DNA from: Pseudidiomarina insulisalsae
Lineage (GTDB): Bacteria > Pseudomonadota > Gammaproteobacteria > Enterobacterales > Alteromonadaceae
Direction: 5' to 3'
NCBI RefSeq assembly: GCF_003987065.1
Contig: NZ_PIPY01000003.1
Span: forward strand, 62,001 to 126,000
Length of the DNA: 64,000 nt
This document shows, one piece after another, positions 1 through 64,000 of this stretch (position 1 is the first letter of the stretch; every line of letters starts with the position of its first letter). The notes under the pieces are model-generated. The model made no database searches, was not told where the DNA came from, and worked only from the letters and a program-made list of their open reading frames with translations. Position numbers and translations under genes: made by a program.

Positions 1-1674
1 GGTCAGATCCAGGCCTTCTTCCGTCAGCGTTTGATAATCACGCATCACCTGTGCCAGCACAAACTCACCCAGGGCGACAATCGAGCCGGTCTTTTCGGCA
101 ATTGGAATAAACTCACCGGGAGAAACTTCGCCGCGCTCGGGATGCTGCCAGCGGATCAACGCCTCACATCGGGTCACCAGACCCGAATCGGTGGCAATGA
201 CCGGCTGATACTCGACGTGGAACTGCTCTTCTTCGAGCGCGTTAATCATCTCATGGTGCAACGCAATGTGTTGTTCGGTACTGCGGCGTAGCTGCTCATC
301 AAAGAAAGAGACGGTCAGCGAACCGGTCGACTTTGCCGCGTACATTGCCAGTTCGGCACACTTGATTAACTGCTGCGCTTCGTTGGCATCGGCAGGGAAC
401 ATTGAAATGCCGACGCTGGCAGTAATATTGATATGGTTCTGCTCGATATCGGCGGTGTTCATCAGATTATTGATGAGTACTTTGGCGTAGCTCTCAGCTT
501 CGGAGGCGTCTTTGATGTTGGTCAGCACAATGGCAAATTCATCGCCACCGACGCGGGCAAGCAAATCGCCTTCATCCAGATCGCCCTGCAGCCGCTCGGC
601 CACATGTTGCAGCAAGGTGTCGCCAATATCATGACCAAGCGCGTCATTGATATCGCGCAGGTGGTCAAGGTCGAGCATGATCATGGCAAATACCTGATCG
701 CCATCGTGCGCGCCAAGAATCTTAATTTCCAGCTGTTGCTGGAAGTGCTGTCGGTTGGCCAGCTCGGTCAGCGGGTCAAACCGTGCCTGAAAGCTAATGG
801 TATGAACGGCCAGTCGCAGGCGGTGCTGGGTAAAGATAAGAATGGCGAACGCCGCAACAATGACCGCAGTCAGGAATGAGCCGGTGAACCAGATCGCATC
901 CAGGTTATGGCCAGGCGCTATCCAGCTGCCATAGCGCGGCGCGACGGCCAGCTCCCAGACGTCACCAGGCACGTGTAGCTGAGTCACCATAGGATCAGCG
1001 GTCATAACTTCCGGCACCCCGGCAATAATCTCCGCACCGCGAGTCGGGGTACTCCGCTGTAACAGAAATTTGTATTCCGGGTGGTCATTAAATTCGACGG
1101 CTTCAAACAGGTGCTCGTGGTCAATCACCAGCGAAGCAATGCCCCAGAAACTGCCGTCAGTATGAAATATCGGTAACCGTGCAATAAAGGCTTTGCCACC
1201 TTGCAAAAGATTCACCGGCGAGTTCAGCAAAATGTCCTGACTGGCAATGGCACGCAGAATTTCGTGAATCTGGTCACTGACCTCGCGGTAGTCGACCCCG
1301 ATGAGTTTGGTATTGCCAGTGCTGGGATGCACGAAGCTGATGCGCAGATCAGGAGCCAGCGCCAGATGACTGATATCCAGATCAGAATTAAGGAATTCGT
1401 CGATTATTTTTTGCAAGCGCATGCGATCAGGCGTATCTTGCCAGAAAATTTCCGGCTTCAGAGCCCGCAACACCAGCACGTTGGCCTGTATGCGCTGCTC
1501 AATGCTCGAGCGCATCGAGCTGAGATGCTCAAGAGCGCGGCGCTTTTCCGACTGAACTTGTTGCTCGCGGGCATTATCGACCACCATCATGACCGCATAC
1601 ACCATTGCCAGTGCAATCAGAAATAATCCGATGAGATCACGAACCAGTCGCAACTTCGCCTTACGCGGCGTCAT
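1..1674 (-). CDS. CHASE-GGDEF-EAL cyclic-di-GMP signalling protein (3' end outside window)
   Basis: Open without a stop from an ATG at 1674 to the window edge (558 codons seen). Order of parts: a transmembrane helix at about residues 9-28; a periplasmic CHASE-type sensor, recognisable by HPSTGNTKLIGVDYRE; a second helix near residues 255-280; a GGDEF domain beginning FDPLTELANR with an intact GGDEF at 376-380; then an EAL domain with CEALIRW (E504). The family makes (GGDEF) and/or degrades (EAL) cyclic di-GMP in response to an extracytoplasmic ligand. The allosteric I-site normally reads RxxD five residues before GGDEF; here that tetrad is DEGD, so product inhibition is probably lost. The end of the EAL domain and its remaining catalytic residues are off the edge, so phosphodiesterase activity cannot be judged. 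It is divergent from mraZ and not part of the dcw operon. Identity is confident, net activity unknown. Confidence 0.9.
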   Translation of the reverse strand, partial: MTPRKAKLRLVRDLIGLFLIALAMVYAVMMVVDNAREQQVQSEKRRALEHLSSMRSSIEQRIQANVLVLRALKPEIFWQDTPDRMRLQKIIDEFLNSDLDISHLALAPDLRISFVHPSTGNTKLIGVDYREVSDQIHEILRAIASQDILLNSPVNLLQGGKAFIARLPIFHTDGSFWGIASLVIDHEHLFEAVEFNDHPEYKFLLQRSTPTRGAEIIAGVPEVMTADPMVTQLHVPGDVWELAVAPRYGSWIAPGHNLDAIWFTGSFLTAVIVAAFAILIFTQHRLRLAVHTISFQARFDPLTELANRQHFQQQLEIKILGAHDGDQVFAMIMLDLDHLRDINDALGHDIGDTLLQHVAERLQGDLDEGDLLARVGGDEFAIVLTNIKDASEAESYAKVLINNLMNTADIEQNHINITASVGISMFPADANEAQQLIKCAELAMYAAKSTGSLTVSFFDEQLRRSTEQHIALHHEMINALEEEQFHVEYQPVIATDSGLVTRCEALIRWQHPERGEVSPGEFIPIAEKTGSIVALGEFVLAQVMRDYQTLTEEGLDLT

Positions 1675-1817
1675 TGCCTGATTTCGCTTGGTTAAGTGGC
1701 TGATAAATTTACGCAATTTAAATGGCTATTATTATTGTTATTACCTGCGTACGCATCATCTAGCACATTGGCTACCGCGTCAAGTCCCGTCGCACACCGC
1801 AAACCCGGTATTTTTTC

Positions 1818-1847
1818 TTGACAGTGGGAAAGAACGCCACCTAGACT
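1818..1847 (+). promoter_or_regulatory. Candidate sigma-70 promoter of the dcw cluster (Pmra)
   Basis: TTGACA at 1818-1823 and TAGACT at 1842-1847 are separated by 18 bp. A start near 1854 would place the three MraZ-type repeats at the very beginning of the transcript, the arrangement known for Pmra in enteric bacteria. The -35 match is perfect and the position is as expected; no transcript data are available. Confidence 0.65.
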
Positions 1848-1855
1848 GTCACATT

Positions 1856-1880
1856 GTGGGGATTTGTGGGTAATAGTGGA
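1856..1880 (+). promoter_or_regulatory. MraZ operator: three GTGGG-type direct repeats
   Basis: GTGGG (1856-1860), GTGGG (1866-1870) and GTGGA (1876-1880) are spaced by exactly 5 bp, giving a 10-bp period on one face of the helix. MraZ is known to bind TGGGN direct repeats spaced by 5 nt upstream of its own gene. The repeats lie just before mraZ, so autorepression of the dcw cluster is the expected function. Confidence 0.8.
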
Positions 1881-1889
1881 TCAAATTTT

Positions 1890-2348
1890 ATGTTTCGTGG
1901 TGCAGCAGCATTAAGTCTGGATGACAAAGGCCGTCTGGCGATACCAACCAAGTATCGCAAGAGCCTTATGCTGGACTGTGAAGGCCAGATGGTTTTCACC
2001 ATCGATATCAAACAACCATGTTTGCTGCTGTATCCGTTGCCGGAATGGCAAATCATTGAGCAAAAACTTACCACCTTATCAAGCATGAACCCCGCAGAGC
2101 GTCGTCTACAGCGCTTGTTACTGGGTCACGCCGAAGACTGCCAGATGGACAAAAACGGCCGCATTCTGATTGCGCCAACGCTGCGTCAACACGCAGATTT
2201 GGAGAAAAAGATCATGATTGTCGGTCAGCTGAATAAGTTCGAACTCTGGTCTGAAGCGGCATGGCAGCAGCAAATTGCCAGTGACATGGAAGCGGAACAA
2301 CAAGACGACTTGGCACTAAGTGAACGACTACAAGACTTCTCATTATAA
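1890..2348 (+). CDS. mraZ: Transcriptional regulator MraZ
   Basis: 152 residues, the usual MraZ length, starting [19 protein letters not shown]. The protein has two AbrB-like swapped-hairpin repeats with the DKGRLAIP signature in the first half and [10 protein letters not shown] in the second. MraZ is a DNA-binding repressor of the dcw cluster. An in-frame extension to 1854 is open, but it would translate the operator repeats and add residues the family does not have, so the ATG at 1890 was chosen. First gene of the division and cell-wall cluster; its TAA shares one base with the ATG of rsmH. Confidence 0.96.
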
Positions 2349-3295
2349 TGACAAAAGCGCCGCAACATGTCTCGGTGCTGTTACAGGAGTCCATTGAGGC
2401 TCTTGCCATCAGACCGGACGGAATTTATCTTGATGCCACCTTCGGAAGAGGGGGGCACTCACGCGCCATTTTGTCGCAACTGAGCCCCAATGGCCGGCTT
2501 ATTGCCCTCGACCGCGACCCCACCGCGATCGCAGCAGCGCAGGCCTTTGCCAATGATCCCCGCTTTACCATTATCCACACGCCCTTTTCACGTCTTGATG
2601 ACGTGCTGGATGCGCAGCAATTGCGTGGCAAACTTGACGGTATTTTATTTGATCTTGGCGTCTCATCCCCACAACTTGACGACGCCGAACGTGGTTTTAG
2701 CTTTATGCGCGAAGGCCCGCTTGATATGCGCATGGACACCAGCAGTGGCGAGACGGCTGCTGATTTTGTCAACCATGCCAGTGCGGACGATATTGCCTTT
2801 GTACTTCGCGAGTACGGCGAAGAGCGTTTCGCCTGGCGTATCGCGCAGGCCATTGTCAAACAGCGCGAAACCGAGCCCCTGACCACCACCAAGCAGCTTG
2901 CCGATTTGATTGATCAGGCCGTGCCTTTTAAAGATAAGCACAAGCATCCGGCGACCCGCAGCTTCCAGGCGATTCGTATTCACATTAACGGTGAACTACA
3001 GGAAATTGAGCAGGCGCTGACAGCGGCAGTAAGTGGTCTGAAGCCGCGTGGCCGGCTGGCGGTGATCAGTTTTCACAGCCTTGAAGACCGCCTGGTGAAA
3101 CGTTTTTTACGCGCTCAGAGCAAGGGCAAAGAGATCCCTGCCGGTTTGCCGTTACGCGATGATCAGATTGATCGGGGTCAGACCGTGCGGTTGATTGGCA
3201 AAGCGCAGAAGCCCAGCGCGGCAGAAATTCGCGAAAACCCACGGGCGCGCAGCTCGGTGTTACGCGTGGCAGAGAGGTTAGCTTATGACCAATAG
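2348..3295 (+). CDS. rsmH: 16S rRNA (cytosine(1402)-N(4))-methyltransferase RsmH (MraW)
   Basis: 315 residues. SAM-dependent methyltransferase that N4-methylates C1402 in the decoding centre of 16S rRNA. The SAM-binding loop is visible as [12 protein letters not shown] (about 27-38), and the family motif [11 protein letters not shown] follows near residue 100. C-terminal features include [11 protein letters not shown] and [10 protein letters not shown], both typical. Overlaps mraZ by one base (TAATG) and ftsL by 11 bases, so translational coupling is likely. Nothing unusual. Confidence 0.97.
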
Positions 3296-3602
3296 CCGCG
3301 TACCCAGTTTATTAAGCGTACTGTTCAGCGACCTGCGGCAGCAAAAGCTGGTGCTGTTGCTGTTTATCTGCATTATCGGCAGCGCGTTCAGTGTCATTTA
3401 TGTGGCTCACGCCAATCGTTTGCTCACCATCGAGCGCGACGAGCTTTTGTCGCAACGCGACCAGATTGATATTGAGTGGCGTCATTTGCAGATTGAACAA
3501 ACTGCGTTAACTGAACACAGTCGGGTCGAGCGCATCGCCAGTCAACGGCTGGACATGGTGCGTCCCGAGGGCGAACAGGAGGTGCTGGTCTCATGGCAGT
3601 AA
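3285..3602 (+). CDS. ftsL: Cell division protein FtsL
   Basis: 105 residues: a short cytoplasmic tail, one transmembrane helix at about 19-41 ([20 protein letters not shown]), then a periplasmic coiled coil. FtsL forms a complex with FtsB and FtsQ that activates FtsW-FtsI septal peptidoglycan synthesis. Sequence conservation in this family is weak, so the call rests on topology, size and its fixed place between rsmH and ftsI. The start lies inside rsmH and the end overlaps ftsI by 10 bases. Confidence 0.93.
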
Positions 3603-5347
3603 CACCTCGTAAACGTACGCAAAAGAAAGCCTTGCAGCCTCACCTGGGCCAGGGCCGCTTTTACTTTGCGTTGTTCGTGGTTTTTGCTGTGTTTACCAGC
3701 CTGGTGGCACGGGCTGCTTATATTCAGGTGATTGAACCTGAACAGCTGATTTATGAGGGCGATCGCCGTTCGTTACGGGTTGACCCCACCGAAGTTCAGC
3801 GCGGCACTATTGTTGATCGCCATGGTCGCGAGCTGGCAGTGAGCGTGCCGGTACAAACGGTCTGGGCTGATCCCAAGCGCGTACATGAAAGCAATGGCCT
3901 GGCCAATCGTGAACGCTGGCTGGCGCTGGCAGAGGTATTTCGTACCGACGTTGATACCTTATTGGGGCGGGTGGAAGATCCCAGTCGCCGTTTTGTTTAT
4001 CTGGAACGTAAGGTAACCCCCGCGGTGGCCGACTATGTGCGCCAGTTAGGCATTCCGGGAGTTTATCTGAAAACGGAATCGCGGCGTTTTTACCCGGTGG
4101 GTGAAATTGCTGCGCATCTAGTGGGTTTTACTGATATTGACGGTCGCGGCATTGAAGGCTTAGAAGCGGCCTATAACGAGGTTCTTACAGGGAAGCCGGG
4201 AGAGCGGCTATACCGCAAGGATGCACAAGGGCGGGTTGTTGAAGAAGTGCGGGTCACCGCTGCAGAACAACCAAAACAACTGACGCTGAGTATTGATCAA
4301 CGTTTACAATCACTGGCCTATGCCGAGTTAAAAAAAGCCGTGCGCTATCATCAGGCAACCTCGGGTTCAGCAGTGATCGTCGACGTGAACACCGGCGAAG
4401 TGCTGGCCATGGTCAACAGCCCGTCCTTTAACCCGAACAACCGCAGCGACTTGCAGCCGCATCGCATGCGTAACCGCGCGATTACCGACGCTTATGAGCC
4501 GGGCTCAACCATGAAACCCCTGGTGGTGTTAGCCGGCCTGGAAGCGGGCGTGATCAGCCAGGACGAAGTGATTGACACCAGCCCGGGCTGGATGCGCATT
4601 GGCGGACGTCGCGTCAGCGATCCGATAAACCGGGGTGAGCAAAGCATTACCGAGATTTTACAGAACTCCTCCAATATGGGGTCGTCCAAAATAGCACTGC
4701 GCACCGGCGTAGAGCAACTGCTGGCGACTTATGCCGCAGTAGGATTGGGCAACGATACAGGAATCGGCATGATTGGAGAGAGTTACGGCGTGCTGCAACA
4801 CCGCACCCGCTGGTCAGAGTTTGAAATTGCCACTTTGTCGTTCGGCTATGGTTTGACCGCGACCACCTTGCAGCTGGCGCAGGCCTACAGCGTGATTGCC
4901 AATGGTGGCGTGCATCGCCCGCTGACCATTCAACGGCTGGAAGAGGGACAAATATTGCCCGGCACCCAGGTGGTTAAGCGCGAGAACGCCGAGGCGGTAT
5001 TGCATATGCTTGAGCAAGTGGTCGCCGACGGCAGTGCTAAAAATGCCCGCGTCCCGGGCTATCGGGTAGCCGGTAAGACCGGTACCGCGCGTAAAGCTGT
5101 CGCCGGTGGTTACGGTGACGAATATGTGACTTTATTTGCTGGTGTCGCGCCGGTCAGCGATCCGCGTATTGCGGTAGTCGTGACTATTAATGAGCCGGGT
5201 GGCGACGACTATTACGGCAGTACGGTTTCGGCGCCGATTTTTGCTGAAATCGTCGGCGATGCGTTGCGTGCCATGAACGTCGCGCCTGACCATCTGGAAG
5301 ATACACAGTTACGCGTGGCAGGTTTTGCCGGGGGGAGCAATGATTAG
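3593..5347 (+). CDS. ftsI: Septal peptidoglycan transpeptidase FtsI (PBP3)
   Basis: 584 residues. Class B penicillin-binding protein that cross-links septal peptidoglycan as partner of the glycosyltransferase FtsW. A membrane anchor at about 23-44 is followed by the non-catalytic pedestal (RGTIVDRHGRELAVS) and the transpeptidase domain. The active-site motifs are complete: STMK with catalytic Ser305, SSN shortly after (QNSSNMGSSK), and KTGTA near the C-terminus. Target of beta-lactams such as aztreonam in related species. It overlaps ftsL, and its last bases carry the ribosome-binding site of murE. Confidence 0.97.
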   Translation: MAVTPRKRTQKKALQPHLGQGRFYFALFVVFAVFTSLVARAAYIQVIEPEQLIYEGDRRSLRVDPTEVQRGTIVDRHGRELAVSVPVQTVWADPKRVHESNGLANRERWLALAEVFRTDVDTLLGRVEDPSRRFVYLERKVTPAVADYVRQLGIPGVYLKTESRRFYPVGEIAAHLVGFTDIDGRGIEGLEAAYNEVLTGKPGERLYRKDAQGRVVEEVRVTAAEQPKQLTLSIDQRLQSLAYAELKKAVRYHQATSGSAVIVDVNTGEVLAMVNSPSFNPNNRSDLQPHRMRNRAITDAYEPGSTMKPLVVLAGLEAGVISQDEVIDTSPGWMRIGGRRVSDPINRGEQSITEILQNSSNMGSSKIALRTGVEQLLATYAAVGLGNDTGIGMIGESYGVLQHRTRWSEFEIATLSFGYGLTATTLQLAQAYSVIANGGVHRPLTIQRLEEGQILPGTQVVKRENAEAVLHMLEQVVADGSAKNARVPGYRVAGKTGTARKAVAGGYGDEYVTLFAGVAPVSDPRIAVVVTINEPGGDDYYGSTVSAPIFAEIVGDALRAMNVAPDHLEDTQLRVAGFAGGSND

Positions 5348-6812
5348 CTTGGCCCGGTTGCTGCCTGACTACCCCATGCGCCTGCCTGCAGTGACTGTAG
5401 GTGGCCTGAAACTTGACAGCCGCAGTGTCGCCAGTGGCGACGCTTTTGTTGCTGTCCCCGGTTATCAGGTCGATGGCCGCGACTTTATCAGCAGCGCCAT
5501 TGCCAACGGCGCCAACGCCGTACTTTGTGAATCCGACGGCTTTGGTATTAGCGAGCATGACGGTGCCGTGGTGGTCGAAGTACCGCAACTGAAATCTAAT
5601 CTTTCGGCGGTGGCGGCACGCTTTTATGGCGAGCCGGCGCGGCAGTTAAAGGTCATCGGTGTGACCGGTACCAATGGCAAAACATCGGTGACGTATCTGA
5701 TAGCGGAGTTATTGCAAAACCTCGGCGTAAAAGCGGGGGTGATAGGCACCACGGGCAGCGGTTTCCCGGGCAAATTAATGCCGGAAACGCATACCACACC
5801 AGACCCTGTCGCTGTACAACAACGCCTGGCAGCGTTGCGCAGTGAGGGCGCAGAGGTGGTGGCGATGGAGGTTTCTTCTCACGCCTTGGTGCAACGCCGG
5901 GTCGAGGCCATTCCCTTTGCCGTTGCGGTGGCAACCAATATCAGCCGCGATCACCTGGACTACCATGGCACCATGGCCAACTATGCCGGCGCCAAGCGCC
6001 GCCTGTTTACCGAGCTCGACAGCGCGACCGCCGTACTCAATGCCGACGATGGCGCGCTCAACGCCTGGTTACCGGATCGCCCCGACGCCTGGCGCTTCAG
6101 TTTACAGGCGCAGCAGCATGAACGTTGCGTGTATGCCAGTGACATTCACTATGGCGATACGGGGACAGAATTTACCCTGATGGTGCCCGCAGACAAGGCG
6201 CGGCAGTCCTACCGGGTGCAGTCGCCACTACTCGGCGAGTTTAACGTCTATAACCTGTTGGCGGCACTGGTCGCCGGCGCCCAGCTTGGGTACGACTGGG
6301 CTGAGCTTTGCCAGGCCGCGACACAGGTAAAACCGGTTCCGGGTCGCATGGAGTCGTTCCACGCACCGGGTCGACCGCTGGTGATTGTCGATTACGCGCA
6401 TACACCTGACGCCTTACAACAGGTGCTCAGCGCCGTGCGCAAGCATTGTCAGGGCGAGCTTTGGTGTCTGTTCGGCTGTGGTGGCGATCGTGACCGCGGT
6501 AAACGTCCGCAAATGGGCAGTGTTGCCGCTGCGAACGCGGACCGGCTGGTGGTGACGGACGACAACCCGCGCACCGAAGATCCACAACAGATTGTTGCCG
6601 ATATTCTGGCCGGTATTACCGATCACCCCCAGGTAACCGTGGTGCCAGGACGGCGTGATGCGGTGGCACAAACCATTGCCACGGCAAAACCAGAAGACGT
6701 AGTGGTATTGGCCGGCAAAGGCCATGAAGATTATCAGATCATTGGTCATGAAAAAGTGGCCTATGACGAGCGCGCGTGGGTAGCCCAAATCATGGGAGGC
6801 GAACATGATTAA
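5340..6812 (+). CDS. murE: UDP-MurNAc-L-Ala-D-Glu:meso-diaminopimelate ligase MurE
   Basis: 490 residues from the ATG at 5340, which has GGGGGAG directly upstream; a TTG 15 bases earlier is in frame but has no such site. Mur ligase with an ATP loop VTGTNGKTS (about 108-116), the central HTTPDP and SSHAL elements, and DNPR at 408-411. DNPR is the known specificity motif for meso-diaminopimelate rather than lysine, so the organism should have Gram-negative type A1gamma peptidoglycan. Cytoplasmic; adds the third amino acid of the stem peptide. It overlaps ftsI and murF by 8 bases each. Confidence 0.97.
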   Translation: MISLARLLPDYPMRLPAVTVGGLKLDSRSVASGDAFVAVPGYQVDGRDFISSAIANGANAVLCESDGFGISEHDGAVVVEVPQLKSNLSAVAARFYGEPARQLKVIGVTGTNGKTSVTYLIAELLQNLGVKAGVIGTTGSGFPGKLMPETHTTPDPVAVQQRLAALRSEGAEVVAMEVSSHALVQRRVEAIPFAVAVATNISRDHLDYHGTMANYAGAKRRLFTELDSATAVLNADDGALNAWLPDRPDAWRFSLQAQQHERCVYASDIHYGDTGTEFTLMVPADKARQSYRVQSPLLGEFNVYNLLAALVAGAQLGYDWAELCQAATQVKPVPGRMESFHAPGRPLVIVDYAHTPDALQQVLSAVRKHCQGELWCLFGCGGDRDRGKRPQMGSVAAANADRLVVTDDNPRTEDPQQIVADILAGITDHPQVTVVPGRRDAVAQTIATAKPEDVVVLAGKGHEDYQIIGHEKVAYDERAWVAQIMGGEHD

Positions 6813-8241
6813 GACCGATTTGCAGTGGATTTCCCGGGCGGTCGACGGTCAGCTGTTTGGCGATAACTCAGCCATTGAGGCGGTCAGTACCGACACCAGA
6901 AACTTGCCGCAGGGCTGCTTGTTTATTGCCTTGCAGGGGAAAAATTTTGACGCCCACGACTTTGTCGCGGACGCCGTCGCCAAAGGTGCCAAGGCACTGC
7001 TCGTGCAACGCAAGGTACCATTGCCGGAAGGGCAAAACGTGCCCCAGGTCGTAGTGCAGGATACCCGTTACGCGCTTGGCCAGTTGGGCGCGGCAGTGAA
7101 GGCGAGCGTGCAGCCGAAAACCATCGCGATTACCGGCAGCAGCGGTAAAACCACCGTCAAAGAAATGCTGGCGGCAATTTTACGTACCCAGGGTAACGTG
7201 CTGGCTACGGCCGGCAACTTTAATAACGACATTGGAGTACCGCTGACGTTATTGCGGCTGGAACCCGAGCACGATCTGGCGATTATTGAGCTCGGTGCCA
7301 ACCACCAGGGTGAAATTGGCTACACCACGCGCCTGACCCAGCCGGACGTGGCCATTATCAATAATGTCGCGCCGGCACATGTGGAAGGCTTTGGTAGCGT
7401 GCATGGCGTATTTCGCGCCAAGACTGAAATTTTCAAAGGTCTGAACGCTGACGGGCTGGCACTGACGCCGATCCGTTCTGAGTTTGCACCAAGTTGGCAA
7501 AAGCAAATCACCCATTGCCAGCATTTGACCTTCGGCCAGGATGCGGACGCCGCCATCTATGGCAGCGATGTTGAAATAGACGAGCAGGGCTGTGCCAGCT
7601 TTACGGTACGCATCAGTGCCGAGCTGACGGGGCGCGAACAAACCGGCCGGATACAGCTGAACCTGCCAGGTTTACACAACGTTGACAATGCGCTGGTAGC
7701 AATTGCGGCAGCGGTTAAGGTAGGTTGTCCGCTCGCTGACGCTCAGGCGGCACTGGCTGCCTTGCAACCGGTGCCCGGGCGTATGCATGTAATGCCGTTG
7801 AGTGCTGACATCAAGCTAATTGATGACAGCTACAACGCCAATGTGGGCTCGGTTAAAGCAGCACTCGATATGCTTTCGGTCTACAAAGGTCTGCGCATTA
7901 TGGTGCTTGGCGACATGGGAGAGCTTGGTGAGCAGGCGCGCCAGTATCATGAGGAAATTGGCGCCTACGCCATTCAGGCCGGTATCGATAATTTATTTAC
8001 TCTGGGTGTGCTCAGTCAAAGCGCCAGCGAAGTCTTTAATGGCCGCGGCGGGAAACACTTCTCACAAATGCAGGAACTGGTCGAAACCATTCTGGCGACG
8101 ACTCAGCAATCGTCGACGCCTATCACCATTTTGGTGAAAGGCTCGCGCAGTGCGCATATGGAACAGGTGATTGCAGCGCTGAAAGAGCGCGCTGATGAGC
8201 TGCACCCAAGCTTAAACGAAGAAGGAACACAAGCATGCTAG
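6805..8241 (+). CDS. murF: UDP-MurNAc-tripeptide:D-Ala-D-Ala ligase MurF
   Basis: 478 residues. Adds D-Ala-D-Ala to the UDP-MurNAc-tripeptide, completing the cytoplasmic pentapeptide precursor. The ATP-binding loop [12 protein letters not shown] begins near residue 109; the conserved [13 protein letters not shown] and [11 protein letters not shown] blocks follow, and VPGRM and DDSYNAN mark the C-terminal half. The final codons run into the ATG of mraY, so the two are translationally linked. Normal length and no missing motif. Confidence 0.97.
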
Positions 8242-9317
8242 TTTGGCTAGCTGACTATCTGACGCAATTTGCCAGCGGCTTTAACGTCGTCTCGTATCTG
8301 ACGATGCGCGCTATTCTGAGCGTATTGACGGCGTTATTAATCGCGCTGTGGATGGGCCCCCGGCTGATCCGCTATCTGCAACGCCTGCAAATTGGTCAGT
8401 CGGTGCGTGATGACGGTCCGCAATCGCATTTGAGTAAGGCCGGCACGCCGACCATGGGTGGTTTGCTGATTATCGCGGCGATTTTAGTGTCGACGCTGCT
8501 CTGGGCTGACCTCTCCAACCGCTACGTGCAGGTGGTAATTGCCGTCGTGATCGGTTTTGGCCTGGTGGGTTTTGTCGACGATTACCGCAAAGTCGTGCAA
8601 AAAAATTCACGAGGCCTGCCGGCGAAGTGGAAATACTTCTGGCAGTCGGTGATCGCTACCGGCGCGGCGGTCTTCCTGTACGCCAATGCTACCGTTGGCG
8701 CTGAGACCCAGCTGTTGGTGCCGTTTTTCAAAGACGTCATGCCACAGTTAGGCTTGCTGTATATTCTGCTGGCTTATTTTGTGGTGGTGGGCACCAGTAA
8801 CGCCGTCAACCTGACTGACGGCTTAGATGGTCTTGCCATTGTGCCGACCATTATGGTCGCCGCGGCGCTGGGTATCTTTGCCTATGCCTCTGGCAACATG
8901 AATTTTGCTGAATACCTGAATATTCCACACCTGCCGCTGTCGGGTGAACTGCTGGTGGTGTGTACTGCGATTTGTGGCGCCGGCCTTGGTTTTTTATGGT
9001 TTAACACTTATCCGGCACAGGTATTTATGGGCGATGTCGGCTCGCTGACGCTGGGCGCCGCGCTGGGCATTATTGCCGTGATGGTGCGGCAGGAACTGAT
9101 TCTGTTCATCATGGGCGGCGTGTTCGTGATGGAAACCGTGTCGGTGATGTTGCAGGTGGGCTCGTACAAGTTACGTGGCAAGCGGGTATTCCGCATGGCG
9201 CCCATTCATCACCATTATGAACTGAAAGGCTGGCCCGAGCCGCGCGTGATTGTGCGCTTCTGGATTATGTCCTTAGTGTTTGTACTCATTGCTCTGGCGA
9301 GCCTGAAGCTACGTTAA
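8235..9317 (+). CDS. mraY: Phospho-MurNAc-pentapeptide transferase MraY
   Basis: 360 residues with about ten hydrophobic helices. Inner-membrane enzyme that moves phospho-MurNAc-pentapeptide from UDP to undecaprenyl phosphate, making lipid I. Family signatures present: [18 protein letters not shown] (paired aspartates), [10 protein letters not shown] and the C-terminal [21 protein letters not shown] lies before the ATG at 8235. It overlaps the last codons of murF by 7 bases; a 15-bp gap separates it from murD, one of the few non-overlapping junctions here. Confidence 0.97.
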
Positions 9318-9332
9318 CCTGAAGGAGACGAA

Positions 9333-10703
9333 GTGAACTACCTTGCTGCACTGCACAATTATGAACTTATCGGAGTGGTCGGTCTCGGCCAGTCCGGTTT
9401 GTCGACCGTGCGTTTCTTACTGCAGCAAGACATTCGCCCGGTCGTCTTTGATACCCGTGAGCAACCACCGCAGGCCGCACAACTGCAACAGCTTGATAAA
9501 ACCCTTGAGCTGCATTGCGGCCCCTTAGACATTGCCACCTTGCTGGCGTGTGATCTGCTGGTGGTCAGCCCCGGTCTTGATTTGCGTATGCCGGCATTAC
9601 AAATGGCGCGTGACGCGGGCATCCCGCTGGTGGGCGATACCGATATTTTTGCGCAGTTCGCGCAGGCGCCGGTATTAGGCATTACCGGCTCAAACGGCAA
9701 GTCGACGGTGACCAAGCTTACCGGCGAACTGTTAAGTGCTGCGGGTATGAATGTAGCGGTCGGCGGAAATATTGGCATTCCGATGCTCGATATTATTGCG
9801 CCGGATGTCGACGTGTACGTATTAGAGCTGTCCAGCTTTCAGCTCGACACCATGCATGATCTCAAGCTGCATGCGGCAGCACTGCTAAATATCAGCGATG
9901 ATCACCTGGATCGCTATCAGGACCGCAGTCATTACGCCGCCTCGAAACAGCGCATTTACCAGCATGCCGGTCAGGCCGTTTGGAACCGTGAGCAGCGTAT
10001 TACAGCACCGCAGTATCTGCCGCTTGCGCAGCAACTGAGCTTTGGCTCCGACGCGCCGGATACCGAACGGCCCGGTTTATTTGGCCTTGGCCTGGACGGT
10101 GACACGCCGACGATACAGTTCGCCGGCGAAGTCCTGCTGCGTGCCGACGAACTGCAACTTACCGGTGTGCATAACCTTTTGAATGCACAGGCGGCGCTGG
10201 CGCTGGTACATAGTCTTGAAGTACCGCTCGAACAGGTCCTCGATAGCCTCCGTAACTTCACTGGCCTGCCGCATCGCTGCGAACTAGTGACCGAGCATAA
10301 TGACGTGCGGTGGGTGAACGACTCGAAAGCGACCAATATTGGTGCCGCCGAGGCAGCCATTGCCGGGTTACGCCCGCTGGTAAAAGGCAAGTTGATTCTG
10401 ATCGCCGGTGGTGACGGCAAAGGTGCCGATTTCAGTACCTTCCGCAGCGCGCTACAACAGGTAGACGAGCTGATTGTGTTCGGCCGCGACGCTGAACGTA
10501 TTGCTCAGCATCACCCACAGGTCACGCGGGTCAGTAATCTTGCTGAGGCAGTGCAGCGCGCGGCGCAGCTTGCCACCGCGCAGAGCACCATATTACTGGC
10601 GCCGGCCTGTGCCAGTCTGGACATGTTTAAAAATTACGAACAGCGCGGTGAGACATTCAAAGCCGAGGTGTTAAAACAAGTTGCGGAGGTGGCCCATGGC
10701 TGA
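9333..10703 (+). CDS. murD: UDP-MurNAc-L-alanine:D-glutamate ligase MurD
   Basis: 456 residues from a GTG at 9333, preceded by GAAGGAGACG. Adds D-glutamate to UDP-MurNAc-L-Ala. The N-terminal Rossmann-like segment VVGLGQSGLS binds the nucleotide substrate; the ATP loop ITGSNGKST lies at about 117-125 (Lys123), ELSSFQLD and the SDDHLDRY segment mark the central domain, and NDSKATN the C-terminal domain. Starts near the family norm, so the GTG is preferred over later codons. The 3' end overlaps ftsW by 8 bases. Confidence 0.96.
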   Translation: MNYLAALHNYELIGVVGLGQSGLSTVRFLLQQDIRPVVFDTREQPPQAAQLQQLDKTLELHCGPLDIATLLACDLLVVSPGLDLRMPALQMARDAGIPLVGDTDIFAQFAQAPVLGITGSNGKSTVTKLTGELLSAAGMNVAVGGNIGIPMLDIIAPDVDVYVLELSSFQLDTMHDLKLHAAALLNISDDHLDRYQDRSHYAASKQRIYQHAGQAVWNREQRITAPQYLPLAQQLSFGSDAPDTERPGLFGLGLDGDTPTIQFAGEVLLRADELQLTGVHNLLNAQAALALVHSLEVPLEQVLDSLRNFTGLPHRCELVTEHNDVRWVNDSKATNIGAAEAAIAGLRPLVKGKLILIAGGDGKGADFSTFRSALQQVDELIVFGRDAERIAQHHPQVTRVSNLAEAVQRAAQLATAQSTILLAPACASLDMFKNYEQRGETFKAEVLKQVAEVAHG

Positions 10704-11967
10704 GTCCGTGAAGCGCCAGGAGCAGCAACTTGAACTGGGTATCCAGTCGGCAACCTCCAATGCCCGTAGTAGCTGGGAGCGCATGCGTGACTGGTGGCTG
10801 CCAGAAGAGCATGTCCTCTATGACCGGGTGTTGTTGTGGCTGTCGCTGGGCTTGCTGGCGTTTGGTTTTGTCATGGTTAGCTCAGCTTCGTTCCCAATCG
10901 CCGAGCGCTTAACCGATAACCCGTTTCACTTTGTCATTCGCCATAGCATGTATCTGGTGCTCGGACTGAGCCTGCTGGTGACGGTCATTCAGGTACCCGT
11001 AGCCTGGTGGCAAAAAGGCAGCGGGCTGCTGCTCATTGGCGCGCTGGCAGCCTTGCTGCTGGTGTTGATTGTCGGGCATGAAGTCAACGGCGCGCGGCGC
11101 TGGATAAAAATCGGGCCGATGACGCTGCAGGTGGCCGAGCTGGCGAAGTTCTTTTTTGTGATTTACCTGAGTAGCTATTTGGCGCGGCGTATCAATCTGG
11201 TGCAGGAAAATATCCGCGAGTTTATTAAACCACTGGTGGTGCTGTTCTTCTTCGCGATTCTGCTGCTCATGCAGCCGGACTTTGGCTCACTGGCGGTGAT
11301 GGTCAGCATTGCCGTGGGTATGTTGTTCCTGGCCGGCGCGCGGCTATGGCAGTTCTTTGCGATTATTATTGTGCTGGCCTTTGGTCTGACCTTACTGATC
11401 ATTAAAGAGCCCTACCGGATGAAGCGGGTGACCTCGTTTCTTGACCCATGGCAGGACCCCTTTGGCAGCGGCTATCAGTTAACGCAGTCACTTATGGCCT
11501 TTGGCCGCGGCGACTGGCTGGGACAAGGTCTGGGCAACAGTATTCAGAAATTACAGTATCTGCCCGAGGCACATACTGACTTTATTATGGCCGTGGTCGG
11601 CGAAGAGCTGGGCTTTGTCGGCATTTTCGGCGTGCTGGTCGCGGTATTTGCCATTGTGGTGCGCGCCATGTGGATTGGTCGTCGCGGCTTGCAGCGCGAT
11701 CACCGTTTTTCTGCCTTCATTGCTTATGGCATTGGCATCTGGTTCGCATTTCAGGCGTTGGTTAATATCGGCGCCGCGGCAGGTCTGTTGCCAACTAAGG
11801 GGTTGACATTGCCACTTATTTCCTATGGTGGCACCAGCTTATTGGTCAGCTGTGTTGCTTTAGGTTTATTGCTGCGTATTGATTATGAGCTGCGTCGCAC
11901 GTCACTGAAAGTGGCGCCGCGCACCGGCAGTCGCACACACGCAAAACGGCGGAGGGCAAGGGCATGA
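10696..11967 (+). CDS. ftsW: Septal peptidoglycan polymerase FtsW (SEDS family)
   Basis: 423 residues from ATG 10696; an upstream in-frame TTG at 10681 is rejected because GGAGG at 10685-10689 then acts as its ribosome-binding site. SEDS glycosyltransferase with ten predicted membrane helices after a roughly 45-residue cytoplasmic tail. Conserved elements include VNGARRWIKIG, the Asp-containing loop MQPDFGS, and PTKGLTLPLISYGGTS near the end. FtsW polymerises lipid II at the septum with FtsI. It overlaps murD by 8 bases and murG by 4 (ATGA). Confidence 0.97.
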   Translation: MAESVKRQEQQLELGIQSATSNARSSWERMRDWWLPEEHVLYDRVLLWLSLGLLAFGFVMVSSASFPIAERLTDNPFHFVIRHSMYLVLGLSLLVTVIQVPVAWWQKGSGLLLIGALAALLLVLIVGHEVNGARRWIKIGPMTLQVAELAKFFFVIYLSSYLARRINLVQENIREFIKPLVVLFFFAILLLMQPDFGSLAVMVSIAVGMLFLAGARLWQFFAIIIVLAFGLTLLIIKEPYRMKRVTSFLDPWQDPFGSGYQLTQSLMAFGRGDWLGQGLGNSIQKLQYLPEAHTDFIMAVVGEELGFVGIFGVLVAVFAIVVRAMWIGRRGLQRDHRFSAFIAYGIGIWFAFQALVNIGAAAGLLPTKGLTLPLISYGGTSLLVSCVALGLLLRIDYELRRTSLKVAPRTGSRTHAKRRRARA

Positions 11968-13040
11968 GTCGTATCGTGATTGCTGCCGCCGGCACTGGCG
12001 GACATGTATTTCCGGCGCTTGCGGTGGCGGAAGAGTTACGTGCCCGCGGTCATGAGATCACCTGGCTGGGCACCACCGAGCAACGTCTGGAAGCGCGCGT
12101 CGTACCCGCGGCTGGGTTTGCATTACAACAAATCTCGATGCAAGGCCTGCGTGGCCATGGTCTGGCGCGCAAGCTAATGATGCCGCTGCGCATGTTAAAA
12201 GCGATTGGGCAATGCCGTAAAATCTACCGCCAACAGCAGATCGATCTGGTGGTCAGCTTTGGTGGTTACGTATGTGGACCGGCGGGCCTGGCAGCGAAGG
12301 CGGCCAATATTCCGCTACTTGTACACGAGCAAAACGCCGTTGCCGGCATGACCAACAAACTGCTGGCGCGTTTTGCTCAGCACGTCATGGTTGGCTTTGC
12401 TGGCGCGCAAAACCAGTTACCCGGCGCCGAGGTTACCGGTAATCCGCTGCGGGCGGACTGGGCGCAGGCACCGGTTAAGCGTGAACAAGATGACAAGATT
12501 AAGCTGCTGGTTGTGGGCGGCAGTCTTGGCGCTCAGGCACTGAATCAGGCTCTGCCACAGGCGATGCAGCGTTTGCTCCAGGGCCAGCAGATACAACAGT
12601 TAGAAGTACTGCACCAGTGCGGTCAGGGACGCGTGGCAGAGGTCCAGCAAGCCTATGCCGACAAAGGCATCGACAACGTTGAAGTGGTCGAGTTTATTGA
12701 CGCTATGCACGCGGCTTATGCGCAAGCCGATGTGGTTATTTGCCGCGCCGGCGCGCTGACGGTCAGTGAACTGGCAGTGGTGGGTACGCCAGCGATTTTC
12801 GTGCCCCTGCCCCTTGCGGTAGATGATCATCAGACGGCCAACGCCCGCGAGCTGGCCGATGTTGGTGCAGCAGTTGTGCTGCCACAACCGCAGTTAACCG
12901 AGGTAACCCCCTTGGTAGAGATTTTACAACAGTGGCTGGCGGACCCGCGCCGGCTGGAAAAAATGCGTGCGCAGGCAGAGAAGGCCGCGCGCCCTAATGC
13001 CACCCAAGTGGTGGTGGAACGATGTGAGCAGTGGTTATGA
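11964..13040 (+). CDS. murG: UDP-GlcNAc:lipid I GlcNAc transferase MurG
   Basis: 358 residues, GT-B fold family 28 glycosyltransferase at the inner face of the cytoplasmic membrane, converting lipid I to lipid II. N-terminal glycine-rich loop [17 protein letters not shown], then [14 protein letters not shown] and [11 protein letters not shown]; the C-terminal domain has [12 protein letters not shown] and the UDP-GlcNAc site [12 protein letters not shown], followed by [14 protein letters not shown]. All expected motifs are intact. ATGA overlaps with both ftsW and murC. Confidence 0.97.
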
Positions 13041-14536
13041 CAACAGCAGCGACGACAACAACGCCTTTTACCGTAGTCAGCGTGCCGGAAATGCGCCGGG
13101 TACGGCGTATTCATTTCGTCGGCATTGGCGGCGCAGGTATGGGTGGCATTGCCGAAGTACTGCTGAACCAGGGCTATGAGATCACCGGCTCGGATCTGGC
13201 GGAAAACGCCAATACCGATCGCCTGCGCAGCTTAGGTGCGAAGGTTTTTATTGGCCACAGTGCCAGCAACGTTGAAGGTGCTGATGTAATTGTTGTCAGC
13301 TCAGCGATTCGCGCTGACAACGAAGAGTTACAGGCAGCGCAGGCGGCGTTTATCCCGCAGGTGCGCCGTGCCGAAATGCTGGCCGAGCTGATGCGGTTTC
13401 GTCACGGTATTGCCGTCGCCGGCACCCACGGCAAAACCACCACAACCTCCCTACTGGCGAGTGTGTTCGGCGAGGGGCAACTGGATCCAACCTTTGTCAT
13501 CGGTGGCTTGCTCAACAGCGCTGGCAGCAATGCCCGCCTGGGTTCCAGCAAATACCTGATTGCCGAAGCAGATGAGTCCGACGCGTCGTTTTTGCACCTG
13601 CAGCCGATGGTGGCTGTGGTGACCAATATCGAAGCCGACCATATGGACACCTATGGCGGTGACTTTAATCGTCTGCTCGACACCTATATCGACTTTTTGC
13701 ATAACCTGCCGTTTTACGGACTGGCAGTGATGTGCGTTGACGACCCGGTGGTGCGCGAGCTGCTGCCGCGTATTGGCCGGCAGTTTATTACCTACGGTTT
13801 CAGTGACGACGCTGACGTGCGTGGCAGCGATTATCAGCAACGCAGCGGACGCAGTCAGTTTACCGTACACCGCAAAGGCCGTGAGCCGTTGCAGGTGACC
13901 GTGAATCTGCCAGGCCGGCATAACGCTTTAAATGCTTTGGCGGCGATTGCCGTCGCCACCGACGAAGGCATTGAGGATGATGCCATGCAACGTGCGCTGG
14001 AACAGTTTGGTGGTATCGGTCGTCGCTTCCAGTTACTTGGCGACTATCCGCTTGAGCGTGAAAGCGCGAAGGGCCAGGTTATGCTGATTGACGATTATGG
14101 CCATCATCCCACCGAAGTTGCCGCCACCATTGCTGCGGCCCGTGCTGGTTGGCCTGATCACCGTTTGGTGATGGCGTTTCAGCCGCATCGCTTCTCGCGC
14201 ACCCGTGATCTTTACGATGAGTTTGTCTCGGTACTCTCGGAAGTGGACGTGCTGTTATTACTCGACGTTTACAGTGCCGGCGAGGCACCGGTGCAGGGCG
14301 CAGATAGCCGTGCCTTAAGCAAGTCCTTGCGCATGCGCGGTAAAGTTGAGCCCATTTATGTCGGCGACCGCGGCGAGCTGATGCAGGTGCTGGCAGACAT
14401 ACTGCAGCCCAATGACATGCTGCTGGCGCAAGGTGCCGGTAATATCGGTGCCATCGCAAAAGATCTGGCTGGCACCGAGCTGCAACCCGATGCGCTACGC
14501 AGTGCAGGCCAGCAATTTAAGGAGACGCAGGCATGA
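13037..14536 (+). CDS. murC: UDP-MurNAc:L-alanine ligase MurC
   Basis: 499 residues from the ATG at 13037, which overlaps the murG stop as ATGA; a GTG six bases upstream is also possible. First Mur ligase of stem peptide synthesis, adding L-alanine. N-terminal UDP-MurNAc-binding segment [20 protein letters not shown] loop [10 protein letters not shown] from residue 129, EADESDASF and [12 protein letters not shown] centrally, then [10 protein letters not shown] and FQPHRFSRT in the C-terminal domain. Slightly longer N-terminus than E. coli MurC because of a Thr-rich leader. Coupled to ddl by a 4-base overlap. Confidence 0.97.
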
Positions 14537-15447
14537 GTGAATTTGGCAAAGTAGCTGTGCTCCTCGGCGGTGATTCAGCCGAGCGTGAAGTGTCACTGCG
14601 CTCCGGACAGGCTGTGACAAAAGCACTGCGCAATGCAGGTGTCGACGCGCACCCATTTGATCCGGCGCATAATCCGCTGGCCGAGCTAAAAGAGCAGGGC
14701 TTTATGCGTGCGTTTAACGTGCTGCATGGTCGTGGTGGTGAAGATGGCACCATTCAGGGCGCGTTACATTACCTTGGCATTCCCTACACCGGTAGCGGCG
14801 TGTTAGCGTGCGCGCTGGCCATGGATAAAGTCAAAACCAAGCAGGTCTGGCAGGCCTCAGGCTTACCGGTCGCGCATAGTACGGTCATCCGCCGTGGTAC
14901 CGAGCACAATTACGCCGAATTATTAGCGGAACTCGGTGGCAAGGTCATGGTGAAACCGGCTCAGGAAGGCTCAAGCATTGGTATGAGCTCGGCTGATAGC
15001 GCCGTCGCGCTGGAACAGGCGGTAGCGCTAGCACATCAGTTCGACAAAGAAGCACTGATTGAAAGCTGGCTTCCGGGACCTGAATACACCGTAGCAATTC
15101 TGGGTCAACGGGCATTACCGGCCATTCGCCTGGAAACCAGTCACGAGTTTTACGATTACGACGCGAAATACCAGGCCAACGATACCAAATATCATTGCCC
15201 GGCGGGTCTTGCAGAGGTCGAAGAGCAAGCCTTGCGGCATTTGGCTGAAGCGGCGTTCCGTTGCCTTAGCGGCAGTGGCTGGGGCCGTATTGATGTGATG
15301 TGCGATAAGCACGGTAACTATCGTTTGCTGGAGGCGAACATGGTACCGGGCATGACCGAAAAGAGTTTAGTGCCAATGGCGGCGCGTGCTGAAGGATTAA
15401 GCTTCGAGCAGTTGGTGGTTGAGATTTTGCGCCACAGCGAGGGCTGA
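14533..15447 (+). CDS. ddlB: D-alanine--D-alanine ligase
   Basis: 304 residues, ATP-grasp enzyme making the D-Ala-D-Ala dipeptide used by MurF. Motifs: [19 protein letters not shown] at the N-terminus, [38 protein letters not shown] in the ATP lid, and [19 protein letters not shown] at the magnesium and dipeptide site. Length and position inside the dcw cluster match the DdlB form. The stop is separated from the ftsQ ATG by a single base. Confidence 0.96.
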
Positions 15448-15448
15448 G

Positions 15449-16219
15449 ATGGCGGCAGCGTCACGGGTTCCGGGTTGGCAGTTTTGGTCAGGGCTGGCGT
15501 TCTTTGTCATGGTGGTGGCCGGAACTTTTGCCGGCATTGGCTGGTTGTATTACACCGCGATGGACGCGCAGGAAGTACCGCTCAAGCGGCTGGTGGTGCA
15601 GGGTGAGTTGCAGTATGTCACCCCCGCCGATGTCCGCACTGCCTTGTTAGGCGAGCCGCTGGGGAGTTTTTTCTCAGCCGACGTGGACGAAATAAGAGCG
15701 CGGGTGGAAGCCATGCCCTGGGTGGCAAAGGCGTCGGTTCGCAAGGAATGGCCGGACATTTTGAAAGTGTTCGTGGTTGAGCAGGCGCCGCTGGCGCATT
15801 GGAATGCCAATCAGCGTGATGACGCGCTGCTGAATCAGGAAGGCAAGGTGTTTTACGCCAACAAGGAAGTGCTGGGTGAGGGAGCCACAGAGTTGCCTTA
15901 CCTGGCGGGGCCGGAACATGCGGTAGCGCAGGCAGTTAAGCATTACCGCGAGCTGAATGAGTTGTTGCAGATGAATGGCTTTGCCATTGCGCAGCTGGAA
16001 CTTAGTCAGCGCTTCTCGGTCGAGCTGATGTTACAAAATGGCATTGTACTGCGCCTGGGGCGCGAGGCACTGCTAGAGCGGATACAACGGTTTATTGATT
16101 TGTATCCACAATTACAGGCGCACAAAGAGGCGCCCATAGATTCGATAGATTTACGGTATGACACCGGTGTCGCAGTTCGCTGGCGCGACCCGGAAGAACA
16201 ACAACAAGAGAGTTCATAG
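15449..16219 (+). CDS. ftsQ: Cell division protein FtsQ
   Basis: 256 residues from ATG 15449 (AGCGAGGG upstream); the open frame extends back into ddl, but no good start lies there. Bitopic inner-membrane protein: short cytoplasmic tail, helix at about 13-35 (LAFFVMVVAGTFAGIGWLYY), a POTRA domain (PLKRLVVQGELQYVTPADVR) and the FtsQ beta domain (WPDILKVFVVEQAPLAHWN). FtsQ recruits FtsL-FtsB to the divisome. Divergent in sequence as usual for the family, but topology and the WPD/E-P-A-W pattern are clear. ftsA starts 2 bases after its stop. Confidence 0.95.
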   Translation: MAAASRVPGWQFWSGLAFFVMVVAGTFAGIGWLYYTAMDAQEVPLKRLVVQGELQYVTPADVRTALLGEPLGSFFSADVDEIRARVEAMPWVAKASVRKEWPDILKVFVVEQAPLAHWNANQRDDALLNQEGKVFYANKEVLGEGATELPYLAGPEHAVAQAVKHYRELNELLQMNGFAIAQLELSQRFSVELMLQNGIVLRLGREALLERIQRFIDLYPQLQAHKEAPIDSIDLRYDTGVAVRWRDPEEQQQESS

Positions 16220-16221
16220 GC

Positions 16222-17454
16222 ATGTCAAAAGCAACAGAACGCAACATGGTCGTTGGTTTAGATATCGGCACGAGCAAAATCGTGGCGCTTATTGGTGAGG
16301 TCATGCCTGACAATGAAATCAGTGTCATTGGCGTGGGCGCGTCACCGGCGCGTGGTATGGACAAAGGTGGCGTGAACGACCTTAACCTGGTGGTGCAGTC
16401 GATTCAGCGCGCGGTCGAAGAAGCAGAGCTTATGGCTGATTGCCGTATCGCCTCGGTTTACCTGAATATTTCGGGTCGCCACATTGCTTGTCAGAACGAA
16501 AGTGGCATGGTGCCCATCAATGAAGCTGAAGTCACTCAGGATGACGTCGACAGCGTCATTCACGCCGCCAAGTCGGTGCCCATTGCGCAGGAACGTCGCA
16601 TTTTGCATGTGTTACCACAGGAGTTTGTGATTGACTCGCAAGAAAGCATCAAGAGCCCGATTGGTATGTCGGGCGTGCGCATGGAGTCCAAAGTTCACAT
16701 TGTTACCTGTGCTAATGACATGGCGAAAAACATTGAAAAGGCGGTGGAGCGATGTGGCTTATCCGTCGATCGGCTGATTTTCTCGGCGCTGGCGTCAAGC
16801 TACTCGGTTCTTACCGAAGATGAAAAAGATCTCGGCGTAGCGCTGGTTGATATGGGTGCCGGTACGATTGATATCTGTATTTACACCGGCGGCGTGCTGC
16901 GTCACACCGCGGTGATTCCGGCGGCCGGCAACCAGGTGACCAGCGACATTGCGAAGATCTTCCGTACGCCGCTGAACCATGCCGAGGAAATTAAGACCAA
17001 ATACGCCTGCGCGCTCTGTCAGCTGGTCAGCAAAGATGACAATATTGAGGTGCCATCGGTGGGCGGACGCCCGTCACGGGTCATGCAGCGCCATATTCTG
17101 GCAGAGGTGGTCGAGCCGCGCTATCAGGAGCTGTTCGAACTGATCCGTGATGAGATCAAACAAAGCGGTCTCGACGACCAAATTGCGGCAGGCATTGTGC
17201 TGACCGGCGGTTGCGGCCGCATGGAAGGCGCGATTGAATTTGCCGAAGAAATATTTCAGATGCCGGTGCGCTTAGGCGAGCCACTGGGCATGCAGGGTCT
17301 GAGCGATTATGTGCAGGACCCGACCTATGCCACCGCAGTAGGTTTACTGCGCTACGGGCAACAAGACTTGCAGGCGCGGCAGGATGAAACGCGCGATAAC
17401 AACGTGATCGGTATGTGGAAACGCGTTCACGGTTGGTTCAAAGGTGAATTTTAA
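16222..17454 (+). CDS. ftsA: Cell division protein FtsA
   Basis: 410 residues, actin-like ATPase that tethers FtsZ to the membrane. Phosphate-1 loop VVGLDIGTSKIVALIGEV at the N-terminus, the FtsA-specific 1C domain near residues 85-165, phosphate-2 loop VDMGAGTIDICIY, and adenosine motif IVLTGGCGRMEGAIEFA. The C-terminal residues NVIGMWKRVHGWFKGEF form the expected amphipathic membrane-targeting helix. Followed by 64 bases with a separate candidate ftsZ promoter. Confidence 0.97.
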   Translation: MSKATERNMVVGLDIGTSKIVALIGEVMPDNEISVIGVGASPARGMDKGGVNDLNLVVQSIQRAVEEAELMADCRIASVYLNISGRHIACQNESGMVPINEAEVTQDDVDSVIHAAKSVPIAQERRILHVLPQEFVIDSQESIKSPIGMSGVRMESKVHIVTCANDMAKNIEKAVERCGLSVDRLIFSALASSYSVLTEDEKDLGVALVDMGAGTIDICIYTGGVLRHTAVIPAAGNQVTSDIAKIFRTPLNHAEEIKTKYACALCQLVSKDDNIEVPSVGGRPSRVMQRHILAEVVEPRYQELFELIRDEIKQSGLDDQIAAGIVLTGGCGRMEGAIEFAEEIFQMPVRLGEPLGMQGLSDYVQDPTYATAVGLLRYGQQDLQARQDETRDNNVIGMWKRVHGWFKGEF

Positions 17455-17467
17455 TAAAAACAACACT

Positions 17468-17495
17468 TTGGAAATATTTTTTGGGGTAGTACACT
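17468..17495 (+). promoter_or_regulatory. Candidate sigma-70 promoter for ftsZ
   Basis: TTGGAA (17468-17473) and TACACT (17490-17495) with a 16-bp spacer lie in the ftsA-ftsZ gap, and AAAGGAG precedes the ftsZ ATG. The gap is one of the longest in the cluster, which fits extra transcription of ftsZ. Moderate match only. Confidence 0.45.
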
Positions 17496-17518
17496 AAGCA
17501 GGTAAAAGGAGAAACACT

Positions 17519-18733
17519 ATGTCTGAAGTATTTGAAGTACTCGACAATTTTGACAGCGATGCAGTCATTAAGGTGATCGGTGTAGGTGGCGGCGGTGGTA
17601 ACGCCGTTAAGCACATGATCAGTGAATCGATTGAAGGGGTGCAGTTCTTAGCTGCAAACACCGATGCGCAATCATTACGTAACCATGGCGCGCACGTAAC
17701 TATCCAGTTGGGTGACGATATCACCAAGGGACTGGGTGCGGGCGCCAACCCTGAAGTGGGCCGTCAGGCGGCTGAAGAGTCGCGCGAAGAAATCAAAAAG
17801 CACCTGGAAGGCGCTGACATGATTTTTATCGCCGCAGGAATGGGTGGCGGTACCGGTACCGGTGCGGCACCGGTAGTGGCTGAAGTTGCCCGTGAACTGG
17901 GTATTCTGACCGTGGCGGTGGTGACCAAACCCTTCCCGTTTGAAGGACGCAAGCGTATGGCAGTCGCCGACGAAGGTATCGCGCAACTGGCGCGCTATGT
18001 TGACTCGCTGATCACCATTCCTAACGAGAAGCTGCTGAAAGTACTGGGCAAAGGCACCAGCCTGCTCGATGCCTTCAGTGCCGCGAACAACGTGTTACTG
18101 GGCGCAGTACAGGGTATTGCTGATTTGATTACCCGTACCGGTCTTATCAACGTTGACTTTGCCGACGTACGCGCCGTGATGCGTGAAATGGGTACGGCCA
18201 TGATGGGTACCGGCGTTGCCCGCGGTGAAGAACGCGCGCAGGAAGCGGCGGAAATGGCCATCAACAGCCCGTTACTGGAAGATATTGATCTGTCTGGCGC
18301 CCGTGGCGTATTGGTTAATATTACCGCAGGTCTGGACATGAGCATTGACGAGTTCGAAACCGTCGGTAGCACAGTGAAAGCCTTTGCTGCTGAAAACGCG
18401 ACCGTCATTGTGGGAACTGTTATCGACCCTGACATGTCAGAAGAGATGCGTGTCACTGTTGTTGCGACCGGTATTGGCGCAGAGCGCAAGCCAGATATTT
18501 CGCTGGTGAACAATGGCCGTGAGAAGAGCCGTGAGTCGTACAGCAGCCGCAGTGCTGGTTACCACGGTGGTGGCGCAGCAACGGCACGGGTACTTGATAC
18601 TGACAGCGAAGAGATGGAGCAGGAAGAGTACGACGTGCAAAGCGAGAAGCCAGCAGCGAAGCCGCAGGCACAGGGCAATAAAGATATGGACTACCTGGAT
18701 ATTCCGGCATTTTTACGCCGTCAGGTGGACTAA
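17519..18733 (+). CDS. ftsZ: Cell division protein FtsZ
   Basis: 404 residues, tubulin-like GTPase that polymerises into the Z ring. [13 protein letters not shown] near residue 21 and the tubulin signature GGGTGTG at 109-115 form the GTP site; the T7 catalytic loop is [12 protein letters not shown] poorly conserved, Gln/Glu/Ser-rich linker follows residue about 320, then the C-terminal peptide [14 protein letters not shown] that binds FtsA, ZipA and, in relatives, ZapD, which is also encoded in this window. Strong ribosome-binding site. Nothing missing. Confidence 0.98.
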
Positions 18734-18789
18734 TCGAAAAAAGGCATTGCGGCAATCGCTGTAAATGTTTCGTAAAACCGTGAGCTAAA

Positions 18790-18818
18790 TTGCGATTTTT
18801 ACGAATCTTCGGTAAACT
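18790..18818 (+). promoter_or_regulatory. Candidate sigma-70 promoter for lpxC
   Basis: TTGCGA (18790-18795) and TAAACT (18813-18818) with a 17-bp spacer, about 45 bp before the lpxC ATG. lpxC is commonly transcribed from its own promoter at the end of the dcw cluster. No rho-independent terminator is evident between ftsZ and this site, so read-through is also possible. Confidence 0.55.
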
Positions 18819-18863
18819 ATTGCGCCTTTAACTGGTCAGACGAGATAGTGAGAACGAAATCGA

Positions 18864-19778
18864 ATGATGAAACAACGTACCATTAAACAGCCTATTGCAA
18901 CCACGGGTGTGGGCTTGCACAAGGGCAACAAGGTTCAGTTAACACTGCGCCCGGCACCGGTCAATACCGGTCTGGTGTTCCGCCGTGTTGATTTGCAGCC
19001 TGCTGTGGATATTCGTGCCGATGCTGAATTGGTGCGCGATACCCGCATGTGTACCTGTTTGATTAACGATGACAATGTCCGGGTTTCCACCGTGGAACAC
19101 CTGCTTGCCGCGATTGCAGCAATGGGCATTGATAACCTCATTATTGAAGTCGACAGCCATGAAATTCCAATCATGGACGGTAGCTCGCATCCTTTTATTT
19201 ACCTGCTACAGAATGCGGGCATCGAGGAACAGGGCGCAGCGAAAAAGTTTATCCGGATCAAGCAACCGGTTCGTGTTGAAGAAGGTGACAAGTGGGCGGA
19301 ACTGCTACCCCATAATGGTTTCCGTATCGACTTTGCCATCGACTTCGACCACCCGGCGATTGCCGACACCAACCAGGTTGTCAGCATGGACTTTAGTACG
19401 CAGAGCTTTCTGAAGGACATCAGTCGTGCACGTACGTTCGGCTTTATGAAAGATATCGAGTTCTTACGCGCCAACAACCTGGCTTTAGGTGGCAGTTTTG
19501 ACAATGCCGTGGTGCTTGATGAGTTCCGCATCTTAAACAGCGATGGTTTGCGCTATGACGACGAGTTCGTGAAGCACAAGATCCTCGATGCAGTGGGCGA
19601 CTTGTACATGGGTGGCCATGCGATTTTAGGCCACTTACGCGCCTTTAAATCCGGCCACGCCCTGAACAACCAGCTATTGCGCGCCGTACTACAAAATCAG
19701 GAAGCCTGGGAGTTCGTCACCTTCGAAGACGAAGCTGCCGAGTCACCCATCCGCTTCGCCAGCCCGGTCGTCGCATAA
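18864..19778 (+). CDS. lpxC: UDP-3-O-acyl-N-acetylglucosamine deacetylase LpxC
   Basis: 304 residues, the committed step of lipid A synthesis. Zinc ligands are visible: His79 in VEHLLAAI, His238 and Asp242 in HKILDAVGD; the general acid/base His is in [39 protein letters not shown] is the typical N-terminus; the start is MM, and the second Met at 18867 is an equally good choice. In enterics LpxC is degraded by FtsH via a C-terminal tail; here the tail ends in SPVVA. Terminal gene of the cluster, convergent with dciA across a REP palindrome. Confidence 0.97.
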
Positions 19779-19780
19779 TT

Positions 19781-19811
19781 GCGTAGCCCGTAGTAGAACT
19801 ACGGGCTACGC
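19781..19811. repeat. REP-like palindrome, copy 1 (lpxC/dciA junction)
   Basis: Arms GCGTAGCCCGTAG and CTACGGGCTACGC (13 bp, perfect) flank a 5-base TAGAA centre. Both ends carry the GTAG head seen in the other copies. It lies between two convergent genes and could act as a bidirectional terminator or mRNA 3' stabiliser, though neither side has a T-run. The dciA stop codon (19806-19808) lies within the right arm. Confidence 0.9.
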
Positions 19812-20267
19812 GTCATATTTATCTGCCAGCGCCAATAATTGTGAGCGCAATGGCTCTTCGCAAAGCGCGGCCTGTTCACGTAATTTTCTTACCGTATCTG
19901 ATTCATTTTGTGCAGGTTTTGGCTGCGCCGGCGGTGGTGGCGTAGCGCTGGCTTGACGGCCGGGGCGGATGCGGATCTCGAGCCGGGTAATCGCAGGCGT
20001 AGCATGAGTTTGAAAATACGTTATAATGCGCTCTTGTTCGGTTTTTATCCGCTGCCCAACGGCGGCCGATGAAACCTTAATAATGAGGGACGGTGCGCTT
20101 ACCGCAACCACTTCACACTGGCTTATAAGCTCGGCTAACGGCTGTTTTGCGAAACAGTCGCGCATTAGCTGTTGCCAGCGCTGATGTTGCTCGGTAAAGT
20201 CAGCAAATTGCTGCAAGCGCTGGCTGCCAAGCAGTTGGTCAAGTTTCTTCGGGCGCTTACGGGGCAT
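19806..20267 (-). CDS. dciA: DciA-like helicase-loading protein (DUF721)
   Basis: 153 residues. N-terminal DUF721 domain (LDQLLGSQRLQQF; then WQQLMRDCFAKQPLAE and SAAVGQRIKTEQERIITYF) followed by a Pro/Ala/Gln-rich, probably disordered C-terminal region. DciA is the ancestral bacterial protein that loads the replicative helicase DnaB where the phage-derived DnaC is absent. A DUF721 gene opposite lpxC and near secA is a common gammaproteobacterial arrangement. Its TAG stop comes from the REP palindrome, so the extreme C-terminus (KYDA) may have been set by repeat insertion. Confidence 0.85.
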   Translation of the reverse strand: MPRKRPKKLDQLLGSQRLQQFADFTEQHQRWQQLMRDCFAKQPLAELISQCEVVAVSAPSLIIKVSSAAVGQRIKTEQERIITYFQTHATPAITRLEIRIRPGRQASATPPPPAQPKPAQNESDTVRKLREQAALCEEPLRSQLLALADKYDA

Positions 20268-20301
20268 CGTTCAAGTCTTACAATTAGCAACGAGAGGTTG
20301 C

Positions 20302-21237
20302 ATGAGTTTAACAGTCTTCTATAAAGGCTCCAAAGTTAAATTTGGAGTGCGCTTAAGCCGCCGGCGCTTGCTGAGCTTAAGTGCTATTCTGGGTGTGGGC
20401 CTGTTAGCTCTTAGCCAGCCATGGCAGTACCTGGGCGGTCTTGATACCGAGCAGGTGCGTAGCAAGATCAGCGCCGAACAACTGGCGCTGGCGGCGCAGT
20501 CTGAAGTGGTTCAGCAGATCAAGGCCGATACCGAGAAAAAGCTCACCGCCATGACCATGCAACTGGGTGAAATGCGCGCTCAGTTACGCCACCTGGATCT
20601 GATGAGCGAACGCCTGGCACAAACTGCCAGTATTGACGTAAGTGATCTGCAACAAAGCAACGCCGCGACCAACGCAATGGGCGGTCCCGAGGCCTCCATT
20701 TTAGATGCGCCAAAAGTGCCGGCCAGCGACGTCATCGCTGACATCGATTTATTGTTAAGCCAGTTAGCCGACAAACAAAATCAGCTCAGCACCCTTGAAT
20801 CCGTGCTGCTGCGTCATCATATCTCTGCAGAGAGTTTCGTTGCCGGACGTCCGGTCGACGGTGGTTGGCTAAGTTCACACTACGGCATCCGTAAAGACCC
20901 GTTTAACGGCACTCCCACCATGCATAGTGGTATCGATTTTGCCAACCTGGCTGAAGACGCCGGTGTGTTCGCGACAGGCGCGGGCGTCGTGACCTGGTCG
21001 GGTGAGCGTTATGGTTATGGTAAACTGATTGAAATTGACCATGGCGGTGGACTGAAGACCCGTTATGGCCACTGTGCCGAACTGTTAGTCAACGAAGGTG
21101 ATGTTGTCACCCGCGGCCAGCAGATCGCCAAACTGGGCAGTACCGGTCGTTCCACCGGGCCGCACGTGCATTACGAAGTGTTACGCAACGGGCGTCACAT
21201 AGACCCGAGTCAGTATGTTTATCGTGAAGCGCAATAA
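20302..21237 (+). CDS. M23 family metallopeptidase (LytM domain), membrane anchored
   Basis: 311 residues. Short basic N-terminus, a helix at about 22-42 (LLSLSAILGVGLLALSQPW), a coiled-coil stalk at about 50-110, and a C-terminal M23 beta-lytic domain. Zinc and active-site motifs are present: HSGIDFAN (HxxxD), GHCAELLV and GPHVHYEV (HxH). These enzymes cut peptidoglycan cross-bridges or, when degenerate, activate amidases; here the ligands look intact, so an active endopeptidase is likely. Divergent from dciA, and in the slot upstream of secA where enterics have secM; no secM-like arrest motif (FxxxxWIxxxxGIRAGP) is seen in its C-terminus. Confidence 0.9.
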   Translation: MSLTVFYKGSKVKFGVRLSRRRLLSLSAILGVGLLALSQPWQYLGGLDTEQVRSKISAEQLALAAQSEVVQQIKADTEKKLTAMTMQLGEMRAQLRHLDLMSERLAQTASIDVSDLQQSNAATNAMGGPEASILDAPKVPASDVIADIDLLLSQLADKQNQLSTLESVLLRHHISAESFVAGRPVDGGWLSSHYGIRKDPFNGTPTMHSGIDFANLAEDAGVFATGAGVVTWSGERYGYGKLIEIDHGGGLKTRYGHCAELLVNEGDVVTRGQQIAKLGSTGRSTGPHVHYEVLRNGRHIDPSQYVYREAQ

Positions 21238-21276
21238 GCGCTTCACTGTCATTTAACTACAGGATCATAGAATCAC

Positions 21277-24015
21277 ATGTTAGGTAGTCTATTCCGCAAA
21301 GTATTTGGTAGTCGTAACGACCGTATTCTGAAAGGATTGCAGAAACAGGTAGCGGCGATTAACGCGCTTGAGCCAGAATTTGAAGCCCTCAGCGACAGCG
21401 AACTAAAACAAAAAACAGCTGAATTCAAAAAACGTCTGGCCGATGGCGAAAAGCTTGATGACATTCTGGTCGAAGCCTTCGCAACCGTCCGTGAAGCCAG
21501 TAAGCGCGTGTTTAACATGCGTCATTTCGACGTGCAGCTTATCGGCGGCATGATCTTAAACGATAACCGTATTGCCGAAATGCGTACCGGTGAAGGTAAA
21601 ACCCTGACGGCAACCCTGTCGGCTTATCTGAACGCCCTGAGCGGCGAGGGTGTCCACATTGTTACCGTGAACGATTACCTGGCCCGTCGTGACGCCGAAA
21701 CCAACCGTCCGCTGTTTGAATTCCTCGACATGAGTGTTGCGTTTAACGTGCCGGGCATGTCGCATCAGGATAAACAAGAAGCCTACCGCGCCGACATTAC
21801 CTACGGTACCAACAACGAATTTGGTTTTGACTACCTGCGCGACAATATGGCGTTCTCACCGAAGGAACGGGTGCAGCGCAAACTTAATTACGCGATTGTC
21901 GATGAGGTTGACTCGATTTTGATCGACGAAGCGCGTACGCCACTTATCATTTCTGGTGCAGCAGAAGACAGTTCTGAGCTGTACATCAAAATGAATGAAA
22001 TTGTGCCGTTACTGCAGCGCGCCGATGAAGAAGATACCGAAGAGAAACGTGGCGAAGGCGACTTCACCATTGATGAGAAAGCCAAACAGCTACATCTGAC
22101 CGAAAACGGCCAGGAGCATGTGGAAGCCATTCTGAAAGAGCGTGGCATGCTGGGTGAAGACGAGTCACTGTACTCTGCCGCGAATATCACCTTGCTACAC
22201 CACGTAAACGCTGCCTTACGTGCCCATCATCTGTTCCAGAAAGACGTTGATTACATCGTCAAAGAAGGCCAGATAGTGATTGTTGATGAGCACACCGGGC
22301 GTACCATGGAAGGCCGGCGCTGGTCAGAAGGCCTGCACCAGGCGATGGAAGCCAAAGAAGGCGTGAAGATTCAGAACGAGAACCAGACGCTGGCGTCGAT
22401 TACCTTCCAGAACTACTTCCGTCTGTATGACAAACTATCGGGCATGACTGGTACCGCCGACACTGAAGCCTTTGAGTTCCAGTCGATTTATGGTCTTGAG
22501 ACCGTGGTCATTCCGACCAACCGGCCGATGATTCGTGATGATCGCCCGGATTTAATTTTTATCAGTGCCGAAGAGAAATTCGAAGCCATTGTCGCTGACA
22601 TCGAAGCCTGCCGCGCCAAGCAGCAACCGGTACTGGTGGGTACCATTTCGATTGAAAGCTCTGAGCTGCTGTCGAATTTCCTGAAGAAGAAAAAGATTCC
22701 TCATAAGGTACTGAACGCCAAATTCCACGCCAAAGAAGCGGAAATCGTCGCTCAGGCTGGTATGCCAGGCGCGGTGACTATTGCCACCAACATGGCCGGT
22801 CGTGGTACCGATATCGTGTTAGGCGGTAACCTGCAGGCTGAAATTGCCGACATGAACGAGCCGTCGCAGGAGCAAATCGACAAAGCCAAAGAAGAGTGGC
22901 AAAAGCGTCATGATCTGGTGCTTGAGGCCGGTGGTTTACATATTATCGGTACCGAGCGTCACGAATCACGCCGTATTGATAACCAGCTCCGTGGTCGTTC
23001 AGGTCGTCAGGGTGACCCGGGCTCATCACGTTTCTACCTGTCACTGGAAGACAGCCTGATGCGTATTTTCGCCTCTGAGCGCATGGCCGGGCTGATGAAA
23101 CGGCTGGGCATGAAGCGTGGCGAAGCCATTGAACACCCATGGGTGACCCGCGCGATTGAAAACGCGCAGCGCAAAGTCGAGGGGCGTAACTTCGATATCC
23201 GTAAGTCACTGCTTGAGTTTGATGATGTTGCCAATGATCAGCGTAAAGTCGTTTACGAGCAGCGTAACGAGCTGCTTGATGAAGGCGATATTTCTGAAAC
23301 CGTCAAAGTCATTCGTGGCGACGTGATAGACCAGGTGATTAGCGAGTACATTCCGCCGCAATCACTGGAAGAAATGTGGAACGTTGAAGGTCTTGAAGAG
23401 CGTCTGCGTTCTGACTTTGATTTGCAGTTGCCAATTCAGAAGTGGCTGGACGAAGACGACAAGCTGCACGAAGAAAATCTGCGCGAGAAGATTACCGAAG
23501 AACTGGAAAACGCCTACGCGCAAAAAGAGCAACAAGTGGGCGAGCAGGTACTGCGCCAGTTCGAAAAGGCAATTATGCTGCAAAGCCTTGACCAGCATTG
23601 GAAAGAGCACCTGGCAGCCATGGATCATCTGCGTCAGGGCATTAACCTGCGTAGTTACGCGCAGAAGAATCCAAAGCAGGAGTACAAGCGCGAAGCCTTT
23701 GAGTTGTTCTCGGATATGCTTGAAGCGCTGAAACTCGATGTCGTGACCATTCTGAGTAAAGTACGTGTGCGCGCCGAAGAAGATGTTGAGGCGGTTGAAC
23801 AAAAACGCCGTGAACAGGCCGAGCGTCTGGCACAACGTCAGCAGTTTACTCACGAAAGTGCCAGCACCAGTGGTGCCGGTGACGCGCAGGCTAGTGGCCC
23901 GGCAGCTACTGCTTCAGCCACCGCAGCGGCGTCAGCCACGCCACGCGTCGGCCGTAATGAACCCTGCCCGTGTGGCTCAGGTAAAAAGTACAAGCATTGC
24001 CATGGCAAGCTCTGA
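21277..24015 (+). CDS. secA: Preprotein translocase ATPase SecA
   Basis: 912 residues, motor of the Sec export channel. DEAD-type ATPase: Walker [29 protein letters not shown] as motif II, the preprotein cross-linking domain from about residue 230, motif [10 protein letters not shown], and [20 protein letters not shown] as motif VI. The C-terminal zinc finger [19 protein letters not shown], which contacts SecB and lipid, is complete. A low-complexity Ala/Ser/Thr linker precedes it. The last bases contain the start of mutT. Confidence 0.98.
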
Positions 24016-24403
24016 TCCTGTCCACGTAGCCGTCGGCGTAATTGAGAACGCCGACGGTGACATTTTCATCAGTAAACGCCACAAAGACCTGCATCAGGGT
24101 GAGAAATGGGAATTCCCAGGTGGCAAAGTTGAAGCCGGTGAAACCGTTTATGACGCACTGGTGCGTGAACTCGGTGAAGAGTGCAACATTGAAGTTAAAG
24201 CTGCGTCACCGCTGACTGTCATTCATCACGATTACAACGATAAGCGCGTTATGCTCGATGTCTGGCGTGTTACCGCATTTTCAGGCGACGTAAGGCAGTG
24301 TGAAGGGCAGGAATGGCTCTGGGTGCCTGTTTACGCGCTGCAGGCCTATCAGTTTCCTGAGGCTAATCAGGCGATTATTGATTTACTGGAAAAGCCGCTC
24401 TAA
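24002..24403 (+). CDS. mutT: 8-oxo-dGTP diphosphatase MutT
   Basis: 133 residues from ATG 24002, which overlaps the end of secA; the open frame extends further upstream but only as a shadow of secA. Nudix hydrolase that removes 8-oxo-dGTP and so prevents A:T to C:G mutations. The Nudix box [20 protein letters not shown] is complete for the metal-binding glutamates (REL.EE); the usual Gly two residues later is Asn here (EECNI), an uncommon but probably tolerated change. secA-mutT adjacency is conserved in gammaproteobacteria. Convergent with zapD. Confidence 0.93.
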
Positions 24404-24410
24404 GCAGCGG

Positions 24411-25187
24411 CTATGGACATAGCGCCAATTCGAACTCCACATCGCTTTCATACGATGCTTTGCCCTGCTGCGGCGCATTACTTAAAAACCGAATGCTGAA
24501 GCGTTGCTTGTGGCCGCTTATCACCGGGTAGGCAGGCACACTGTCCGGCACCCGAATACGTAACAGACTCAATGGCTCAGTGCTTTCCTGCAGCAAGCCT
24601 CCTTCGGCAACGACCCATTGGAAATGTGCCTGACCGCGCAGTAATTCGAGCTCAAGCTCAAGCCCTTCAAACAGTACCGCAAACTCGCTCCACCAGCGCT
24701 GGCAGTCTTCGTCACGACGTTGCTGTGACTGATGCAGCCAGTAGTGCAGTTGTGGCACGTCAAAATTACAGGTACCGCCAGGCATACCAAAGCGCTGTCG
24801 GGTCACGCTTAGCAGGCGATCCTGCTTCAGGTGACTACCGATGCGGGTCATAGGCTGAATGGCTTGTGAGGCTTTTTTCACCCGGCTGGCGAGGGCTTCG
24901 ACCTGTTGTTGGTTCACGTCGGGATGTTGCGACCAGACCTCCAGTTGCGCGCGGCGGCGATCGAGATCTTTTTGCACATCGGTGCGCACATCACTGCGCT
25001 CGCAAAGCTCTAGAATGGCAAACAAGGCGTCAAAATAGCGGCTGTAGTCGCGCGCATCCACCGCCACGTCCGGTTTTAACAGCTGTTTCAGGTGTTCAAG
25101 GCGCAGGTAGGTACGTACCCGCTCGTGTAAGGGGTACTCGTAATTAATCGTGTGCACATCGGTTTGATCAGTCATCCGCTCTATCAT
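24411..25187 (-). CDS. zapD: Cell division protein ZapD
   Basis: About 258 residues from the ATG at 25187, which has AGGAAG at the right spacing; ATGs at 25241 (276 residues) and 25175 (254 residues) are alternatives. The conserved N-terminus is YEYPLHERVRTYLRLEHL. ZapD cross-links FtsZ filaments by binding the FtsZ C-terminal peptide, stabilising the Z ring. Helical N-terminal half, beta-rich C-terminal half, as in the family. Gene order coaE-zapD downstream of pilD is conserved in gammaproteobacteria. In E. coli the small yacG often follows; here it is absent and mutT converges instead. Confidence 0.9.
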   Translation of the reverse strand: MIERMTDQTDVHTINYEYPLHERVRTYLRLEHLKQLLKPDVAVDARDYSRYFDALFAILELCERSDVRTDVQKDLDRRRAQLEVWSQHPDVNQQQVEALASRVKKASQAIQPMTRIGSHLKQDRLLSVTRQRFGMPGGTCNFDVPQLHYWLHQSQQRRDEDCQRWWSEFAVLFEGLELELELLRGQAHFQWVVAEGGLLQESTEPLSLLRIRVPDSVPAYPVISGHKQRFSIRFLSNAPQQGKASYESDVEFELALCP

Positions 25188-25258
25188 AGCGGCTTCCTGT
25201 TCGGTTGCAACGCTTTGAAACAGGTCTGATTGGTAGCTCATCTCAACTCTGGGACCGT

Positions 25259-25909
25259 TTATCGGTCTTCTTTTGTTTTTAGTTCTGCGTTTTTCGCGTT
25301 TTTCACATCTTCGGCATCTTTGGCATAGCCCAGATACTTCTCGTGCAGCTCACGAACCTGCGCGGGCAAGGTATCGGGTTTGCCTTCATTGTTAATGATA
25401 TCGTCGGCGGCTGCAAGTCGCTCCTCGCGTGACGCCTGTGACCGCAGAATCTGCTCCACCTGTTCAGCGCTGACATTATCGCGCTGCAAGGTCCGCTGGC
25501 GCTGGGTTTCTTCACTGACGTCAACCACCAGTACCCGGTTGCAATACTTAGTGAGATTATTTTCAACCAACAAGGGGGCGGACAAAATGACATAGGGTGA
25601 GTCAGCGGCCTCAAGCGCTGCCAGAATTTGTTCGCGGATAAGTGGGTGAGTGAGATCATTCAGCCACTGCTTCTCATCTGGCTCGGCAAAGATTTTCTCG
25701 CGTAACCAGGCACGGTTAAGCTCACCGCTCTCAAGTAACGCCTCTTTGCCGTAGCGTTCGCCGACCGCGCTCAGCGCTTTGCCACCTTTGTCCATGATAT
25801 GACGGGCAATCACGTCGGCATCGACGACTTTAATACCATGCTGCGCGAACAGATCAGACACTGTAGTCTTTCCCGAACCAATGCCGCCGGTTAAGCCAAG
25901 TACCCACAT
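25259..25909 (-). CDS. coaE: Dephospho-CoA kinase CoaE
   Basis: 216 residues from ATG 25909, which overlaps the pilD stop as TGATG. Final step of coenzyme A synthesis: phosphorylates the 3'-OH of the ribose of dephospho-CoA. P-loop LTGGIGSGKTTVSDLF at residues 5-20, DADVIAR, and the lid region with VVDVSEETQRQRTLQRD are typical. The last 20 residues (DVKNAKNAELKTKEDR region) are a charged tail with repeated KNA, beyond the usual family end. Coupled to pilD upstream and followed by zapD. Confidence 0.95.
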   Translation of the reverse strand: MWVLGLTGGIGSGKTTVSDLFAQHGIKVVDADVIARHIMDKGGKALSAVGERYGKEALLESGELNRAWLREKIFAEPDEKQWLNDLTHPLIREQILAALEAADSPYVILSAPLLVENNLTKYCNRVLVVDVSEETQRQRTLQRDNVSAEQVEQILRSQASREERLAAADDIINNEGKPDTLPAQVRELHEKYLGYAKDAEDVKNAKNAELKTKEDR

Positions 25910-26790
25910 CAGACGCGCACCAGGCCCCAGTACCATTGCAGTAACTGTTCGCCCCAAATCATCGCAATCACGCCGCCGCAAATAAGAAAGGGCCCAAATG
26001 GAATAGGTTGCCCCTGACCTTTTTTCGCGGCCAATTGCAGCGTAATACCAATCACCGCGCCACTAAATGCTGACGCCAGTACAATCACCGGTAACATCTG
26101 ATAGCCTGCCCAGGCTCCGAAGGCCGCGAGCAGCTTGAAGTCACCGTAGCCCATACCTTCTTTGCCGGTCAGCAGTTTATAGGCCCAGTACACCGACCAC
26201 AGGAACAAGTAGCCGGCAATCGCGCCAATGACCGCATCGGCCAGGCTAACCGGACCGCCGGCCCAGGCCACAAACAGACCCAGCCAGAGTGTGAAATAGG
26301 TCAGTTGATCGGGTAGCAGCATGTGGTCATAGTCGATGAAAAACATGGCTATTAGCAGTCCGGCAAAGACCATGTAGTAAAGCGCTGGCCAACTGAAACC
26401 CTGATACCAGACAATGGCGGCAAAGAAGACCGCGGTAAGCATCTCGATGGCGGGATAGCGCAACGAAATACGCGCGTTACAGTGACGGCATTTACCTTTT
26501 AGCAGCAGCCAGCTGATGACGGGAATATTGTCGTACCATTTAATCGCATGCCGACACTTCGGACAATGAGAGCCCGGCGTGGAAATATTAAAGTTCGCCC
26601 GTTTGGGTTCTGGCTGACCGGTGACTGCAGCGCAATCGCGTTCCCATTGCCGCTGCAACATGACCGGTAGACGACCGATCACCACATTCAGAAAACTACC
26701 AACCACCAGACCTAAAACTAAACCAAGTGACGAAGTAAGACCGCTGTACGCCGGATAAATAGCATACAGATCAGGAAACTGCTCCAGCAT
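25909..26790 (-). CDS. pilD: Type IV prepilin peptidase / N-methyltransferase PilD
   Basis: 293 residues, inner-membrane aspartic protease (family A24) that cleaves prepilin leaders after Gly and N-methylates the new terminal Phe. The cytoplasmic loop carries two CxxC pairs (CPKCRHAIKWYDN and CRHCNARIS). Catalytic aspartates lie in FIDYDHMLLPD and GYGDFKLLAAFG. About eight membrane helices. It acts on PilA encoded upstream in the same set. Abuts pilC (one shared base) and overlaps coaE. Confidence 0.95.
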   Translation of the reverse strand: MLEQFPDLYAIYPAYSGLTSSLGLVLGLVVGSFLNVVIGRLPVMLQRQWERDCAAVTGQPEPKRANFNISTPGSHCPKCRHAIKWYDNIPVISWLLLKGKCRHCNARISLRYPAIEMLTAVFFAAIVWYQGFSWPALYYMVFAGLLIAMFFIDYDHMLLPDQLTYFTLWLGLFVAWAGGPVSLADAVIGAIAGYLFLWSVYWAYKLLTGKEGMGYGDFKLLAAFGAWAGYQMLPVIVLASAFSGAVIGITLQLAAKKGQGQPIPFGPFLICGGVIAMIWGEQLLQWYWGLVRV

Positions 26791-28022
26791 TAGCCCACCA
26801 CTGCGCCAAGGTTAAAGATAGGCAGGTACATGGCAACAATCAGGCCACCTACCAACACACCAATGACCACCATGATCATCGGCTCAAGCAGCGCGGTCAG
26901 GTTATCGACCAGATCATCGACCTCGCGCTCGTACACGTCAGCCACCTTGGCCAACATATCATCCAGTGAGCCCGACTCTTCGCCAATGAAAACCATCTGA
27001 TTCGCCATGGTAGGGAACACATCGGCATTCACCATCGCCGTGTGCATTTGCATGCCCGAGGTCACGTCCGCCTGTACCCGGAAAATTGCATCACGATACA
27101 CCGAGTTACCCGAGGCACCCGCCGCCGATTCCAGCGCGTTGATGAGTGGCACACCCGCCGCGAAGGTGGTAGAAAGAGTTCGAGCAAAGCGAGCGACGGC
27201 TGCTTTGTGGAGGATCATGCCAACGACGGGGATCTTAAGTGACAGAGCCTGAACTTTGTCGCGGAACTTATTGCTTTTAACCATGGCTCGGCCAAAGAGA
27301 AAGCCAGCAATAATAAACCCTACGAGTATATATATCGCATAGGCCTGCACCAGTTCCGATAAATTGACGACAAACTGTGTCATAGCCGGTAACTCAGCAC
27401 CGAAGTCTTTAAAAACACTTTCGAATTGTGGAACCACATAAACTAGAAGAATCATGGTAACCACGATCGCAACCACAATAACTGCGGCTGGGTAAACCAG
27501 TGCCTTTTTGATCTTCGCTTTTAAAGCTTCAGATTTTTCGCGATAGGTCGCAATCCGATCGTAAATCGCCTCGAGGGAACCAGACTGCTCACCTGAATCA
27601 ACAAGATCACAATAAAGGGGGTCAAATACTTCAGGATGCTTGCGCAGCGATGCCGCAAGAGGCGAACCAGAGCCGACATCATCAGCAATCGTCAACATTA
27701 GATTTCTAACACGAACATGGTCGGTACCCTTTGCGACCATTTCCAAGGCTTGTAATAAAGGGACACCGGCTTCAAGCATCGTCGCTATTTGGCGGGTGAA
27801 AAGGGCAATATCGCTACCCCTGATTTTTTTATAACCCAAAAGGGGCTTTGCTTTTTTCTTAACGGAGCGGGGATTGATGCCTTGATCACGCAACTTTGCA
27901 CGAATCTCTTTTTCACTATCACCGCGCATTAAGCCTTTAACTTTCTGGCCCCGGCGATTCAGGCCCTGCCATTGGAACTCACTGAACGCTTCTAATTTTG
28001 ATTTTTTTGCTGCAGTAGCCAT
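26790..28022 (-). CDS. pilC: Type IV pilus inner-membrane platform protein PilC
   Basis: 410 residues, GspF/PilC family with two repeated cytoplasmic helical domains and three membrane helices. Motifs: DIALFTRQIATMLEAGVPLLQAL in the first half, RFARTLSTTFAAGVPLINALE in the second, and the C-terminal LEPMIMVVIGVLVGGLIVAMYLPIF. It anchors the PilB motor at the base of the pilus. Base composition changes within the gene: the 3' part (26790 to about 27200) is G/C-rich like pilD, while the 5' part is clearly more A/T-rich, like pilB and pilA. Confidence 0.95.
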   Translation of the reverse strand: MATAAKKSKLEAFSEFQWQGLNRRGQKVKGLMRGDSEKEIRAKLRDQGINPRSVKKKAKPLLGYKKIRGSDIALFTRQIATMLEAGVPLLQALEMVAKGTDHVRVRNLMLTIADDVGSGSPLAASLRKHPEVFDPLYCDLVDSGEQSGSLEAIYDRIATYREKSEALKAKIKKALVYPAAVIVVAIVVTMILLVYVVPQFESVFKDFGAELPAMTQFVVNLSELVQAYAIYILVGFIIAGFLFGRAMVKSNKFRDKVQALSLKIPVVGMILHKAAVARFARTLSTTFAAGVPLINALESAAGASGNSVYRDAIFRVQADVTSGMQMHTAMVNADVFPTMANQMVFIGEESGSLDDMLAKVADVYEREVDDLVDNLTALLEPMIMVVIGVLVGGLIVAMYLPIFNLGAVVG

Positions 28023-28046
28023 AGTAAGTCCTTTATTTTATGGGAC

Positions 28047-29744
28047 CTAAGAATTGGTGACGCGATTTGCCTCTGCGAGACTTATTGTGCCGTCAGCGAC
28101 CTTGCGAAGAGCCGACTGTCGTAATGAATTATAGCCTTCTTTGCGCGCCTGACGGGCAATTTGCAATGAGCCTGCGTTTTCCATAATAAGCTCTTGAATC
28201 GCCTCTGTCACCGGCATTACTTCGTATACGCCTGTACGACCTTTAAAACCGCCCGTACACTGGTCACAACCAACCGCCTGTTGCAAATTTAGATGAGGAA
28301 TTTGCTCTTCCGTAAATCCTTGGCGAATTAACTCCTCTTTCGGAACTTCCTCTGGCTCTTTACACTCATTGCAAAGTCGACGAGCTAGCCGCTGCGCAAT
28401 AATCAATGTAATCGAGCTCGCGATGTTATACGAGGGAACCCCCATATTCATAAGACGGGTCAGCGTTTCTGATGCTGAGTTTGTATGCAAGGTCGAAAGC
28501 ACTAAGTGACCGGTCTGCGCAGCTTTAATCGCTATTTCAGCTGTTTCCAGATCACGAATCTCACCGACCATGACGATATCTGGGTCCTGCCGTAGAAATG
28601 AGCGAAGTGCATCGGCGAAGGTTAACCCCGCTTTTACATTAATTTGCACTTGATTAATACCGTGCAGGTTAATTTCAACAGGGTCTTCCGCCGTTGAAAT
28701 ATTCACTTCCGGTGTATTAAGAATATTCAGACCGGTATATAGCGAAACGGTCTTACCGGATCCGGTAGGGCCTGTCACCAAAATCATACCTTGAGGTTTT
28801 GTTAACGCATTCTCGTATAGCTTCTGTTGCTCAGGTTCATAGCCAAGCGACTCAATACCCATCATGGCTGCGGCGGCATCCAGAATTCGCAACACGATTT
28901 TCTCACCATACATTGTCGGTAAGGTACTAACCCGAAAATCAATCGCGCGGTTTTTCGATAGGCGTAACTTAATACGACCGTCTTGGGGTAAGCGCCGCTC
29001 AGCAATATCCAACTGAGACATAACCTTCAATCGCGCAGCTATTCGTGCGGAGAGCGCAAAAGGAGGCCGGGCTATCTCGTGAAGAACCCCGTCAATACGG
29101 AATCGAATGCGATACTCGCCTTCATAAGGCTCAAAGTGTAAGTCGGATGCTCCCCGCTTTATGGCATCAAGCAACATCTTATTAATGTAGATAACTATTG
29201 GAGCATCGTTCTTACCATCAACGGTGACCGCGCCGCTTTCATCTCGTACCTCTCCGTCAGCATCGATTTCGCGGAGTTCCTTCTCATCCTGTTCGGTAAC
29301 ACCGAGCAAGGAGCTTTCATTTTCTAATAATTTATCAATCAGTTTTTGTAGCTTGTCTTCTTCGACAAGCACTGCTTCAGCTTGCAATCGCGTACGGAAC
29401 TGAAACTCATCAAGCGTTTCAATCCGAGTGGGGTCTGACACAGCGATATACAAGACATTGCCACGCTGATACAGGGGAACAGCGTGATTTTTACGTATCA
29501 AACGCTCATTGATAAATTCCGGAGGGATAAGCTCAGAGTTAAATGAATCCAGGTCGAGCCACGGAGAGTTAGACTCTTGATAACAAAACGCTGCTAGCTC
29601 ACTGGCCTGGATTAACTTCCTTTCGATGAGAACACTAGTGAACGGTAACTTTGTTTCCCATGCATACTCACTACAACTTTTAAGTTGCGCTTCAGGAATT
29701 CGTCTGTCACGCAGCAGTAGAGCTGCTAGAGAATGATGTAGCAT
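28047..29744 (-). CDS. pilB: Type IV pilus extension ATPase PilB
   Basis: 565 residues from ATG 29744; a TTG five codons upstream is possible but weaker. Hexameric secretion ATPase that drives pilin polymerisation. N-terminal N1 domain ([14 protein letters not shown]), then Walker [15 protein letters not shown], Asp box, Walker [14 protein letters not shown], and the His box [14 protein letters not shown]. Tetracysteine zinc site: CNECKEP and CDQCTGG. No c-di-GMP-binding MshEN motif was obvious in the N-terminus. G+C is visibly lower than in the neighbouring dcw genes. Confidence 0.95.
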
Positions 29745-29838
29745 GGAGCAATATGCCAAATGGGGTAAAAATCAGGGGATCGAAACGCTCGATCCCCAAA
29801 AAATATTCTAAGCTTTCTCGGTTTCGTTTTTATCAGAC

Positions 29839-30357
29839 TTAAGGGGTTGTTGAGCCGCCAGAAGCTGCTACCGAAGCTGAGTTCGTGACTGAGCCAGCAG
29901 TAATGCTTTCTTGCGTAGTGCAACCGTCGACTCGATCTTGGTCTGTACAGTGGATATTCCAGTCAATATTGTTACCGCCAACAGCGATAGGAACGAGCTC
30001 AACGACAATATTGCCGCTGGTAGAAGCACCACCGGGACCATTAGTTGCGTCTAGTTCAGCATGAATAACCCCATCTGATACGACTGTTTGAATGACACCT
30101 GAAACATCATCAGCATCAGCTATATTTTCAGGAATGCGATTATTGTCAGCGCTACAGCCCGTAAACTGCCCGGTACTTTGATAACAAAGGGATACAGCTT
30201 GCTTATAAGTTGATAACGCTGAAATACCAGTACTAGCTCTTGCGCGCTGTGTATAGTCAGTATAAAGAGGAATGGCGACGGCCGCCAGGATACCGATGAT
30301 TGCAACAACAATCATCAATTCGATTAAGGTGAAACCTTTTTGTACTTGCGCTTTCAT
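29839..30357 (-). CDS. pilA: Major type IV pilin PilA
   Basis: 172 residues. Short class IVa leader MKAQVQKG, cleaved by PilD before Phe9; mature N-terminus [20 protein letters not shown] with the conserved Glu5 (Glu13 of the precursor) forms the polymerising helix. Four Cys in the globular part; the last pair ([11 protein letters not shown]) is the usual D-region disulfide candidate. After it the protein runs on for about 25 Ser/Ala/Gly/Thr-rich residues ([19 protein letters not shown]), longer than typical and a possible O-glycosylation site. Preceded by GGGAGA and by a roughly 330-nt leader with a candidate cyclic-di-GMP riboswitch. Confidence 0.95.
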
Positions 30358-30398
30358 GTCAAATCTCCCGAAAGTAACGTAAGCAATTCAATTGTTAT

Positions 30399-30446
30399 TG
30401 TTGTCCGGTGTGGCAATCCTTTGTTGGTTGTCACACCAACAACAAC
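30399..30446 (-). promoter_or_regulatory. Alternative hairpins before pilA (possible expression platform)
   Basis: Read on the minus strand, TTGTTGGT and ACCAACAA form a perfect stem, while an overlapping GGTGTG can instead pair with CACACC and TTGTTGT with ACAACAA further 3'. The two structures exclude each other, and they lie 40 to 90 nt before the pilA start, downstream of the candidate aptamer. No U-run terminator is seen, so control of translation or RNA decay would be more likely than attenuation. Inference from base pairing only. Confidence 0.35.
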
Positions 30447-30514
30447 GTACTCTGCACTAGCCGAAAGACTGTGGTTGCGCCAGCGACCGTGAAAAGTCGA
30501 AAAGCCACGCCATC

Positions 30515-30650
30515 CACCAGACTTTAGCCTGCAGCCCCGCTATCCGCCAGCGTCTTTACACTCAAAGACTGAAAAGCGCCGGTAGGGACCGGAGGTTTTG
30601 CGTCACCGCCTCTCGACGGTTTTGCCTTTTAAAGCATTTGCCTGGCATCC
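30515..30650 (-). ncRNA. Candidate cyclic-di-GMP-I (GEMM-I) riboswitch upstream of pilA
   Basis: On the minus strand the GEMM-I hallmarks occur in order: AGGCAAAACC, a five-pair stem closed by a GNRA tetraloop (CCGTC-GAGA-GGCGG), TGACGCAAAACCTCCGG, a variable structured segment, and GGATAGCGGGGCTGC. The well-studied Vibrio Vc2 aptamer has GGGCAAACC, a GAAA-capped stem, GGACGCAAAGCCTCCGG and GGTAGCGGGGTTACC at the same places. An outer stem (CCAGG and CTTTA with TAAAG and TCTGG) can close the domain. The variable arm is longer than in Vc2. The site lies in the leader of a pilin gene, a plausible cyclic-di-GMP target. Not confirmed by a covariance model. Confidence 0.75.
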
Positions 30651-30697
30651 CACTGGCTCGCATGTAGCCTAGCCTGCGGTTTGCGCACTGCCTTGTA

Positions 30698-30725
30698 AAC
30701 ATAGCAGATGTAAGGGAATCGTCAA
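30698..30725 (-). promoter_or_regulatory. Candidate promoter for the pilA leader
   Basis: On the minus strand TTGACG (30725-30720) and TATGTT (30703-30698) are separated by 16 bp. Transcription would begin near 30690, ahead of the aptamer, giving a leader of about 330 nt. The site begins right after the nadC stop. No GG-N10-GC sigma-54 element, often used by pilA, was noticed. Confidence 0.45.
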
Positions 30726-30728
30726 TAC

Positions 30729-31679
<951 letters not shown>

Positions 31680-31714
31680 CTATGCAAGCCTGATAAAACA
31701 CAAAGGAATCAACA

Positions 31715-32266
31715 TTGGAAATCAGTGCCGGTCAACTGCAGGGGGTTGAGCAGAAGTTATCGCCCCATCATAACGAGCGTCCTGACGCTCAGGATATCAG
31801 TGTCCTGATTGTGCATGGCATTAGCCTGCCAGCCGGGGAGTTTGGTCAGCCTTATATTGATCAGCTTTTTATGGGTACGCTTGATCCAAAAGCACACCCA
31901 AGCTTCGATGTGCTCGAAGGATTACGCGTGTCGGCGCACTGTGTGATTCACCGTGACGGCCGCATCGTCCAATATGTGCCCTTTCATTTGCGTGCCTGGC
32001 ATGCCGGCAAGTCGCATTATTGTGGGCGCAAGGGCTGTAACGATTTTACCGTCGGTATTGAACTTGAGGGAACGGACACCGAGCCCTACACTAAAGAGCA
32101 GTATCAACAACTTGCAAAGGTTGCCGCAGCACTGGTGCGCACCTATCCGGCACTGACACCGCAACGCATTGTCGGCCATCAACACATCGCGCCGGTGCGC
32201 AAAACCGATCCGGGCCCGGCTTTTGACTGGCAGTATTTTAAATCGCTGCTGAACGAGGAACTGTAA
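31715..32266 (+). CDS. ampD: 1,6-anhydro-N-acetylmuramyl-L-alanine amidase AmpD
   Basis: 183 residues, identical in length to E. coli AmpD, from a TTG at 31715 with AAGGAA seven bases upstream; no ATG fits. Cytoplasmic zinc amidase (amidase_2 fold) that removes the peptide from anhydro-muropeptides during cell wall recycling; in species with inducible AmpC it keeps the inducer low. Zinc ligands: His in VLIVHGISLP, His in GHQHIAPVRKTDPGP and the Asp of the same motif. Directly followed by ampE with no gap. No ampC or ampR is seen here. Confidence 0.95.
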   Translation: MEISAGQLQGVEQKLSPHHNERPDAQDISVLIVHGISLPAGEFGQPYIDQLFMGTLDPKAHPSFDVLEGLRVSAHCVIHRDGRIVQYVPFHLRAWHAGKSHYCGRKGCNDFTVGIELEGTDTEPYTKEQYQQLAKVAAALVRTYPALTPQRIVGHQHIAPVRKTDPGPAFDWQYFKSLLNEEL

Positions 32267-33109
32267 ATGCAATTATTGGCAATTTTATTGGCATATTCCT
32301 TAGAGCGTACAGTAACGCTAAGTCGCAACCTGCACTGGCGCCGTATTGTCTTACGCTGGCAGCATTGGCAGACCCGGCAAACGCAAATGGGGCGCGGCGG
32401 CGACGCTCAGGAAAAAGTGAGCGAATGGCGCCAGCATCTGCTTGGCGAAGTCGTCTGGGCAGTGCTACCGGCGCTGATCATTAGCTTCATTGTGGCTTTA
32501 TTAGACTCGTTTCTGGTGTCGTTCGTGGTGGGCGTGCTGGCACTGCTGGCCACCATGCAATGTCGCGAGGCGCGTGATGCTTACAAAGCCTATTTAGAAG
32601 CCGCCAACAGCGGTGATGACGATGGCTGCGCGCAGCAGTTACGCATTTTACGCCACGCGGCAGCACGGCATGAGGCCGCCTCAGTACATGAGCTCTTGAT
32701 CTGGATTCACCTGCGCTATTATTTTGCAACCTTGTTATATTATGTCCTGTTTGGTGTGTTCGGCGCGTTGGTATATGCCACCTTACGCGATATGAAGCAC
32801 CCGCGTAATAAGTCCTGGAAACAGTTGCAGCTGGTGGTGAACTGGCTGCCGACCCGCATCATGAGCTTTGGCTTTCTGATGGTCGGTAATTTCAGCAAAG
32901 CATTACCGGTCTGGCTCAATTCCGTCGGCAATCGCCCACAGAATAACTTCGAGGCGCTTGCCAAAGTGGCAAATGCGGCTGAGGATCTGACTCCCAAACA
33001 TGAGGACGACGTCACCTCAACTGCTCTGACCAGCGTCGCGCTGGTGAAGCGTAACATGCTGTTCTTTATCGTTTTATTGGCAACTATGACGATAGCTGGC
33101 TGGGTCTAA
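32267..33109 (+). CDS. ampE: AmpE-like regulatory membrane protein
   Basis: 280 residues starting at the base after the ampD stop. Predicted four membrane helices in two groups (about 66-86 and 145-180, then a C-terminal one at 259-279). The Ser/Arg motif SLERTVTLSRNLHW at the N-terminus and the CobD/CbiB-like fold are typical of AmpE, whose biochemical role is unclear; it has been proposed as a sensor in beta-lactamase regulation. Call rests on position after ampD and overall pattern. Confidence 0.88.
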   Translation: MQLLAILLAYSLERTVTLSRNLHWRRIVLRWQHWQTRQTQMGRGGDAQEKVSEWRQHLLGEVVWAVLPALIISFIVALLDSFLVSFVVGVLALLATMQCREARDAYKAYLEAANSGDDDGCAQQLRILRHAAARHEAASVHELLIWIHLRYYFATLLYYVLFGVFGALVYATLRDMKHPRNKSWKQLQLVVNWLPTRIMSFGFLMVGNFSKALPVWLNSVGNRPQNNFEALAKVANAAEDLTPKHEDDVTSTALTSVALVKRNMLFFIVLLATMTIAGWV

Positions 33110-33120
33110 AAAAGAAAAGG

Positions 33121-33149
33121 TTGGGTTCGCCCCCGTTTTCGACTAAAAT
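33121..33149 (+). promoter_or_regulatory. Candidate promoter of the pdhR-aceEF operon
   Basis: TTGGGT (33121-33126) and TAAAAT (33144-33149) are spaced by 17 bp. The PdhR box begins four bases after the -10 element, overlapping the expected transcription start, the classical layout for repression. Confidence 0.6.
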
Positions 33150-33152
33150 GCG

Positions 33153-33167
33153 TTTGGTAAGACCAAT
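33153..33167. promoter_or_regulatory. PdhR operator
   Basis: TTTGGTAAGACCAAT contains the hyphenated palindrome TTGGT-AAG-ACCAA and equals the known PdhR consensus (ATTGGTAAGACCAAT) at all but the first base. Pyruvate releases PdhR from such sites. Position over the start of transcription predicts autorepression of pdhR and repression of aceEF. Confidence 0.88.
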
Positions 33168-33192
33168 GACCCATTAATGAAATGCGAGAGTG

Positions 33193-33260
33193 TTATTGGA
33201 TATTAGTTATTGGATATTAGTGAATTCACCCAATAACCAATATCCAGTATCAAATAACGC
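33193..33260. repeat. A/T-rich GATATT palindrome, copy 1
   Basis: A 14-bp unit GTTATTGGATATTA is present twice in tandem, and the region folds as a long hairpin: GGATATTAGTTATTGG pairs with CCAATAACCAATATCC with one mismatch, around GTGAATTCACC-like loop bases. It lies in the pdhR leader, between the PdhR box and the start codon. A related element precedes the M13 peptidase gene (40572-40628); both end in ATATC/GTATC followed by AAATAACG. Confidence 0.75.
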
Positions 33261-33279
33261 CTTAAGGTTTTCAAAAACG

Positions 33280-34035
33280 ATGGCTTTTGACCGCATACAA
33301 CCGACCAAACTGTCCGACGTGATCATGCAACGCATTGAAGCCATGATCGTCGACGGTACCCTGGAAGCTGGCGCGCGCTTGCCGTCGGAGCGCGATCTTG
33401 CGCATCAGTTTTCGGTGTCGCGGCCGAGTCTGCGTGAGGCCATTCAGAAGCTCGAAGCACGCGGTTTACTTGAGCGACGTCAAGGCGGCGGCACCTATGT
33501 TTGCGATAATATGCAAGCGCGCGTGGCGGAGCCCTTGCTTGAATTGCTAACACAGCACCCGGAATCGCAGTTCGATCTGCTTGAGTTTCGTCACGCGCTC
33601 GAAGGCATCTCGTCGTATTATGCGGCCATGCGCGGTACACCAAATGACTTAACGCACATTGAGCAGGCGTTCACTGCTATCAAAGAAGAGCCCGGCGCTG
33701 ATCTCGCCGCACAGGCACAGGCGCTCACCGAATTTAACCTGCGCATCTGCGAAGCATCGCATAATGTGATCCTCCTGCATCTGGTGCGCAGTATGCAGCC
33801 ACTGTTACAAAAAAATATTCAGCAAAACCTGCAGGACCTGGCACATAAGCCGGGCGTCATGCAGCAACTTCACGAACATCGGCAGCAGATTGTCGCTGCC
33901 ATCAAAGCTGGCGAACCTGAACAAGCGCGCGAAGCGTGCCATCAGCTGCTAGCCTTTATTGAACACGCGTTATTGACCTCGAATCGCGAACAGTCGCGCA
34001 TTCAACGGTCTTTACGTCGAACGCAAACTGGGTAA
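33280..34035 (+). CDS. pdhR: Pyruvate dehydrogenase complex repressor PdhR
   Basis: 251 residues from ATG 33280; the open frame runs back through the A/T-rich repeat, but that part is not family-like. GntR-type regulator, FadR subfamily: winged-helix domain at 1-75 (LPSERDLAHQFSVSRPSLREAIQKLEARGLL) and an all-helical FCD effector domain that binds pyruvate. Metal-site residues lie in FNLRICEASHN and HEHRQQIVAAI. A PdhR box precedes the gene. Ends 9 bases before aceE. Confidence 0.95.
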   Translation: MAFDRIQPTKLSDVIMQRIEAMIVDGTLEAGARLPSERDLAHQFSVSRPSLREAIQKLEARGLLERRQGGGTYVCDNMQARVAEPLLELLTQHPESQFDLLEFRHALEGISSYYAAMRGTPNDLTHIEQAFTAIKEEPGADLAAQAQALTEFNLRICEASHNVILLHLVRSMQPLLQKNIQQNLQDLAHKPGVMQQLHEHRQQIVAAIKAGEPEQAREACHQLLAFIEHALLTSNREQSRIQRSLRRTQTG

Positions 34036-34044
34036 GGAAAGAGT

Positions 34045-36714
34045 ATGACCGACCATTTTAAAGACGATCTGGATCCACAGGAAACGCGCGAGTGGCTTGA
34101 CGCCCTCGAAGTCGTCCTTGAAGAAGATGGCCCCGAGCGTGGCCATTTCTTGTTGGAGTCGTTGATTGAAAAAGCCCGCCGTAGTGGTGCTTACTTGCCA
34201 TACGCAGCGACGACCGCGTACCTGAACACGATTCCGGCCAGCCAGGAGCCGACCATGCCAGGTGACCAGAGCATGGAAGCGCGGGTACGCGCCGCTATTC
34301 GCTGGAATGCATTGGCTATGGTACTGCGCGCTTCGAAAAAAGAGCTGGAGCTGGGCGGCCATATTTCAAGTTTCGCGTCATCGGCGATGATTTACGATGT
34401 CGGCTTTAACCACTTTTTCCGCGCGCCAACTGATGAAGACGGTGGCGATTTCCTGTTTATTCAGGGCCACGCGTCTCCGGGTATTTATGCCCGTGCTTAT
34501 TTAGAAGGTCGTATCAGTGAAGACGAACTGAACAACTTCCGTCAGGAAGTTGACGGCGAGGGCATCAGCTCTTACCCGCATCCGAAACTGATGCCTGATT
34601 TCTGGCAGTTCCCGACCGTTTCAATGGGGTTAGGCCCGATTCAGGCCATTTATCAGGCGCGTTACCTGAAATATTTAACTGACCGTGGCATTAAAGACTG
34701 CTCTAAGCAGCGCGTTTACTGCTTCTTAGGTGACGGTGAGGTGGATGAGCCAGAAAGCTTAGGCGCCATTGGCCTTGCGACCCGCGAAGGGCTCGACAAC
34801 CTGACCTTTATCGTGAACTGTAACCTGCAGCGTCTGGATGGCCCGGTTCGTGGTAACGGCAAGATCATTCAGGAACTTGAAGGTACCTTCCGCGGCGCTG
34901 GCTGGGAAGTTATTAAAGTGATTTGGGGTCGCTACTGGGATCCGCTTCTGTACCGTGACACCGAAGGTAAGCTTGCCCAGATCATGCAAGAAACCGTCGA
35001 CGGTGAATACCAGAACTATAAAGCCAAAGGTGGTGCCTACACCCGTGAGCACTTCTTCGGCAAGACCGAAGAAACCAAAGAAATGGTCGCCAACCTGTCA
35101 GATGAAGATATCTGGCGTCTGAACCGTGGTGGTCACGATCCGGTGAAAGTTTACGCTGCTTATCATAAAGCAGTAAACACTAAGGGTCGTCCTCAGGTCA
35201 TTCTGGCGAAAACCGTGAAAGGTTACGGCATGGGCTCTGCGGGTGAAGGTAAGAATATTGCCCACCAGGTGAAGAAAATGGACATGGAAGCGATTAAGCA
35301 CTTCCGTGACCGTTTCAATATTCCCGTAAAGGATGACGAGCTGGAAGATATTCCATTCTACAAATTCCCGGACGACAGCCCGGAAATGAAGTACATGCGC
35401 GAGCGTCGCGAGGCCTTGGGTGGCTACATGCCAAAACGTCGCGCCAACACCGACGTGGAATTGGAAATGCCGCCACTGAAAGCGTTTGAGTCGGTACTCA
35501 AAGGCTCAGGCGATCGTCAGATCTCAACCACAATGGCATTTGTGCGTGTACTGACGGCGCTGCTGAAAGACAAGAAGATTGGCAAGCGCGTGGTGCCGAT
35601 TATCCCTGATGAAGCCCGTACCTTTGGTATGGAAGGCTTGTTCCGTCAGGTCGGTATCTACTCAAGCCAGGGTCAGAAATACGAGCCGCAGGATGCCGAT
35701 CAGGTCGCTTACTATCGTGAAGATAAAGAAGGCCAGGTGTTACAGGAAGGCATTAATGAGCTTGGCGCCATGGCCTCTTGGGTGGCAGCTGCAACCAGCT
35801 ACTCGACCAACAATGTGCCGATGATTCCGTTCTACATCTATTACTCAATGTTCGGTTTCCAGCGCGTGGGTGACCTGGTCTGGGCCGCTGGTGACAGCCA
35901 GGCGCGTGGCTTTTTGGTCGGTGGTACCGCTGGACGCACCACGCTTAACGGTGAAGGCTTGCAGCACCAGGACGGTAGCAGCCACATTCTGTTTAATACC
36001 GTACCAAACTGTGTCACGTATGACCCAACCTTCGGTTACGAGATTGCAGTCATTGTGCAGGACGGTTTACGTCGCATGTACGGCGAGCAGGAAAACGTGT
36101 TCTATTACATTACCGTGATGAACGAAAACTACCATCAGCCGGAAATGCCGGAAGGGGTAGAAGAGGGCATCATCAAGGGTATGTACGAGCTTGAGAAGCA
36201 CGAAGCCAAGAAAACCAAGGCAGAAGTGCAGTTGCTTGGCTCGGGCACTATTTTACAGCAGGTGCGTGCTGCGGCAGAAATTCTTGCTGACAAGTATGGC
36301 GTGACCTCAACCGTTTATAGCGCGACCTCGTTTAACGAGCTGGCGCGTGAAGGTCTGGATGTGGATCGTTACAACATGCTTAACCCGACCAAGAAAGAAA
36401 AAGTTGCTTATGTAACTAAGCTTCTTGAGAAGGCTAAGGGTCCAACCATCGCCGCAACCGATTACCAGAAATTGTATGCTGACCAGATCCGCGCCTGGGT
36501 CCCTACGCCTTATCGCGTGCTGGGTACCGATGGTTTTGGTCGCTCAGACAGTCGCGAGAATCTGCGTCGTCACTTCGAAGTGAGTGCTGAGTACATTACC
36601 GTTGCTGCGTTGGCTGAGCTTGCAAAAGCTGGCGATATCGACAAGAAGGTGGTTGCTCAGGCAATCAAAGACTTCGGCATCGACGTCGACAAAACCAACC
36701 CACTTTACGCATAA
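34045..36714 (+). CDS. aceE: Pyruvate dehydrogenase E1 component AceE
   Basis: 889 residues, homodimeric thiamine diphosphate-dependent E1 (E. coli protein: 887). Decarboxylates pyruvate and reductively acetylates the lipoyl groups of AceF. N-terminal E2-binding segment (DLDPQETREWLDALE), thiamine-binding GDGEVDEPES...NCNLQRLDGPVRGN, the DEARTFGMEGLFRQVGIY region, and the C-terminal domain ending KTNPLYA. GGTAAGGAAAGAGT supplies the ribosome-binding site. Co-transcribed with pdhR and aceF. Confidence 0.97.
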   Translation: MTDHFKDDLDPQETREWLDALEVVLEEDGPERGHFLLESLIEKARRSGAYLPYAATTAYLNTIPASQEPTMPGDQSMEARVRAAIRWNALAMVLRASKKELELGGHISSFASSAMIYDVGFNHFFRAPTDEDGGDFLFIQGHASPGIYARAYLEGRISEDELNNFRQEVDGEGISSYPHPKLMPDFWQFPTVSMGLGPIQAIYQARYLKYLTDRGIKDCSKQRVYCFLGDGEVDEPESLGAIGLATREGLDNLTFIVNCNLQRLDGPVRGNGKIIQELEGTFRGAGWEVIKVIWGRYWDPLLYRDTEGKLAQIMQETVDGEYQNYKAKGGAYTREHFFGKTEETKEMVANLSDEDIWRLNRGGHDPVKVYAAYHKAVNTKGRPQVILAKTVKGYGMGSAGEGKNIAHQVKKMDMEAIKHFRDRFNIPVKDDELEDIPFYKFPDDSPEMKYMRERREALGGYMPKRRANTDVELEMPPLKAFESVLKGSGDRQISTTMAFVRVLTALLKDKKIGKRVVPIIPDEARTFGMEGLFRQVGIYSSQGQKYEPQDADQVAYYREDKEGQVLQEGINELGAMASWVAAATSYSTNNVPMIPFYIYYSMFGFQRVGDLVWAAGDSQARGFLVGGTAGRTTLNGEGLQHQDGSSHILFNTVPNCVTYDPTFGYEIAVIVQDGLRRMYGEQENVFYYITVMNENYHQPEMPEGVEEGIIKGMYELEKHEAKKTKAEVQLLGSGTILQQVRAAAEILADKYGVTSTVYSATSFNELAREGLDVDRYNMLNPTKKEKVAYVTKLLEKAKGPTIAATDYQKLYADQIRAWVPTPYRVLGTDGFGRSDSRENLRRHFEVSAEYITVAALAELAKAGDIDKKVVAQAIKDFGIDVDKTNPLYA

Positions 36715-36735
36715 AACAGGGGAGCGCAGACGACT

Positions 36736-38559
36736 ATGGCAGATTTAAAAGAAGTACACGCCCCCGATGTCGGCGGCGAAGAAGTTGAAGTCATCGAGGT
36801 TCTGGTCAGCAAAGGCGACAGCGTCGAAGCTGAAGACGGCCTGATCACCGTTGAGAGCGACAAAGCCTCAATGGACATCCCGGCACCGTTCGCCGGCAAA
36901 GTCGACGAAATCAAAGTCAGCGTCGGTGACAAGATCTCCGAAGGCGACCTCATCGCCATGCTGGCCGCCGCTGACGAAGGCTCAGACGACGAAGACGAAG
37001 ACTCGGGCGACGACGATTCGGACAATGGCGGTGACGGGGACGACGTAGCCCGTAGTTCTACTACGGGTGAAACCTCCGACAAAGAAGATGCCGGTGACGA
37101 AGAAGAACCCACCGACAAAGACGAAGACAAAGACAAAGATGACTCGGGCGAAACCGAAGTCATCGAAGTCAAAGTCCCCGACATCGGCGGCGACACCGAC
37201 GTTGAAGTCATCGAAGTTCTCGTCTCCGAAGGCGACAGCATTGAAAAAGAAGATGGCCTGATCACCCTCGAAACCGACAAAGCCACCATGGACGTGCCAA
37301 GCCCTGAAGCCGGCACCGTCAAGTCCGTGGAAGTCAACACCGGTGACAAAGTCAGCGAAGGCTCGCTGGTCATCACCCTGGAAGTAGCCCGTAGCTCTAC
37401 TACGGGTAAAAAGTCGGAAGAAGAAGACGAGGGTGAATCAAAATCTTCGTCGGCCGAATCAAAATCTTCGTCGGCTGACGCCGATGCATCTTCTGGCGAA
37501 GATGCAGAGGGGGCAGCCCCGTCCGGGTCAGCCCCTTCAGACGAAGAGGAAGGTCGTGTCACCGCATCCGGTGAGCGCAAAGCCCCACCCGTACCTGATC
37601 ACCCACTCGACAAAAAGGGTAAAGCCGAAGGCCTTGCCTACGCATCGCCGGCAGTACGCCGTCTGGCGCGCGAGTTTGGTGTGAACCTGAACGAGGTGAA
37701 AGGCAGCGGTCGCAAGGAACGTATCCTCAAAGAAGACGTGCAGGAATACGTGAAATACGAACTGTCACGCCCGAAAGCAACAGCTTCGGCGGGTACCTCG
37801 AAAGGCTCCGGTGGCTTACAAGTCATCGCGCCACCGAAAGTCGACTTCAGCAAGTTCGGTGAAATTGAAGAAGTGCCATTAACCCGTATTCAGAAAATTT
37901 CGGGACCGAACCTGCACCGCAACTGGGTGACCATTCCACACGTTACGCAGTTTGACGAAGCCGATATTACCGAGCTCGAGAACTTCCGTAAGCAAGAGAA
38001 CGAGCTGCAGGCCAAGAAGAAAGACGGCGTGAAGATCACCCCGTTGGTATTCATCATGAAAGCGGTCGCCAAAGCGCTGCAGGAGTATCCGGTCTTTAAC
38101 TCCTCACTGGCAGAAGACGGCGAGCACCTGATCATGAAGAAATACATTCATATCGGTATTGCGGTGGATACTCCGGGAGGCCTGGTCGTACCGGTCATTC
38201 GTGACGTCGACAAAAAAGGTATCTACCAGCTGTCTGAAGAACTGATGGATGTCAGCAGCCGCGCGCGTGACGGCAAGCTGAAGTCGCAGGACATGCAGGG
38301 CGGTTGTTTCTCAATCTCAAGCCTGGGTGGCATTGGCGGTACGGCGTTTACGCCTATCGTGAACGCCCCGGACGTCGCTATTCTGGGCGTTTCGAAGAGC
38401 GAAATGAAGCCTAAATGGAACGGTGACGAGTTTGAGCCACGCCTGATGTTGCCAACCAGCCTGTCATACGACCATCGTGTGATTGACGGCGCGGTTGCCG
38501 CACGTTTTAGTGTGTATCTGTGCAATGTCCTGTCGGATATCAGAAAACTCATCCTATAA
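36736..38559 (+). CDS. aceF: Pyruvate dehydrogenase E2 (dihydrolipoamide acetyltransferase) AceF with repeat-derived linkers
   Basis: 607 residues. Two lipoyl domains: residues 1-76 (lipoylated Lys43 in ESDKASMD) and about 140-215 (Lys182 in ETDKATMD); a peripheral-subunit-binding domain with [16 protein letters not shown]; and the acetyltransferase core with HRVIDG (His580, Asp584). E. coli has three lipoyl domains, this protein two. The linkers are long and strongly acidic or Ser-rich. Two REP palindromes lie in frame, each read as VARSSTTG (residues 104-111 and 217-224), one directly after each lipoyl domain or its acidic linker; a 21-bp tandem duplication gives ESKSSSA twice; and a G/C-rich palindrome gives EGAAPSG at 258-264. 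Reading frame is intact, so the protein is probably functional. Confidence 0.97.
37045..37067 (+). repeat. REP-like palindrome, copy 2, inside aceF
   Basis: 23 bp: GTAGC head, then CCGTAG/CTACGG arms around TTCTA. Starts on a codon boundary and encodes V-A-R-S-S-T-T-G with the next base. Lies in the linker after lipoyl domain 1. Confidence 0.95.
37384..37406 (+). repeat. REP-like palindrome, copy 3, inside aceF
   Basis: Differs from copy 2 by one base (T to C in the centre: CTCTA). Same strand and same reading frame, again encoding V-A-R-S-S-T-T-G, in the linker after lipoyl domain 2. Confidence 0.95.
37435..37476 (+). repeat. 21-bp tandem duplication in the aceF linker
   Basis: Two adjacent 21-bp units (37435-37455 and 37456-37476) differ only at the last base and encode ESKSSSA twice. 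In-frame growth of a flexible linker. Confidence 0.9.
37504..37526 (+). repeat. G/C-rich palindrome inside aceF
   Basis: Core GGGGC-A-GCCCC with partly paired flanks (CAGAG before, GTCCGG after), resembling the element at 57637-57663. Encodes EGAAPSG; the intergenic copy at 57.6 kb would also read EGAAPSG in one frame. Confidence 0.65.
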
Positions 38560-38561
38560 AT

Positions 38562-38590
38562 TAAACAAATCGCGCGGAGGCTGTTATAAT
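38562..38590 (+). promoter_or_regulatory. Candidate promoter for lpdA
   Basis: TAAACA (38562-38567) and TATAAT (38585-38590) with a 17-bp spacer. The -10 lies in the loop of an inverted repeat, CGCGCGG (38571-38577) with CCGCGCG (38596-38602). In E. coli lpd also has a separate promoter because the enzyme serves several complexes. Confidence 0.5.
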
Positions 38591-38648
38591 CCGCCCCGCG
38601 CGAAATTTAACCGAATTCAACGAAATTCTACGAAAGTAAGAGGTCGTC

Positions 38649-40076
38649 ATGAGCAAAGAAATTAATGCCCAAGTGGTCGTACTCGGTTCAGGCCCTGGGG
38701 GTTATTCAGCAGCCTTCCGTGCTGCCGATTTAGGTTTAGATACCGTACTTGTTGAGCGTTACAGCACGCTAGGTGGTGTATGTCTGAACGTTGGCTGTAT
38801 TCCGTCAAAAGCATTGCTGCACCTTGCCAAGCACATTGAAGACGCTAAGCACATGGCGGCAGAAGGCATCGAATTCGGCGAGCCAAAAATTGATCTCGAC
38901 AAAATTCGTGAGCACAAAGAAAAAGTCGTTGGCCAGCTGACCGGCGGTCTGGGTCAAATGTCGAAAATGCGTAAGGTGAAAGTGGTCACCGGTAACGGTG
39001 AATTCGCCAGCGACAAGAAAATGAAAGTGACCGACAACGACGGCAACGAAACCATCGTGAACTTTGAGCACGCGATTATCGCTGCTGGCTCGCAGTCGAT
39101 CAAACTACCTTTTGTACCTCATGACGACGAGCGTATCTGGGACTCAACCGACGCCCTTGAACTGCGCTTTGTACCTGATCGCATGTTGATTTTGGGTGGC
39201 GGTATTATCGGTCTGGAAATGGGCTGTGTCTACGCGGCACTGGGTTCAACCATCGACGTGGTTGAAATGACCGATCAGCTGATTCCACCTGCTGACAAAG
39301 ACATCATTAAGCCGTTCACTAAGAGCATGAAGAAGAAGTTCGATAACATCATGCTGAACACCAAAGCGGCGAAAGTGGAAGCCAAGAAAGACGGCATTCA
39401 CGTGACCTTTGAAGGTGAAAACGCACCTGAGAAGCCGGTCAAGTATGACGCTGTACTGGTTGCTGTTGGCCGTTCGCCAAACGGTGACAAAGTAGGTGCA
39501 GATAAAGCCGGTGTTGAAGTTACCGACCGTGGTTTCATTAACGTCGACAAGCAAATGCGCACCAATGTGAAAAACATCTTCGCCATCGGTGACCTGGTTG
39601 GCCAACCAATGCTGGCTCACAAAGCCGTGCACGAAGGTCACGTTGCTGCTGAAGTTATCTCTGGTATGAAGCACTACTTCGACCCGAAAGTGATTCCTTC
39701 AATTGCGTACACTGATCCAGAAGTTGCATGGACCGGTCTGACCGAGAAAGAAGCGAAAGCGCAAGGCATCGAATACGAAACAGCGGTATTCCCATGGTCA
39801 GCATCTGGCCGTGCCATTGCACAGGGTTCGACCGACGGCATGACCAAGCTGTTGTTTGACAAAAACGAGCGCATTATTGGTGCTGCAACCGTAGGTTCAA
39901 ACGCCGGCGAATTGATGGGTGAACTGTGTCTTGCTATCGAAATGGGCTGTGATGCAGAAGACATCGCGCTGACCATTCACGCACACCCAACGCTGCACGA
40001 ATCAGTTGGCCTGGCCGCGGAAGTGTTTGAAGGCTCGATTACCGACCTGCCAAACAAGAAAGCGAAGAAGAAGTAA
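38649..40076 (+). CDS. lpdA: Dihydrolipoyl dehydrogenase (E3)
   Basis: 475 residues, FAD flavoenzyme that reoxidises dihydrolipoamide in pyruvate dehydrogenase, 2-oxoglutarate dehydrogenase and glycine cleavage. FAD-binding VVVLGSGPGGYSAAFRAADLG, redox disulfide Cys45/Cys50 in GGVCLNVGCIPSKALL, NAD-binding LILGGGIIGLEMG, FAIGDLVGQPMLAHKA, and the dimer-interface HAHPTLHES catalytic His. Follows aceF with its own candidate promoter. The TAA stop is part of a REP-like repeat, replacing the usual GTAG head with GTAA. Confidence 0.97.
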   Translation: MSKEINAQVVVLGSGPGGYSAAFRAADLGLDTVLVERYSTLGGVCLNVGCIPSKALLHLAKHIEDAKHMAAEGIEFGEPKIDLDKIREHKEKVVGQLTGGLGQMSKMRKVKVVTGNGEFASDKKMKVTDNDGNETIVNFEHAIIAAGSQSIKLPFVPHDDERIWDSTDALELRFVPDRMLILGGGIIGLEMGCVYAALGSTIDVVEMTDQLIPPADKDIIKPFTKSMKKKFDNIMLNTKAAKVEAKKDGIHVTFEGENAPEKPVKYDAVLVAVGRSPNGDKVGADKAGVEVTDRGFINVDKQMRTNVKNIFAIGDLVGQPMLAHKAVHEGHVAAEVISGMKHYFDPKVIPSIAYTDPEVAWTGLTEKEAKAQGIEYETAVFPWSASGRAIAQGSTDGMTKLLFDKNERIIGAATVGSNAGELMGELCLAIEMGCDAEDIALTIHAHPTLHESVGLAAEVFEGSITDLPNKKAKKK

Positions 40077-40095
40077 CCCGTAGTTCTACTACGGG
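40073..40095 (+). repeat. REP-like palindrome, copy 4 (end of lpdA)
   Basis: Same 23-bp element with head GTAAC instead of GTAGC, then CCGTAG/CTACGG arms around TTCTA. Its second to fourth bases are the TAA stop of lpdA. Confidence 0.93.
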
Positions 40096-40147
40096 TCCAA
40101 CCCTCGTACACCGCGATGGTTGGAACGAACACCTCGCTAATGACAAC

Positions 40148-40185
40148 AAACACCGCGCTGGCTCAGCCACCGCGGTGTTTTTTTT
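40148..40185 (+). terminator. Rho-independent terminator after lpdA
   Basis: AAACACCGCG (40148-40157) pairs with CGCGGTGTTT (40171-40180), with an inner GGCT/AGCC stem, followed by a continuous T-run to 40185. Ends the pdh transcript. Confidence 0.93.
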
Positions 40186-40277
40186 GCACGCTTTCAAGTT
40201 GTACACCCGCCCGTGATGCCGTAAGGTAATGAAGTACTTCGCAGACAAACTTTTTTACAGAAGAAAAGGAGCGAGTT

Positions 40278-40562
40278 ATGGCGAACGAAGGTTATCATGA
40301 ACCCTACGAGCTGCTCTCGGATGAAACCCGTGACATGCATCGTGCCATTATTTCCCTGATGGAAGAGTTAGAAGCCGTCGATTGGTACAACCAACGCATT
40401 GACGTCTGTAACGACGAAGAGCTAAAAAAAATTCTGATTCACAATCGTGACGAGGAAAAAGAGCACGCGGCAATGACGTTGGAGTGGATCCGTCGCCGGG
40501 ACAAAAAGTTTGACGAAGAATTAAAAGAATACCTATTCACCGACGACGTGATAGGCCATTAA
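40278..40562 (+). CDS. Encapsulated-ferritin-like protein (EncFtn family)
   Basis: 94 residues, two long helices. EEKEHAAMTLEWIRR and MEELEAVDWY match the EncFtn family of ferroxidases that oxidise Fe(II) and normally load iron into encapsulin nanocompartments. By comparison with the Rhodospirillum protein the ferroxidase ligands map to Glu30, Glu60 and His63, the entry-site residues to Glu29 and Glu32, with Trp36 and Tyr37 also kept. The protein stops at YLFTDDVIGH: no C-terminal encapsulin-targeting peptide (LTVGSL-type) is present, and no encapsulin shell gene occurs in the window. GGAGCGAG precedes the ATG. It probably acts as a free or separately recruited iron oxidase; that part is inference. 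Confidence 0.85.
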   Translation: MANEGYHEPYELLSDETRDMHRAIISLMEELEAVDWYNQRIDVCNDEELKKILIHNRDEEKEHAAMTLEWIRRRDKKFDEELKEYLFTDDVIGH

Positions 40563-40571
40563 CGACAACAC

Positions 40572-40628
40572 CGTTATTTGATATTTGATATTGGTTATCC
40601 AGTAACTAATAACCGATATCAAATAACG
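40572..40628. repeat. A/T-rich GATATT palindrome, copy 2
   Basis: CGTTATT at the left pairs with AATAACG at the right, and TGATATTGGTTAT pairs with ATAACCGATATCA across a CCAGTAACTA loop; TGATATT is tandemly repeated on the left arm. Related to 33193-33260. Lies just before the M13 peptidase gene. Confidence 0.75.
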
Positions 40629-40654
40629 TCTTTGCATTATTGAATGAGGAAGTT

Positions 40655-42739
40655 ATGCGTAAAGTTAGTACTTTGGCGCTGAGTGTCGCACTGGCACTTG
40701 GAGTTGCCGCCTGCTCACCGCAGTCCAACCAGACCGAAAACAACACCACCGAACAGACTCAGGCCGATGCCCAGCAACAACAGCTGACCTCAGGTCTTGA
40801 TATGAACGATTTCAACACCAGCGTGCGTCCTCAGGACGATCTGTTCACCTATGTAAACGGTGGTTGGGTAGAGCGCACTGAAATTCCGGCGGATCGCTCA
40901 CGTATCGGCTCGTTTAATGAGCTGCGCGACGAAAATCAGGAGCGCCTGCGTAAAATTATCGAAACCGCAGCCGCCAGCTCACCTGAGCCAGGCTCCAACG
41001 CTGACAAAATCGGTGACTTCTTCAATAGCTACATGGACGTTGAGCGTCTGAACAGCCTTGGCTACGAGCCCATTGCTGCTGACCTTGAGGCTATCAATAA
41101 ACTGAAAAACCATGATCAGGTCGCTGCTCAATTCGCGCAAATGGCACGCTTCGGTATCAGCTCGCCATTCGGCTTTTATGTATATGCCGATGCGAAAAAC
41201 CCGGAAATGAACGCCATGTACATGAGCCAGGCGGGCCTTGGCCTTCCTGATCGCGACTATTACCTAAAAGACGAGGAAAAGTTCGTCGAAATTCGCGAAG
41301 CTTATACCTCGTACATGACCGATATGCTGGCGCTGGTTGGTTATGAACAGGACGCTGCCAAAGCTGCCGCCGAAGCAGTACTGGAGCTGGAAACTAAGTT
41401 AGCCGAAGTGCAGTGGAGCCGCGTTGAAAGCCGTAACGCAGACAAAACCTACAACAAAAAAACCATGGACGAAGTCAAAGCGTTACTGGGTGACTTTAAC
41501 CTGGGCGCCTACACCGAAGCCGCTGGCATTGCCACCGTGCAGGACGCTGTAGTACGTCAGCCTTCTTACTTCGAGAGCTTTGGCGCTATGTTTGCCGGCG
41601 TGCCACTGGACACCTGGAAACATTACCTGAGCCTGCGTCTGGTCAACGGCTTTGCCGGTGCCTTAAGCGAAGAAATCAGCGACCGCCGTTTTGCCTTCTA
41701 CGGCAAAGTACTTAACGGTACCCCTGAGCAAGAGCCGCGCTGGAAGCGTGGTGTCAGCGCCACTGATGATGCCCTTGGCGAGGTGTTGGGCCAGCTGTAT
41801 GTTGCTGAATACTTCCCGCCAGCGGCAAAAGAGCGCATGGAAACCCTGGTCGACAACCTGATTAAAGCTTACGGCGAGTCGATTAAAGAACTTGAGTGGA
41901 TGAGCGAAGAGACCAAGCAAAAAGCATTGGAAAAACTGAGCAAATTCACTCCGTACATTGGTTACCCAAGCGAATGGCGCGACTATTCGGCGCTGGTCGT
42001 ATCTGAAGACGACTTAGTGGGTAACTACAAGCGCTCAGCTGCGTTCGATTATCAGGAAAACATCAGCAAAATCGGCCAGCCGGTGAAAGAAGAAGACTGG
42101 GGCATGACGCCACAGACCGTGAACGCTTATTACAGCCCGGTACGTAACGAGATCGTGTTCCCGGCCGGCATTCTGCAACCGCCGTTCTTTAACATGAACG
42201 CTGAAGATGCAGTCAACTATGGCGGTATTGGCGCGGTCATTGGTCACGAGATCGGTCACGGTTTTGACGATCAGGGCTCAAAATACGATGGCGACGGTAA
42301 CCTGCAAAGCTGGTGGACTGATGCCGACCGTGAAGCCTTTGATGAACGCGGCGCAATGCTGGCAGCCCAGTACGACTTATATGAGCCGATCGAAGGCGTA
42401 TTTGTGAACGGTAAGCTGACGCTGGGTGAGAACATCGGCGATCTGGCAGGTGTGACCATCGCTTATAAAGCCTATAAAGATTCGTTAAACGGTGAAGAGT
42501 CTCCGGTACTTGACGGTTTTACCGGTGAGCAACGTGTATTCCTGGGCTGGGCGCAGGTCTGGCAGACCAAGCAGCGTGACGAATACACCCGTAACCAGGT
42601 GCTGAGCGATCCGCACTCGCCTGCTTACTATCGGGTAAACGGTACCGTGGTCAACGTTCCGGCATTTTATGAAGCCTTTGACGTGAAGCCAGGTGACGAG
42701 CTGTACTTACCACCTGAAGAACGCGTGACTATCTGGTAA
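40655..42739 (+). CDS. M13 family (neprilysin-like) metallopeptidase lipoprotein
   Basis: 694 residues from ATG 40655 (ATGAGGA upstream). Lipoprotein signal peptide with lipobox LGVAAC (Cys at about 20), so probably anchored in the outer membrane facing the periplasm. N-terminal M13 domain (RPQDDLFTYVNGGWVE), catalytic domain with HEIGH (His531, Glu532, His535), third ligand in GENIGDLAG, and NAYYSPVRNEIVFPAGILQPP for substrate binding. Members are PepO-like oligopeptidases. A Gln/Asn/Thr-rich tether follows the lipobox. Stand-alone gene. Confidence 0.93.
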   Translation: MRKVSTLALSVALALGVAACSPQSNQTENNTTEQTQADAQQQQLTSGLDMNDFNTSVRPQDDLFTYVNGGWVERTEIPADRSRIGSFNELRDENQERLRKIIETAAASSPEPGSNADKIGDFFNSYMDVERLNSLGYEPIAADLEAINKLKNHDQVAAQFAQMARFGISSPFGFYVYADAKNPEMNAMYMSQAGLGLPDRDYYLKDEEKFVEIREAYTSYMTDMLALVGYEQDAAKAAAEAVLELETKLAEVQWSRVESRNADKTYNKKTMDEVKALLGDFNLGAYTEAAGIATVQDAVVRQPSYFESFGAMFAGVPLDTWKHYLSLRLVNGFAGALSEEISDRRFAFYGKVLNGTPEQEPRWKRGVSATDDALGEVLGQLYVAEYFPPAAKERMETLVDNLIKAYGESIKELEWMSEETKQKALEKLSKFTPYIGYPSEWRDYSALVVSEDDLVGNYKRSAAFDYQENISKIGQPVKEEDWGMTPQTVNAYYSPVRNEIVFPAGILQPPFFNMNAEDAVNYGGIGAVIGHEIGHGFDDQGSKYDGDGNLQSWWTDADREAFDERGAMLAAQYDLYEPIEGVFVNGKLTLGENIGDLAGVTIAYKAYKDSLNGEESPVLDGFTGEQRVFLGWAQVWQTKQRDEYTRNQVLSDPHSPAYYRVNGTVVNVPAFYEAFDVKPGDELYLPPEERVTIW

Positions 42740-42760
42740 TAATTGGGTTACACTGTCGCC

Positions 42761-43141
42761 ATGAACGTCATGATTCGAATGCTCATTCTGGTTTTGTTGC
42801 TGGTGCCGCTTAGCGCACCAGCCGCCACTGCTGCGCCTGGCGCGGCGGTGCATGCCAGCATGGATATGAGTATGGAACATCACGCCATGGCGGCAGAGCA
42901 TGCCTGTTGTGACGACAGTGAGATGGCCTCGGTTCACGCCAGTGCCATGGCCGAACACATGTCCTGTGATGGCAGTTGCAGTGACTGCCAGCATTATTGT
43001 GGCGCGACCGCAGTCGCGCTATTACCTTCTTTTTCTGCTACCGCGGCGCTACCTGAAGTGCAGCGCTGGCAGTATCATCCCGCACATCTTCTGACCCGTA
43101 AGGACCGTCTCGAGCGTCCACCTATGCCTGCAAACGACTAA
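42761..43141 (+). CDS. Small secreted His/Met/Cys-rich protein of the copper efflux operon
   Basis: 126 residues from ATG 42761; not a family I can name. N-terminal signal sequence (MLILVLLLVPLSAPAATAA), then a metal-ligand-rich core: MDMSMEHHAMAAEHACCDD, with further His and Met and the cysteine cluster CDGSCSDCQHYC. The C-terminal third is plain. It begins 21 bases after the M13 gene and ends 37 before cusB, so it probably belongs to the cus transcript. A periplasmic copper or silver binding role is a reasonable inference from composition and context. Confidence 0.7.
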   Translation: MNVMIRMLILVLLLVPLSAPAATAAPGAAVHASMDMSMEHHAMAAEHACCDDSEMASVHASAMAEHMSCDGSCSDCQHYCGATAVALLPSFSATAALPEVQRWQYHPAHLLTRKDRLERPPMPAND

Positions 43142-43178
43142 GCGTTTTTCCCTAGTTCGTTTTTTGCAGGAGTAAGTT

Positions 43179-44474
43179 ATGTTTTTACAACGTTGGATTG
43201 TGGGTCTACTGGCCCTGACTTTGTTCGCTGGCAGCGTGGCGGCTCAGGATCATAGTGATCATTCGCAGCATGGCTCTGATCAGCACACCGCCGAACAGCA
43301 TCAGTTGACTGAGCAAACCCCGGCCGAGCGCCAGTTACAGGGCGACGAAGAGGTGCAGTACGTGTGCCCGATGCACAGTCACATTGTGCGTGACGAGCCC
43401 GGTACCTGCCCGATTTGTGGTATGGATCTGGAACCGCAGCAGCCCACAGTCGAAGTCAATGTGCAGATTAGTGGCCAGATGCAGCAAAACCTCGGCATTA
43501 CCACCACCATGGCCGAGCGAACCACCTTATGGCGCTATTTACCCACCCTGGCCACGGTGCAGTGGAATGACAATGCCCGCTGGCATGTGCATCCGCGGGC
43601 TTCAGGCTGGCTGGAAGAGCTGCAGGTCCGCAGTGAAGGTCAGACCGTTGCCGTGGGAGACCCCCTTTATAGTATCTACAGTAAAGAGTTGGTGGTGGCT
43701 CAGCAGGACTTTTTGCAGGCGGTCGATGCGGTAGATACCTTAAGCAAAGCCCAGGCGCAGCGGCTGTTGCGCGATGGTCGTCTGCGACTGGAGCTGTTAG
43801 GTTTTACCACTGAGCAAATCGCCCAGCTTGAGCGCAGTAAAGAAATCTTCTACCGCCTGCCGGTCTTCGCTAAGCACGCGGGTGTTGTAACCTCGCTGAA
43901 TGTTGCCGAGGGCATGTACGTCGAGCCTGGTACTGAGGTGATGACCATTACCGGTGACAATAGTGCCTGGCTGATTGCCGATGTTCCTGAGCGCTACACC
44001 GACTGGCTGCGACCTCAGGCTCCGGCCGATGTTACCTTGCCGCAGGCCGGCCTGAACGCGTATGAGACCGAAATTGATTACATCTATCCGGAGCTGGACG
44101 CGCAGGCGAAAACCCAACGTGTGCGTATTCAACTGCCGCAAGGTATTGACCCTGCACAGATTCATGTGGGTATGCAGGCACAGGTTGAGCTTTATGGCGG
44201 GCCGAAGCGTGACGTGATCGCTATTCCGGTAAGCGCGTTGATTATGACCGGCACGAGTAACCGCGTCATTGTGCAGACCGCTGACGACACCTTTGAACAG
44301 CGCGATGTGCACGTGGGCTTGGTGGTGCGTGACGAAGCTGAGATTATGCACGGGCTTGAGGTGGGCGAGCGTGTGGTCACGTCCGGACAGTTCCTGCTCG
44401 ACTCTGAGGCCAGTCTGAAAGCCAGTCGCTTAGGTGGCAAGCCGCAGCAAAGCGGAGGCGCGCATGCTCACTAA
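43179..44474 (+). CDS. cusB: Copper/silver efflux RND periplasmic adaptor CusB
   Basis: 431 residues. Signal peptide to about residue 22 (AVAAQ-type end), a His-rich segment ([13 protein letters not shown]), a heavy-metal-binding domain [20 protein letters not shown] at about 60-85, then the membrane-fusion fold: lipoyl/barrel-sandwich ([20 protein letters not shown]), helical hairpin and beta barrel. Works with CusA and an outer-membrane channel to expel Cu(I)/Ag(I) from the periplasm. The heavy-metal-binding domain fused at the N-terminus is common in marine bacteria and takes the place of a separate chaperone. Overlaps cusA by 11 bases. No cusC outer-membrane gene is present nearby. Confidence 0.93.
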
Positions 44475-47400
44475 AATTATTGACTGGAGCCTTGCCAACC
44501 GCATGCTGGTGCTGATTGGCGCCTTATTTGCGGCATGGTTTGGCTGGCGTGCCATGAGCACAACCCCGCTGGATGCGATTCCTGATCTGTCCGATGTGCA
44601 GGTCATTGTGAAGACCCCTTATCCGGGGCAGGCGCCACAGTTGGTCGAAGAGCAGGTCACCTGGCCGCTGGCGAACCTGATGCTGGCGGTACCTGGCTCC
44701 ACCGAGGTGCGTGGCTTTTCGTTCTTTGGTGATTCGTATCTTTATATTCTGTTTGAAGAGGGCACCGACATTTACTGGGCGCGCAGCCGCGTGCTTGAGT
44801 ATCTGAATCAGGCATCGGAGCGACTGCCTGCGGGTATTACTCCACGCCTGGGACCGGACGCCAGTGGCGTCGGCTGGGTATTTCAGTATGCCCTGGTGGA
44901 TCGCACCGGACAGCGTCACCTCGGTGAGCTGACCAGCCTGCAGGACTGGTTCTTAAAACAAGAGCTGCAAAGTGTGGCCGGTGTTGCCGAAGTTGCGACC
45001 GTAGGTGGCATGGTGCAGGCCTATCAGGTTGTGGTTGACCCGTACCGCCTGCAAAGCTATGGCCTAACGCTGGAGCAGGTGCGCTCTACCATTACCAGCG
45101 CGAATCAGGAAGTTGGCGGCGGTATCGTCGAGATGGCGGAAGCCGAGTACATGGTACGCGGCACCGGCTATATCCAGTCGCTGGATGATCTGCGTGAGCT
45201 ACCCTTACCGGTGCGTAGCGCCGCAGGTAACGCTATTACTCTTGCCGATGTCGCGACCGTACGTCGCGGGCCGGAAAGCCGTCGTGGTATCGCCGAGCTG
45301 AACGGCGAGGGCGAGGTGGTTGGCGGTATCGTGGTGATGCGCCACGGTGATAATGCACTGGCGACCATTGAGCGGGTGCGCGATAAGCTAAAAACCCTGC
45401 AGCAAGGCCTGCCTGACGGCGTGGAGATTGTACCAACCTATGATCGCTCGAACCTGATCCACCGGGCGGTCGACAACCTGACCAATAAGCTGCTGGAAGA
45501 AATGGCGTTTGTGGCTTTGGTCACGGTGCTGTTCTTATTGCACATGCGCTCGGCCATGGTGGCGATTATTACCCTGCCACTGGCGGTGTTGATGAGCTTT
45601 ATCGTCATGCGCTGGTTAGGTATTAACGCTAACATTATGAGCTTAGGCGGTATCGCCATTGCCATCGGTGCACTGGTGGATGCAGCTATTGTGATGGTCG
45701 AAAATGCCCATAAACACCTGCAGCATTATCGTGAGGAGCATGGTACCGAGCCTAAAGGCGAGGTGCACTGGCGCCTGATCCGTAACGCCACGGTCGAAGT
45801 AGGCCCTGCGTTATTCTTGTCGCTGTTGATTATTACCTTAAGCTTCGTGCCGGTGTTTTCACTCGAAGCGCAGGAAGGGCGTTTATTCGCGCCGCTGGCT
45901 TACACCAAAACCTTTGCCATGGCTGCGGCAGCGTTACTGGCCATTACCCTGGTGCCGGTGCTGATGGGCTATTTCGTTCGCGGTAAAATTATCAGCGAGG
46001 AACGTAATCCGCTGACCCGCGCGCTTATCTGGCTGTATCGTCCGTTATTGCGCGGCGTGTTAAAGTGGCCGAAGATGGTTATTTTGCTTGCCGCGGTCGT
46101 GACAGTAAGTGGTTACTATCCGTTGAGTAAAATGGGCAGTGAATTTATGCCGACTATGCAAGAGGGCGATTTGCTGTACATGCCGACCACCATGCCGGGC
46201 ATTAGTCCCGCAGCGGTCGCTGAGTTGTTGCAGCGCACCGACCGGCTGATCAAACAGGTACCCGAAGTGGAACGCGTGTTCGGTAAGACCGGGCGGGCCG
46301 ATACCGCGACCGATCCGGCTCCGCTGACCATGCTGGAAACGACCATTCAGCTGAAGCCGCAAAGCGAATGGCGCGAAGGGGTAACCTTGCAGGACATTAT
46401 CGCCGAGCTTGACGCTACGGTGAATGTGCCGGGTATTACCAATGCCTGGGTACAGCCGATTAAAACCCGCATCGACATGCTCTCGACCGGCTTGAAAACG
46501 CCGCTGGGGCTGAAAATTGCCGGGCCTGAGCTTAGCGAAATTCAACGCATCGGCGGTGAGTTAGAAGAGCGTCTGTCAGGTTTGCCAGGGGTGGCTTCGG
46601 TATTTGCCGAGCGCCCGGCGGCGGGGCGTTATCTTGAAATCCGTCCGCGTTTAGCCGAAGCGGCGCGTTACGGGCTTGACCAGGCGACCATTCAGCGGAC
46701 GATTCAGTTTGCCATCGGCGGCGCGCAAATAGCCGAAACCGTTGAAGGCACCGAACGCTATCCCATTACCTTACGTTATCCGCGTGAGCTACGTGATCAT
46801 GTTGAAAGCATCCGTCAGTTGCCACTTTACAGCGCCAGTGGTGCCTGGGTAACGCTGGAGCAGGTTGCGGACATTCAGGTGACCGATGGTCCGGCGATGA
46901 TTCGTAGTGAGAACGCGCGTCCTACTGGTTGGGTGTTTATCGACGTCGACAGTACCACGTCGGTGGGCGATGTCATTGCCGCCGCTGAGCCGGTGTTGGC
47001 GGGTTATCAGCTACCGGCGCGCTATGCGTTGTCGTGGTCCGGTCAGTACGAGTCGATGGAACGGGTAAAAGCGAAGCTGACGCAGGTGGTACCGGCGACG
47101 CTGGCGGTCATTCTGGTGCTGCTGTATTTCACCTTCCGCTCGTTCAAACAGGCCGTACTGATCATGGCAACCCTGCCGCTGGCAATTACTGGCAGCCTGT
47201 GGTTCATCTGGTTACTGGGGTACAACCTGTCAATTGCTGTTGGCGTAGGTATGATTGCCCTGGCCGGAGTGGCCGCCGAGTTTGGCGTGGTGATGATGCT
47301 GTATCTGAACAATGCCTGGAAGAGTCGTAAGCAGCGCACCCGCGCGTCACTTTACGATGCCATTGAAGAGGGCGCAGTACTGCGCGTGCGGCCGAAAGCG

Positions 47401-47580
47401 ATGACGGTCATCACCATTATTGCCGGTCTGCTGCCAATTATGCTGACGCAGGGCACCGGTAGTGAAGTGATGCAGCGCATCGCGGCCCCCATGATTGGTG
47501 GTATGGTCCTGGCGCCGTTGTTGTCATTGCTGCTGCTACCGGCGGTGTACTACCTGTGGCACCGCCGTAAATTAAGCTGA
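44464..47580 (+). CDS. cusA: Copper/silver efflux RND pump CusA
   Basis: 1038 residues from ATG 44464; the longer frame only reflects the cusB overlap. Heavy-metal RND transporter with 12 membrane helices and large periplasmic loops. Family marks: [40 protein letters not shown] (proton relay region), [19 protein letters not shown] and [20 protein letters not shown]. The methionines of the last two segments fit a methionine-relay pump. Its stop codon directly abuts the stop of the convergent RND gene, leaving no room for a terminator. Confidence 0.95.
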
Positions 47581-50500
47581 TCAGCTATCAGCCACTGATG
47601 ACGCTCTGGTTGTGTCGGTGCGCGGCACCCGCATGACCAGGGCGTACATAACTGGCACCACAACTAAAGTGAGTAGCGTGGCAAAGCCCAGTCCAAACAT
47701 AATGACCACCGCCATGCTGACAAAGAAGTCATCGAATAACAGCGGCACCATGCCCAAAATGGTGGTGACCGCTGCCATGACCACCGGTCGTACCCGGCTG
47801 ACCGCAGCATCTTCTAAGGCTTGCAAAGCGCTTTTACCCGCGGCCGATTCCACCCGGATCTGCTCCAGCAGCACCACGCCATTTTTGATCAGCATGCCCG
47901 ACAGACTTAAGAAACCCAGTAGTGCCATAAAGCCAAACGGCTGGCCGGTTAATGCCAGACCCAAAGTCACGCCGATAATGCTAAGTGGCACCGTGGTCCA
48001 CAATACGCCGGCCTGACGAATCGAGCTAAACAGCAACACGGTAATGATAAACATCACCACAAAGGCCAGTGGCAGTGCCTGGAATACGGCGCCGGTGGCT
48101 TTTTTCGAGGCTTCGTGTTCGCCACCCCATTGCAGCTGATAACCGGGGGGTAAGGGAATTGCTTCAATAGCGGGACGAATGCGTGCCAGCACCATCGCTG
48201 CGGTTTCCTCGCCGAAAATATCGTGATCAGCCATGACCGTCAGCGTGCGCTTACGGTCACGGCGTAAAATAAGATAGTCCTCGGCGACCAACTCCATGTT
48301 CAGCACCACCTGGGCCAGCGGCACGTTTTGCTGCAAGGCCTGGGAATACACCTGTAACTCGTGCCAGTCGGCAATCTCACGCCGCTCAGCTAATGGCGCC
48401 TGAACCACGATGGGTAATAGTTTGGTGCCGTCACGGAATAAACCAACGGTCTGGCCGCTGAAATTGCGCTTTAGCACGCTATCGACATCGGCTTTGGTGA
48501 TGCCCAGTCGTCGTGCCGCAGCTTCATTGAAAACCGGCTGCAATACCTTGGTGCGCTGCCGCCAGTCATTACGCAGGTTATAAATGCCGGGGTCGTCGCG
48601 CATCACCGCTTCCGCCTGCGCGGCCAGCTGGTGTAACACATGCGGGTCGGGACCACTGAAGCGCGCTTCTATTTTTGCTGCCTGGGAAGGGCCCATCTCG
48701 ACCGGCTTGAACTTGTATTCGACGTCGGGTTGATGGGTGTTCAGGTACTGCGTGAGGCCTGCGTCGATCTGTCGCAGCTGCGAGCTATCAGCCGCGCGCA
48801 GTATCAGCTGACCGTAACTTTCGTATGACTTTTCCACCATGTAGGTCAGGGTAAAACGCGGCGCGCCGCGACCCACGGTACTGGCGACATAGGTCAGTTG
48901 CGGATAGTTTTCGCGCAGATAATCTTCGAGCTCACCGACACGCTCGGCGGTCACGCGAATATCCGTACCCTGGGGGTACCAGACATCGACAAATAGCATT
49001 GGCGTGGTCGAGGGCGGGAAGAACGACTGTTTCACCGTGGTAAAACCGGCGATGGCAATACCCAGCAGGAGCAACATGAAAAGCATGGTGGTTTTACGCC
49101 AGCGCAGAAAACGCCGCAGCAAGCGACGATAGCCGCGAAAGACCCAATGCTGATAGACGTGGTCGTCATCTTCGGGCTGCTCTTTGGCGCTTAGTGCCCG
49201 GGCATCGCGCCGATACAACAGATTGCCTAAGAAAGGCGTCAGCGTAATTGCGGTAAACCAGCTTAAGAAAAGCGAAATAAACAATACCCAGAACAGCGAA
49301 TTCGCATACTCGCCACTGGCGTCTTCAGAAAGTCCAATGGGCGCAAAGGCAATGACCGCGACCGCCGTGGCGCCCAAAAGCGGCCACATGTTTTGTTGTA
49401 CAATCACGCTGGCGGCCTGAATACGTGACAAGCCACGGCGAATTCCCACCAGCATTCCTTCGGCAATAACAATGGCGTTGTCCACCAGCATACCCAGCGC
49501 AATGATCAGCGCGCCCAGCGACACCCGTTGCAACTGAATGTCCATAAGATACATGAAAATAAAGCTGCCCAGCACGGTGATAAGTAACACCCCGCCAATC
49601 AGTACCCCGCTGCGCAAGCCCATGGTCAGTAACAGCGCAATGACCACAATGGCAACGGCTTCAGCCAGGTTTAGCAGGAAGTTTTGCACCGAGGCGTCGA
49701 CCTCGGCCGGCTGATTGTAGATGTAGTGCCACTGCATGCCGATCGGCTGCGCGTATTTAAGCTCTGCCAGTCGTTGTTCAACGCGCTGACCGACTTCGAC
49801 TACGTTCACATCGTCAGCAAACGAAATGCCGAGCCACAGCGAAGGCTCGCCATTAAAACGCACCAGATGTGAGGGAATTTCTTCATAGTCGCGGCGCACT
49901 GAAGCGACATCTCTTAACAGAATGCGCTCATCCGCGCCCGGATTGCTGATCATCAGGTTGGCAAGATCGGTAACGGCGGCAAATTCGCCGGTGGTGTGTA
50001 AGCGAATACGCTCCTCACCGCTGAGGACACGGCCGGCGTCGCTGACCAGGTTCTGGGTTTGCAGTAGATTGATGACCTGTTGCGGTGGAATGCCAACGTT
50101 GGCTAACTTACTGCGGGAAATCTCAACAATCACCTGCTCCTGCTGTTCACCCGCTACCGTAACCTTGCCGACGCCCTCGACCAGCACCAGTTCGCGGCGC
50201 AGAAAGTCGGTATAGTTTTCAATATCTTCATAGCTGTAGCCCTGACCGGTGACCGCCAGCATAATGCCATAGACGTCGGCAAAGTCGTCGCGCACCATGG
50301 GTTGCTGTACGCCAGGTGGCAGTTGCCGCGTCACATCATTCACTTTGCGGCGCAACTCGTCCCATATCTGCGGCATTTCATGGGCGCGCAGAGTGGTTTT
50401 CATGTCAATGGTGATTTGACTGAGGCCAGGCTTTGAGATGGAGCTGATATGGTCGATGTTGCCCAGTTCCTGCAGGGCGTTCTCGATGCGGTAGGTGACC

Positions 50501-50685
50501 TCTTCTTCTACCTGCTGCGCCGTGGACCCCGGGTAGGCGGTAATGACCATGGCTTTTTTTAAGGTAAACTCAGGATCTTCCAGCCGGCCAATGTTAGTGA
50601 GCGCCAACACTCCGCCCACCAGAAGCAGAATCAGCAGCATCCAACTGGAGGTACTGCGGCGGATACTATAACGTGCGATATCCAT
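47581..50685 (-). CDS. RND efflux transporter permease (drug/solvent-type)
   Basis: 1034 residues, 12 membrane helices in two halves. N-terminus MDIARYSIRRSTSSWMLLIL, LEDPEFTLKKAMVITAYPGS and LGMLVDNAIVIAEGMLVG (proton pathway aspartate) place it in the HAE-type or related RND branch but in a group divergent from AcrB; substrates cannot be read from sequence. The C-terminal half has LSGMLIKNGVVLLEQIRVE. It is co-directional with its adaptor gene upstream, sharing one base, and lacks a dedicated outer-membrane channel gene. Confidence 0.9.
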   Translation of the reverse strand: MDIARYSIRRSTSSWMLLILLLVGGVLALTNIGRLEDPEFTLKKAMVITAYPGSTAQQVEEEVTYRIENALQELGNIDHISSISKPGLSQITIDMKTTLRAHEMPQIWDELRRKVNDVTRQLPPGVQQPMVRDDFADVYGIMLAVTGQGYSYEDIENYTDFLRRELVLVEGVGKVTVAGEQQEQVIVEISRSKLANVGIPPQQVINLLQTQNLVSDAGRVLSGEERIRLHTTGEFAAVTDLANLMISNPGADERILLRDVASVRRDYEEIPSHLVRFNGEPSLWLGISFADDVNVVEVGQRVEQRLAELKYAQPIGMQWHYIYNQPAEVDASVQNFLLNLAEAVAIVVIALLLTMGLRSGVLIGGVLLITVLGSFIFMYLMDIQLQRVSLGALIIALGMLVDNAIVIAEGMLVGIRRGLSRIQAASVIVQQNMWPLLGATAVAVIAFAPIGLSEDASGEYANSLFWVLFISLFLSWFTAITLTPFLGNLLYRRDARALSAKEQPEDDDHVYQHWVFRGYRRLLRRFLRWRKTTMLFMLLLLGIAIAGFTTVKQSFFPPSTTPMLFVDVWYPQGTDIRVTAERVGELEDYLRENYPQLTYVASTVGRGAPRFTLTYMVEKSYESYGQLILRAADSSQLRQIDAGLTQYLNTHQPDVEYKFKPVEMGPSQAAKIEARFSGPDPHVLHQLAAQAEAVMRDDPGIYNLRNDWRQRTKVLQPVFNEAAARRLGITKADVDSVLKRNFSGQTVGLFRDGTKLLPIVVQAPLAERREIADWHELQVYSQALQQNVPLAQVVLNMELVAEDYLILRRDRKRTLTVMADHDIFGEETAAMVLARIRPAIEAIPLPPGYQLQWGGEHEASKKATGAVFQALPLAFVVMFIITVLLFSSIRQAGVLWTTVPLSIIGVTLGLALTGQPFGFMALLGFLSLSGMLIKNGVVLLEQIRVESAAGKSALQALEDAAVSRVRPVVMAAVTTILGMVPLLFDDFFVSMAVVIMFGLGFATLLTLVVVPVMYALVMRVPRTDTTRASSVADS

Positions 50686-51770
50686 TACAGGCCTGGCTCC
50701 TTCACCCAGGGCCGCACACGCTGCCCTTCGCGTAAGGCATAGACGCCCGCCACCACAATCTGCTCGCCCTCGGCCAGACCACTGATAATTTCGATATGCG
50801 CATCGGTGACCGTACCGACCTCAACGGTGCGTGGGTGCACGGTTTGCTGTTGCGGGTCAAACACCCACACCTGGTACGGCGCGCTGACTTGTTTTTTCGT
50901 GTCTGAAAAGACCGCACTGGTCGGCACCAGCAGACCTGAACTGGGCTGGCTGGCTACGGCGCTCGGGTCGACGCGGACCGTTGCCGACATACCCGGCAGC
51001 ACGTTAAATGTGGTCGGCGCAGGCATGGTAAAGACCACCTTATAAGTATTGGTGGCCGGGTCCGCGGTCGCGTCCCACTCTTTCAGACTGGCCCGGAAGG
51101 TCTGTCCGGGCGCTGCCGCGAACAGAACCTGCGGCTGATAGTCAGTGCGCCGCTGCACTCTGGCGAACAACTGCTCAGGCACATTGATGCTGATATCGAT
51201 GGCGTGGTTCATTTGCAACGTAGCGATAGGGCGTTGTGGCTGCACGGTTTCAAATGCTTCAACAAAGACATGCGCGATGGTGCCGGCGAAGGGCGCGCGC
51301 AACTCGGTATAACGTAAATTAGCTTTGGCGGTTTCCAGATTAGCCTTGCTTACCTGCAGGTTGGCTTTAACCTCGTCGAACTGCTGCGGCGAAATCACGC
51401 CTTGCTCCACTAAGTTCTCGGTGCGATTGTACTGAGCCTGGGCAAGCTCGTAACGTGCCTGGGCCTGATCCACGAGCAACTGAAAATCGGTGGGATCAAG
51501 CCGGGCAATTAAATCACCCTTCGCGACGTCGGTGCCAGGCAGCGCTGGGAACTCAGTAATCTCGCCGCCGACACGAAAGGCCAGTCGGGCCACTTTGGCG
51601 GCTTCAATGACCGCAGGAAACTCCCGATAGCTTTGCGTGCTGCCTGAGCCGACGGTAAAGAGTTTCACTGGTTGTACGGTCTGAACTGTTTCTTGTTGCG
51701 CTGGCGCGTCACTGCAGCCCGCCACTGCGGTCAGCAACAACGTTAGTATGAGTAATGTTCGGCTGAACAT
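50685..51770 (-). CDS. RND efflux periplasmic adaptor lipoprotein
   Basis: 361 residues. Lipoprotein signal with lipobox TAVAGC (Cys19), so inner-membrane anchored on the periplasmic side. Membrane-fusion protein layout: barrel-sandwich FRVGGEITEFPALPGTDVAKGD, coiled-coil hairpin (YELAQAQYNRTENLVEQGVIS), second lipoyl half LRAPFAGTIAHV, then beta barrel and membrane-proximal domain. Partner of the downstream RND permease. Divergent from a LysR gene that likely controls it. Confidence 0.92.
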   Translation of the reverse strand: MFSRTLLILTLLLTAVAGCSDAPAQQETVQTVQPVKLFTVGSGSTQSYREFPAVIEAAKVARLAFRVGGEITEFPALPGTDVAKGDLIARLDPTDFQLLVDQAQARYELAQAQYNRTENLVEQGVISPQQFDEVKANLQVSKANLETAKANLRYTELRAPFAGTIAHVFVEAFETVQPQRPIATLQMNHAIDISINVPEQLFARVQRRTDYQPQVLFAAAPGQTFRASLKEWDATADPATNTYKVVFTMPAPTTFNVLPGMSATVRVDPSAVASQPSSGLLVPTSAVFSDTKKQVSAPYQVWVFDPQQQTVHPRTVEVGTVTDAHIEIISGLAEGEQIVVAGVYALREGQRVRPWVKEPGL

Positions 51771-51828
51771 GAGAACACTCCGTGGATCGCGCTAAAAAGA
51801 TACTGTTAGTTTAGGCATAACCAATATA

Positions 51829-51870
51829 AAGTAATACTGAATTAAAATTAAAAAGATAATAAGTAATACT
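51829..51870. promoter_or_regulatory. Paired direct repeats, possible LysR-type operator
   Basis: AAGTAATACT occurs at 51829-51838 and 51861-51870, 32 bp apart (three helical turns), in the A/T-rich gap between the RND adaptor and the LysR gene. Such spacing suits cooperative binding by a LysR tetramer. The canonical T-N11-A dyad is not clear. Inference. Confidence 0.35.
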
Positions 51871-51884
51871 TAAGGTGTTTTCTG

Positions 51885-52763
51885 ATGAAGCTCAGTCAGC
51901 TTGAAATGTTAGTCCATCTGGCAGAAACCGGTTCGGTGCAGGGCGTCGCGGAGCGTATGCACCGCACTCAGGCGGCGGTCAGTATGGCGCTGCGCAACCT
52001 CGAAGAAGATGTCGGTTTTACCTTGTTTGATCGTAGCGGCTATCGGTTGACCTTGTCGTCGCGCGGCAAGCAGTTCCTGCGTCAGGCGCGCGAGGTGGTC
52101 AAACAACAACAACGGCTGCAGTCGCTGGCGCAGCAACTGGAAACCGGCGCCGAACCGCAGTTGCGCATTACCTACGACCATACCTGCGCACCCGGTGTGT
52201 TATTCCCGGCGATTCAACAGGTGCAGCGCGCCTTTCCTGCCACCGAGTTATTGTTAAGTGGCGACTCGCAACTGCGTGGCTTACGCAAGGTGCGTGAGGG
52301 CGAGGCCGAACTGGCGCTTTGTCCCTGGCTACCAATTTTTCGTCAGTACGGTGACTTTGAAACCGCGGGCGTGCGGGCGTTCGAGCTGCTCGTGGTTTGC
52401 ACGCCGAATTTGCTCGCGAGTTTAGGCAAGGACGTCTTACAACGTCATGATTTACTCGAACTGCCGATGCTGATCCCTCAGGATCAGGACGTGGGCATTG
52501 ATTTGGATAAAATCATTCGCATGCCGGGTCAGCAACGAATTCGGGTCAACGACTCGATTACCCAACGTGAACTTCTGCTGGCCGGGATGGGCTGGGGCAT
52601 TATTCCGGGCGATCTGGTCGGCGACGCGATTAAGCGCAAGGCGTTGCAACGAATTGATATTCCCGGCTTTATGACGCAGGTGAACCTTGAGGTTCACCTG
52701 GTAAGGTCCGCCGAGCACATTGCTGGCCCGGCGGAAGAATTGATTTGGCGGCAATTTAGCTAG
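51885..52763 (+). CDS. LysR-family transcriptional regulator
   Basis: 292 residues. N-terminal winged helix (1-60): LSQLEMLVHLAETGSVQGVA, then MHRTQAAVSMALRNLEEDVG; long linker helix; C-terminal periplasmic-binding-like effector domain ending with the typical GMGWGIIPGDLV segment. Divergent from the RND adaptor/pump operon with 114 bp between them, so it is most likely that operon's regulator; the inducer is unknown. Confidence 0.92.
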   Translation: MKLSQLEMLVHLAETGSVQGVAERMHRTQAAVSMALRNLEEDVGFTLFDRSGYRLTLSSRGKQFLRQAREVVKQQQRLQSLAQQLETGAEPQLRITYDHTCAPGVLFPAIQQVQRAFPATELLLSGDSQLRGLRKVREGEAELALCPWLPIFRQYGDFETAGVRAFELLVVCTPNLLASLGKDVLQRHDLLELPMLIPQDQDVGIDLDKIIRMPGQQRIRVNDSITQRELLLAGMGWGIIPGDLVGDAIKRKALQRIDIPGFMTQVNLEVHLVRSAEHIAGPAEELIWRQFS

Positions 52764-52772
52764 GCCGCCGCG

Positions 52773-53150
52773 TTACAGATGTAGCCCTAGCGCTGCACCG
52801 TAAGTGAACTCAATAAGCGTGCCCTGTGGCAAGCTAATTTCAACGCGTGCGATTAAGCCATAATCACGCACCGCGTAAGCTGCTCCATCGAGTGCTGCGG
52901 CAATGTCTAAGACCTGTTTCGCCTTAAGATCTGCCATAATCTCGGCCTGCGCAATCGCAACGTTTTCTGCGATACTGCCTTTAAATGCGTCGGGTTTATA
53001 GGTGTAGCGATAAGTTTGCTGCGCCTTGACTGCTGGCTCGCGCTCAAGCTTATCCTGAGATTCAAATGCCGATACTGCGGGCGTCCAGACTGCGGCTAAA
53101 AATGCCGCACTACAAATGATTTTTACTGCGTTGTTGGAAAAAGTGTTCAT
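52773..53150 (-). CDS. Secreted protein of unknown function
   Basis: 125 residues; I do not recognise the family. Signal peptide, probable cleavage after AVSA (about residue 28): AVKIICSAAFLAAVWTPAVSA. The mature part is small, with an Ala-rich helix (ENVAIAQAEIMADLKAKQVLDIAAALDGAA) and a short hydrophobic C-terminus (LIEFTYGAALGLHL). No Cys, no lipobox, no known motif. Convergent with the LysR gene, 9 bases apart. About 270 bp separates it from acnB. Confidence 0.65.
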   Translation of the reverse strand: MNTFSNNAVKIICSAAFLAAVWTPAVSAFESQDKLEREPAVKAQQTYRYTYKPDAFKGSIAENVAIAQAEIMADLKAKQVLDIAAALDGAAYAVRDYGLIARVEISLPQGTLIEFTYGAALGLHL

Positions 53151-53420
53151 GTTTAGGCCCCCCCGTAGAACCTATCTATTAGGATAGTTCACAGACGGGA
53201 AAGGTTTAGATGGTAGCGGATTTAATTCGCAACCAGTTGTAAGTAGATGTAATAAAGTTTGACAAAAACTAGTTCTTGGTCTTGTTGCTATTCATAACGT
53301 TTATGCTAAAGATTACCTTTTATGCCCTCGTATGAATTTTAATTGCCTCTCAAAACCCCTATAATTGCGCCAAAATTTTCACCCGCAAGTTTCATCCGCA
53401 TAGCAAAGTAGAGGTAATCT

Positions 53421-56009
53421 GTGCTGCAAGACTATCGTAAGCATGTTGAAGAGCGCGCCGCAGAAGGCATCCCACCGAAGCCACTAACCGCAGAGCAAGT
53501 TGCGCAGTTAGTTGAATTATTGAAGAATCCTCCAGCCGGCGAAGAGCAATTTTTAGTTGAGTTACTGTCTGAGCGTGTACCGCCAGGCGTTGACGAAGCC
53601 GCCTATGTCAAAGCAGGCTTTTTGTCAGCTATCGTAAAAGGCGAAGCCTCGAGCCCTGTCATTAGCAAGCAAGATGCGGTGAAGTTACTCGGTAATATGC
53701 ACGGTGGTTATAACATTGAAACCCTGGTGCAATTGCTTGATGACGCAGAACTGGGCGAGCTGGCAGCTTACGAATTAAAGCATACCTTACTGATGTTTGA
53801 TGCCTTCCATGACGTGGAAGAGAAAATGCAAGCCGGCAACGCTCTGGCGAAAGAAGTTGTTGAGTCGTGGGCTGCCGGTGAGTGGTTCACCAGCCGTAAC
53901 GAAATGCCAGAGCAGATTAAAGCGACCGTATTCAAAGTAACTGGCGAAACCAACACCGACGATTTGTCACCAGCGCCAGATGCCTGGTCACGTCCGGATA
54001 TTCCTTTACATGCCAAAGCCATGTACAAAATGCCACGCGAAGGCGTGACCAATGCGGCTGAACAAATTGCTGAGCTGAAAGAAAAAGGGCATCCGGTTGC
54101 CTTTGTTGGTGACGTAGTAGGTACGGGTTCATCACGTAAATCAGCGACCAACTCGGTGCTGTGGTACATCGGTGAAGACATGCCGGGTACGCCAAACAAG
54201 CGTGCTGGTGGTATCTGTATTGGCGGCAAAGTGGCGCCGATTTTCTTCAACACCATGAAAGACGCTGGCGCGTTGGTGTTTGAAGCCGACGTCGAACAAA
54301 TGAACATGGGTGATGTGATCACCATTTACCCTTACGCGGGTAAAATTGAGAACGAAGCGGGCGAGATTATTGCCCAGTACGACTATGCCTCACGCGTTAT
54401 TCTTGACGAAGTGCGTGCTGGCGGTCGTATTAACCTGATCATCGGCCGTGGCCTGACTGAAAAAGCGCGCGAATCGCTGGGCATGGGACCGTCGGACTTG
54501 TTCCTGAAACCCGAGCAACCTGCTGACTCTGGCAAGGGCTATACCCTGGCACAGAAAATGGTAGGTAAAGCTTGCGGTATGGAAGGCGTACGCCCGGGTA
54601 CTTACTGTGAGCCAAAAATGACCACCGTGGGTTCACAGGACACCACCGGTCCAATGACCCGTGATGAACTGAAAGACCTGGCTTGCCTTGGTTTTACTGC
54701 TGACCTGACCATGCAGTCATTCTGTCACACTGCGGCTTATCCGAAGCCGGTTGATATTGAAACTCAGCATACCCTGCCTGATTTCATCATGAACCGTGGC
54801 GGCGTGTCGCTGCGCCCGGGTGACGGCATTATCCACAGCTGGCTGAACCGTATGTTGTTGCCAGACACCGTTGGTACTGGTGGCGATTCACACACGCGCT
54901 TCCCGCTGGGTATTTCATTCCCGGCAGGTTCTGGTCTGGTCGCTTTCGCTGCGGCTACCGGCGTTATGCCATTGGACATGCCGGAGTCAGTACTGGTGCG
55001 CTTTAAAGGTGAAATGCAACCGGGTATCACCCTGCGTGATCTGGTTCACGCGATTCCTGCGTTTGCCATTAAAGAAGGCCTGTTGACCGTTGAGAAACGC
55101 GGTAAGAAGAACATCTTCTCAGGTCGTATTCTGGAAATCGAAGGTCTGGATCACTTAACTGTTGAGCAGGCGTTCGAACTGTCAGACGCCTCTGCTGAGC
55201 GCTCTGCGGCGGGTTGTACGATTAACCTGTCAGAAGAGTCGGTCGCAGAATACCTGCGCTCGAACATTACCATGCTGCGTTGGATGATTAACGAAGGCTA
55301 TGGTGACGCGCGTACCCTTGAGCGTCGTGCTCAGAAAATGGAAGAGTGGCTGGCCAACCCGTCACTGATGCGTGCCGATGCTGATGCTGACTATTCTGCA
55401 GTGATCGAGATCGACCTGAACGAAATTAAAGAGCCGATCGTTTGCTGCCCGAATGACCCGGACGACGCCAAGTTCCTGAGCGAAGTTGCGGGCGATAAAG
55501 TGGACGAAGTCTTCATCGGTTCATGTATGACCAACATCGGTCACTTCCGCGCCGCTGGTAAGTTACTGGAGAAGAACAGCGACGAGCTGAACACGCGCCT
55601 GTGGATTGCACCACCGACCAAGATGGACGAAGCGCAACTGCGTGAAGAAGGTTACTACAACATTTACGCGAACAACGGCGTGCGCACTGAAATGCCAGGC
55701 TGTTCACTGTGTATGGGTAACCAGGCGCGTGTTGAGCCGGGTGCGACCGTGCTTTCAACCTCAACCCGTAACTTCCCGAACCGCTTAGGCGACGGCGCGA
55801 ATGTCTACCTGACCTCAGCCGAACTGGCCGCTGTTGGCGCCATTCTTGGCAAACTGCCAACCCCGGCTGAGTACCTTGAGTACGCCGCAGACATTAACGC
55901 AATGGCCGGCGAAGTTTACAAGTACCTTAACTTCGACCAGATGGACGCGTTCCGCGACGCCGAAGCTGCCGCCAAGCAGAACATCATCCCGACCATTAAC
56001 GTCGCGTAA
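53421..56009 (+). CDS. acnB: Aconitate hydratase B (bifunctional 2-methylisocitrate dehydratase)
   Basis: 862 residues from a GTG at 53421 with GAGGTAAT upstream; the start matches the family N-terminus ([15 protein letters not shown]). Main TCA-cycle aconitase. HEAT-like N-terminal domain (1-160), swivel domain with [22 protein letters not shown], then the [4Fe-4S] domains: cluster Cys are expected in [10 protein letters not shown] and GCSLCMGNQ, with a third upstream (CHTAAYPKP region). Residues such as [19 protein letters not shown] are intact. Followed by two hairpins. Confidence 0.97.
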
Positions 56010-56013
56010 TTGC

Positions 56014-56040
56014 AAGGGAGGGCAGACCTCCCTTTTATTT
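56014..56040 (+). terminator. Rho-independent terminator after acnB
   Basis: AAGGGAGG (56014-56021) pairs with CCTCCCTT (56027-56034) over a 5-base loop, followed by TTATTT. Confidence 0.88.
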
Positions 56041-56049
56041 CTTCAGAGC

Positions 56050-56075
56050 AAAGGGGGGGCAGCCCCCCTTTTTTT
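56050..56075 (+). terminator. Second hairpin after acnB (G/C-rich palindrome with T-run)
   Basis: GGGGGGC-A-GCCCCCC core flanked by A's on the left and a run of seven T's on the right, so it can act as a terminator. The core matches the G/C-rich palindromes at 37504 and 57637. Confidence 0.8.
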
Positions 56076-56130
56076 GTGTCCGCCGCGCAACGACCTCTGC
56101 CCCGCAGTGATCACTTCGCTTTGAGTTGGC

Positions 56131-57045
56131 CTATATCTGCGTAAACCGTGGGTGTATGGATCCGGTGTACAACTGACTAAGCAGCGCAGCAAAAAATGGA
56201 ACGTTAAGTGAGTTGTTTATGAGTTCGGTGTGAACAAAGTTGGACTTTGAGTTGACCTCAATCAGCCGCACTTCATGGTTGGCTTTGAATAACAGATCGA
56301 CGCCGAGCAATCCGTATTCTGTTTTTGAACTCGCGTTAATAAAATCAGCGAGTATTGGTTTTAGAAGGATAATCGCTTTTTGCAACTCTGCGCGCTTTCG
56401 TTCTAACTCTGGTAATTCTGTCATGCGCATCATTTTAATTGCGCTGCCGGCTTCATGATAACCGCGATGATCAATCTGTGTCGCGAAATCTGTCGCTTTC
56501 GGATCGTAAGGCTTGCCGTGAATCATGACAAAGCCATCGTCGAATAAAAATACTTTCTGGTCGTGGACAAACACGTAAGCGCGCGCTGTATATTTTTTTC
56601 CGTCCACTAACTCAATATCATCTACCTGCTGTTGAATAAAATGATGCGGAGGTAATTCATAACTGGCTAATTCGTTTGTTGTCAGGCAGTGAATTCCTTT
56701 ACCACCTGTCGAATAGGTAGGTTTAATAAACCAGACACAATCTTTATTTTGCGCGTAGTCGAGGGCTTCCCCGACACTGAAAAAGCCGGGTGGAAATAAA
56801 TGTGCAATTTCCATGTCCCGTACTTTTCGAGCTATAAATCCTTTGTTATCAAAGCCTTGAATGCATTTATAATTCAGCAGTCGGAAGTGAGAAGGGGTAA
56901 TGTCAGGGTGCGTTCCGTAATAGGCATCCCAATAACTAAACGGGCGTAAATAAGCGAAAGGTAACAGTTGACCTGCTATCTGGTGGAACGCCGAAGCAAT
57001 GATTCGACTGGCACGATTAACAATAATCTCAGGTTGCGCCGACAT
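56131..57045 (-). CDS. Tubulin-tyrosine-ligase-like ATP-grasp protein
   Basis: 304 residues. WFIKPTYSTGGKGIHCLTTN is an ATP-grasp lysine plus glycine-loop segment; VDGKKYTARAYVFVH, the Mg-binding GLLGVDLLFKANHEVRLIEV and NSKSNFVHTELIN correspond to the TTL domain, known from eukaryotic enzymes that add Tyr or Glu to tubulin. Bacterial members are uncharacterised and presumably ligate an amino acid to a peptide or small molecule. The N-terminal half resembles no family I know. Base composition is clearly A/T-richer than flanking genes. No peptide substrate gene is seen next to it. Confidence 0.7.
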   Translation of the reverse strand: MSAQPEIIVNRASRIIASAFHQIAGQLLPFAYLRPFSYWDAYYGTHPDITPSHFRLLNYKCIQGFDNKGFIARKVRDMEIAHLFPPGFFSVGEALDYAQNKDCVWFIKPTYSTGGKGIHCLTTNELASYELPPHHFIQQQVDDIELVDGKKYTARAYVFVHDQKVFLFDDGFVMIHGKPYDPKATDFATQIDHRGYHEAGSAIKMMRMTELPELERKRAELQKAIILLKPILADFINASSKTEYGLLGVDLLFKANHEVRLIEVNSKSNFVHTELINNSLNVPFFAALLSQLYTGSIHPRFTQI

Positions 57046-57213
57046 AGAAGTCTATTTGCTGTTGTTAATAAGTTAAGATGCTAACAAAACAATTTCTTTA
57101 AGTCGCACAATTTTTTTACACAGTAGCGATTTGGGGGAAAGCAATTGCGATTTAGCCAGTCACCATCTAAATTTCTGATAGCACAACAGAAACAATAAAA
57201 AAGGAAGCATGTT

Positions 57214-57591
57214 ATGGAACCTGTCCAGGAAACCACCGTTATTACAGGACCAAGTAAAGAAGAACGTACCTTTGCGATGCTACTGCATTTATCACAACTT
57301 CTCGGTTATATCGCCCCGCTTGCGGGCTTTATCGCTCCGATAGTTATGTGGTTACTCAAACGTGACGAAAGTGCTTATATTGATGCCAACGGCAAAGTTG
57401 TTTTTAATTGGCTTATTTCAGCATTTATCTGGGGTGTGATTTCAGTCATTCTCAGCTTTATCGTTATTGGCGTTTTCATGCTGTTTGCGCTTGCCATCTG
57501 TCATATTATTTTCGCAATTATGGGCGCAATACGCGCCAACGACGGCATCGTCAGACACTACCCACTCACCATCAAATTCTTCCGCTTTTAA
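57214..57591 (+). CDS. DUF4870 (Tic20-like) membrane protein
   Basis: 125 residues, three predicted membrane helices: LLHLSQLLGYIAPLAGFIAP, FNWLISAFIWGVISVILSFI and MLFALAICHIIFAIMGAI, ending in RHYPLTIKFFRF. The pattern ERTFAMLLHLSQL...G.I.P...WL.K++ES..ID..GK...N is characteristic of DUF4870. Function unknown. AAGGAAG before the ATG. Shares the A/T-rich composition of its TTL-like neighbour, from which it is divergent. Confidence 0.88.
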   Translation: MEPVQETTVITGPSKEERTFAMLLHLSQLLGYIAPLAGFIAPIVMWLLKRDESAYIDANGKVVFNWLISAFIWGVISVILSFIVIGVFMLFALAICHIIFAIMGAIRANDGIVRHYPLTIKFFRF

Positions 57592-57636
57592 CCTCTGCCC
57601 TCACCCGAGGGCAGACCCCAGCAAATTTTCCCGCTG

Positions 57637-57663
57637 CGCCAGAGGGGGCTGCCCCCTCTGGCG
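57637..57663. repeat. G/C-rich perfect palindrome (13-bp arms)
   Basis: CGCCAGAGGGGGC-T-GCCCCCTCTGGCG, two perfect 13-bp arms around one base. Lies between DUF4870 and DUF885 genes, which are convergent. Family member of 37504-37526 and 56050-56075. Confidence 0.9.
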
Positions 57664-57711
57664 TAGAGGGAGCTGTTGGGGCAGAGGTGGTGCTGATTTT
57701 GGGGTGGTGGT

Positions 57712-57730
57712 AGCAGGGGCTGCCCCTGCT
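57712..57730. repeat. G/C-rich palindrome (9-bp arms) at the end of the DUF885 gene
   Basis: AGCAGGGGC-T-GCCCCTGCT; the two last bases belong to the DUF885 stop codon (57729-57731). Same GGGGC-W-GCCCC core as the other copies. Confidence 0.85.
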
Positions 57731-59513
57731 ATGTTTGCGAGTTGATCCAGGTGCGGATTTCGGTCTCGAGGACATCAAGCGGAATACTACCGTTCTTCAG
57801 AATCTGGTAATGAAATTCTCTGATGTCGAATTTGCCGCCCAAGATTTGCTCAGCTTCACGGCGCAAGGAGCGGATCAGCATTTCACCAAGCTTGTAGGAA
57901 AGCGCCTGACCAGGCCAGGTGATGTAGCGGTCAATTTCGGTGCGCACGTTATGCAGGCTCAGCGCGGTATTGGAAGCCATGAAATCCATAGCCTCTTCAC
58001 GAGTCCAGCCCATGGCGTGCATGCCGGTGTCCACTACCAGACGTGCCGCGCGCCACATTTCATAGCTCAAACGGCCGAAGTTGCTGTAAGGGTCCTGGTA
58101 AAAACCAGCTTCTAACCCCAGCCATTCGGAATATAGTCCCCAGCCTTCACCAAACGCAGAAATATAGGTACGCTGACGATAAGAGGGCACGCCCTCCATT
58201 TCACCCGCCAAAGCGTTTTGTAAGTGGTGGCCAGGCACCGCTTCGTGCAGCGTCAGCGCTTCGAGCTGATACAGCGGGCGACGATCAAGCGCATAGGTAT
58301 TGACCCAGTAGAAGCCCGCACGGTCGTCGCGGTTGGTGCCCGCGTAGCGGCCAGTGGTGTACTTGGGCGCAATTTCAGAGGGCACCGGCGCCACGCCATA
58401 AGGCTTGCGTGGCAGCAACTTGAAGAACTTCGGCAGCTCGCCATCCATGCGTTTGGAAATATACGAGGCTTCTTTCAGTAGTTCTTCGGCTGTTTCAGGG
58501 TAAAACCGCGGATCGGTACGTAAGAACTCGACAAACTCGTCGAAACTGCCAGCGAAGCCGGTGCTATCAATCACCTCTTCCATCTCCGCACGAATGCGCG
58601 CAACTTCCGCCAGACCGCGTTCGTGAATCTGCTGCGGGGTCAGTGACAAGGTGGTGAAGTGCTCAATGCGGTTTTGATAATAGGCCATGCCGTTCGGCAA
58701 TTCAGAGGCGCCGACCGACTCGCGACAATTTGGCAAATACTCCATCACCATAAAATCAAAATACTGCTGGTAAGCAGGAATCACTGCGTCGTCAATCACC
58801 TGCGCGGCCTGTGTCTGCAATTCGGCCCACTGCGCGTCACTAACAAAGTTAGGTTGCTTCAATAAGGGTTGAAAAAACACGCTGTCACGTGGGTCTTGCA
58901 CAATGAACGCGGCAATACTGTCTTCGAAACCAACCATCGCCGCCTTGGGCTGAGTGTAACCGGTGGCGAGCCCGCGCTCGAGCCAGGCGGTCTGCTCAGC
59001 CATGTAGCGTGGCACGGTCGCCAGTTTGGCAACATAATTCTGGTAATCCTCGTAGCTACGCAAGGCAGTATTTCGCACCATGAACGACAGCGAGCTATGG
59101 AAGCCGCCTTCCGCGTTTAAAGGCATGTAATGTTCATTGAAGTCATAAGAGTCGACGTCATTTTGCAAACGATAGGTCAGCATGCGCCAGTTAATATATT
59201 GCTGGCGTGACAAGGCGTCGGTGTCGATTGCGTGCAGTTCCTGAAGCCAGGCGCGCTGCTGCTCAGCGCGCGCAGCCACTGCTTCAGGGGTCATAGATGG
59301 CAGTGCGGTATCGGAATCTTCACTGCCCACAGGGTTTTGCATGCCTTCCCAGACGCGTTCCGCTACTTGGGTAAAGCGTTGGTCTTCGCTTTGCGTGGTA
59401 GCTTGCACCGCGGTGCCCTGGTTTGAAGTGCCAGATGTCGCGGCACAGCCGCCCAGGAACATGGCCAGAGAGGCAGCCACTAAAGTAGTTGTAAAACGCT
59501 GTGGTGATCCCAT
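57729..59513 (-). CDS. DUF885 family lipoprotein, probable zinc metallopeptidase
   Basis: 594 residues from ATG 59513 (GCGGAG upstream); the longer frame to 59549 is less likely. Lipoprotein signal with lipobox FLGGC (Cys at about 22). The DUF885 domain contains HEAVPGHHLQNALAGE, an HExxxxHH-type zinc motif, and GEGWGLYSEWLGLE, typical of this peptidase-like family related to M2/M32. Substrate unknown; several members are secreted dipeptidases or carboxypeptidases. Divergent from the DyP peroxidase gene. The 3' end runs into a G/C-rich palindrome. Confidence 0.88.
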   Translation of the reverse strand: MGSPQRFTTTLVAASLAMFLGGCAATSGTSNQGTAVQATTQSEDQRFTQVAERVWEGMQNPVGSEDSDTALPSMTPEAVAARAEQQRAWLQELHAIDTDALSRQQYINWRMLTYRLQNDVDSYDFNEHYMPLNAEGGFHSSLSFMVRNTALRSYEDYQNYVAKLATVPRYMAEQTAWLERGLATGYTQPKAAMVGFEDSIAAFIVQDPRDSVFFQPLLKQPNFVSDAQWAELQTQAAQVIDDAVIPAYQQYFDFMVMEYLPNCRESVGASELPNGMAYYQNRIEHFTTLSLTPQQIHERGLAEVARIRAEMEEVIDSTGFAGSFDEFVEFLRTDPRFYPETAEELLKEASYISKRMDGELPKFFKLLPRKPYGVAPVPSEIAPKYTTGRYAGTNRDDRAGFYWVNTYALDRRPLYQLEALTLHEAVPGHHLQNALAGEMEGVPSYRQRTYISAFGEGWGLYSEWLGLEAGFYQDPYSNFGRLSYEMWRAARLVVDTGMHAMGWTREEAMDFMASNTALSLHNVRTEIDRYITWPGQALSYKLGEMLIRSLRREAEQILGGKFDIREFHYQILKNGSIPLDVLETEIRTWINSQT

Positions 59514-59666
59514 AATAACTCCGCTTAAATTCTGATTTTTTTCGTACAATTTTTGCTAAACTGGCAAGCATTTACTAAAAGGCATTGTATGCCAGTGAGC
59601 AGGTAGCGCAAGCCGCTTGCGACCAAGCCGCTAACTTCCTAGAGCAATAACCAGCAGAGGACACGC

Positions 59667-60581
59667 ATGGCACAAGCGCAAAAAGGCATTTATGCCGAAC
59701 CTAACCTGCATGGCTTGACCTTGTTACTCAACGTAATGACCGACGATGTCGACAACATGCGTCGTAAGCTTGCGCGTATCCCGACCCTTTTAGAAGAGCT
59801 TGATGAGAGATTTTCCGAAGCTTTACTTAGCGGCTATATTGCCATCGGCAGCGATTACTGGGACATCATTTATCCTGACGAGCGCCCACCGCAACTGGGT
59901 CACTTTCCGGACTTACGCGATGCCGATCGCCAGGCGCCGCGCGAGCCGGTTGATTTATTGCTGACCGTGCGCTCCGACCGCTTTGACGTCAACTATCACA
60001 GTGCCCGCGCTATTTTAGAGTGGTTTGGCCATGACGTTGAATTGACCGATCAGATTCCAACGTTTCGCTTCATGGACGGACGCGATCTGACCGGGTTTAT
60101 TGATGCGCCAGAGAACCCCCGTGGCATTCGCAGACGCCAACTTGCGCTGATTCAGGCCGACGACGACCCGGTATTCGCAGGTGGCAGCTATCTGTTCGTG
60201 CAAAAGTTTCGTCACGACTTGCGACGTTGGGAGCAACTAACTCAGGAAATGCAGGAGTTTGTGATTGGCCGGAAGAAGCTGACCGGCGAGCGCATCAGTG
60301 AAGCGGTGCTGCAAATGGTCACGCATACGCAAAAAGCGCGGATGCAGGACGATCAGGAGCAACCCATTCAGATGTTACGGCAGAATATGCCATGGGGCGA
60401 TATGCGTGAGCAAGGCTTACTGGCGATGTACTTCAGCGCCCAGCCCCGCGACGTGGTGCATTGGCTGAAACGTCGTTATTATGCCGACGAGCAGGGCGAC
60501 TACGACCCCTTACTGGACTATACCGAAGCAGTCAGCAACGCCGCGTATTTTGTGCCTTCCGTAGAGTTCCTGGCGAAGTAG
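59667..60581 (+). CDS. DyP-type heme peroxidase
   Basis: 304 residues, dye-decolorising peroxidase. Catalytic Asp146 sits in GFIDAPENP; the family motif is GxxDG, so here the second Gly is Ala. Proximal heme ligand is probably His220 (VTHTQKA); distal Arg in RQNMPWGD. No Tat or Sec signal and no encapsulin-targeting tail (ends VEFLAK), so it should be cytosolic. Usual length for the P/B class. GCAGAGGAC precedes the ATG. The TAG stop belongs to a REP repeat that is split by the IS110-type element. Confidence 0.9.
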   Translation: MAQAQKGIYAEPNLHGLTLLLNVMTDDVDNMRRKLARIPTLLEELDERFSEALLSGYIAIGSDYWDIIYPDERPPQLGHFPDLRDADRQAPREPVDLLLTVRSDRFDVNYHSARAILEWFGHDVELTDQIPTFRFMDGRDLTGFIDAPENPRGIRRRQLALIQADDDPVFAGGSYLFVQKFRHDLRRWEQLTQEMQEFVIGRKKLTGERISEAVLQMVTHTQKARMQDDQEQPIQMLRQNMPWGDMREQGLLAMYFSAQPRDVVHWLKRRYYADEQGDYDPLLDYTEAVSNAAYFVPSVEFLAK

Positions 60582-60585
60582 CCCG
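60578..60585 (+). repeat. REP-like palindrome, copy 5, left part
   Basis: GTAGCCCG; completed by 61982-61996 on the other side of the insertion sequence. Joining the two restores a full 23-bp element identical to copy 2. Confidence 0.85.
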
Positions 60586-60592
60586 ATGTGAT

Positions 60593-60605
60593 GGTCTCCT
60601 CCAAC
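60593..60605 (+). repeat. IS subterminal inverted repeat, left
   Basis: GGTCTCCTCCAAC, exact reverse complement of 61962-61974. Also complementary over 12 bases to 60651-60662, which holds the transposase ribosome-binding site. Confidence 0.9.
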
Positions 60606-60650
60606 AATACGGCATCGCAATGTGCCAAAATAATACGTGATTATTTACAT

Positions 60651-60662
60651 GTTGGAGGAGAC
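60651..60662 (+). promoter_or_regulatory. Transposase ribosome-binding site within an inverted-repeat copy
   Basis: GTTGGAGGAGAC repeats the terminal sequence and contains GGAGGAG, ending four bases before the ATG at 60667. In RNA reading in from upstream it can pair with the left repeat and hide the site. Confidence 0.65.
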
Positions 60663-60666
60663 ACAG

Positions 60667-61697
60667 ATGACTATTGTAACCCGAATCGGACTGGATTTGG
60701 CAAAAGAAGTTTTTCAGGTGCATGCAGTTGATGCGCAGGATGAAAAAATTACCAACAAGCAGATCAAGCGTAAAGATTTGCTGCAGTGGTTTGCCAGGTT
60801 AGAGCGCAGTGACGATTGTCTGGTCGCGATGGAAGCCTGTGGGAGCAGTCATCACTGGCGTCGCGAGTTGGAGAAGTTAGGGTATCGTACGATGGCGATA
60901 CCACCGGCGTACGTAAAACCCTATGTGCGCACCAACAAGAACGACGCGAATGATGCGCGAGCGATTTGCGAAGCAGCCAGTCGGCCAGGCATGCCGACAG
61001 TACGGCTGAAAACGGTGGCTGAGCAAGACGCGATGATGCTGATAAAGCAACGTGATGGGTTAGTACGGGAGCGCACGCGGCAAGTCAATCGCATTCGCGA
61101 CAACTCAGTGAGTACGGTATTTTCATCGGCCAGGGCATTCGTACATTGCGCCGTAAGTTGCCGGAGATTTTAGAAGACGCTGAGAACGGTTTGGAAGCAC
61201 TTGGCCGTTCATTGGTGCAGCTCTCGTACGATTATATTGTCGGCATTGATGCTCAGATTGAACTGTACGAGAACAAGATAAAAGCGCTTGCGCAAAGTAG
61301 CTCTCAGGCACAACGTTTACAGACTGCGCCGGGCATTGGTCCGATAACAGCGATGACGCTGATAGCGCAGCTGGGCGACATGAGGCAGTTTGCCCATGCC
61401 AGAAGTGCTTCGGAGTATTTAGGCGTGGTGCCAAGGCAGTTTAGTAGCGGTGGCAAAACGGTACTTGGCGGTATCAGTAAACGTGGTAATAGCCAGTTAA
61501 GAAGCTTACTCATTCATGGTGCACGCTCGGTGATACGTGTCGCCAAAGGCAAGGACGACAAGTTCAGTCGCTGGGCAGTGAGTGTCGCCGAAAGACGTGG
61601 CAACAATGTGGCTGCGGTGGCGGTTGCCAATAAGCTGTTACGCATTGCCTGGGCCATGCAAACTAAAGAGCAGGATTATCGAGCGATGGCTGCGTAA
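60667..61697 (+). pseudogene. IS110-family transposase, frameshifted
   Basis: Two overlapping frames: residues from ATG 60667 to about 61099 cover the N-terminal DEDD RuvC-like domain (GLDLAKEVFQVH, VAMEACGSSHHW, TNKNDANDARAI); the rest, from about 61100 to the stop at 61697, is in the next frame and includes the C-terminal domain with APGIGPITAMTLIAQLGD and the catalytic serine region GNSQLRSLLIHGA. Inserting one base at the GCGA near 61098 (restoring RGQLSEYGIFIG) joins them. So a single deletion has broken an otherwise complete gene of about 343 codons. Programmed frameshifting is not known in this family and no slippery heptamer is seen. Confidence 0.9.
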
Positions 61698-61961
61698 GTC
61701 GTCGCAGAGATTTAACAAGGTAAACCCTGAAAGAAAAACGTAGGTACTACAACAACGATTGTGAATTAAAACTGATGGTAAACGAGTCATCCTGCATGGC
61801 GTGAGACCGATGAACTGCAGTCATTTTATGACGTTAGCCCGATAGGCCACACCATGCGCGGATTACATCAAGGCCCCACAATGAGCTAAAAATGAATACA
61901 TTGTGAATTGAGGCCGAATATACGAACGCAACTTCGCTTACTACCGGTTTTAACTTGCAAA
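61698..61961 (+). ncRNA. Candidate guide RNA (seekRNA/bridge RNA) region of the IS
   Basis: 264 bp without a gene between transposase stop and right inverted repeat. IS1111 elements carry their guide RNA here. Local pairing is visible, for example CACAATG (61876-61882) with CATTGTG (61899-61905), but the target- and donor-binding loops were not identified. Location only. Confidence 0.45.
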
Positions 61962-61974
61962 GTTGGAGGAGACC
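61962..61974 (-). repeat. IS subterminal inverted repeat, right
   Basis: GTTGGAGGAGACC, exact complement of the left repeat at 60593-60605. Confidence 0.9.
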
Positions 61975-61981
61975 ATATACG

Positions 61982-61996
61982 TAGTTCTACTACGGG
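61982..61996 (+). repeat. REP-like palindrome, copy 5, right part
   Basis: TAGTTCTACTACGGG, continuing GTAGCCCG at 60578-60585. See the IS entry. Confidence 0.85.
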
Positions 61997-62032
61997 GGAA
62001 GCCATCCACCACCGCGAAAGGTTATCGTTTAC

Positions 62033-62055
62033 CCCGCAGTAGAACTGCGGGCTAC
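62033..62055 (-). repeat. REP-like palindrome, copy 6 (inverted, before argR end)
   Basis: On the minus strand GTAGC head then CCGCAG/CTGCGG arms around TTCTA: compensatory T-to-C and A-to-G changes keep the stem. With copy 5 it forms an inverted pair, like the BIME arrangement of REP elements. Confidence 0.9.
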
Positions 62056-62067
62056 CACCTACAACCG

Positions 62068-62535
62068 CTACCCAACGTTCTCAAACAGCTCGCGAACTTT
62101 CTCCAAAGTAAAATCGATGTCGGACACTTTCACCGGCGCAATAAAAATCGTGTCATCACCGGCAATGGTTCCTAGCACGCCTTCCTTCTTACCGACCGAG
62201 TCAAGCAGTCGGGCAATCAGTTGCGCAGCACCCGGGGAGGTGCGAATAATGACCATCACGTCGTTGTGTTGAATGTCAAAAACCAGTTGCGACAAAGGCG
62301 CGCGGGTAGAGGGGATGCCAAGCTCTGGTGGCAGGCAATACACCATCTCCTGACGCGCGTTGCGCGTGCGCACCGCACCATATTTACTTAGCAACCGTGA
62401 TACTTTCGACTGACTGATATTGTCAAAACCACGCTCTTTCATCGCATCGACAATTTCGCCTTGAGAGCCATAGCGCTCCTCTTTCAGCAGCGCTTTAAAA
62501 GTATCAATCATTGCATCGGATTTAGAATTTGCCAT
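62068..62535 (-). CDS. argR: Arginine repressor ArgR
   Basis: 155 residues. N-terminal winged helix binding ARG boxes ([21 protein letters not shown], then [20 protein letters not shown]) and C-terminal hexamerisation and L-arginine-binding domain with [13 protein letters not shown] (paired aspartates). Represses arginine biosynthesis when arginine is abundant and activates catabolism in some species. Divergent from mdh, the conserved gammaproteobacterial arrangement. I could not find a clear ARG box (TGAAT-N8-ATTCA type) in front of it. Confidence 0.96.
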
Positions 62536-62602
62536 GGGTGCACGCTACCTTATTGTCATAGTTTCTGAACGCTCCGCCAAAAGATAAAAGCCAGTCTATC
62601 GT

Positions 62603-62656
62603 AAAACCGTCAAAACGCCTAGCAAGCCCCTGTCAGGTTGTAATTTAGACGGTTTT
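62603..62656. promoter_or_regulatory. Inverted repeat in the argR/mdh intergenic region
   Basis: AAAACCGTC (62603-62611) and GACGGTTTT (62648-62656), perfect 9-bp arms 36 bp apart, in the 173-bp divergent promoter region. Could be a regulator site for either gene; the factor is unknown. It is not a match to ARG box or ArcA consensus that I can recognise. Confidence 0.4.
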
Positions 62657-62708
62657 GCAGTAGGCTTTCGGCACTAAAAATTTCCCTAACAACTGGATGG
62701 AGTCTGAG

Positions 62709-63641
62709 ATGAAAGTTGCAGTTTTAGGTGCAGCTGGCGGTATCGGCCAAGCACTATCATTACTTTTGAAAACCCAATTACCTGCTGGTTCTGAGTTAGC
62801 GCTGTATGACGTGGCGCCGGTCGTACCAGGTGTTGCTGTTGATCTCAGCCATATTCCGACTGCCGTGAATGTGAAAGGCTACGGCAAAGAAGATCTGGCT
62901 CCTGCGCTGGTCGGTGCTGATATCGTTCTGATCCCTGCTGGCGTACCACGTAAGCCAGGCATGGATCGCTCAGACCTGTTCAACATTAACGCTGGCATCA
63001 TTGCTAACCTGATTGAAGCGATTGCGGATAACTGTCCGAAAGCCTGCATTGGCGTAATCACCAACCCGGTGAACACCACGGTTGCTATCGCTAAGCGCGT
63101 ACTCGAGAAAAAAGGCGTCTATGACAAGAACAAACTGTTCGGTGTCACCACCCTTGACGTCATCCGCGCAGAAACCTTCGTTGCTGAAATTCACGGTAAA
63201 AACCCTGCCGAAGTGAATGTTCCGGTGATTGGCGGCCACAGCGGCACGACCATTCTGCCATTGTTGTCACAAACTGGTCTGAGCTTCACTGACGAGCAAA
63301 TCGAGCAACTGACGCATCGCATTCAAAACGCGGGCACTGAAGTGGTTGAAGCAAAAGCCGGCGGCGGCTCTGCAACCCTTTCCATGGGTCAGGCAGCAGC
63401 ACGTTTCTGCTTGTCATTAGTAAAAGCGCTGGAAGGCGACAATAGCGTCGTTGAGTGCACTTACGTTGAAACCGATGGTAAAGACGCATTGTTCTTCGCT
63501 CACCCGGTTCGTCTTGGCAAGAATGGCGTGGAAGAAATTCTGTCTTACGGCGAATTAAGCGACTTCGAAGAAAACGCTAAGAAGTCCATGCTGGATGGCC
63601 TGAAAAAAGACATCCAGACCGGTCTGGACTTTGTGAAGTAA
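62709..63641 (+). CDS. mdh: Malate dehydrogenase
   Basis: 310 residues from ATG 62709, which has TGGAGTCTGAG upstream; an ATG 12 bases earlier is in frame but would overlap that site. NAD-dependent TCA enzyme, E. coli-type. NAD-binding [20 protein letters not shown], substrate arginines in [15 protein letters not shown], catalytic His in [15 protein letters not shown], and the [12 protein letters not shown] segment. Complete and standard. Followed by a strong terminator. Confidence 0.97.
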
Positions 63642-63663
63642 GTCACACTCCGACCAGTATCGT

Positions 63664-63699
63664 AACGCCGGGTCAGCTGTCACAGCGCCCGGCGTTTTG
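63664..63699 (+). terminator. Rho-independent terminator after mdh
   Basis: AACGCCGGG (63664-63672) pairs with CCCGGCGTT (63688-63696), loop of 15 bases, then TT before GC; short T-run. Confidence 0.85.
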
Positions 63700-63741
63700 C
63701 TATCAGGGTCAATTATCAACGGGCGAAAGGTTCCCACAGTC

Positions 63742-64000
63742 ATGCAACTGCTAGGTCTTGATATTCCTGTCAGCCGCCGGGCCCTGTTGCCAACGGCAAG
63801 CGTCATGTTGTTATTAACGCTCATCATGCTGCTTCCTGAGGCGATACGCGACGAATTAAAGCTCGATCGGCAGAGCGCACTACGGGGCGAGCAGTTGTGG
63901 CAGCTTATCACCGGGCAACTCGTGCATCATAGCTGGCCGCACCTTGGCCTGAATTTGCTGGGCCTGTTGGTTTGCTGGGCACTGTTTATTGATCATCAAC
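63742..64000 (+). CDS. rrtA: Rhombosortase (rhomboid-family intramembrane protease), 5' part
   Basis: First 86 codons from ATG 63742; continues past the edge. Hydrophobic helix at about 12-33, then RGEQLWQLITGQLVHHSWPH with LGLNLLGLLVCWALF: the W-x-L-x-T-G-x-x-V-H-x-x-W-x-H-L-x-x-N pattern of rhombosortases, which process proteins bearing the GlyGly-CTERM tail. The catalytic Ser and His lie in later helices outside the window. Target proteins are not in the window. Confidence 0.8.
   Translation, partial: MQLLGLDIPVSRRALLPTASVMLLLTLIMLLPEAIRDELKLDRQSALRGEQLWQLITGQLVHHSWPHLGLNLLGLLVCWALFIDHQ

Follow-up and report, generated by a model that had tools for sequence, protein, structure and literature searches.

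In-frame GTAG-type REP palindromes in linkers and loops of conserved Pseudidiomarina proteins

The gene aceF of Pseudidiomarina insulisalsae contains two in-frame copies of a 23-bp palindrome which belong to a new family of the known superfamily of GTAG-type REPs, and members of this family reside inside six further genes of the genus. Very probably, REPs or inverted REP pairs (REPINs) mobilised by a RAYT transposase were inserted in frame, survived in tolerant linkers and loops, and then lost halves and decayed. The analysis followed an initial annotation of a window, a stretch of 64,000 nucleotides, in which REP palindromes translated within aceF had been described. This observation was confirmed and is larger than first described; the interpretation given with it was partly supported.

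The two aceF copies, GTAGCCCGTAG(T/C)TCTACTACGGG, are situated on the coding strand in frame 0 (Table 1). Copy 1, GTAGCCCGTAGTTCTACTACGGG, and copy 2, GTAGCCCGTAGCTCTACTACGGG, differ in a single base, T/C at base 12, and both read VARSSTTG; positions, strand and difference were borne out. The REP core was present at six places of the window, with 0.04 pattern hits expected from dinucleotide shuffles; ten pattern hits with up to three mismatches were obtained for the six places because a palindrome matches on both strands. The four places outside aceF are non-coding or gene-end sites, as annotated. The lipoyl repeats of aceF are 417 bp apart and the REPs 339 bp, thus the REPs are not one unit duplicated together with a lipoyl domain. 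Pfam recognised two Biotin_lipoyl stretches, E3_binding and the acyltransferase domain 2-oxoacid_dh in the ORF. An AlphaFold model, with a mean pLDDT of only 57.6 and a poor catalytic half, had pLDDT values below 50 at residues 82-137 and 222-261. Copy 1 (residues 104-111) falls into the former stretch of the model, so its linker is presumably disordered, and copy 2 (residues 217-224) is predicted to begin on the last lipoyl strand (E211-218) and to continue into the linker. The downstream ORF is taken to be lpd from its sequence. An AT-rich repeat, ATAACCAATATCCAGTATCAAATAACG, occurs in inverted and direct copies before aceE (33230-33263) and after lpd (40572-40632) and is perhaps another small repeat family.

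Table 1. Features in the window, with positions counted from its first nucleotide
Feature	Position	Strand	Basis
aceF, dihydrolipoamide acetyltransferase (E2) of pyruvate dehydrogenase, two lipoyl domains, 607 aa	36736..38559	+	ORF, Pfam
REP copy 1, TAG stem, VARSSTTG, linker after lipoyl domain 1	37045..37067	+	sequence; pLDDT<50
REP copy 2, one loop base changed, VARSSTTG, starts at end of lipoyl domain 2	37384..37406	+	
Second, unrelated in-frame palindrome TGCATCTTC-TGGC-GAAGATGCA (ASSGEDA), linker 2 of aceF	37485..37506	+	
lpd (presumed), dihydrolipoamide dehydrogenase; TAA stop shared with the following REP	38649..40076	+	ORF
REP with GTAA head, source of the lpd TAA stop	40073..40095	+	
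REP, GTAG being the source of the TAG stop of a 153-aa ORF (L122) on the - strand	19787..19809	-	
Left REP of an inverted pair, altered left end	61978..61996	+	
Right REP of an inverted pair, CAG stem	62033..62055	-	

The assignment to the GTAG superfamily is based on the GTAG at one end (GTAGCCCG...), its first four bases being unpaired in the fold, and on a stem of 8 bp with a 3-base loop, in aceF copy 2 of 7 bp with 5 bases. These values are within the limits of the superfamily, stems of 5-13 bp and loops of 2-20 bases (PMC3733652, Table 1). The computed folds had energies of -10 to -15 kcal/mol. As had been proposed, the elements are dispersed REPs: in the P. insulisalsae genome (2.56 Mb, G000) 23 sites were obtained with a relaxed pattern and three with the reversed control pattern. 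Three stem types, TAG, CAG and TGG, each self-complementary, were present, and relatives add TAC and GGC. For the relatives we use genome labels with presumptive names: G002 (P. aquimaris), G003 (P. atlantica), G004 (P. donghaiensis), G008 (P. homiensis), G016 (P. sediminum), G021 (strain CB1) and G024 (P. terrestris). Dispersed exact-pattern sites numbered 151 in G008, 154 in G021, 52 in G002, 36 in G015 and 45 in a fifth relative. The TAG pattern matched in 10 of 26 genomes of the genus, G000 included, and some others have the GGC stem type. Among the matches listed, the REPs of relatives were often arranged as +/- inverted pairs. Two inverted REPs with a spacer and outward GTAG heads, i.e., REPINs, were found in the window (61978/62033), in HscA and in yjbH; each of the two aceF copies is a single REP, and both point the same way.

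One hundred ninety-nine sites were classified, from the own genome with up to two mismatches and from fetched stretches of G007, G002 and G008 with up to one. The G008 part comprised 14 stretches with 65 sites at up to one mismatch, compared to its 151 exact-pattern sites genome-wide; 4 of the 52 listed exact sites of G002 were outside the classified stretches, and G021 and G015 were counted and left out. A codon score, for which long ORFs had served as training set, decided on coding status, with Pfam backing for one representative per named gene. 135 sites were intergenic or other, 26 at gene ends, 3 in C-termini, 25 internal and 10 near ORF starts. This count, suggested with the first description, revealed that 24 of the 25 internal copies are in sense orientation and frame 0; the sole antisense copy, in yjbH, is the partner within a complete inverted pair. 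Sense orientation and frame 0 also applied to all three C-terminal copies. All 26 gene-end copies were in sense orientation and gave the stop codon; in 23 the TAG is that of the GTAG head and in 3 it belongs to the stem, and at lpd the head holds a TAA. A third own ORF with a REP stop (L122) was found by eye, below the script threshold. Near ORF starts 3 copies were sense and 7 antisense, a doubtful class; ORF extensions over these REPs (RuvB, GspI/GspJ, others) were left out of consideration, being probably untranslated or due to alternative starts. The adjacent pseudopilin genes T2SSI and T2SSJ of G002 (L199:1601-2056 and L199:897-1601, both on the - strand) have a REP pair directly before each prepilin motif, and the GTG in an antisense TGG repeat could be their start codon, giving a short leader.

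The frame is largely imposed by the repeat itself. TAG and TAC stems have frame 0 as the only open sense frame, with the peptide VARxSxxG, and a stop inside the repeat in the other sense frames; CAG, TGG and GGC stems are open in sense frame 2 as well. Antisense, two frames are open in all five stem types, used among the 25 internal copies by the yjbH partner alone. The near-uniformity of frame and peptide is explained by the single open sense frame of TAG and TAC stems together with the sense orientation. Copies at gene ends have this orientation too, with the GTAG head towards the gene upstream. Internal copies were present in seven genes (Pfam): the E2-type genes aceF, bkdB and sucB as well as der, hscA, yjbH and rodZ; the labels bkdB, sucB, hscA and der are presumptive, given from domains and sequence. 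The E2s, three of the seven occupied genes, hold 15 of the 24 sense internal copies (2 in the own genome, 4 in G007, 4 in G002 and 5 in G008). This concentration is striking and not easily explained by pure tolerance; the economical reading combines tolerance with exchange between linkers, and targeting of E2 linkers beyond tolerance is not claimed.

Comparison of orthologues presented occupied, empty and decayed sites. REP-type hairpins on the coding strand were found in 8 of 80 aceF loci, all eight among the 18 Pseudidiomarina-type loci and in the same frame, with five copies in P. homiensis and three in CB1. In BkdB, 5 of 25 loci had at least one intact copy, all three linkers were filled in G002, G008 and G021, and linker 3 carried decayed copies in G003 and G007. 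SucB had a REP in 2 of 25 loci (G008, G021) and a relic in G007. The Der linker was occupied in 6 of 24 readable loci (the anchor was missing in 1 of 25) and the HscA loop in 9 of 22 (anchor missing in 2 of 24), plus one decayed copy. The annotation had regarded disordered E2 linkers as tolerant landing sites. This holds for the recurrently occupied E2 linkers, but these are not the only sites: the HscA copies reside in a loop matching DnaK ITADATGPKHMN, which we place in the nucleotide-binding domain. In E2s, Der and RodZ the sites are often between Pfam domains. The Der copies separate its two GTPase domains, a position taken up by an acidic linker in 3j8g, the solved Der that matched best. 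Stem types at the same site varied among species: Der has CAG in G000, G002 and G007 and TAG in G008 and G021, and HscA has TAG in G000 and G008 and CAG in G002 and G021.

Linker lengths would support insertion in the main for HscA, inconsistently for Der and not for BkdB linker 3, where no length signal was present. The HscA loop has 35-39 residues with one copy and 27-34 in most loci without, except for 39 in G024 and 51 in G005. The Der linker measures 48-53 residues with a copy, and without one 41-51 in some loci and 62-69 in others; in G025 it has 92 with a copy, compared to 92-93 in relatives without. A clean insertion of 23-24 bp, anticipated by the annotation, was not found: neither an exact empty site nor a target duplication was recovered in the linkers compared, which are too diverged, and lengths were suggestive in HscA only. 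Whole pairs inside genes span about 100-240 bp. HscA of G004, G012, G017 and G025 carries a whole GGC-type inverted pair in frame (VARRSTPG ... RRxTPGY), with repeated units between the halves in G004 and G025; G022 has the left half only, followed by sequence resembling G012. In yjbH a whole pair is present in G002, a decayed right half in G007 and the left half only in the own genome. These whole and half pairs fit an insertion of REPINs that later lost one half, an origin which PMC3116915, in its parts on single REPs, proposes for sites outside genes.

Synonymous positions separate the repeat from its host gene. Inside the three bkdB repeats, 1/21, 2/21 and 1/20 four-fold sites differed in three species pairs, and outside the repeats 51/220, 100/218 and 90/231, respectively, the G008-G002 pair accounting for 2/21 and 100/218. 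For der of G000 and G002 the values were 0/7 inside and 123/233 outside. Contrary pairs were der of G021-G007 and G008-G007 (3/6 inside each) and hscA of G000-G002 and G000-G021 (2/6 each), with mostly paired stem changes and changes of the last base. The in-repeat counts are small and the species pairs not independent. The coding REP DNA is probably young, converted or constrained, judged from these substitutions. The hscA genes of G008 and G021 (L293/L292) differ at 10/334 four-fold sites outside the repeat and have 18, 15, 3 and 5 differences in four neighbouring 60-column bins round the loop (about 240 columns); the loop was placed by arithmetic, and other dense bins are at or beyond the gene ends. 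This patch looks like a local replacement by recombination.

A candidate mobiliser is encoded in the genus. Y1-transposase matches were obtained in 19 of 26 genomes, including the own, and in seven (G004, G007, G008, G015, G021, G022, G025) one match is within about 2 kb of der. All four loci opened (G004, G007, G008, G021) have a RAYT between der and a gene that we take to be Hsp33-like, with REPs on both sides, an association typical of the GTAG superfamily. The flanking repeats are of the GGC type in G004 and of TAG, CAG, TGG or TAC types in the other three. The own genome has at this locus two REPs (C13:186799, 187540) and, beside the second, a transposase remnant that corresponds to roughly the C-terminal 80 residues of the 184-residue G007 transposase; the G004 query matched with residues 107-184 at 62 % identity (C13:187255-187488). 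A longer tblastn match (residues 69-183) runs across a stop codon and a REP, and the remnant is certain for roughly the final 80 residues only. The HxH motif, which G007 has at residues 59-61, is missing from the remnant. As no more than this C-terminal part of the cognate RAYT is left, the family has probably ceased to move in P. insulisalsae, and its copies there are probably fossils. The 228-aa Y1 transposase of the own genome (L100/L336) was rejected as driver, having no REP within 8 kb and 22-27 % identity to the REP-flanked RAYTs. In G008 (L333:2651-3310, PRSRTAGY) and G021 (L334:2610-3269, PRSKTAGY) the RAYT ORF runs upstream through a REP, so its own repeat may provide the start of the transposase gene or control it.

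Two other palindromes were observed in E2 linkers. The aceF stretch at window positions 37440-37565, consisting of TGCATCTTC..GAAGATGCA plus GGGTCAGACC-type sequence and encoding the ASSGEDA type, matched in 6 of 26 genomes (G002, G003, G007, G013, G024 and the own), by coordinates inside aceF in each of the five genomes examined for this (all but G013), with up to three matches per genome; these palindromes are apparently confined to the linkers of one gene. A search for GTCAGANCCAGC-NNNN-GCTGGNTCTGAC in the 26 genomes with up to two mismatches was made for a second dispersed REP family. In that form this candidate was dismissed, since GTCAGANCCAGC..GCTGGNTCTGAC had two places each in G004, G019 and G025 and none in the other 23 genomes. 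By coordinates (L320-L325), one place is bkdB in all three and the other aceF in G004, presumably also in G019 and G025, as if the palindrome had been exchanged between E2 linkers.

Palindromes might arise by chance from the composition of linkers rich in Ser, Asp and Glu. The ASSGEDA type is indeed built of Ser and acidic codons, and aceF genes of other genera exceed shuffles in hairpins (33 in 62 genes, with 20.6 expected for all 81), several of them at one conserved coding motif. For the REPs this origin is refuted and has hardly any probability left, as the six core sites far exceed the expectation for the window, and 11 of 19 Pseudidiomarina-type aceF genes hold 36 hairpins of at least 8 bp (about 16 of them REPs), compared to 4.0, as the sum of means, in 20 synonymous shuffles of each of these 11 genes. 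Selection on the protein, with VARSSTTG a useful linker peptide and the palindrome incidental, would agree with the recurrence of the same peptide in unrelated proteins, at orthologous places and in several species. It is largely refuted and very improbable: four-fold sites mostly match inside the repeat and the rest of the gene has diverged (39-62 % differ elsewhere in distant pairs), thus the peptide is not the conserved thing; the same hairpin is dispersed between genes; and the peptide varies with the stem type, base pairing being kept. In the linkers read, those without an intact or decayed hairpin also lacked the peptide, and VARSSTTG in other codons, sought as a counter-example, did not occur.

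A third alternative is a role of the hairpin in the mRNA. It could slow ribosomes at domain boundaries or protect the aceEF-lpd transcript, and in E. coli REPs close to stop codons influence translation. The frequent position between Pfam domains, the hairpin stabilities and the paired changes of stems seen at orthologous sites would be in line with such a role, and perfect hairpins persist in the own genome despite the broken transposase, as would likewise be expected if the hairpin were under constraint. We nevertheless consider it unlikely, as the same linkers lack a hairpin in many relatives, copies have decayed in BkdB, SucB and HscA, orthologues without hairpin are open frames without stops, and REP sets vary by species. 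Quite unlikely, too, is a domestication of the hairpins as a pause for folding or lipoylation at the boundaries of E2s and multi-domain proteins, by which the stem changes would be compensatory and not due to conversion.

Intragenic GTAG REPs, the tolerance of linkers and the supply of TAG stops were already known in 2013. Di Nocera et al. (PMC3733652) described, in the sections concerned, GTAG REPs with RAYTs, TAG stops from the head and intragenic copies in several species, proposed flexible linkers and loops as neutral sites, and reported different REPs at about the same recB site in two Xanthomonas species. Coding palindromes, described in the annotation as best known from Rickettsia, are hence not a speciality of that genus; intragenic repeats of the CGTC group in R. 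conorii correspond there to RPE-4 and RPE-6. The Pseudidiomarina family resembles the GTAG superfamily as presented in these sections in the head outside the stem, the short stem-loop, inverted dimers, the RAYT between repeats, the head TAG as stop codon and the copies within genes. Replication and repair genes are stressed there as targets, whereas here three E2s, Der, HscA, YjbH and RodZ are affected, and a genus-wide comparison, synonymous divergence and half-loss are added to that account. Idiomarina has no occurrence in the main text of PMC3733652, the family is therefore apparently undescribed. RPEs (Ogata et al., PMC2229807) are likewise palindromic repeats in frame within genes of conserved proteins, and a guanylate kinase with such an insert was active with a changed substrate affinity; in the pertinent part of that paper they are given as 105-146 bp long, with no transposase named, in contrast to the 23-bp, GTAG-headed and RAYT-associated element, a comparison of size and not of sequences. 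In P. fluorescens (Bertels and Rainey 2011, PMC3116915), according to its REPIN sections, the inverted pair is also the presumed mobile unit and single REPs are taken as defunct remnants. Those REPINs are extragenic, whereas in Pseudidiomarina pairs and remnants were traced inside coding sequence. Among the titles and abstracts listed for REPs with Idiomarina, Pseudidiomarina or lipoyl linkers, mostly from the open literature, none reported such a family or a concentration in E2s. New are this REP family, its concentration in E2s and the shared loops.

In the preferred account of in-frame insertion and decay, the RAYT encoded beside der would move GTAG-type REPs or inverted pairs, and an insertion inside a gene would survive only in frame and within a linker or loop. 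The second half of an inserted pair would usually be lost afterwards, if the direction of change is read correctly; recombination between copies, presumably as gene conversion, would swap stem types locally, and the copies would decay. The REP-derived residues are probably translated, with a presumably near-neutral effect on the host, and mobilisation of this family by the RAYT is likely. The genus thus offers a natural series, seen gene by gene and species by species, of insertion, frame filtering, half-loss, stem switching and decay, and with it a route by which a transposase-linked DNA hairpin becomes part of housekeeping proteins. The in-frame linker insertions in E2, Der and HscA are material for testing linker tolerance and the effects of in-frame hairpins.
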